Assembly (NCBI GenBank): GCA_903944755.1
Contig: CAJATB010000117.1
Span: 1-36,819 of the forward strand
Source of the DNA: an uncultured Bacteroidota bacterium
GTDB taxonomy: Bacteria; Bacteroidota; Bacteroidia; Chitinophagales; Chitinophagaceae
Direction: 5' to 3'
Length of the DNA stretch: 36,819 bases
Position 1 is the first letter of the stretch; each line of letters begins with the position of its first letter. The notes beneath the pieces were generated by a model. The model was not told where the DNA came from. It worked only from the letters and a program-made list of their open reading frames with translations, and made no database searches. This document shows positions 1 to 36,819 of this stretch, one piece after another. The position numbers were made by a program, and so were the translations under genes.

Positions 1-159
1 ATACTAGTTGGCATGCTTTTAATGGCAGGCGGCAAGAGCGCTGACCCAAATGTATTTAACGCTGATGAAGTATACTCCTTCAGAAGAATTACCCTAGCAC
101 CCATTTTAATAATTGCTGGTTTTTGCGTAGAAGTATTTGCGATTTTTAAAAAACACTAG
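1..159 (+). CDS. DUF3098-like small membrane protein, C-terminal fragment (5' end outside window)
   Basis: Frame +1 is open from base 1 to TAG at 157-159: ILVGMLLMAGGKSADPNVFNADEVYSFRRITLAPILIIAGFCVEVFAIFKKH. Resembles DUF3098 proteins found next to uppP in Bacteroidota. Confidence 0.75.
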   Translation: MLVGMLLMAGGKSADPNVFNADEVYSFRRITLAPILIIAGFCVEVFAIFKKH

Positions 160-175
160 TTAACTACACCTCCTT

Positions 176-201
176 AAAGCGATGAATTTCATCGCTTTTT
201 T
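176..201 (+). terminator. Intrinsic terminator-like hairpin
   Basis: AAAGCGATGA-ATT-TCATCGCTTT perfect inverted repeat followed by TTT, just after the DUF3098 stop. Confidence 0.7.
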
Positions 202-221
202 AATATAAAATTTTCATTAAG

Positions 222-1013
222 ATGGACTTAATCCAAGCGATTATCATAGCAATTATTGAAGGCATTACTGAATTCTTACCTATATCAAGCACAGCGCACA
301 TGAAATTTGCCAATCCCTTCCTAGGTATTGCCGATACCCCATTTGTTGATTTGTTTGAGATTGTGATACAACTAGCGGCTATTGGATCAATTGTTGTTAT
401 TTACTATAAAAGATTCTTTAACTTTAAACACTATAGCTTTTATCTTAAATTAATTGTTGCCGTAATCCCTGCATTAATTTTTGGTGCTTTATTGAAAAAA
501 CATATTGATGCTGCCCTGAATAATTTATGGATTATTGCTATTGTTATGGTAGCCGGAGGAGTACTATTATTATTCATGGACAAGTTATTTAATAAGCCTG
601 CTGTGGAAACCGAAGAATTAACCTACAAACAATCATTTGTGGTAGGATGCTTTCAGGTATTATCCATTATTTTCCCGGGGCTTAGCCGAAGTGCCGCTAC
701 AATTATTGGAGGGATGAGTCAAAAATTAACAAAAAAAACAGCTGCAGAATTTTCCTTTTTCTTAGCTGTACCAACTATGCTTGCCGCTTCGGCTAAAAGT
801 ACACTAGATGTATACCAGGACCACCCTGAAGTTTTTTCTAACGACAATTTATTGACTTTACTAATAGGCGCTGTTGTGGCATTTATTGTAGCTTTAATTT
901 CGGTGAAATTCTTTATTCAATTTGTCCAAAAAAAGGGGTTTGCCCTGTTTGGCTGGTACAGAATAGCGCTCGGCTTAACTATTATGGCCCTGCTTTATAC
1001 TAAGTACCTATAG
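222..1013 (+). CDS. uppP: Undecaprenyl-diphosphatase
   Basis: BacA/UppP motifs EGITEFLPISSTAH and PGLSRSAATIIGG; polytopic membrane protein, 263 aa. Confidence 0.96.
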   Translation: MDLIQAIIIAIIEGITEFLPISSTAHMKFANPFLGIADTPFVDLFEIVIQLAAIGSIVVIYYKRFFNFKHYSFYLKLIVAVIPALIFGALLKKHIDAALNNLWIIAIVMVAGGVLLLFMDKLFNKPAVETEELTYKQSFVVGCFQVLSIIFPGLSRSAATIIGGMSQKLTKKTAAEFSFFLAVPTMLAASAKSTLDVYQDHPEVFSNDNLLTLLIGAVVAFIVALISVKFFIQFVQKKGFALFGWYRIALGLTIMALLYTKYL

Positions 1014-1022
1014 GACACATGC

Positions 1023-1050
1023 ACAATTAATTGTATTTTTAAGAATACAA
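1023..1050. repeat. Overlapping inverted repeats between uppP and the MFS gene
   Basis: ACAATTAATTGT (1023-1034) palindrome overlaps TTGTATT-TTTAAG-AATACAA (1031-1050). Confidence 0.5.
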
Positions 1051-1063
1051 ACCCCCTGTAGTT

Positions 1064-2374
1064 ATGCATACAGCCTCAAAAAAAGTAATACATAGTTGGA
1101 CCATGTACGATTGGGCAAATAGTGTTTATAGCCTTGTTATTACATCTACCATTTTCCCTGCTTATTACGAAGCAGTAACAAGCGACGGTAATGAAAAAAC
1201 CTTAATTGACAAAGTTCATATTGGGCCATTTGAATTCGTAAATACCGCCCTATATAATTACGCATTAGCAATTGCATTTGTTATTGTTGCCTTAATGTCA
1301 CCCCTACTTTCTTCCATTGCCGACTATAAAGGAAATAAAAAACAGTTCCTGCAATTCTTTTGCACTTTGGGAAGTTTAGCTTGTATGTCCTTATACTTTT
1401 TTGATAGCTCCCATATTTATTTAGGGCTTATTTCGGTAATAATTGCTTGTGTAGGATTTTGGGGTAGTCTTGTATTTTACAATTCCTACCTTCCCGAAAT
1501 TGCCGCACCCGCTGATAGGGACCGCGTTAGTGCGAAAGGTTTTGTAATGGGTTATACAGGGTCCGTTATCCTGCAGGTAATTTGTTTCGTATTTGTATTA
1601 AAACCTGAACTATTTGGCATCACTGTTGGTAAAGCCTCACAAGTTTCTTTTTTATTGGCAGGCCTTTGGTGGTTTGGTTTTGGGCAATGGTTTATTTTAA
1701 AACTGCCCGATGGTGTAAGTATTGCAAATCCTGAAAAAAAAGAAGGCTTGCTTAGTGCTGGTTATAAAGAATTGCATAAGGTTTGGTTGCAATTAAGACA
1801 TTTACCCGTGTTAAAAAAATTCCTTTCCGCTTTCTTCTTTTACAATATGGGCGTACAAACTATAATGTTGGCCGCTACTTTATATGGGAAAAGCGAATTG
1901 AATATTCCTACCACGAACTTGATTATTGCTATTTTAATTATACAAATTGTGGCTATACCTGGGGCTTTTTATATGTCGAAATTAGCAAGCAAATGGGGCA
2001 ACTTAAATACACTCATGGTAGCTGTATTGTTTTGGGTGGGCGCATGTGTTGTTGGTTATTTTATACCTAGAAATGGGGTTGTCCAATTTTATACATTGGC
2101 CATACTTGTAGGGTTTGTAATGGGGGGTATTCAATCAGTAAGCCGAAGTACCTACGCAAAATTAATGCCTGAAACGCATGATACTACCAGCTTTTTTAGT
2201 TTCTATGATGTTACAGAAAAAATCGCAATTGTTATAGGGATGTTTGGTTTTGGAGTGATCAACGAAGTCACTGGCTCTCAAAGAAATTCAGTCCTTGCGT
2301 TATGTCTGTTTTTTATAACTGGCTTTGTTTTACTTTACCACACTTCAAAGCATAAAGAAAATGCAATTATATAG
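1064..2374 (+). CDS. MFS transporter, UMF1/Atg22-like family
   Basis: Polytopic protein with N-terminal SWTMYDWANSVYSLVITSTIFPAYY typical of UMF1 family MFS transporters. Confidence 0.88.
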   Translation: MHTASKKVIHSWTMYDWANSVYSLVITSTIFPAYYEAVTSDGNEKTLIDKVHIGPFEFVNTALYNYALAIAFVIVALMSPLLSSIADYKGNKKQFLQFFCTLGSLACMSLYFFDSSHIYLGLISVIIACVGFWGSLVFYNSYLPEIAAPADRDRVSAKGFVMGYTGSVILQVICFVFVLKPELFGITVGKASQVSFLLAGLWWFGFGQWFILKLPDGVSIANPEKKEGLLSAGYKELHKVWLQLRHLPVLKKFLSAFFFYNMGVQTIMLAATLYGKSELNIPTTNLIIAILIIQIVAIPGAFYMSKLASKWGNLNTLMVAVLFWVGACVVGYFIPRNGVVQFYTLAILVGFVMGGIQSVSRSTYAKLMPETHDTTSFFSFYDVTEKIAIVIGMFGFGVINEVTGSQRNSVLALCLFFITGFVLLYHTSKHKENAII

Positions 2375-3227
2375 TATTGAAACAGGGAAATTTAAATTAG
2401 ATGGTGGCGCTATGTTTGGTGTTGTGCCAAAATCAATATGGAACAAGTTAAATCCTGCCGACGAAACTAATTTATGTACATGGGCACTAAGGTGTTTATT
2501 GGTTATTGAAGGAGATCGAAAAATACTTATTGATACCGGAATGGGAAATAAGCAAGACGATAAATTTTTCAAGCATTATCAACCTCATGACACTATAACC
2601 TTAGCTAATGCCCTTGCTCCCTATAAAATAAAGCCTGAGGAAATTACGGACGTTTTACTCACCCATTTACACTTTGACCATGTTGGTGGTGCAATTAATA
2701 AAATAGACAACCAATTAGTGCCCGCATTCCCTAATGCTACTTATTGGGTGAGTGAGACCCAATGGAACTTAGCACTTAACCCAAATAAACGGGAACGTGC
2801 TTCCTTCTTAACAGAGAATATATTGCCACTAAGGAAAACAGGCAAATTAAAGCTAATCACTATCCCCGTTTACAACAGCGATACAAGTTTGCAAGAAATT
2901 CATTTTAGCCCCTCCTTAAGCTGTTATGTCGTAAATGGACATACCCAAGGCATGTTGCTTCCTAAAATTAATACAGGAAAAGAAACCATCGTTTATATGG
3001 CTGACTTATTGCCAAGCATTGGCCATATTCCTATCCCCTATGTAATGGGATATGATATGCAACCACTGCTTACATTGGATGAAAAAGAATTGTTCTTGAA
3101 TGAGGCACTGAAAAATAACTTTACTTTATTTTTTGAACACGACCCGGTAAACGAATGTTGTAAAGTACAATTAACAGAAAAGGGAATTCGTGCTTCTACT
3201 ACTTTCAAATTGGCAGAAATTGTGTAG
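2361..3227 (+). CDS. MBL-fold metallo-hydrolase
   Basis: HLHFDHVGG metal-binding motif and downstream conserved His/Asp residues. Start placed at ATG 2361 (MQLYSIETGKF); it overlaps the upstream stop. Confidence 0.88.
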   Translation: MQLYSIETGKFKLDGGAMFGVVPKSIWNKLNPADETNLCTWALRCLLVIEGDRKILIDTGMGNKQDDKFFKHYQPHDTITLANALAPYKIKPEEITDVLLTHLHFDHVGGAINKIDNQLVPAFPNATYWVSETQWNLALNPNKRERASFLTENILPLRKTGKLKLITIPVYNSDTSLQEIHFSPSLSCYVVNGHTQGMLLPKINTGKETIVYMADLLPSIGHIPIPYVMGYDMQPLLTLDEKELFLNEALKNNFTLFFEHDPVNECCKVQLTEKGIRASTTFKLAEIV

Positions 3228-3252
3228 GTAGTTTAGGCGCAGTACTGTAGCA

Positions 3253-4062
3253 TTATTTTGTATCAACTAATTCAATAAGAGAAGTTAATGGATGCTTAAG
3301 GTTTTGATACCCTACCATATCCATTTTTATACTCCCTACGATAATAGGTGTTTCTAGCCTTACGGGGATATGGTTTTCATCGTCGGTTACCCATATTGTC
3401 ATTTTCTCACCTCCGTCAAATACGGTGCCTTTAACCAATAAGGGTGCAATTTTGATTACTTTAAATTTTCCGAACCTAGTGGTAATTACGTCTCTTCCTA
3501 AGAATTTAAAATAAGAAGGGTATAATTCTTTATCTAAAAAGAAATTTAGAAATATTTTATCATTCATTTGACAAAAAGCATAATTAATATTTCTTGCCGC
3601 ATATATAGCACTAATTACATCGTGCGTGCAATCGGCAGTCTTGTAGGTAACATCGGCAGTGATAGCAGTTTTGCCTTTCTGATTAAATTGTATTGACTCA
3701 GATTGATGAAATCCGCCTTCGTTTATTTGTCTTGTAAATTGATAAGGGAGTAAGCTTCTCGCATCAACAATACTTTCATATTTATCCCTTACTTTGAATA
3801 TCCAATCATACTTGCTATTTGACCTTCCTGTAGCCGTAAAAATGAAAGCGTCAGATCCGTTCCAATTGGAAGACTGTGTTGTAAGTTCTGCACTACCTGC
3901 ATTCACATATAAGCCAATTACATTATAGTAAATATTATATTGCAACTTTTCTCCTGGTATAAAGGAATTATTTATTTGATTGCAAACTCCATTATTAGCA
4001 GGAGGCACAGGAATTGGGTTTAACCAACTCAAAAAATTTATTATAATATAAAGGATATACAT
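3253..4062 (-). CDS. DUF3108 domain-containing protein
   Basis: Sequence pattern FIPGEKLQYNIYYNVIGLYVNAGSAEL...KYDWIFKVRDKYES resembles the DUF3108 family; N-terminal hydrophobic segment. Confidence 0.75.
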   Translation of the reverse strand: MYILYIIINFLSWLNPIPVPPANNGVCNQINNSFIPGEKLQYNIYYNVIGLYVNAGSAELTTQSSNWNGSDAFIFTATGRSNSKYDWIFKVRDKYESIVDARSLLPYQFTRQINEGGFHQSESIQFNQKGKTAITADVTYKTADCTHDVISAIYAARNINYAFCQMNDKIFLNFFLDKELYPSYFKFLGRDVITTRFGKFKVIKIAPLLVKGTVFDGGEKMTIWVTDDENHIPVRLETPIIVGSIKMDMVGYQNLKHPLTSLIELVDTK

Positions 4063-4093
4063 TTTTTTTATTTACTAATTCAGTTGTACAAAA

Positions 4094-5011
4094 TTATTGC
4101 TTTAATCGGAAACCCAATAATAAGCAAGTGCCTATTATTGCAGGAATAAGAAAATTAACAACCCATATCAAGGAAGATAGGACTATAATCATTCCTTCAT
4201 TTGGGTACCAAGGGGCTAAAATTAATAACAAAAGTTGTCCCCTTACTACTAATTCTGAAATACTTATAGTAGGTAAAATGGAAAGAAATAGAAATAAAAC
4301 TGCAATGGAGGATCCTAACACCCAAAATGGAATGTCCATACCCAACATTTTCGCTGCCCAAGCATATTGAAAGGTGAAAACTCCATACCTTAAAAAAGAC
4401 AATAATAATAGAATGATTTTAGAACGGGTGGGTATTTGAAGCTTATTTAATACAGCCAGCCAGCCCTTCCATTGCCTATCATAAAAAAATATAATTATTG
4501 CAAATAAAGCTATTAATGGGCTTACCCATTTTAACCAAGCGAAGAATGGTGAATTCCAAAATAGTGCAACTGTCCCAATAATAATAGTTACTAATAATTG
4601 CGCATAAGAAGTCCATGCCATCTGCGCTACTCCTTTTGCCTTATTCCCTGTTTCTAAAAACATCGTTCTTCCTACGTATTCTCCTATTCTATTGGGCGTA
4701 AAAAAGGCAAAAGCTTGCCCCACAAAAACACTGCGAAGCGACTTAAGAAAATTAATAGGGTTATTTTTTTCAACTACTCGCTTCCATTTTAGTGCTTCTA
4801 GCATAAAATTTAATCCCATCAATAATAATAAAATGACCCAATATATAAAAGTAGTCTGTAGCAACTGCTGCTGTATTTCAACCCCGAACGCTGCCCAATT
4901 TTTATTCGAAATGGCTTCCTTATAAATGGCAATCCCACAAATAATAAATAACAAAAAGCCAAGACACTTTCTGCCGTAATTAATTATTAATGGTATTGCT
5001 TTTTTGAACAT
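4094..5011 (-). CDS. Flippase-like / lysylphosphatidylglycerol synthase TM-region (UPF0104-like) membrane protein
   Basis: Polytopic protein of about 305 aa with LEALKWKRVV, FFTPNRIGEYVGR and SELVVRGQ-like motifs. Confidence 0.75.
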   Translation of the reverse strand: MFKKAIPLIINYGRKCLGFLLFIICGIAIYKEAISNKNWAAFGVEIQQQLLQTTFIYWVILLLLMGLNFMLEALKWKRVVEKNNPINFLKSLRSVFVGQAFAFFTPNRIGEYVGRTMFLETGNKAKGVAQMAWTSYAQLLVTIIIGTVALFWNSPFFAWLKWVSPLIALFAIIIFFYDRQWKGWLAVLNKLQIPTRSKIILLLLSFLRYGVFTFQYAWAAKMLGMDIPFWVLGSSIAVLFLFLSILPTISISELVVRGQLLLLILAPWYPNEGMIIVLSSLIWVVNFLIPAIIGTCLLLGFRLKQ

Positions 5012-5057
5012 GTGCGGTAAAGTTCGGTTTTTGGAATGATATATGTAACTTTATTGC

Positions 5058-5618
5058 ATGCCCAAATCACCCATCATTTTAGGAATTGACCCAGGTACAC
5101 AAATATTAGGTTATGCCCTTTTAAAAGGAGGCCCGCATCCGGCCTTGATTGAGATGGATGTATTAAAGCTTACTAAGGAAAAAGATATTTATGCAAGGCT
5201 TCAAATGATACATGCAAAAATTATTGAGCTCATTGATACACACAATCCTACCCACTTTGCTATTGAAGCTCCTTTTTTTGGGAAAAACGTACAAAGTATG
5301 CTAAAGCTAGGTCGTGCACAAGGGGTTGCTATTGCCGCCGCAATGCATTATAAATTACCTGTCGTAGAATACGCTCCAAAAAAAGTAAAGCAATCTATAA
5401 CAGGTAATGGAAATGCCGACAAGGATATGGTTTGGAAAATGCTTGAACGAATTTTAAAAATTGAAAAGCAACCTAAATATTTTGATGCAACCGACGCTTT
5501 AGGTGTTGCGCTTTGCCATTGGTATCAACTAAGCAGTCCCGTTTTACCTGCAGCAAAGGGGCTTAAAGGCTGGGAGGCTTTTTTAGCAAAAAACCCAGGA
5601 AGGGTTAAGTTGAAATAA
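5058..5618 (+). CDS. ruvC: Crossover junction endodeoxyribonuclease RuvC
   Basis: ILGIDPGTQILGYALL, FAIEAPFFGKNVQSMLKLGRAQGV and DATDALGVALCH catalytic motifs. Confidence 0.97.
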   Translation: MPKSPIILGIDPGTQILGYALLKGGPHPALIEMDVLKLTKEKDIYARLQMIHAKIIELIDTHNPTHFAIEAPFFGKNVQSMLKLGRAQGVAIAAAMHYKLPVVEYAPKKVKQSITGNGNADKDMVWKMLERILKIEKQPKYFDATDALGVALCHWYQLSSPVLPAAKGLKGWEAFLAKNPGRVKLK

Positions 5619-5620
5619 TA

Positions 5621-6010
5621 TTAAAGCTTACTTATAATTAATGCTTGTATTTCCTTAAACTGGTCATCACTTAACTTTAATTTTGGTTGGTCAAAATTAA
5701 TATCTGCAGCTCCATTAATGGGGATTAAATGCACGTGCGCGTGCGGTACTTCTAAACCTACCGTAACCATACTTACTCTGTTACAAACAAAGGATGCCTC
5801 AATAGCTTTAGCAATAGGTTTTGCAAATAGCATTAGCTCGCTCATAAAAGAATCGGGTAAGTCAAATACTTTGTCAATTTCTATTTTAGGTACAATTAAA
5901 GTGTGGCCCTTTTGTAGTGGCAATATATCAAGGAAGGCAAAAAAATGAGCCGACTCTGCGATTTTATAAGAAGGTATTTCGCCATTTATAATTTTAGTGA
6001 ATATTGTCAT
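5621..6010 (-). CDS. HIT family protein
   Basis: MTIFTKIINGEIPSYKI...HTLIVPK...GLEVPHAHVHLIPI HIT motif. Confidence 0.95.
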   Translation of the reverse strand: MTIFTKIINGEIPSYKIAESAHFFAFLDILPLQKGHTLIVPKIEIDKVFDLPDSFMSELMLFAKPIAKAIEASFVCNRVSMVTVGLEVPHAHVHLIPINGAADINFDQPKLKLSDDQFKEIQALIISKL

Positions 6011-6055
6011 TTTGTAAAAGTTTGTAACTAAAATTACGCTTTATCCCAAAACCAA

Positions 6056-6089
6056 CAAAGCCCTTGTTAAATGAATAACAAGGGCTTTG
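6056..6089 (-). terminator. Terminator-like hairpin downstream of greA
   Basis: CAAAGCCCTTGTTA ... TAACAAGGGCTTTG perfect 14-bp inverted repeat, about 20 bp past the greA stop. Confidence 0.75.
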
Positions 6090-6110
6090 ATAACTAGTTC
6101 ACTTATTTAG

Positions 6111-6587
6111 TTATATAGTAATGTTTTCAATTTTGAATTTCATTGCTCCATTGGGCGCTTGGATTTCAGCAATTTCTCCAATTTTTTTCCCAATTAGGCC
6201 CTTGCCTATTGGGGAGGATGCTGAAATTTTACCTGCTTTTAAATCGGCTTCTTTCTCTCCTACCAATTGATAAGTAACTGTTTTTTTAGTAGCTACATTC
6301 GTAATAGTTACTTTCGTTAAAATGGTAACTTTACTAGTATCAATAGTACTGGTGTCTACAATCTTAGCATTAGATATGGAACCTTCCAATTGCTTGATTT
6401 TTGATTCTAACATCCCTTGTGCTTCTTTAGCAGCATCATATTCAGCATTTTCTTTCAAATCTCCTTTTTCTCTAGCTTCACCAATTGCTCTTGATGCAGC
6501 TGGACGATCAATTGATTTCATACGTTGTAATTCTTCCCGCATTTTATCAAATGTCTCTTGCGTTACGTATACATTTGTTTCGCTCAT
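6111..6587 (-). CDS. greA: Transcription elongation factor GreA
   Basis: N-terminal coiled coil with REKGDLKENAEYDAAKEAQ and C-terminal ISASSPIGKGLIGKKIGE. Confidence 0.97.
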   Translation of the reverse strand: MSETNVYVTQETFDKMREELQRMKSIDRPAASRAIGEAREKGDLKENAEYDAAKEAQGMLESKIKQLEGSISNAKIVDTSTIDTSKVTILTKVTITNVATKKTVTYQLVGEKEADLKAGKISASSPIGKGLIGKKIGEIAEIQAPNGAMKFKIENITI

Positions 6588-6664
6588 GTCTTCTGTTTAG
6601 ATATAAAAAAAATACAACGCCACATAATTGTAGCGTTGCATGTAACAAAGATATTGATTTAGGA

Positions 6665-7594
6665 TCAAATAATACCTATTTTTTCTAATATGATCTTGGC
6701 CATTTTTAAGTACGCTTCCTGGCTATAACCTGCAATATGAGGCGTAGCAATGAAATTTGGCTGTGCAATTAAAGCACCTAAAACCTGCTTTTCTTGGTCT
6801 GTATAACCGGCCAATTGCTCATTTTCCATTACATCTAAGCCTGCACCTCTTAACTGGTTATTTTGTAGCGCACCCAGCACCGCCTGGGTTTCAGTTACCT
6901 GACCCCTACAAGTACTTATAAAATAGGGGCGTTTTTTACAATTGGCGAAAAACGTAGCATTTGCATAATGAAATGTCAAAGGCGTAAGGGGCAAATGCAA
7001 ACTAATTACCTCGGCTTGTTCCTGAATGGTTGATAAGCTAACCGATTTTATTCGGTCTGTTTCAAAGTTGGTTTTATAAATATCATGGGCAAGGATTTCA
7101 ACATCAAAGCCTGCCAACACTTTTGCAAATGCATTACCTGTATTACCTAAACCAATAATGCCCACTTTTTTCCCGGTAAGTTCATCGGCCCTGTTATTGT
7201 CACGAATCCATTTCCCCATTTTAATTTCGTCGTATGAACTATGAATGCGATTCATTAAACTTAATAGTAACCCCAAAGCATGTTCACCTACAGTAGTGCA
7301 GTTTCCCTCGGGGCTGCTTTCGCATTGTATCCCCTTACCTAGTGCATAGGGTACATCTATTAATTCCATTCCACTACCTAGTCGTCCAATCCATTTTAAA
7401 TTAATGGCCTTGTCAATTAAAGCAGCATCTACTTTAATGCTTGTTGTAATAATAAGCCCATGTGCATTAGCAATTAATGCTTCCAAACCCGCATAACTAA
7501 TGGCTGGCTCATACACTACTTCATACCCCTTTTCTTTTAATGTTTCCAATAAGAAGGGATGCACCGGTGCAGTAATAATTACTTGTAATGCCAT
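6665..7594 (-). CDS. D-2-hydroxyacid dehydrogenase / phosphoglycerate dehydrogenase-like
   Basis: Rossmann motif GKKVGIIGLGNTGNAFAKVL, LHLPLTP and ATPHIAGYSQEA motifs. Confidence 0.9.
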   Translation of the reverse strand: MALQVIITAPVHPFLLETLKEKGYEVVYEPAISYAGLEALIANAHGLIITTSIKVDAALIDKAINLKWIGRLGSGMELIDVPYALGKGIQCESSPEGNCTTVGEHALGLLLSLMNRIHSSYDEIKMGKWIRDNNRADELTGKKVGIIGLGNTGNAFAKVLAGFDVEILAHDIYKTNFETDRIKSVSLSTIQEQAEVISLHLPLTPLTFHYANATFFANCKKRPYFISTCRGQVTETQAVLGALQNNQLRGAGLDVMENEQLAGYTDQEKQVLGALIAQPNFIATPHIAGYSQEAYLKMAKIILEKIGII

Positions 7595-7595
7595 A

Positions 7596-8360
7596 CTATT
7601 CTGGATTGTGCATTTTAAAAGTTAAAGCAGCATAGTCTTCAAAAGTCAAATTCTCTGCCCTTTTTGTAAAGATAGGGTCTGCTAATTGTTCTGGAGTAAA
7701 ATAAGGTTTTAATGGATTTCTTAACATTTTTCTTCTTTGTCCAAATGCCATTTTCACAAGATGATAAAAACTTTTTAAGGATGCAATTTCCGGAAAAGTT
7801 TCTTTTCTTTTTAACTGAATCACGCCACTCATTACTTTTGGAGGAGGGGTGAATGACTCAGGAGGCACATCAAATAAATAAGTTACATCATAGAATGCTT
7901 GGGTTAATACACTCAAAATTCCATAGGCTTTTGAATGTGGCTTAGCTGCAATCCTTTCCGCAACTTCTTTTTGAAACATGCCAACTAACATGGGCACTTG
8001 CTGTTTCCAGTCTAGGACCTTAAAAACGATTTGGGTACTTATATTATATGGGAAATTCCCTACCACTACAAATTGCTTTTCAAAAGGCACTTCCATTTGT
8101 AAAAAATCGTCGTTTATAATTTTACCTGCTAATTCAGGAAACTGAAAGTTTAAGTAATTCACCTTTTCAGTGTCAAGTTCTATGGCTTTAAAAGCCACTT
8201 TTGGGAGCTTATAAATAAATTGGGTAAGCGCCCCTCCGCCTGGCCCTACCTCCAATAATTGGTCCATTTCCTGTTGAAGTAATACTTCTTGTATTTTAAG
8301 ACAATAAGTGTCATCCTTTAGAAAGTGCTGCCCTAGGGACTTTTTTAGCGTATACTGCAT
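7596..8360 (-). CDS. rsmA: 16S rRNA (adenine(1518)-N(6)/adenine(1519)-N(6))-dimethyltransferase
   Basis: KKSLGQHFLKD, LEVGPGGGALT and VGNFPYNIS motifs. Confidence 0.97.
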   Translation of the reverse strand: MQYTLKKSLGQHFLKDDTYCLKIQEVLLQQEMDQLLEVGPGGGALTQFIYKLPKVAFKAIELDTEKVNYLNFQFPELAGKIINDDFLQMEVPFEKQFVVVGNFPYNISTQIVFKVLDWKQQVPMLVGMFQKEVAERIAAKPHSKAYGILSVLTQAFYDVTYLFDVPPESFTPPPKVMSGVIQLKRKETFPEIASLKSFYHLVKMAFGQRRKMLRNPLKPYFTPEQLADPIFTKRAENLTFEDYAALTFKMHNPE

Positions 8361-8364
8361 GTAG

Positions 8365-8372
8365 CAAAGTTA
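8365..8372 (-). promoter_or_regulatory. Candidate Bacteroidota -7 element TAACTTTG for rsmA
   Basis: Minus strand TAACTTTG matches TAnnTTTG exactly and ends 4 nt before the rsmA ATG. No convincing -33 TTTG at standard spacing. Confidence 0.45.
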
Positions 8373-8404
8373 GGTTTTTGTGCGTACTTTTACAGCCAAA
8401 TCAC

Positions 8405-9502
8405 ATGGATATGAACCCGGACATCAGACGACCAATTATAGGCTTTACTTGCGGAGACTTAAATGGTATTGGCATTGAATTAATTATCAAGTCCCTTTCC
8501 GACAGTCGGCTATTAGATTTTATGGTACCTGTAATATTTGCAAGCAATAAGGCCATCAGCTTTTACAAGAAAAACTTACCTGAATACAATTTAACCTTCA
8601 CATCCATTCCTGATTTTTCAAAAATTAATCCCAAACAAGTTAACCTAATTCATTGTTGGGAAGAAGATGTTGCTATCACCCCTGGTGAACTTACAGAAGT
8701 AGGTGGAAAATATGCTTTACTTTCTTTAGAAAGAGCGGTTGCCGCATTAAAAGAAGGAAAAATTGACGGACTAGTTACAGCCCCTATTCATAAAAAAAAT
8801 ATTCAATCTCCAAATTTTCAATTCAGCGGACACACTCCTTACTTACAACATGCTTTTGGAAACACTGAAAATTTAATGTTGTTAGTAGCGGAGAATTTGA
8901 GAATGGCTTTGGTAACCGAACACGTTACTATTCAAGAAGTAGCAAAGTTTATTACAAAAGACAAGATCAAACAAAAACTACAAATTTTAAATAGCAGTTT
9001 AAAAAAGGATTTTGGGATTGATAAACCACGCATAGCGGTGTTGGCATTGAACCCACATGCAGGTGACGAAGGACTCATTGGCAAAGAAGAAATTGAAATT
9101 ATTAGGCCAGCTATTAAAGAAAGTAGAAACCAAGTATTGGCCTATGGCCCTTATTCTGCTGATGCTTTTTTTGCAAGGGGGCAACACGAAAAATTTGATG
9201 CAGTACTAGCAATGTACCATGACCAAGGCTTAATTCCATTTAAATCATTGGCATTTGGAGAAGGCGTGAATTTCACCGCCGGTTTACCCATAGTAAGAAC
9301 AAGTCCCGACCATGGAACTGCATTTGATATTGCAGGTAAGGATAAGGCTGATGCCGCTTCCTTTACTGCAAGTATTTTTGAATGCGTAAGAATAATCCAT
9401 GCAAGAAAAGGCTATACCGACATGCGACTAAATCCACTAAAGAAAATTAGCGCAAGAATGTTAGCAAACGCGATTGATGAAAATTTAGATGACAACTATT
9501 AG
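8405..9502 (+). CDS. pdxA: 4-hydroxythreonine-4-phosphate dehydrogenase
   Basis: TCGDLNGIGIELI, VTAPIHKK, HTPYL, ALNPHAGDEGLIG, MYHDQGLIPFK and TSPDHGTAFDIAG motifs. ATG at 8405 preferred over the track's upstream start at 8378. Confidence 0.95.
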   Translation: MDMNPDIRRPIIGFTCGDLNGIGIELIIKSLSDSRLLDFMVPVIFASNKAISFYKKNLPEYNLTFTSIPDFSKINPKQVNLIHCWEEDVAITPGELTEVGGKYALLSLERAVAALKEGKIDGLVTAPIHKKNIQSPNFQFSGHTPYLQHAFGNTENLMLLVAENLRMALVTEHVTIQEVAKFITKDKIKQKLQILNSSLKKDFGIDKPRIAVLALNPHAGDEGLIGKEEIEIIRPAIKESRNQVLAYGPYSADAFFARGQHEKFDAVLAMYHDQGLIPFKSLAFGEGVNFTAGLPIVRTSPDHGTAFDIAGKDKADAASFTASIFECVRIIHARKGYTDMRLNPLKKISARMLANAIDENLDDNY

Positions 9503-9508
9503 CCCCAA

Positions 9509-10138
9509 TTAATAGGAGCAAGCCTTAATAATATCTTTAATTGATTTTGATCCCCACCGAGGAAGATTGCCTCTGTTACTTCCTTGTTCTTCAAGTAATT
9601 TTTCAGCCTTTTTAGCAATGGGCAATGCCCCTTTGCAGCCACCTCCAAATAAACCTGGTAAATGATGTGAAATAGTCGCTTCTAATACATAAATACGTGG
9701 ATTATTAGGATTTATTTTTTTTGCTATCTTCAGTGTATGGCGAATTTTGGATTCATAAGAAAGCCATCTTATCATGGGGCTGATGGACATTTTAGCACTA
9801 TTGGCTATACTTTCCGCACAAAGTATTTCATCATTAATTTGTATTTTTTTTGCCCTAGCAACCCAATTAATTGCTTCATCTGCAATAGCCTCCCTATCCC
9901 CTAATTTCAATAACGACATTCTAGCTTTGACAATAGAAGCATAATAAGGTGGAAGCCATTCATGCGGGTGAGCATTGCTTAATATTTCAAACTTATTAAA
10001 AGCAAGTTCATGCTCCTCCTTAGTTTGCATACGATAAAACAATTCCGTAGCTGAGGAAAGCCCAGTTTCGTATTTATTAGGCTGGGTATGCGCTAAAATA
10101 CTTGAACATAATAAAATCATTAAAAAACAGTACTTCAT
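9509..10138 (-). CDS. Secreted TPR-like hypothetical protein
   Basis: N-terminal signal peptide MKYCFLMILLCSSILAHTQ; helical repeat-like sequence (KINPNNPRIYVLEA). Confidence 0.65.
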   Translation of the reverse strand: MKYCFLMILLCSSILAHTQPNKYETGLSSATELFYRMQTKEEHELAFNKFEILSNAHPHEWLPPYYASIVKARMSLLKLGDREAIADEAINWVARAKKIQINDEILCAESIANSAKMSISPMIRWLSYESKIRHTLKIAKKINPNNPRIYVLEATISHHLPGLFGGGCKGALPIAKKAEKLLEEQGSNRGNLPRWGSKSIKDIIKACSY

Positions 10139-10149
10139 GGTACTGCAAT

Positions 10150-10896
10150 TTAAAACATTGTGTTGGAAACACCATTATTGATGCTATAATTTGAATAAGT
10201 AATCTCAATGGTACCCTTCTTAGCCTTTAAAGCCTTTGCCTTACTAACAGGTTCCTCATCACCAAATTCTAGGGTTATGCCACTTGGCAGCTTATAGTCC
10301 TTAGTATTAAAACCGAAAATAATTTTACTAGGTAGTCCATATTGCGCATGTGCACCATACTCCATGGTTACTTCATAGGTACCGTTTTCCTTGGTAGTAG
10401 TAAAAGTTTTATAAACTAATGCCGTAGCAGGATCAATCCATAGTGTTGAAATTACCCAGTCCAACCCATCGTCTGTTGGGATTAATTTAATCACCTGTAA
10501 TTCCTTTCCTTTAAACAATTGTTTGCCCGACTCCATGGCTACATATTGTTTCGTATTTAATAAGGAGTTTAAAGAAACAGAAACACCCCCCTTAGGTAAC
10601 AAAGAAATGCCCCCTTCTTTTTTTATTTTTAGCTGATTAGGCTTTTTAAAATATACTTTAACCTTCCCTAAGGAAGCTTTAATAAATGCCACATCCGTTT
10701 TCATAATACCTGTAGCAGTATAATCATTAACTAAAGCCAATTTTTGACTTACTTTTTCAATTAGCACATTAGCTTGTGCATTAATAGTGCTAGTTATTAC
10801 GCATAGCAAAAATAATAGTACGGCTTTTTTTGAAGCTACTGTGATTGAGTTTATGTTAAGGGAGGAATTCATTACTTTATGCGGGATTTGATTCAA
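10150..10896 (-). CDS. LolA-like outer-membrane lipoprotein carrier-type protein
   Basis: Signal peptide, then VLIEKVSQKLALVNDYTATGIMKTDVAF... and WIDPATALVYKTFTTTKENGTYEVTMEYG, consistent with a LolA/LolB-like fold. Confidence 0.65.
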   Translation of the reverse strand: MNQIPHKVMNSSLNINSITVASKKAVLLFLLCVITSTINAQANVLIEKVSQKLALVNDYTATGIMKTDVAFIKASLGKVKVYFKKPNQLKIKKEGGISLLPKGGVSVSLNSLLNTKQYVAMESGKQLFKGKELQVIKLIPTDDGLDWVISTLWIDPATALVYKTFTTTKENGTYEVTMEYGAHAQYGLPSKIIFGFNTKDYKLPSGITLEFGDEEPVSKAKALKAKKGTIEITYSNYSINNGVSNTMF

Positions 10897-10910
10897 TAAA
10901 TTTTAATTTA

Positions 10911-11786
10911 CTAACTTAATATATCTTTTTTCTTCACAATAAGTACCGAAGCACCAACGAATAAAATAATGTGTAAGGTTAGTACAATTAAAGAGTTTTT
11001 TATTTTAGCGATATTAAGAATAGACCCTTTGATAGCTTCGTTATCGGCGTTTACTTGAAGATCAAAAAATTCTTTCCAATTGTTCATATGCGTAGTGAAT
11101 AAATAAGGCTTAATAAGTGAAAATAAAGGAATATTCAACGTACTTAATATTGTTAAAAAAACAATGGCGCTCATGGTACCTACAATTGGACCAATAGAAT
11201 TATTCGCCAAACTAGACATTAAAAAACCAAGTGACGTGACTGTCATTAAAGCAAAAGCTGCAAATACAAATGCACCTACATACCTCCACATAACGTCCCC
11301 TTCAGTAATTAACACTACATAATTCGATTTCATCAAAAACAAGTCGTCGGTACCAAAAATCCATATACTAACAAAAAGTGCCAAGAAAGCCAACCATATT
11401 AATAATAAAATAGTATACGTAGAAGCTGCAATAAACTTTGCCATCACCCATTGGGTACGACTATAGGGAGTAGTGAAAATTAAACGCAACGTGCCTAAAT
11501 TTGCTTCCCCTGAAATCATATCAGCAGCAATTAAAGCCACTAGCAAAGGCACATGCACTAATAATAATTGTAATAATATATAGCAAATTAAATAACCATT
11601 CAATATTTTTCCTTCAACAGAAAGGGTGTCATTAATATCCTTCATCAAAAAACCTGCATAAGCATCCCCATCTATTTTTAGACCTAGCTGAATCACTACA
11701 ATCAATGCAGCTATTGCGCCAAAAGCGATATAAGTTCTTGGACGTTTATAAATTTTATATAATTCTACGGAAATGAGCTTCCACAT
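10911..11786 (-). CDS. ABC-2 type transporter permease
   Basis: Six-TM-like hydrophobic profile; ISGEANLGTLRLIFTTPYSRTQWVMAKF typical of ABC-2 permeases. Confidence 0.88.
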   Translation of the reverse strand: MWKLISVELYKIYKRPRTYIAFGAIAALIVVIQLGLKIDGDAYAGFLMKDINDTLSVEGKILNGYLICYILLQLLLVHVPLLVALIAADMISGEANLGTLRLIFTTPYSRTQWVMAKFIAASTYTILLLIWLAFLALFVSIWIFGTDDLFLMKSNYVVLITEGDVMWRYVGAFVFAAFALMTVTSLGFLMSSLANNSIGPIVGTMSAIVFLTILSTLNIPLFSLIKPYLFTTHMNNWKEFFDLQVNADNEAIKGSILNIAKIKNSLIVLTLHIILFVGASVLIVKKKDILS

Positions 11787-12695
11787 TTATTGTGTATTTG
11801 AAGTGACTTGTAAAAAATAATCCTCTAGTGAATTCTTAGTCTCCACCTTAAGTAAAGGTATGTCGGCCATGACTAATGACTTGTGTAATAACGGAATTTG
11901 TTGCTGTGGCATGCAAAAATAAATGCCATCCTTTCGGGGCAACATATAACTTGCAAACTCAGAAACCTTAATTGCACTTAATGCAGTTTCGTCATTCAAG
12001 GTGGTTACATGTACAATGGTTTTATTAGGATCCAACAATTGCTTAGTAGCACCGCCTGCCACTTTCTTGCCTTTGTGAATAATCAAAATTTGGCTCGCCA
12101 CTTGTTCTATTTCAGATAATAAATGCGACGAAACAAAAACTGTCTTCCCTTCTTCTTTTGCCAAATATTGTATTAAATGTCTAATATCTGCAATCCCCTG
12201 CGGGTCCAAACCATTGGTGGGTTCATCTAATATAATTAAGGAAGGATTATGAACTAATGCAATACCAATACCCAACCTTTGTTTCATTCCTAATGAAAAA
12301 GTTTGCACCTTATCGGTAGATCGGTTTGACAAACCAACCTTTTCTAGGGTAGCATTTATATCGCTTGTTGTGATATGTTTTTTACGCACTTTAGCAAACA
12401 ACTGTAAATGTTCTTTAGCTGTTAAGTAGGGATACAAATCAGGCCTTTCAATAATAGCACCCACTTTCTCTAATAACTCATTTCTGTGCTCCTTTAACGG
12501 AAGTCCAAAAAGCTTAATGGAACCGCTACTTGGATGAATTAAAGAAAGTAACATTCTTATAGTTGTACTTTTACCGGATCCATTTTGACCTAAAAAGCCA
12601 AATACTTCCCCTTCCTGCACTTCAAAAGAAAGGCCATCTACTGCTTTGAGTGTACCAAATTGTTTACTGATATCTTGCACTTCTATTACCGACAT
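11787..12695 (-). CDS. ABC transporter ATP-binding protein
   Basis: Walker A GQNGSGKST, signature FSLGMKQRLGIGIAL, Walker B LIILDEPTNGLDP. Confidence 0.95.
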   Translation of the reverse strand: MSVIEVQDISKQFGTLKAVDGLSFEVQEGEVFGFLGQNGSGKSTTIRMLLSLIHPSSGSIKLFGLPLKEHRNELLEKVGAIIERPDLYPYLTAKEHLQLFAKVRKKHITTSDINATLEKVGLSNRSTDKVQTFSLGMKQRLGIGIALVHNPSLIILDEPTNGLDPQGIADIRHLIQYLAKEEGKTVFVSSHLLSEIEQVASQILIIHKGKKVAGGATKQLLDPNKTIVHVTTLNDETALSAIKVSEFASYMLPRKDGIYFCMPQQQIPLLHKSLVMADIPLLKVETKNSLEDYFLQVTSNTQ

Positions 12696-12750
12696 ACTAT
12701 AATAACATTTATTTCACGGAATTGTTTTGTTAATATTTCCTTCAAGCCAT

Positions 12751-12788
12751 AAAAAAGCCCCGTTCCAATAATGCGAGACGGGGCTTTT
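12751..12788 (-). terminator. Terminator downstream of atpA
   Basis: AAAAGCCCCGT ... ACGGGGCTTTT perfect 11-bp stem with flanking A/T tracts, about 20 bp past the atpA stop. Confidence 0.85.
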
Positions 12789-12809
12789 GATATTTCAACA
12801 ATGTTGATT

Positions 12810-14387
12810 TTATTTATACTGAGGGATCAAGCTATTCGCTAAATCTACCATTTGTTTAACACCATCATCAGGCAAGTTTCCTTTTTTGAATTCAGCTAAA
12901 ACATTTGGCAATTTGTTAGTCATTTCTAATAAGAAATGAGCTTCAAAATCCTTCACTTTGCGCACCGCAACTTCTTTCAACAAACCTTGTGTACCCAAGT
13001 AAATAATAGCAACTTGTTTTTCCACGCTAAATGGAGTGTACTGAGCTTGTTTTAAGATTTCAACGTTTCTCGCACCCTTGTCAATTACATTTTTTGTAGC
13101 TGGGTCAAGGTCGCCACCGAATTTAGAGAACGCCTCTAATTCTCGGTAAAGTGCTTGGTCTAATTTCAAAGTACCAGATACTTTCTTCATTGATTTAATC
13201 TGAGCGTTACCACCCACACGACTTACAGAAATACCTACGTTAATCGCTGGACGAATACCGGCGTTGAACAAGTTACCCTCTAAGAAGATTTGACCGTCAG
13301 TGATTGAAATTACGTTAGTAGGAATATAGGCAGAAACGTCACCCGCTTGTGTTTCAATAATTGGCAATGCTGTTAAAGAACCACCGCCTTTTACTAAATG
13401 CTTAATAGAAGCTGGCAAGTCATTCATGTTTTTCGCAACTTCGTCATTTGCAATAACTTTAGCCGCACGCTCTAATAAACGACTATGTAAGTAGAATACA
13501 TCACCTGGATATGCTTCACGACCTGGAGGACGACGTAACAACAATGAAACTTCACGGTAAGCAACTGCTTGCTTAGATAAGTCATCAAATACAATTAAAG
13601 CTGGACGACCTGTATCACGGAAAAATTCACCAATTGCTGCACCCGCAAATGGAGCGTAGAATTGTAATGGAGCTGGATCCGCTGCAGGAGCTGCTACAAT
13701 AATTGTATAAGCCATTGCCCCGTTGTCTTCTAAAGTTTTCATAACACCCGCAATAGTAGATGCCTTTTGGCCAATTGCTACATATATACAGTATACTGGC
13801 TTGCCAGCATCAAAGAATTCTTTTTGGTTGATAATAGTGTCCACGCAAATTGCAGTTTTACCTGTTTGACGGTCACCAATAACCAACTCACGTTGTCCAC
13901 GACCAATTGGTATCATCGCATCAATTGCTTTAATACCAGTTTGCAATGGTTCTTTTACAGGCTCACGGAAAATTACCCCTGGTGCTTTACGCTCCAATGG
14001 CATTTCATACAATTCACCTTTAATAGGACCCTTACCATCAATGGCTTCTCCTAATGTATTAATAACACGACCAACTAAACCTTCTCCTACTTTAATAGAA
14101 GCGATTTGTCCTGTTCTTTTAACTTTGTTGCCTTCTTTAATGCCCTTGCTTTCTCCCATCAATACCACACCCACATTGTCTTCCTCAAGGTTAAGCGCGA
14201 TTGCTTTAGTTCCGTTTTCAAACTCAACTAACTCACCACTACTAACGCCATTTAAACCATACACACGGGCAATACCATCACCCACTTGTAATACAGTTCC
14301 CACTTCTTCTAAATCAGCAGATGCGTTAAAATTGCCTAGTTGTTGTCTAAGTATCGCCGAAATTTCATCTGGTTTTACGTCCGCCAT
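12810..14387 (-). CDS. atpA: F0F1 ATP synthase subunit alpha
   Basis: [15 protein letters not shown]-loop and [18 protein letters not shown]. Confidence 0.98.
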
Positions 14388-14413
14388 AATAGTCTATTTT
14401 AATGTATGATTAT

Positions 14414-14974
14414 TTATATTTTACTTATGAACTCGTTATTCAAAAATTGTTTTTTAATATCTTTTAAATCTCGGGCAATACTCGCATCCAATAAATTATT
14501 ATTAAACTCAAGTACAAATCCACCAATCAAACGCTCGTCAGTTTTAGTGGTTAATTCAACTGATAAAAATTTATTCTCCGCTTTCACCTTGTCTTCTATA
14601 GATTTTTTCATTTCGTCGCTTACATCAACTGCTGTTGTTAAAGTAACTTGATGAATCCCTTTTATAGCATTGTATTGTTCAATAAAAGCAGTAGCCATTT
14701 CTGGAAGTGCTGCTTCTCTTGCTTTTTTTACAAGCAAATTGGTGAATGAATGCGTTAACAAACTCACTTTGTCTTTTGTAATAGCATTAATAATGCTATT
14801 TTTTTGATCTGCTTTTATAATTGGGCTAAGTAATACATTCACAAATTCACTACTAGCCTTACATACAGCTTGTAAAAATTTCATGTCTGCATAAACAGCT
14901 TCCAACTGGCCTTGCTCAGTTGCAAGATCCAATATACTTTTTGCGTACCTACCTGCTAAACGTGCGTTGGGCAT
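14414..14974 (-). CDS. atpH: F0F1 ATP synthase subunit delta
   Basis: RLAGRYAKSILDLATEQGQLE N-terminus and DERLIGGFVLEFNNNLLDASI C-terminus; position in the atp operon. Confidence 0.95.
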   Translation of the reverse strand: MPNARLAGRYAKSILDLATEQGQLEAVYADMKFLQAVCKASSEFVNVLLSPIIKADQKNSIINAITKDKVSLLTHSFTNLLVKKAREAALPEMATAFIEQYNAIKGIHQVTLTTAVDVSDEMKKSIEDKVKAENKFLSVELTTKTDERLIGGFVLEFNNNLLDASIARDLKDIKKQFLNNEFISKI

Positions 14975-14984
14975 TTCTTACAAT

Positions 14985-15494
14985 TTAATTTAACTTAACT
15001 CCTTCAGCAACTTGTTTAATATAGCTTTCTTGTTCAGCTTTATTACTCAACTCTCTGCGTAATACTTTCTCGGCTACTTCAACCACCAATGCTCCAACCT
15101 GATTTTTAACTTCAGTTAAAGCTGCATTTTTTTGTTGGTTAATTGCCGCCTGTGCATCAGCAACGATTCTTTCATATTCAGCTTTAGCTTTTTCTTTTGC
15201 ATCAGCAATCATTTTCTCAGAAGCTTCTTTTGCTTCTTTTATTAAAATTGCTCTTTCCTCACGGGCTTTCACTAATAATGCTTCGTTCTCATTTTGCATC
15301 GCAGCAATGTCGGCTTTCATTTTGTCCGCTTTGGATAAAGCGTCTTCAATGCCTTGTTCACGATCACTAATCGCTTTCAACATAGGCTTCCAAGCAAATT
15401 TGCCAAGTACAATTAATAGCACCAAAAATGCGATAGTATTCCAAAATACTAAACCAATATCTGGCAATACTAACGGGTTAATTTCTAACAACAT
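14985..15494 (-). CDS. atpF: F0F1 ATP synthase subunit B
   Basis: Single N-terminal TM helix (PDIGLVFWNTIAFLVLLIVLGKFAWKPML) plus a long charged coiled coil. Confidence 0.96.
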   Translation of the reverse strand: MLLEINPLVLPDIGLVFWNTIAFLVLLIVLGKFAWKPMLKAISDREQGIEDALSKADKMKADIAAMQNENEALLVKAREERAILIKEAKEASEKMIADAKEKAKAEYERIVADAQAAINQQKNAALTEVKNQVGALVVEVAEKVLRRELSNKAEQESYIKQVAEGVKLN

Positions 15495-15527
15495 ACTATT
15501 CGTTTATCTTAATTAATAATTCTTCTT

Positions 15528-15566
15528 AAAAAAATATAGGCCCTTCGCCCTGTGCTAGGGCCTATA
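15528..15566 (-). terminator. Intrinsic terminator-like hairpin between atpE and atpF
   Basis: Minus strand: TATAGGCCCT-(12 nt)-AGGGCCTATA perfect 10-bp stem directly followed by T7 (plus-strand A7 at 15528-15534). Confidence 0.75.
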
Positions 15567-15609
15567 ATAATTTGGAAATCCAATTGTCTTATGACAATGC
15601 ATCCAATGA

Positions 15610-15840
<231 letters not shown>

Positions 15841-15868
15841 TTATTGAAAAAAAATCTTTAATTTATTT

Positions 15869-17035
15869 TTAGTGATGTGCTACTTCTTTATGTGCTTCAT
15901 GGGCTTCATGATGATGTTCTTCTGTTGCCATTCCAATATACATTGCACTTAACATAGTAAAAATGTATGCTTGTAAGAAAGCAACTAACAACTCAATCAA
16001 ACCAATAAACACAGCAAACGGCACTGCAATTGCAGAAGCGAATACTGTTTTGAATATAAAAATTAAACAAATCAAACTTAATACAAGAATGTGGCCTGCA
16101 GTAATATTCGCGAATAATCGAATCATTAATGAAATAGGCTTTGTGAATACCCCAATTAATTCAATAGGCGCTAAGAATAATTTCATGCTCCAATGCATGC
16201 CTGGCATCCAAAAAATGTGTTCCCAATAGCTTTTGTTAGCACTTAAATTCACCACTATAAATACACACACAGCCAAAGTCATCGTAAAAGCAATATTGCC
16301 ACTCACGTTTGCACCACCTGGGAAGAAAGGAACTAAGCCCAAAAAATTATTCGTTAAAACCAAGAAGAAAATAGTTAACAAAAACGGCATGTATTTGGCG
16401 TGACGTTTTGCTCCAATATTTGGTATCGCAACTTCGTCTCGAACAAACAAAACTATAGGCTCCATAAAAGATTGCAACCCCTTTGGAGCCGACTTTACGC
16501 CTGTTTTTTTATACGCACTTGCAGCAGTTAATAACACAACTAACAAAATGAAAACAGATATAAATAAACTAGCTACATTTTTTGTGATAGAAAAATCCCA
16601 CAGCTGCTTGCTTGCTTGCACATCTACAACACCGGCTGCATCTACAATTTTTGTTTTGCCTTCTATAATTTTATAATCGAAATTTCCTTTGTAAATAGTT
16701 TGCTCATGGTGTTCGTCTAAAAAATTTTTAGAAGAAAATACTTCTAAACCTTTTGAAGTGTATAAAATTACGGGTAAGTGTAAAGAAGTGTGGCCCCATA
16801 AATGCCAACTATGGTCATCCTTAATATGCTCTAAAATAGTTTCAGTAACATTAAAGCTACCTTCTTCTTTTGCTGCATGAGCAGCAGGTTCGGCTTCAGC
16901 AACAATTGGTTGTTTTACTTTATTAGAATCGGTTGGTAATACAACACTTTCATTAGCTTTTGTGCTTGTTGAAACCAACAAAGCGACAAAGCTCAAACTC
17001 ACTACTAGTAAAGATTTTATACGTCTAAAGCTCAT
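15869..17035 (-). CDS. atpB: F0F1 ATP synthase subunit A
   Basis: C-terminal PISLMIRLFANITAGH and LLVAFLQAYIFTMLSAMYI. Start set to MSFRRIKSLLVV at 17035, because the longer ORF start lies upstream of a TATCTTTG -7 element. Confidence 0.94.
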   Translation of the reverse strand: MSFRRIKSLLVVSLSFVALLVSTSTKANESVVLPTDSNKVKQPIVAEAEPAAHAAKEEGSFNVTETILEHIKDDHSWHLWGHTSLHLPVILYTSKGLEVFSSKNFLDEHHEQTIYKGNFDYKIIEGKTKIVDAAGVVDVQASKQLWDFSITKNVASLFISVFILLVVLLTAASAYKKTGVKSAPKGLQSFMEPIVLFVRDEVAIPNIGAKRHAKYMPFLLTIFFLVLTNNFLGLVPFFPGGANVSGNIAFTMTLAVCVFIVVNLSANKSYWEHIFWMPGMHWSMKLFLAPIELIGVFTKPISLMIRLFANITAGHILVLSLICLIFIFKTVFASAIAVPFAVFIGLIELLVAFLQAYIFTMLSAMYIGMATEEHHHEAHEAHKEVAHH

Positions 17036-17055
17036 ACCTATCTCAAAATTTGCGG

Positions 17056-17063
17056 CAAAGATA
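17056..17063 (-). promoter_or_regulatory. Candidate -7 element TATCTTTG for the atp operon
   Basis: Exact TAnnTTTG match on the minus strand, about 20 nt upstream of the atpB ATG at 17035. Confidence 0.5.
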
Positions 17064-17164
17064 GGAATAAAGGGGTTAAAATAGCCCAATTTCGAACAGA
17101 ATTCTTCTTGTGGAATAAAATAAAGATTAAACACAACTATTTGAAAACCAATTAGTTAATAAAA

Positions 17165-18970
17165 TTAAGCCTCTTTTTTTTCTGCAAACTGCATTTCATT
17201 CAATTTTGTATAAAATCCGCCCAAATTTAACAGCGCCGAGTGTGTACCCATTTCTTTGATTTGGCCCTTGTCTAAAACTATGATCATATCCGCTTTTCTA
17301 ATGGTCGAAAGCCTGTGCGCAATCACAATGGAAGTCCTTCCTTTTATGAGGGTGTCAATTGCTTTTTCAATAAGTTGTTCGCTTTCTGTATCGATAGACG
17401 AAGTCGCTTCGTCTAGGATTAAAATAGAAGGATTATATAGCAAGGCTCTTATAAAAGAGATTAATTGCCTTTGCCCTAAACTCAATGTCGCACCGCGTTC
17501 CATAACCTGATAATCATACCCACCAGGTAATTGCAGGATAAAATCATGCATATCAATCATTTTAGCCGCCGCATGAACCTGCTCCCTGGTAATAGCCTGG
17601 TTGCGTAAAGTGATATTGTCAAAAATAGACCCCGAAAATAAAAACACATCCTGTAACACCACCCCAATCGAAGCACGAAGCCTATCTAATGAATAGGATT
17701 CTATAGGATGGTCGTCTAGTAAAATGCTACCTCCCTGATAAGGATATAAACGATTTAAAATACTAATAATAGAGGTTTTCCCACTGCCCGTATGACCCAC
17801 TAATGCGACCGTTTGGCCGGCTTCGGCGGTAAAATCTATTCCGTTTAAGACCCAATTTGGAGGGTTATAAGCGAATTGGACTTTATTAAATTCAATCTTA
17901 CCCTTAATAATAGCTGGCGCATAGTTTCCTGTGTCAGCAGTAATGTCCTCATTGTCTAAAACCTTAAAAACGCGTTCTGCTGCAACCATCCCCATTTGCA
18001 AAACATTAAACTTATCGGCAATCATTCTTAGAGGCCTAAAAATTTGATTTAAAAACAAAATAAATGCTACCAACAAACCTGCATCTAGCGATTTGCCAGC
18101 AACCCACCAAACAATTAAACCAATACTCAAAGCTAATACCACTTCCACTACTGGAAAGAAAACTGAGTAGGCAAAAATGGCCCTAATATTTGCAACCTTG
18201 TGTTGGCCGTTTATTTTTTTAAACTTATCCAACTCTTTTTCTTCCGCAGCAAACGCTTGCACTACTTGCATTCCAGATATATGTTCTTGTACAAAAGCAT
18301 TCAATGCTGCTACTGCATTACGTACTTGTACAAAACTTTTATTTACACTTTCTTTAAAAAAATAAGTTGCAATAAGCATTATAGGGAAAGGTACTAAGCA
18401 AATAAGTGTCAGCCTCCAATCAATAAAAAACATAGTGGTTAGCGTGACAATAATAGTTAACATATCGGCAATAATGGGAATAAGCCCATCTGAAAAAATA
18501 TCATTAATACTTTCAATATCATTAATCGTTCTAGTGGTTAAAGTACCTATAGGTGTTTTATCAAACTGACGCATTTCCCAGTGCATAATTTTGTCATACA
18601 CTTTATTGCGCAAGTCTCTAATCACCTGCTGTCCTAACCAAGCCATTCCAAAAGTGAAGAAAAAACGCATCACCGTTTCCATTATAATAAATCCAACCTG
18701 AAATAAAGTAAGCGATAGGATTAAATGCAATGCCGACTGAAAAGCATTGGCAGGTAAAAACCAATGAACCCAGCTGGGCAAATTGACTATTTTGCCAATG
18801 GCCGTGTTTACGGTTGCTTGAATTAAATAAGGGCGAACGGGGGTTGCAAAAGCTAACACAATCGCCAATACCACATTTATAAAAAAAACAGTCCTGTAAG
18901 GTTTAACGAAAGAAAAAACTCTTTTTAAAATAGTCGCCTTAAAAATTTGCTTTGGCTGCGTTGTGGACAT
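17165..18970 (-). CDS. ABC transporter ATP-binding/permease protein (MsbA/MDR-like half exporter)
   Basis: N-terminal TM domain, Walker A GHTGSGKTS, signature LSLGQRQLISFIRALL, Walker B SILILDEATSSID. Start set to ATG 18970. Confidence 0.93.
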   Translation of the reverse strand: MSTTQPKQIFKATILKRVFSFVKPYRTVFFINVVLAIVLAFATPVRPYLIQATVNTAIGKIVNLPSWVHWFLPANAFQSALHLILSLTLFQVGFIIMETVMRFFFTFGMAWLGQQVIRDLRNKVYDKIMHWEMRQFDKTPIGTLTTRTINDIESINDIFSDGLIPIIADMLTIIVTLTTMFFIDWRLTLICLVPFPIMLIATYFFKESVNKSFVQVRNAVAALNAFVQEHISGMQVVQAFAAEEKELDKFKKINGQHKVANIRAIFAYSVFFPVVEVVLALSIGLIVWWVAGKSLDAGLLVAFILFLNQIFRPLRMIADKFNVLQMGMVAAERVFKVLDNEDITADTGNYAPAIIKGKIEFNKVQFAYNPPNWVLNGIDFTAEAGQTVALVGHTGSGKTSIISILNRLYPYQGGSILLDDHPIESYSLDRLRASIGVVLQDVFLFSGSIFDNITLRNQAITREQVHAAAKMIDMHDFILQLPGGYDYQVMERGATLSLGQRQLISFIRALLYNPSILILDEATSSIDTESEQLIEKAIDTLIKGRTSIVIAHRLSTIRKADMIIVLDKGQIKEMGTHSALLNLGGFYTKLNEMQFAEKKEA

Positions 18971-18976
18971 AGGGTT

Positions 18977-18984
18977 CAAAGTTA
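18977..18984 (-). promoter_or_regulatory. Candidate -7 element TAACTTTG for the ABC exporter
   Basis: Exact TAnnTTTG on the minus strand, 6 nt upstream of ATG 18970. Confidence 0.45.
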
Positions 18985-19041
18985 CACTATCTGTTTGTTC
19001 TTTGTAAAAATCCTACTGCTTTTACGTATTTTCGTAGTACG

Positions 19042-21300
19042 ATGGACCCAATGGAACAAGATATGATGCAAGTGGAGAATAGCAAGTACACCTTGAATGA
19101 AGAACAAGAGAATAAAGAAATTGTTCGTCATTATCGTGCGTTACTCCGATCCTTAAGGCCTAAGATAAAAAAAGGCGATAAGGAACTATTGCGTACTGCT
19201 TTTGAAATGGCGACAAATGCACACAAAACCATGCGCCGCAAAAGTGGCGAGCCTTATATATTTCACCCAATTGCAGTTGCTATGATTTGTGTGGATGAAA
19301 TTGGATTAGGGGTTCGAAGTACTATTTGCGCACTATTGCATGACACCGTAGAAGACACCGACATAACCTTAGATGATATTAAAAGTGAATTTGGGAATGA
19401 GATTGCAAAAATAGTAGACGGGTTAACTAAGATATCTACGGTGATGAGTGCGAATAGTAGTCAGCAAGCGGAGAACTTTAAAAAAATATTACTTACACTT
19501 ACCGACGACCCAAGAGTTATACTAATAAAATTAGCAGACCGCTTACACAATATGCGTACGCTGGATTCCATGAAGCAAGAAAAACAATTAAAGATTGCTT
19601 CTGAAACCATTTGGGTTTACTCCCCATTAGCACACAGGATGGGACTTTACAGTATCAAGACAGAATTAGAAGATTTGTCGATGAAGTTTCTTGAGCCCGA
19701 CACCTATCGCGAAATTGCAAAAAAATTAAGTGAAACAAAAAGAGAAAGGACAAAATATATTAATGAGTTTGTTAGACCATTAAAAGACAAGCTAATACAA
19801 TCTGGATTTGATTTCGAAATTTATGGGCGACCAAAAAGCATTCATTCTATTTGGAACAAAATAAAGAAGAAGGGTGTGAGCTTTGAAGAGGTATATGACT
19901 TGTTTGCCATTAGAGTAATACTAGACGTTCCCCTAGAAATGGAAAAAGAAGTTTGTTGGAAAGTATATTCACTAATTACCGACGAATACCTTCCTTCTCC
20001 TGAACGTTTAAGAGACTGGTTAAGTAATCCAAAAAGTAATGGTTACGAGGCATTACACACTACCGTAATGGGACCACAGGGCAAATGGGTGGAAGTGCAG
20101 ATACGCACTAAACGAATGAACGAAATTGCTGAAAAAGGATTAGCTGCTCATTTTAAATATAAAGAAGGTACACAAACCGAGGATCGTTTTGATAAATGGT
20201 TTGTACAAATACGAGAAGCTTTAAGCAATCAACAAGAAGAAGGTATTGATTTTTTACAAGACTTTAAAACCTCTTTTTTAGCAGAAGAAATTTACGTATA
20301 CACCCCAAAAGGAGACGTTAAAATGTTGCCAATTAATAGTACCGCATTGGACTTCGCTTTTAATATTCACTCTGTAATTGGTTCTAAATGTATTGGCGCA
20401 AAAGTGAATCACAAACTCGTACCACTTGGACATAAATTAAGAAGTGGTGACCAAATTGAAATTATCACTAGCAATAAGCAAAAGCCAAACGAAGATTGGC
20501 TAAGTATTGTAGTAACAGCGAAGGCAAAAAATAGTATCAAGGACTCCCTAAGAGAAGAAAAGAAAATTATTTCAGAAGAAGGTAAATATACATTGCAAAG
20601 AAAGCTAGAAGGTATTGGCGCAGTGTATAATCCTTATAATGTTGACCAGGTTATGAACTTCTATAAGTTACATAGTCAATTGGATTTATTATATAAAATT
20701 GCCACTAAGAATATTGATTTAAAAGAACTTAAAACCTTTCAGGTTTTAGGAGACAAAATTGAGGTACCAAAACCAGTCAATGTCCCTACAGAAATTAACC
20801 ATGAAACACATGCCGCTAAATCACCCTCTAAAAAAGATGCCGAATTAATTATTTTTGGAGAGTCGAGTGACCAGATAAAATACGCATTAGCTAAATGTTG
20901 CAATCCTATACCAGGAGATGATGTTTTTGGTTTTGTAAGCACCGGTAAAGGATTAATTATACACCGCACTACTTGCCCTAATGCAACGCAATTGTTAGCG
21001 AACTACGGTCACAGAGTAGTTAAAACCAAATGGGCGAAAAATAAGGAAATATCATTCCTTACAGGACTTAGTATTATTGGCTTAGATGACGTTGGTGTTG
21101 TTAATAAAATAACTAGTATTATTAGCGGAGAACTTAAAATAAATATAGCCGCCTTGACCATTGAGTCCAAGGAAGGCCTTTTCCAAGGGACGATAAAAGT
21201 GTATGTGCACGATAAGGAAGAGCTAGAAACCCTAGTAGATAGAATTAAGTCCCTAAATGGCATTCAACAAGTTAACAGGTTTGATACGGAAACTGTGTAA
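19042..21300 (+). CDS. RelA/SpoT family (p)ppGpp synthetase/hydrolase
   Basis: HD domain (LLHDTVEDT), synthetase region (GRPKSIHSIWNKI, YDLFAIRVI), TGS domain (VYTPKGDVKMLP) and C-terminal ACT domain. Confidence 0.96.
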   Translation: MDPMEQDMMQVENSKYTLNEEQENKEIVRHYRALLRSLRPKIKKGDKELLRTAFEMATNAHKTMRRKSGEPYIFHPIAVAMICVDEIGLGVRSTICALLHDTVEDTDITLDDIKSEFGNEIAKIVDGLTKISTVMSANSSQQAENFKKILLTLTDDPRVILIKLADRLHNMRTLDSMKQEKQLKIASETIWVYSPLAHRMGLYSIKTELEDLSMKFLEPDTYREIAKKLSETKRERTKYINEFVRPLKDKLIQSGFDFEIYGRPKSIHSIWNKIKKKGVSFEEVYDLFAIRVILDVPLEMEKEVCWKVYSLITDEYLPSPERLRDWLSNPKSNGYEALHTTVMGPQGKWVEVQIRTKRMNEIAEKGLAAHFKYKEGTQTEDRFDKWFVQIREALSNQQEEGIDFLQDFKTSFLAEEIYVYTPKGDVKMLPINSTALDFAFNIHSVIGSKCIGAKVNHKLVPLGHKLRSGDQIEIITSNKQKPNEDWLSIVVTAKAKNSIKDSLREEKKIISEEGKYTLQRKLEGIGAVYNPYNVDQVMNFYKLHSQLDLLYKIATKNIDLKELKTFQVLGDKIEVPKPVNVPTEINHETHAAKSPSKKDAELIIFGESSDQIKYALAKCCNPIPGDDVFGFVSTGKGLIIHRTTCPNATQLLANYGHRVVKTKWAKNKEISFLTGLSIIGLDDVGVVNKITSIISGELKINIAALTIESKEGLFQGTIKVYVHDKEELETLVDRIKSLNGIQQVNRFDTETV

Positions 21301-21351
21301 AAGTTACCTCAATTAATTCCCGTTTAAATAGGTAATAAAGTATTCTAGACT

Positions 21352-21359
21352 TATTTTTG
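21352..21359 (+). promoter_or_regulatory. Candidate -7 element TATTTTTG for purA
   Basis: Exact TAnnTTTG match about 19 nt upstream of the purA ATG; -33 not convincing. Confidence 0.35.
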
Positions 21360-21378
21360 CATCCTCAAACACAAAATC

Positions 21379-22641
21379 ATGGTAGACGTAATTTTAGGAC
21401 TTCAATGGGGCGACGAAGGGAAAGGGAAAATTGTTGATTATTTCGCCCCTAAGTATGATATAATTGCAAGGTTTCAAGGTGGACCAAATGCAGGTCACAC
21501 ATTGTATGTAAACGGCACTAAGATGGTTTTGCACCAAATACCATCGGGCATTTTCCATCAAGATAAAATTAATATTATAGGTAATGGTGTGGTATTAGAT
21601 CCTGTTACCTTAAAGAAAGAATGTGATGCAGTTGCTAGTATGGGTGTTGATGTGAAAAAAAACTTATTCATTTCCGAGAGAACAAATATTATCATCCCAA
21701 GTCACCGAGCTTTAGATAAAGCTTCTGAGCTATCAAAGGGAGAAAGTAAAATTGGTTCTACTTTAAAAGGTATTGGGCCTGCTTATATGGATAAGACAGG
21801 TAGAAACGCACTAAGAGTAGGGGATTTATTAAACAAAAACTTCATAAGCAAATACATTGCGCTACGTATGAAGCACCAGAAAATTTTAGATAGTTATAAT
21901 TTCAACGAGGACTTCAGTGAAATGGAAGCTGAATTTTTTGAAGCACTAGAATTTTTAAAGACCTTGAATATTATCAATTGCGAATATTTTATCAATGATC
22001 AAATCTCAAAGGGTAAAAAAGTATTAGCAGAAGGCGCTCAAGGCTCCATGTTGGATATAGACTTCGGTACCTTCCCTTTTGTAACTTCAAGCAATACGAT
22101 TTCTGCAGGGGTATGTACTGGCTTAGGGATTTCACCTAAACTAATTGGAGAGGTATTTGGAATTTCAAAGGCTTATTGCACACGTGTAGGAAGTGGCCCA
22201 TTCCCTACCGAATTACATGACGAGAAAGGGGAAGAACTTAGAAAAATAGGAAGTGAATTTGGCGCAACCACAGGCCGCCCACGTCGTTGTGGCTGGATTG
22301 ACTTGGTTGCTTTAAAATACACTTGTATGATTAACGGTGTCACCCAAATTATAATGACAAAAGCAGATATTTTAGACTCTTTCAAAGAATTAGAATTAGG
22401 TATTGCCTATGAAATGGAAGGGAAGCAAATAGATTATGTTCCATTCCAATTAGTAGGCACGCCCGTTACCCCTATTTGGAAAAAGATGGCCGGATGGGAT
22501 GTAGATTCTACCAAAATGAAGCACGAAAATGAACTACCTGCAACCATGAAGTCTTATATTGAATTTATTAATACTTACTTGGGCGTTCCGGTTAAATTTG
22601 TTTCTAACGGCCCGGGAAGAGACCAAATAATTCATTTATAA
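21379..22641 (+). CDS. purA: Adenylosuccinate synthase
   Basis: LGLQWGDEGKGKIVDYFA, GGPNAGHT, GVCTGLGISP and TTGRPRRCGW(I)D motifs. Confidence 0.98.
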   Translation: MVDVILGLQWGDEGKGKIVDYFAPKYDIIARFQGGPNAGHTLYVNGTKMVLHQIPSGIFHQDKINIIGNGVVLDPVTLKKECDAVASMGVDVKKNLFISERTNIIIPSHRALDKASELSKGESKIGSTLKGIGPAYMDKTGRNALRVGDLLNKNFISKYIALRMKHQKILDSYNFNEDFSEMEAEFFEALEFLKTLNIINCEYFINDQISKGKKVLAEGAQGSMLDIDFGTFPFVTSSNTISAGVCTGLGISPKLIGEVFGISKAYCTRVGSGPFPTELHDEKGEELRKIGSEFGATTGRPRRCGWIDLVALKYTCMINGVTQIIMTKADILDSFKELELGIAYEMEGKQIDYVPFQLVGTPVTPIWKKMAGWDVDSTKMKHENELPATMKSYIEFINTYLGVPVKFVSNGPGRDQIIHL

Positions 22642-22720
22642 TTTTTCAAAAAAGAAGGCTATTTTTTTTGGTAAATAAAGAAAACAATTGAAATTTTACA
22701 GTGTAATTAGTTAACACCTT

Positions 22721-23086
22721 ATGGCAGTAAAAATAGAAAAAGAAAAAAAGACCGCTGGTACAAAATCTGGTTTAGATAAAGCGGTAAAAGTGAGCAAAGC
22801 AAGTCCTAAGAAAAAATCCAAGGAAGAGGATGCGGATGCATCCGATGTAGACGATGATATAGAGGAGGACGCTGAAGAGGTCGAGGACGACTGGGCTAAA
22901 TCCGAAGAAGAGGATAATTGGGATCCTGATTTTGAAGAATTTGATATGCCGAAGAAATCGGCAAAAAAACCAGGCAAATCTAAGAAAGCAGATGAAGACG
23001 ACGAGTTTTCATTAGACGAGGATTTAAAAGGCTTGGATGACGACGATTTGTTTGATGAGAAAGATGAATTTGACGACGACTTTTAA
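22721..23086 (+). CDS. Low-complexity hypothetical protein: Lys-rich N-terminus, Asp/Glu-rich C-terminus
   Basis: 121-aa ORF; KKKSKEEDADASDVDDDIEEDAEEVEDDW ... DEDDEFSLDEDLKGLDDDDLFDEKDEFDDDF. Confidence 0.75.
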   Translation: MAVKIEKEKKTAGTKSGLDKAVKVSKASPKKKSKEEDADASDVDDDIEEDAEEVEDDWAKSEEEDNWDPDFEEFDMPKKSAKKPGKSKKADEDDEFSLDEDLKGLDDDDLFDEKDEFDDDF

Positions 23087-23088
23087 TT

Positions 23089-23124
23089 AAGTATTTAGTA
23101 GCATCTTCCTAATTACTAATACTT
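23089..23124. repeat. Hairpin between convergent genes (possible bidirectional terminator)
   Basis: AAGTATTTAGTA ... TACTAATACTT inverted repeat with one bulged base; overlaps the 3' end of the transglycosylase gene. Confidence 0.35.
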
Positions 23125-24102
23125 GATTTCGTATAACCCTTTAATTGAGGCCTGTAAAATTTCTTTTTTATGGGCCTCAAATATTTCTACCCCACCCTTG
23201 GGTAAGGTTAAATTATACCGCTTTCCTTGGGACAGCGTTTTTTCCATTATCGGATTTAATTGTGCAAGCTGGCTTTCTGAAATTTTTATCCATATGGCAA
23301 TCACCGAAAGCTTATATCTACCACTAATGATTACTTGTTCATATAATGCAATGTCTCGCTGACTAATTCCAACCTGTGGCTGTTTATTTATAATCTCTGA
23401 CGCACGTAAAGCATCTTCTTCAAAAACATAATGTGTAGCAATGAACTTCTTAACATGATTTCTAGTCTCTAAAGGCAAATCATATTGTATTTGCCAAAAA
23501 TCATTACTTCCCTTTTTTTTAATTACCTGTCTCATTCTTCCAGCACCCCCATTATAGGCAGCCACAACTAATAACCAGTCTCCAAATTCTGCATACAATT
23601 CTTTCAAAATGGTGCAAGCCGCTTGTGTACTTTTATAATAGTCGGTTCTTTCATCTATAGGCAATAATTTTAGCCCCAACCTCTTGGCTTCCTCTGGCAT
23701 AATTTGCCAAGGCCCAGCTGCTCCGGCCCAAGAAACCAAATTAGAAGCCAAGCTACTTTCAATTACACTCAAATATTTTAATTCTACCGGGATCCCATTT
23801 TTTGTTAAAATTTGATCATACAAATTAAAATAAGGCCTTGCCCAAGTTTTCATTTTTAACAATGAAGGCCCTTGCTTTTCCATGTAGGCTTCAATAAAAC
23901 TAACCCCCTTTGCGTTTAACTGAAATTGAAACGGTTTATTATTATCTCCTGTATTAGTCACTTTAAATAAGCTTGAAAAACCAACCCTAAATTGTTCAGT
24001 TGAATCGGACTGCGCAATTGAATTATACCCAGTCAATAGCAGTAATACTACAGGTAATAAAAAAATAATGAAAATCGATTTAATAAGGTATTGAAAACGC
24101 AT
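23116..24102 (-). CDS. Lytic transglycosylase, SLT domain (MltD-like)
   Basis: Signal/TM segment, then GIPVELKYLSVIESSLASNLVSWAGAAGPWQIMPEEAKRLGL and AAYNGGAGRM. Confidence 0.92.
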   Translation of the reverse strand: MRFQYLIKSIFIIFLLPVVLLLLTGYNSIAQSDSTEQFRVGFSSLFKVTNTGDNNKPFQFQLNAKGVSFIEAYMEKQGPSLLKMKTWARPYFNLYDQILTKNGIPVELKYLSVIESSLASNLVSWAGAAGPWQIMPEEAKRLGLKLLPIDERTDYYKSTQAACTILKELYAEFGDWLLVVAAYNGGAGRMRQVIKKKGSNDFWQIQYDLPLETRNHVKKFIATHYVFEEDALRASEIINKQPQVGISQRDIALYEQVIISGRYKLSVIAIWIKISESQLAQLNPIMEKTLSQGKRYNLTLPKGGVEIFEAHKKEILQASIKGLYEIKY

Positions 24103-24104
24103 GA

Positions 24105-25538
24105 TTATTGATTTTCCATAAGCGTTTTAGAAAAACTAAGTAAGCCTGTTTCATTACCGGACGCACTCATTACTTGTAAACCAAAAGGCATGCCATTGGA
24201 ATGTTTGAATAATGGAATGGAAATAGCTGGTATGCCAACCAAATTAGCATAAACAGTATAGATATCCGCTAAAAACATTTCAGTGGCAGAGTGATTGTGC
24301 TCCCCTAATTTAAAAGCAGGGCTTGGAACAGTTGGAGATACTAAAATATCATAGTTCACAAACAAGTTATTTGTCAAGTCTACTAGCTTTTGACGTACTT
24401 GTTGCGCCTTTGTAAAATATGCATCAAAATAACCGGCACTTAAAACAAAAGTGCCTAGCAAAATTCTTCGCTGTACTTCTTCCCCAAAGCCTTCCGTACG
24501 TGATTTTTTATATAAATCGGCAAGGTCATCAATAGGCCCATTTGTTCTGTGTCCAAATTTAATCCCATCAAACCTAGATAAATTACTCGACGCTTCGGCG
24601 GTGGTAAGCACATAATAAGTGGGCACTAAATAATTCAGTAAACTAAAATCAATGGCTTCTACCGTAAACCCCTTTGCTTTTAGACTTTCTAAATAGGTTT
24701 CGGTTTGTAATTTTATTTCAGGATCCAATCCAGGATGAGATAATGTTTCTTTAAAGTAAGCGACTTTCTTAGGGATTGGCAATGCTTCTATTTCAGTACT
24801 ATAAAAAGGAACTTCTTTTTGAGAAACAGTACTATCAAAATTATCCGCACCTGCAATCACTTCTAAAACTAAGGCCGCATCTTGAACAGTATGGGAGAAT
24901 ATGCCAATTTGATCAAAGGAGGACGCGTACGCGATTAAACCATACCTTGAAATTCTTCCATAACTTGGTTTTAATCCTACTACACCACAAAAATCTGCAG
25001 GCTGCCTAACAGAACCTCCGGTATCAGAACCTAAACTAATCATACAAAGGTTAGCCTGAACTCCCACAGCCGAACCTCCCGAAGAACCACCTGGCACCCT
25101 AGTTGGGTCAATTGCATTTTTTACAGAGCCGAAAGCAGAATTTTCATTGCTACTACCCATTGCAAATTCATCGCAGTTTTGGCGACCAATAATAATGGCC
25201 CCTTCCCCTAATAATTTTTCGATAGCTGTTGCCGAATAAACTGCAGTATAATTTTCTATAATTTTCGAAGCTGCACTTACTATATGCCCCTTATAACAAA
25301 TCACATCCTTAATACCCACTACCACACCATGCAATTTACCCATTGGTTTGCCTGCAGCCAATTCCGCATCTAATTCAACGGCACGCGCTTCTGCCTCAGC
25401 AGCAAATACTTCTAAAAAAGCATTCAACTGTTTATGCTGTTCAATTTGATGTAAATAAAATTGTACGGTTTGAATACAGGACTGTTCCCCAGCTAATAAA
25501 GCAGCTTGGTAGTCTTTGATTGTGTTAAAACGAAACAA
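24105..25538 (-). CDS. gatA: Asp-tRNA(Asn)/Glu-tRNA(Gln) amidotransferase subunit GatA
   Basis: Amidase signature PGGSSGGSAVGVQANLCMISLGSDTGGSVRQPADFCG. Start codon at 25538 is TTG, with an in-frame TAG two codons upstream. Confidence 0.95.
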   Translation of the reverse strand: MFRFNTIKDYQAALLAGEQSCIQTVQFYLHQIEQHKQLNAFLEVFAAEAEARAVELDAELAAGKPMGKLHGVVVGIKDVICYKGHIVSAASKIIENYTAVYSATAIEKLLGEGAIIIGRQNCDEFAMGSSNENSAFGSVKNAIDPTRVPGGSSGGSAVGVQANLCMISLGSDTGGSVRQPADFCGVVGLKPSYGRISRYGLIAYASSFDQIGIFSHTVQDAALVLEVIAGADNFDSTVSQKEVPFYSTEIEALPIPKKVAYFKETLSHPGLDPEIKLQTETYLESLKAKGFTVEAIDFSLLNYLVPTYYVLTTAEASSNLSRFDGIKFGHRTNGPIDDLADLYKKSRTEGFGEEVQRRILLGTFVLSAGYFDAYFTKAQQVRQKLVDLTNNLFVNYDILVSPTVPSPAFKLGEHNHSATEMFLADIYTVYANLVGIPAISIPLFKHSNGMPFGLQVMSASGNETGLLSFSKTLMENQ

Positions 25539-25573
25539 AGGCTAAAATGTTAATGGATGAAAAATGAAATGTA

Positions 25574-25762
25574 CTAAGAAGCTTTCTCGTCTTTCTCTTT
25601 GATACCGTCTTCGATTTCTTTTTTCACGTTATTTTTAGCGTCATTAAATTCACGAATCCCCTTACCTAAACCTTTCATGAATTCAGGGATTTTTCTTCCA
25701 CCAAACATTACTAAAATAACCACACCAATTATTAATAATTCTTGAAATCCTAAGTTGCCCAT
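25574..25762 (-). CDS. tatA: Sec-independent protein translocase TatA/E
   Basis: 62 aa: LGFQELLIIGVVILVMFGGRKIPEFMKGLGKGIREFNDA. Confidence 0.95.
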   Translation of the reverse strand: MGNLGFQELLIIGVVILVMFGGRKIPEFMKGLGKGIREFNDAKNNVKKEIEDGIKEKDEKAS

Positions 25763-25850
25763 AATGTTAAATTTAGAATATTAAAGGTAAGGTAATTCTA
25801 AAAGAGAATTGCCAATTTAAACCGATTTAAGGTAATTATACGTTAAAATA

Positions 25851-25879
25851 AAAGCGGCCCCGAAATTCGGAGCCGCTTA
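25851..25879 (-). terminator. Terminator downstream of rplS
   Basis: AAGCGGC-CCCGAAATTCGGA-GCCGCTT hairpin with flanking A/T, about 40 bp past the rplS stop. Confidence 0.75.
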
Positions 25880-25917
25880 TTAATATTAGTTTAGTAGCAT
25901 GGGTAAACCCAAGTATA

Positions 25918-26268
25918 CTAGAATCTTTTTTCCTTGATACGTGCGCTCTTACCACTTCTTTCACGTAAGTAGTACAATTTAGCACGACGTACTTTACCTG
26001 ACTTGTTTAACAAGATGCCATCAATATTTGGTGACAAGAAAGGAAATAAACGCTCAACACCTACACCATCAGATATTTTTCGAACGGTAAAAGACTTTGT
26101 AGCGCCAGTTCCTTGAGTTTTTATTACATCACCACGGAAACTTTGGATACGTTCTTTACCACCCTCTACAATCTTGTAGTTTACGGTAATATTATCACCA
26201 GCTTTAAATGCTGGATATTCTTTGTTTGCTGTTAATTGCTCGTGTACAAATTTTACTGCTTCGCTCAT
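25918..26268 (-). CDS. rplS: 50S ribosomal protein L19
   Basis: [62 protein letters not shown]. Confidence 0.98.
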
Positions 26269-26290
26269 AATTCTTGTTTTTTGCGGAGGG

Positions 26291-26322
26291 CAAAGGTATG
26301 GTTACCCTAGTTATTCTCCAAA
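26291..26322 (-). promoter_or_regulatory. Bacteroidota-type promoter for rplS
   Basis: Minus strand TTTG-N20-TACCTTTG matches the TTTG/TAnnTTTG consensus with standard spacing, about 23 nt upstream of the rplS ATG. Confidence 0.7.
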
Positions 26323-26350
26323 TAAATTGATCCAAATATATTATTATCTA

Positions 26351-27916
26351 CTATCTAGCAATGTTTACAGCTCTCTTTTCACGTATAACCGTTACTTTGA
26401 TCTGACCTGGGTAGGTCATTTCAGTCTGTATTTTTTGCGCAATTTCAAAACTTAACTGGTCAGAAGTGGCATCTGTCACCTTTTCTGCCTCTACAATTAC
26501 CCTTAATTCACGTCCAGCTTGAATAGCATATGCCTTCTCCACCCCTGAATAATTCATAGCCAAGTTCTCTAAGTCCTTGATTCTCTGAATATATTGTTGC
26601 ATAATCTCTCTTCTCGCACCTGGTCTTGCACCACTAATAGCATCACAAGCCTGGATTATTGGAGAAATCACATATTGCATCTCCATCTCATCATGGTGTG
26701 CACCAATTGCATTTACTACAGCCGGGTTCTCCCCATATTTCTCTGCTAATTTGGCACCTAGCAATGCGTGGCTCAATTCTGTTTCTTCGTCGGGCACTTT
26801 ACCTATATCGTGTAATAAACCGGCTCTTTTAGCCAATTTAGGGTTCATTCCCAATTCTGCTGCCATGATTCCACAAAGGTTCGCGGTTTCTCGACTATGC
26901 ATTAATAAATTTTGGCCGTAAGAACTACGGAAACGCATTTTACCTACAATACGAATCAATTCCTTATGCAAACCATGAATACCTAATTCAATTACGGTAC
27001 GCTCTCCTATTTCAATAATTTGCTCTTCTAATTGACGACGTGTTTTTTCTACCACTTCTTCAATACGTGCTGGATGAATACGACCATCAGCCACTAAACG
27101 TTGTAAACTTAAACGTGCAATTTCACGACGCAATGGATCGAAAGAAGAAAGTAAAATTGCTTCAGGTGTATCATCTACAATTAAATCTACTCCAGTTGCC
27201 GCTTCAATGGCACGGATATTACGTCCTTCACGTCCAATGATTTGACCTTTCATTTCATCTGATTCCAAATTAAATACAGTAACCGTATTTTCAATGGCTA
27301 CTTCTGCCGCTGTACGTTGTATACTTTGTATAATAATTTTTCTTGCTTCCTTATTCGCCTTTTGTTTAGCGTCTTCAATAATGTCTTGTTGTAAAGCTAG
27401 TGCCTGTGTTTGCGCTTCATGCTTAAGGCTTTCAATTAATTGTTCCTTAGCATCTTCTGCACTTAGGTTAGCGATTTTTTCCAAGCGACGAATGTGTTCT
27501 TCTTGGTGTTTTTCTAATTCTGAACGCTTAATATTCACCAAGTCAATCTCGCGATTTAACTTCTCCTTAATCACGTCGTTATCCTTAACTTGTTTGTCAA
27601 GTGCAACCACCTTTTGATTAATATTTAATTCGTTTTGCTTAATTCTATTTTCAGCCTCGCCAATTTTTTTATTTTTTTCAAGCAATTCACGGTCATGATC
27701 TGCTTTCAATTGAACAAAGCGTTCTTTAGCTTCTAATTGCTTTTCTTTCTTAATTGTCTCCGCTCGAAGTTCTGCTTCTTTTAAAATATTAGCCGCTTGC
27801 GATTCCGCATCTTCGACTTGTTTTTTTGTATTACGCGCAAATGCAATTTTGCCTACAATTAAGCCTGCCGCCAAGGAAATTGATCCAATGATGGCTAATA
27901 ATATTGTTTGATCCAT
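26351..27916 (-). CDS. rny: Ribonuclease Y
   Basis: N-terminal TM + coiled coil, KH domain [26 protein letters not shown] domain [12 protein letters not shown]. Confidence 0.97.
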
Positions 27917-27935
27917 TGTTTAATTCTTGTTGTTT

Positions 27936-28106
27936 AAAAAAAATCATGTCTTCCCTTTTTCTGTATGAATTATAGTTATAAACCATAGAAAGTCATCCAT
28001 TGCTTGCTTCGTTTGAACAAATAGCAATAGCGGACGTATTCTGATTCCTTATAATGCGTCAAAGAGGTTCCGGTACGAAGATAATCAAATAATGGAAAGA
28101 TTAGAC
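27936..28106 (-). ncRNA. Candidate 6S-like regulatory RNA
   Basis: In the zapA-rny gap: closing stem TCTTTCC (28100-28094)/GGGAAGA (27955-27949), ATTATA/TATAAT (28055-28050 / 27974-27969), AATC/GGTT, AGAA/TTCT, GTC/GAC and an apical TTGCT...AGCAA hairpin. A T8 tract follows on the minus strand. Hand-folded only. Confidence 0.5.
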
Positions 28107-28118
28107 TTGGAGTAGCAA

Positions 28119-28433
28119 TTAAGTGTGCAATAGCGCCTTTTCTACTGAGGCAGTAAGGGCTTCAATTTGATTTTGGAGATTTTCCTGCTCATAAATGTTC
28201 TGGCCGGATTCCTGCTGTTGGGTGGTGAACCATAACAAAACCATAGATATATAATCCTGCTGATCCTTCCCAGCATAGATATTCTTGAATTCTACCATCT
28301 TTTGGTTAATAATTGCAGCCGTTTTTCGAACCGCTTCTTCGTCCTTGGGTGCAATTTTAACCCTATAACTCCTATCGGCAATAGTAATGTTTACAGGGAT
28401 TAAGTCGGCATTGGATGTGTTTTCAACTGACAT
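28119..28433 (-). CDS. zapA: Cell division protein ZapA
   Basis: IPVNITIADRSYRVKIAPKDEEAVRKTAAIINQKM and VLLWFTTQQQE. ATG at 28433; the track's 28439 start is not ATG. Confidence 0.9.
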   Translation of the reverse strand: MSVENTSNADLIPVNITIADRSYRVKIAPKDEEAVRKTAAIINQKMVEFKNIYAGKDQQDYISMVLLWFTTQQQESGQNIYEQENLQNQIEALTASVEKALLHT

Positions 28434-28442
28434 GGGCAATTT

Positions 28443-28730
28443 TTAAGGATTCAAGTTGGTTATACAGTTGTCAATTTCTTTCAAGTATTGGTCAATTTGC
28501 TTTAGCCATTTTTCTTTTTCCGCCGGATCCAATGCTGCTTTACTTAATAATGTTGCAGTCATTTGAGCTTTACCATCCTTTAACTGCCCTTCCAATTGTT
28601 TTGTTAGCTGCGATTGCTGAGTTAAACTTTGTTTCAATTGCTGGTGTTCTTTTTCGAGTGCAGCATGCTGCTTCAACAAAAGTTGTAATTTTTCTTGTAA
28701 TAAGGATAAAGCATTATTTAAATCAACCAT
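28443..28730 (-). CDS. Small coiled-coil hypothetical protein (possible division-associated)
   Basis: 95 aa, heptad-rich NALSLLQEKLQLLLKQHAALEKEHQQLKQSL; immediately upstream of zapA. Confidence 0.75.
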   Translation of the reverse strand: MVDLNNALSLLQEKLQLLLKQHAALEKEHQQLKQSLTQQSQLTKQLEGQLKDGKAQMTATLLSKAALDPAEKEKWLKQIDQYLKEIDNCITNLNP

Positions 28731-28755
28731 GAAATAGATTTGTTATTGAATGTAG

Positions 28756-31167
28756 TTATTTTCTGATTTCTGCTTGAATATTTTTTTCAAAAAGCTGAAT
28801 TAATTTTTTCATCATTCCGTCTATTTCAGTATCGGTCAAAGTTTTGTCGTCAGCATTAAACACAAAATTAATAGCAACTGACTTTTTTTGATGACCCAGC
28901 TTTTCACTTTCAAAAATGTCAAAAACACGTGTGTCTTTTAAGGATGCTAAATTGGCTTCTGCAATACAAAGTTCAATAGCTTCATAGTTAGTGGCTTGTG
29001 CAACAACCAAAGCTAAATCTCTTTCTATAGACGGGTATTTAGAAACTTCCTTGTATATTACTTTTTTACTTTGATACAATGCAAACAAGGTCGCTAAATC
29101 AAAGTTTATATACACTACTGGCTGCTTAATACCAAAGGCTTGAAGTTTAGTTGTGCCAATTACTTGAAGTTGCCCCACAGTTTGCTTGTTGTATACAAAA
29201 TCAATTTGCCCATTATTGCTGGTTTTCCAGTTACCCCCATCCATACCAAGTATACTAAATATTGCTTGCGCGATTCCTTTTGCTACAAAAAAATCTTGTT
29301 CTATTCCTTTGTTTCTCCAGCCGTCTTCTTGTTGTTTACCTGAAATATAAATAGCCAATTGCGCTGCTTCATAATATTTCCCTTTTAGGGATTTTCCATA
29401 CACTTTACCCATTTCAAAAAACGAGATATTTGTATTTTTTCTGTTTGCATTATAAGCAATTGTTTCTAAGCCCGTCTCCAACATGGAAGGACGCATTACA
29501 TCTAATTCGGCACTTAAATTATTAAGCATCTTTACGGTAGTCTGCAAAACCTCCTCCGTGAAATAAGCGCTATTAGTAATGGAGTTCGTTAAAATTTCAG
29601 TGTATCCACGGCCTACTAAAAAATTAGCTATTTTTTCTTTAAACTTTTCACTTTGTTCTAAAGGATCAATGGAAGGGCTAATAGTAATTGAACTTGGAAT
29701 AGCAATATTATCAAGGCCATCAATCCGCAATACCTCTTCTACTAAATCGGCAGGCAAGCTAATGTCTGGCTTATGATGAGGCACCGCCACTTCAATACTT
29801 AATTCGTCGGCTTGTATGAATTCAAAACCTAAGCTTGTTAAAATTGTTTTTACCTGTGCAGCAGAATAATGCTTGCCGCTTAATTTTTTCAAATAAGCAT
29901 AGGTTAATTTTACCGACGTTTTCTTAGCAGGATTAGGATATACATCCACCACTTCACTGCACTTTCCTCCAGCAATTTCTTGAATCATCGCCGCAGCTCG
30001 TTCTAAAACCTTTACTGTGGCTGCTATATCAACACCCTTCTCAATCCTAGTAGCAGCATCGGTTCTAAGGCCATGATGTACCGATGTTTTACGTACGTGT
30101 ACGTTTTCAAACCAAGCACTTTCTAAAAATAAGGATGTCGTTGTTTCTTTTACCCCACTTTTTAAACCACCAAAAACGCCCGCAATACATAATGGTTTTT
30201 CAAAGTCACTTACCATTAAATCGTTGGCAGTTAACTTTCGTTCAGTCCCTTCTAATGTGACAAATAAAGTCGCTGCTGGATATTTTTTTACAACGATTTT
30301 ATTATCCTTTATTTCAGCTGCATCAAATGCATGCAAGGGTTGCCCTGTTTCGTGTAAAATATAATTCGTAATGTCTACAATATTGTTAATTGAACGCACG
30401 CCAATTGCTTGTAAGCGATTGCGCAACCAAGCAGGGGAAGCTTTTACTTTCACCCCTTCAATTACCATACCACTATACCTTCCGCAAGCTATTGTTTCTT
30501 CAATCGTTACAGCATAAGGTACAATTGAACTATCCTTTATTGCAAGCTTCGTTAATGGATTAATGGCAGTAACTGGTTTTTCATGGTAAGATAAATACGC
30601 GCAAACATCCTTCGCTACGCCATAATGGCTCATTGCATCCATTCTATTTGGAGTCAAGCCTATTTCAAAAATCCAGTCTTGATAATAGTCATATAATTCG
30701 GCAACAGCAGTGCCTGGTTTAGTTGCAGTGTCCAACACCATAATGCCACCATGGTCATCACTTAAACCAATCTCATCTTCGGCACAAATCATACCCTCAC
30801 TTTCTTCTCCTCTTATTTTAGCCAATTTCATGGTAATACCCTGTGCTGCACCTTTTGGGAAAATAGTAGTTCCAATAGGTGCTACTACTACTTTTTGTCC
30901 AATTGCAATATTAGAAGCGCCGCAAACAACATTCAACATTATGTCTTTGCCAATATTTACTTTAGCTAACTTTAACTTATCTGCATTAGGATGTTGAATT
31001 AATTCCATCACCTCTCCCACTACCAAGCCAGCCAAGCCGCCTTTGTAATTCTCGAAGGATTCTAAGGACTCAACTTCTAATCCTATAGAAGTCAATATAG
31101 TAGATAACTTTTCTGGGCTTATTGTATCAGGTAAATATTCACTCAGCCAGCGATAACTAATCGTCAT
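28756..31167 (-). CDS. pheT: Phenylalanine--tRNA ligase subunit beta
   Basis: MTISYRWLSEYLPDTISPEKLSTILTSIGLEVE, GANIA-type tRNA-binding domain, B5 domain and ferredoxin-fold anticodon-binding C-terminus. Confidence 0.98.
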   Translation of the reverse strand: MTISYRWLSEYLPDTISPEKLSTILTSIGLEVESLESFENYKGGLAGLVVGEVMELIQHPNADKLKLAKVNIGKDIMLNVVCGASNIAIGQKVVVAPIGTTIFPKGAAQGITMKLAKIRGEESEGMICAEDEIGLSDDHGGIMVLDTATKPGTAVAELYDYYQDWIFEIGLTPNRMDAMSHYGVAKDVCAYLSYHEKPVTAINPLTKLAIKDSSIVPYAVTIEETIACGRYSGMVIEGVKVKASPAWLRNRLQAIGVRSINNIVDITNYILHETGQPLHAFDAAEIKDNKIVVKKYPAATLFVTLEGTERKLTANDLMVSDFEKPLCIAGVFGGLKSGVKETTTSLFLESAWFENVHVRKTSVHHGLRTDAATRIEKGVDIAATVKVLERAAAMIQEIAGGKCSEVVDVYPNPAKKTSVKLTYAYLKKLSGKHYSAAQVKTILTSLGFEFIQADELSIEVAVPHHKPDISLPADLVEEVLRIDGLDNIAIPSSITISPSIDPLEQSEKFKEKIANFLVGRGYTEILTNSITNSAYFTEEVLQTTVKMLNNLSAELDVMRPSMLETGLETIAYNANRKNTNISFFEMGKVYGKSLKGKYYEAAQLAIYISGKQQEDGWRNKGIEQDFFVAKGIAQAIFSILGMDGGNWKTSNNGQIDFVYNKQTVGQLQVIGTTKLQAFGIKQPVVYINFDLATLFALYQSKKVIYKEVSKYPSIERDLALVVAQATNYEAIELCIAEANLASLKDTRVFDIFESEKLGHQKKSVAINFVFNADDKTLTDTEIDGMMKKLIQLFEKNIQAEIRK

Positions 31168-31190
31168 ATTCGAACTTTATGGTATAGCCT

Positions 31191-31198
31191 CAAAAATA
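31191..31198 (-). promoter_or_regulatory. Candidate -7 element TATTTTTG for pheT
   Basis: Exact TAnnTTTG, with TTG 21 nt upstream on the minus strand; 23 nt before the pheT ATG. Confidence 0.5.
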
Positions 31199-31227
31199 AG
31201 CATTTTTTAGGTGGTAGTTCAAGTTGA

Positions 31228-31311
31228 AGTGAATAACTGTAAAATCAACGTGCAAAACCCGTGTATAACCTAAATTTTATGTTAATTGTTATCGTTGAGG
31301 CTTGTGCATAA
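31228..31311 (-). promoter_or_regulatory. Cluster of four DnaA-box-like 9-mers
   Basis: Minus strand: TTATGCACA (31303-31311, fits TTATNCACA), TTATACACG (31260-31268), TTTTGCACG (31249-31257) and TTATTCACT (31228-31236), each of the last three with one mismatch to TTWTNCACA. All same orientation. Confidence 0.45.
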
Positions 31312-31385
31312 CCAAAAAATAAAATTAAATTTCTTGTTGTGCGATTTCCGAAGGATTTTCGCAGTAAGAAAACAGGTTAAAATCC

Positions 31386-32954
31386 ATGGCCCTCCCAAAT
31401 ATCAATACCAGCAGGACAAGAAAAAAGAGTACAACAATTGACGTCAGTAGCATGATGTATGGCAAAATTCCACCTCAAGCTAAGGAGTTAGAAGAAGCTG
31501 TTTTAGGTGGAATTCTACTTGAAAAAAGCGCCTTCGATACGGTTACTGAAATATTGAAGCCCGAGTGTTTTTATACAGAAGGACATCAAATGATTTTCCA
31601 TGCGATGCAAGGACTTCAATTAAAGAATGAGCCAATTGACATGTTGACCGTAGTTGAAGAACTAAAAATGCGCGAGCAATTAGATATGGTAGGTGGCGCC
31701 TATTATATTTCCAAACTAACCAATGTGGTGGTGTCTACCGCAAACATTGATGCACACGCTAGAATTGTTTTACAAAAATTTATACAAAGAGAACTTATTA
31801 GAATAAGTGGCGAAGTGATTGCAAATGCTTATGAAGATAGCACGGATGTATTTGATTTATTAGATGATAGTGAAACGAAAATGTTCAATATCACGAATAA
31901 TTATTTGAAGAAAAATTTCGTTGACATAGGAGATGCACTTGCACATGCAGTTAATAGAATTGATGAATTAAGAACCAAGAAAGATGAAATTTCTGGTGTG
32001 CCTAGTGGCTTTGCTTCATTAGACAGAATTACTTATGGTTGGCAACCTACCGATTTAATTATTTTAGCAGCACGTCCATCTGTGGGTAAAACAGCGTTTG
32101 CTTTGAACCTTGCGCGTAATGCGGCATTGCACCCTACTAAACCACAAGCGGTTGGTTTCTTTAGTTTAGAGATGAGTGCTTCACAATTAGTACAACGTAT
32201 TTTAAGTGCGGAGAGTGAAATTAAAATGGAGAAAATATCGAGAGGTAAATTAGAAGATTACGAATACCAACAATTAACAAGCAAGGGTATTAAAAGGCTA
32301 GAAACTGCTCCAATTTATATTGACGACACTGCTGCACTAAACATTTTTGAATTTAGAGCAAAGGCAAGAAGGCTTGTAAATAAACATCAGGTTAAAATTA
32401 TCATTATTGACTACTTGCAATTAATGAGTGGCTCTGGCGATAGAAATTCAAATCGTGAACAAGAAATTAGTAATATTTCCCGAAGTTTAAAAGCATTGGC
32501 AAAAGAATTACAAATTCCAATTATTGCATTATCTCAGTTAAGTCGTGCGGTAGAAACAAGAAAGGAAAGCAAGATGCCGCAATTAAGTGATTTACGTGAA
32601 TCAGGAGCAATCGAGCAAGATGCTGATATGGTTATGTTTATTTACCGACCTGAATATTATGAAGTAATGAGTAATGAGATGGGCGAAAGTACACAAGGAG
32701 AGACCCATATTCGTATCGCAAAACACAGAAATGGTTCCTTAGATTTAATAAAACTAAGAGCACGCCTAGATATTCAACGCTTCGAAGAATGGGAAGGAGA
32801 AGGTGGTATTCCAGGGCTTGGCAATAACTATAAACCTATTCAACCTACTAGCAATAGTGGTGGCGGCGCAGATGGCGGCAGATTTTTTATTCAAGGTAGC
32901 AAAATGAATGGTGGTGAATTTGACGAAGGCATGGACGGAGATCAACCTTTTTAA
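31386..32954 (+). CDS. dnaB: Replicative DNA helicase DnaB
   Basis: PPQAKELEEAVLGGILLE N-terminus, RPSVGKTAFALNLARNAA Walker A, IIIDYLQLMSG Walker B, SQLSRAVETR and DLRESGAIEQDADMVMFIYR. Confidence 0.98.
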   Translation: MALPNINTSRTRKKSTTIDVSSMMYGKIPPQAKELEEAVLGGILLEKSAFDTVTEILKPECFYTEGHQMIFHAMQGLQLKNEPIDMLTVVEELKMREQLDMVGGAYYISKLTNVVVSTANIDAHARIVLQKFIQRELIRISGEVIANAYEDSTDVFDLLDDSETKMFNITNNYLKKNFVDIGDALAHAVNRIDELRTKKDEISGVPSGFASLDRITYGWQPTDLIILAARPSVGKTAFALNLARNAALHPTKPQAVGFFSLEMSASQLVQRILSAESEIKMEKISRGKLEDYEYQQLTSKGIKRLETAPIYIDDTAALNIFEFRAKARRLVNKHQVKIIIIDYLQLMSGSGDRNSNREQEISNISRSLKALAKELQIPIIALSQLSRAVETRKESKMPQLSDLRESGAIEQDADMVMFIYRPEYYEVMSNEMGESTQGETHIRIAKHRNGSLDLIKLRARLDIQRFEEWEGEGGIPGLGNNYKPIQPTSNSGGGADGGRFFIQGSKMNGGEFDEGMDGDQPF

Positions 32955-32981
32955 TGTGAATGATTAAGTAAATTTTGAACT

Positions 32982-33683
32982 ATGTCCGTTCCTTTTTTTT
33001 ACGAACCAACAATTGCAACCGGCTTTACTAGTTTTACTTTAAGTGAGGAAAGTAGCAAGCATTGTGTGCAAGTTTTAAGAATGCAAGAAGGTGCCCGTAT
33101 TGATTTAACAAATGGAATAGGACAGCTATTTGAAGCTACAATTACCATTGCGCATAAGAAGAATACTGCCGTAAATATTCAATTAGAAAAAACAATTGCG
33201 CCAAGCACACAAAAAATTACACTGGGCATTTCTTTATTAAAAAATGCAGTAAGGCTAGAATGGCTTGTAGAAAAAGCAACCGAAATGGGTATACATACTA
33301 TTGTGCCATTAATGTGTGAAAGAACAATACATGAAAGATTTAAGACCGAACGCATGCAAAATATATTGCAATCTGCAATGTTACAAAGTCAACAAGCTTG
33401 GTTACCTGTTTTGGCCAGTCCCACAAAATTCAATGACTTTATAAGTACTTATAATGCGCCACAACAATACATCGCACATTGCGAGCAAGGACAAAAAATA
33501 TCAATAAAAGAGCTTGCTCCAAGTAACAATTGTATTTTACTTATTGGGCCCGAAGGAGACTTTAGCCCAAAAGAAATAGAAGTCGCATTATCTCTACAAT
33601 ATCAAGCAATTGAACTAGGCCCAACCAGACTCAGAACTGAGACTGCTGGAATTTTCGCCCTAAGTGTCTTAAAAAAATTTTAA
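32982..33683 (+). CDS. rsmE: 16S rRNA (uracil(1498)-N(3))-methyltransferase
   Basis: SKHCVQVLRMQEGARIDLTNG, KNAVRLEWLVEKATEMGIHTIVPL, IGPEGDFSPKEIE and LGPTRLRTETAG. Confidence 0.95.
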   Translation: MSVPFFYEPTIATGFTSFTLSEESSKHCVQVLRMQEGARIDLTNGIGQLFEATITIAHKKNTAVNIQLEKTIAPSTQKITLGISLLKNAVRLEWLVEKATEMGIHTIVPLMCERTIHERFKTERMQNILQSAMLQSQQAWLPVLASPTKFNDFISTYNAPQQYIAHCEQGQKISIKELAPSNNCILLIGPEGDFSPKEIEVALSLQYQAIELGPTRLRTETAGIFALSVLKKF

Positions 33684-33692
33684 ATTGCAGCC

Positions 33693-34874
33693 ATGAGAGT
33701 GGCCGAAGTAAATACACCAAGTTTAGAAAAGACCTTTTTAGACCTCAATGCAACTGTCAATGAGGGTAACGCTAATTATATAAGGCCCCTTGATAAAGAG
33801 GTGCTTCAAGTGTTTGATCGAAATAAAAATAAGTTGTTCCAGAATGGCGATGCGAAGAAATGGGTAATCCAAAATAATGCAGGAGAAGCTATTGGACGTA
33901 TTGCAGCATTCTACTATTCAAAATATAAAAATAAAGGAACCGACTTCCCGGTTGGGTGTGTAGGCTATTTTGATTGCATTGATAATCAGGATGCTGCCAA
34001 CTTATTATTTGATACTGCAAAAAGCTGGTTGGCAGAAAACGGCATGGAGGCAATGGATGGCCCTATTAATTTTGGAGATAGGGATAAATGGTGGGGCTTA
34101 ATGGTTGAAGGTTTTCATATGGAACCTATGTACGGCATGTCGTATAACCCTCCTTATTATGAGCAGTTATTAACCAATTATGGTTTTGAAAACTATTATA
34201 ATCAATATTACTATAAGCTAAATATAGTTGACGAATTGCCTCCTCGGTTTAAGGAGCGTTATGAAAAATTTAAAGCAAAACCTGAATACCAAGCTAGGCA
34301 TTTAGATAAAAATAATTTAGAAAAATACGCACAGGACTTTGTAACTATTTATAATGCGGCATGGGCACAACATGGAGAGGCTAAGGCTATTACACTTGAG
34401 CAAATTATGAAATTGTTCAAAACATTAAAACCAATTATGGACGCACGCGTGATTTGGTTTGCCTATTATAAAGAGGAGCCAATTGCCATGTTCATTAATG
34501 TGCCGGATGTAAATCAATATTTTAAGCATTTTGACGGACAACTAGGACTAATCCAAAAAATTCAATTATTATGGATGAAATGGAGAGGCCAAAATCAACG
34601 ATTAACTGGCTTAGCATTTGGGGTAGTTCCAAAATACCAGTCATTAGGCATTGATAGCTTTTTGATTTATTCGAGTGCCTTGTTAATTTACAAGATTGAT
34701 ACCTACAAAGAATACGAAATGGGTTGGGCCGCCGACTGGAACCCAAAAATGGTAAATATATACAAAAGCCTAGGTGCAAAACCTAGCCGACGTATGGTCA
34801 CTTTTAGACATATTTTCGACACCAATGCACGCCCTTTTGAGCGACACCCTGTTATGGAATATTCAGGGCAATAA
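33693..34874 (+). CDS. Conserved hypothetical protein, probable GNAT/acyltransferase-like fold
   Basis: 393-aa ORF; motifs DGPINFGDRDKWWGLMVEGF and MGWAADWNPKMVNIYKSLGAKPSRRMVTFRH resemble GNAT-superfamily-like Bacteroidota proteins. Confidence 0.65.
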   Translation: MRVAEVNTPSLEKTFLDLNATVNEGNANYIRPLDKEVLQVFDRNKNKLFQNGDAKKWVIQNNAGEAIGRIAAFYYSKYKNKGTDFPVGCVGYFDCIDNQDAANLLFDTAKSWLAENGMEAMDGPINFGDRDKWWGLMVEGFHMEPMYGMSYNPPYYEQLLTNYGFENYYNQYYYKLNIVDELPPRFKERYEKFKAKPEYQARHLDKNNLEKYAQDFVTIYNAAWAQHGEAKAITLEQIMKLFKTLKPIMDARVIWFAYYKEEPIAMFINVPDVNQYFKHFDGQLGLIQKIQLLWMKWRGQNQRLTGLAFGVVPKYQSLGIDSFLIYSSALLIYKIDTYKEYEMGWAADWNPKMVNIYKSLGAKPSRRMVTFRHIFDTNARPFERHPVMEYSGQ

Positions 34875-34929
34875 TGTTGATAAACGAGCTCAAATTTTAA
34901 GGGTTAAATATGTATCTTGCGTACTAAGT

Positions 34930-36762
34930 ATGGAAAATTTTATTGTTTCAGCTAGGAAATACAGGCCTCAGAACTTTAATACCGTTGTGGGGCAGTCGCA
35001 TATCACTACTACACTTAAAAATGCTATTCTAAGCAACCATTTAGCACATGCATTTTTATTTTGTGGGCCACGAGGTGTTGGAAAAACTACTTGTGCAAGG
35101 ATACTTGCTAAAACAATTAACTGTACGAACGTTGGTAAGGACGGAGAAGCTTGTAATAAATGTGAAAGTTGTGTTTCTTTTGAAAAAGGTGCAAGTTTAA
35201 ATATCCATGAATTAGATGCGGCAAGCAATAACTCGGTAGACGATATACGCGCCCTTGTTGAACAGGTTCGTTTCGCTCCACAGGCAGGTAAATACAAAGT
35301 GTATATAGTGGATGAGGTCCATATGTTAAGTGCTAGTGCCTTTAATGCATTTTTAAAAACATTAGAGGAGCCTCCTCCTTATGCAATATTTATTTTAGCT
35401 ACTACCGAAAAGCATAAAATACTACCTACCATTTTAAGTCGTTGTCAAATTTTTGATTTCAAGCGGATTATATCAAACGACACGGTTACTCACCTTGAAG
35501 AAATTATTGAAAAAGAACATATCAAAGCGGAAAGAAACGCGTTACAGTTAATTGCTCAAAAGAGTGAAGGATGTATGCGTGACGCTTTAAGTATTTTGGA
35601 TAAAATAGTGAGTTTCACTAATGGAGCACTAACGTATAAAAATACTTTAGAGCATTTAAATATTTTAGACGAAGAATACTACTTTAAACTGTTGGACCAC
35701 TTAAGTAAGCAAGACTTAACTGCAGCGATGTTATTATACGACGAAATAAATCAGAAAGGGTTTGAAGGCGATATGGTTTTATACGGCCTAGCAAGCTTCA
35801 TTCGGAATTTATTAGTTTGTAAGGACCCCGCAAGTGCAAAATTATTAGAATCAATTGAAGGCTGGCGCGACCAATATGTGACTACCGCCTCGCAAATTAG
35901 CACACCCTATTTAGTAAGTGCTTTGAATATTTTAAATGAAGCGGAGATTCAATTTAAAATGGCGCGTAATAAAAGGTTACATGTGGAAATGGCTATTATT
36001 AAACTCAATTTTTTACAGCAAGCAATTGAGTTAAGTTTGGAAGATAACCAAATAGTAAAAAAAAAACTAGTTGATAGCCACTATCCTATTCGGCTTAAAA
36101 AAATTGTTCCCTTAAGTAATGTAGTTGTTACATCTGAGGCTAAATTAGTTATTGAAACTAATACTAAAATAGCTAAGCCAGTGGAAAAGCTAGCTAGTCC
36201 AGCCCCTATTACCACTAAGGCAAAAACTGAACCGATTGCTGCAACTATAGCCCATTCCATTGCGCCGACTACTGCGTCAGTTCCTGTTTCCATTGACTTG
36301 CCAGGAACAAAGAAAAATTTGTTAGCGGTTCTACAGCAAAAATACGGTAGCAAATACGATATTGAAGAAGTACAGGAATCGCTTCCTTTGTCTATGGAAC
36401 TATTAAGAAAATGCTGGGACGAATATGCTATTTACTTGGAATCTATTGCGAAACATGCTTCATTTGGTACCTTTAAAATTGCTCAATTAACTATCGAAGA
36501 TGAAACTCATTTTACGGTAACTGTAAACGCATTAACTGCCCAAAAATTTGTAGAACAAGAACGCATGAACTTCCTAGAAAAAATTTGGGATGCTTTTCAA
36601 AATCGTGCTTTACAATTTAGCATTCTTGTTGATGCCGGAGAGAAGGAAGATGTTCCATTACATATGCGCTTAAACAGTAAGCAAAAATATGAACGTATTG
36701 CCGAGCAATACCCAATGGTGGCAGCACTCAAAAGTAGGTTGAACTTAGAAATATATTTTTAG
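34930..36762 (+). CDS. dnaX: DNA polymerase III subunit gamma/tau
   Basis: SARKYRPQNFNTVVGQSHITTTLKNAI, FCGPRGVGKTTCARILAKTINC, zinc-module Cys residues, VYIVDEVHMLSASAFNAFLKTLEEPP. ATG at 34930; the longer ORF from 34774 overlaps the upstream gene. Confidence 0.97.
   Translation: MENFIVSARKYRPQNFNTVVGQSHITTTLKNAILSNHLAHAFLFCGPRGVGKTTCARILAKTINCTNVGKDGEACNKCESCVSFEKGASLNIHELDAASNNSVDDIRALVEQVRFAPQAGKYKVYIVDEVHMLSASAFNAFLKTLEEPPPYAIFILATTEKHKILPTILSRCQIFDFKRIISNDTVTHLEEIIEKEHIKAERNALQLIAQKSEGCMRDALSILDKIVSFTNGALTYKNTLEHLNILDEEYYFKLLDHLSKQDLTAAMLLYDEINQKGFEGDMVLYGLASFIRNLLVCKDPASAKLLESIEGWRDQYVTTASQISTPYLVSALNILNEAEIQFKMARNKRLHVEMAIIKLNFLQQAIELSLEDNQIVKKKLVDSHYPIRLKKIVPLSNVVVTSEAKLVIETNTKIAKPVEKLASPAPITTKAKTEPIAATIAHSIAPTTASVPVSIDLPGTKKNLLAVLQQKYGSKYDIEEVQESLPLSMELLRKCWDEYAIYLESIAKHASFGTFKIAQLTIEDETHFTVTVNALTAQKFVEQERMNFLEKIWDAFQNRALQFSILVDAGEKEDVPLHMRLNSKQKYERIAEQYPMVAALKSRLNLEIYF
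36057..36085 (+). promoter_or_regulatory. Putative slippage/frameshift site in dnaX (A10 tract plus downstream hairpin)
   Basis: A10 at 36057-36066, then CTAGTT spacer, then GATAG-CCA-CTATC hairpin at 36073-36085. Both alternative frames hit a stop right after the tract. Confidence 0.55.
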
Positions 36763-36765
36763 TAC

Positions 36766-36819
36766 TTATAATTTAGCTTTTGCATAGCCTTTTTGTTTCA
36801 AAAATTGAAACACTTTTTG
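36766..36819 (-). CDS. C-terminal fragment of a convergent gene truncated by the window edge
   Basis: Open minus frame ...QKVFQFLKQKGYAKAKL* with stop complement at 36766-36768, 3 nt past the dnaX stop. Too short to identify; RecX-like repeat possible. Confidence 0.35.
   Translation of the reverse strand, partial: QKVFQFLKQKGYAKAKL

Follow-up and report, generated by a model that had tools for sequence, protein, structure and literature searches.

The divergent gap between pheT and dnaB in a Chitinophagaceae genome is, in our judgement, probably a DnaA-responsive control region for dnaB, in which helically phased sites overlap a predicted promoter. Comparative data lend good support to the proposal of an earlier note that dnaB has a DnaA-controlled promoter, insofar as a conserved, one-orientation, helically phased array of DnaA-box-like sites follows dnaB and not pheT. 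The decisive evidence for the array is its conservation, together with a genome-wide search for box pairs.

DnaA-box-like sites between pheT and dnaB

The window is the whole 36.8-kb stretch of DNA that was analysed. It is contig C117 of a genome of 1.98 Mb in 300 contigs (88% complete); among named relatives, Sediminibacterium/Chitinophagaceae MAGs are the closest to this genome. Pfam confirmed PheT, DnaB, RsmE and DnaX at the locus, and the gap between the first two is 218 bp long, as the earlier note had it (Table 1). A 393-aa open reading frame on the plus strand between rsmE and dnaX (window positions 33693-34874) is without a Pfam match.

Table 1. Features of the pheT-dnaB region, in window coordinates
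Feature	Position	Strand	Description
pheT (phenylalanyl-tRNA synthetase beta chain)	28756..31167	-	Pfam B3_4, tRNA_synthFbeta, FDX-ACB; divergent neighbour
DnaA-box-like site 1	31228..31236	-	TTATTCACT, 1 mismatch to TTATNCACA
DnaA-box-like site 2	31249..31257	-	TTTTGCACG, 2 mismatches to TTATNCACA; 2 bp from site 3
DnaA-box-like site 3	31260..31268	-	TTATACACG, 1 mismatch to TTATNCACA
Degenerate fifth site, in register	31280..31288	-	CAATTAACA; 3 mismatches here, weak by itself
DnaA box 4	31303..31311	-	TTATGCACA, perfect match to TTATNCACA
Presumed dnaB promoter	31302..31333	+	TTG (31302-31304), 21 bp, TAAATTTC (31326-31333)
dnaB (replicative helicase; presumed target gene)	31386..32954	+	Pfam DnaB, DnaB_C

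The four minus-strand 9-mers first reported for this gap are present where they had been placed, and the distances of 21, 11 and 43 bp between their starts were right. So were the mismatch counts of sites 1 and 3 (one each) and of box 4 (none); site 2, however, has two mismatches and not one. When the degenerate fifth site is counted, the spacings become 21, 11, 20 and 23 bp, i.e. whole helical turns. The final consensus A is absent from three of the four 9-mers.

Among 16 aligned members of the subgroup to which the window belongs, the mean frequency of the top base is 0.84 in box columns vs 0.61 between boxes. The columns that drift are mainly position 5 (the N of TTATNCACA) and position 9, and TTAT and CAC largely hold. 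At site 1, TTATNCAC is retained in 14 of the 16, the remaining two being gapped there, and at the position of site 2 the subgroup retains TTTTGCAC or a similar 9-mer. The fifth site has the core ATGCACA or ATCCACA in relatives, and its columns 31280-31282 and 31285 are invariant in all 16. Some members of the subgroup, e.g. L005, L007 and L092, show only one or two recognisable boxes.

Conservation, orientation and phasing

Perfect matches to TTATNCACA are not over-represented genome-wide (63, vs 89 for the reversed control); single boxes therefore mean little, and the cluster needed comparative support. The gap is the only spot in the window with three boxes (at most one mismatch) inside 200 bp. 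Set against shuffled sequence, a comparison that the earlier note had proposed, the cluster alone proved mildly unusual: 26 of 5000 first-order Markov versions of the gap, or 0.5% per gap of the same length, hold at least three boxes with at most one mismatch.

We gathered dnaB upstream regions from about 110 loci and counted boxes, again with at most one mismatch, in 79 non-redundant Chitinophagaceae regions (26,070 bases). These hold 218 boxes on the minus strand vs 38 on the plus strand. For comparison, 26 and 15 are expected under the Markov model, 37 and 13 are obtained with the reversed motif, and 200 permuted motifs reach a mean of 21 and a maximum of 65. Spacings between adjacent boxes peak at 21, 43, 32, 41, 22, 12 and 11 bp. 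The best helical period is 10.7 bp, with R = 0.68 (null of 2000 jitters: mean 0.11, maximum 0.27) and R = 0.63 after the loci were collapsed to 48 distinct spacing patterns; since related sequences are non-independent, this period and the roughly 8-fold enrichment overstate significance, although the motif controls use the same sequences. Conservation of the 9-mers in orthologous gaps had been suggested as a check, and both the 79 regions and the 16-member alignment bear it out.

Chance matches in an AT-rich gap would be in keeping with single boxes that show no genome-wide excess, and with a cluster that alone is a 0.5% event, but the family-wide enrichment, the orientation bias and the phasing all speak against them. 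A chance origin of the array was rejected on the Markov, reversed-motif and permuted-motif controls and on conservation, and we regard its probability as close to nil.

Outside the family the enrichment weakens. In other families of the order we counted 45 boxes vs about 10 expected, in both orientations, and in more distant members of the class 22 vs about 5; at dnaB upstream regions of other classes of the phylum there is no enrichment (6 boxes vs 5 expected). Because the enrichment declines with phylogenetic distance, the strict one-strand phased form of the array is a feature of the family Chitinophagaceae. Upstream regions of dnaB are box-rich across the class, but arranged differently; in other orders, e.g. 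at L321-L324, plus-strand box-like pairs lie about 20-21 bp apart at approximately -97 to -67 of dnaB. A single plus-strand TTCTGCACA, within TCTTTCTGCACA, is conserved in other genus members (e.g. L102, L105 and L110) at approximately -230 to -300 of dnaB, about 55 bp beyond the minus-strand array, and is absent from the window's subgroup.

Linkage of the array to dnaB

At 24 loci dnaB is without an adjacent pheT. At least two minus-strand boxes are kept before dnaB in 17 of these and at least one in 23, and the array thus belongs to dnaB. Searching 18 genomes of the same genus for two same-strand copies of TTATNCAC within 20-50 bp gave 40 matches, of which 20 precede dnaB and 8 either precede ppiD or belong to the ppiD-upstream sequence type. 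Ten others are scattered, vs 16 for the reversed control, i.e. there is no excess outside dnaB and ppiD. Tight same-strand box pairs therefore recur only at the dnaB and ppiD upstream regions of these 18 genomes. The pattern is a strict one, such that larger genus genomes, for instance G010, G027 and G033, do not score, their dnaB arrays being present with one-mismatch boxes. The remaining two matches form an array like that upstream of dnaB on a second contig of G024 (C225:3310-3392), possibly a strain duplicate in the MAG. A fourth pair match in the window's own genome, C100:9703, was dropped as it appears to lie inside a predicted coding frame.

The genome's own DnaA has standard N-terminal, ATPase and DNA-binding domains (Bac_DnaA_C, 5.9e-30), and its box-binding domain is intact, with the GGRDHTTV signature; TTATNCACA should therefore be a site for this protein. 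One could argue that another regulator with a similar motif binds the sites, given that position 9 varies in three of the four, or that the sites control pheT, which diverges from the same gap. The same motif is clustered in the likely oriC, however, and the drift falls at the N of the DnaA box, while the boxes remain at dnaB where pheT is elsewhere, for which reason pheT is not favoured as the target. We consider an explanation of this kind improbable.

The likely replication origin

The earlier note also allowed for an oriC-like element in the gap and named the GC-skew minimum as a check. With the window's genome in 300 contigs, we ran this check on two complete genomes of the same genus, G017 and G010, by sampling 20 kb per 77-92 kb and then reading continuously near the minimum of cumulative skew. 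In G017 the minimum lies at about 2.278 Mb, with a secondary one at about 2.294 Mb, and dnaB at 2.637 Mb; in G010 the minimum lies at about 0.9495 Mb and dnaB at 1.4146 Mb. The minima are thus 0.34-0.47 Mb away from dnaB, which speaks against the oriC reading. The minimum coincides with the nadA/ppiD gap in G010 and is within 16 kb of it in G017, and in both genomes that gap has its own cluster of box-like sites.

In the window's own genome nadA had no match, and ppiD was located instead, divergent from recA. The gap between ppiD and recA (C194:22376-23142; L289:12376-13142) is 78% AT, shows a local skew switch and contains eight boxes with no more than one mismatch; two of its boxes are perfect (TTATACACA), on opposite strands and 22 bp apart. 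Since the skew minimum falls on or near the nadA/ppiD gap in the two complete relatives, the ppiD/recA gap (nadA/ppiD in relatives) is the likely oriC. In G034, a nearer relative, a partial skew of the available contigs was without a clear minimum at either dnaB or ppiD.

That the pheT-dnaB gap is itself the chromosomal origin, or a second one, might be argued from a DnaA-box array beside an AT-rich tract between divergent genes, and from local dips of cumulative skew in the window and around dnaB in G017. These dips, however, follow gene orientation, which alone would give the dip at dnaB. Together, the position of the global minima in the two relatives and the box cluster of the ppiD gap led us to reject an oriC at pheT/dnaB, to which we would assign only a very slight probability. 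An oriC beside dnaA was likewise rejected, dnaA lying at position 509 in G017 and at 1.812 Mb in G010, away from the minima; in the window's own genome dnaA has just a single box (at most one mismatch) close to its upstream side (C109:2710).

The predicted promoter and its possible control

The AT-rich stretch, which the earlier note thought could unwind, does adjoin the boxes, but it holds the invariant promoter-like TAAATTTC, and unwinding is not a necessary role for it. TAAATTT (31326-31332) is unchanged in 16 of 16 subgroup members and resembles the Bacteroidota -7 element TAnnTTTG (PMC9723704). We therefore read the tract as a putative promoter with a -7-like TAAATTTC rather than as an unwinding element. 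Elsewhere in the genus a TATATTCG block, conserved to the same degree, follows the array on its downstream side, and the distances from the last box to the promoter-like element cluster at 13-14, 41-43, 53, 63-65 and 85-86 bp.

We infer from the sequence that DnaA binds the gap, that the tabulated promoter is used, and that binding affects transcription. Four to five same-orientation sites set apart by whole turns would align DnaA molecules along a single face of the helix, over a region that abuts the predicted dnaB promoter from upstream and extends into it. The perfect box at 31303 would serve as the anchor, and an increase in active DnaA would lead to cooperative occupation of the weaker sites, i.e. 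those without the final A, such that the output of dnaB would follow the level or nucleotide state of DnaA. One perfect box at the promoter with weaker in-phase boxes upstream is the layout to be expected for cooperative filling. Box 4 may overlap the presumed -33 position, and such an overlap would suggest repression at high DnaA in the window's subgroup. Activation is suggested by other genus members, whose array stops short of the promoter-like block on its upstream side.

It could also be hypothesized that the array serves chiefly as a reservoir of DnaA, or as a datA- or DARS-like site for switching between DnaA-ATP and DnaA-ADP, located by dnaB without controlling its transcription. Apart from the likely oriC no recurrent phased box array is stronger, its distance from the skew minimum is 0.34-0.47 Mb in two relatives, and chromosomal titration of DnaA does occur in E. 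coli (PMC12371093). A reservoir would not, however, be required to follow dnaB through changes of its upstream neighbour, as the array does, and the preferred distances to the promoter-like element that are kept would be needless for it. We hold this function to be unlikely.

Discussion

Our results favor DnaA-responsive control of dnaB from the pheT-dnaB gap. A broader hypothesis, which we put forward tentatively and think doubtful, is that in Chitinophagaceae DnaA has, away from the origin, an oriC-like and helically phased cooperative array as its dedicated sensor, linking synthesis of the replicative helicase to initiation potential, and that this array is essentially the only non-origin target of its kind in the genome, perhaps serving also as a reservoir.

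To our knowledge, little is known of initiation control in Bacteroidota. A literature search, largely without subscription papers, found no paper naming both Chitinophagaceae and DnaA boxes. The family-wide array at dnaB would provide a specific and testable DnaA target for this phylum, and it is accompanied by a likely oriC in the ppiD/nadA/recA region, not beside dnaA.

With oriC arrays the gap shares several same-orientation, in-phase boxes, weak ones included, beside AT-rich DNA. It differs from them in lying off the GC-skew minimum of relatives, in being accompanied by a separate likely oriC, and in having a promoter-like element within the AT-rich tract. The datA and DARS loci of E. coli likewise group DnaA boxes in a fixed layout away from the origin, whereas the array of the gap is tied to the upstream region of one gene.

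Closer parallels are found among the DnaA-controlled promoters of E. coli (dnaA, nrdAB, mioC, polA and purH), which also combine close pairs, promoter-near boxes, and strong and weak sites. E. coli DnaA prefers pairs of boxes 2-3 bp apart (PMC11317965), and sites 2 and 3 of the gap share this arrangement. Compared with these promoters the gap has more sites, in one orientation and at multiples of about 10.7 bp, a predicted promoter of the Bacteroidota type, and a different target gene.

The nearest counterpart is Caulobacter crescentus, in which DnaA boxes are predicted upstream of dnaB and the gene belongs to the DnaA regulon (Hottes et al. 2005, as reviewed in PMC8203912). In both cases, DnaA boxes upstream of dnaB are taken to mean that the initiator controls the helicase gene. 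Regulon membership in Caulobacter rests on an expression experiment and the Chitinophagaceae case on sequence; the Chitinophagaceae array, on the other hand, comprises four to five phased sites in one orientation, kept across a family of another phylum. The array would thereby extend the Caulobacter case, in which DnaA controls the helicase that it loads, to a further phylum.
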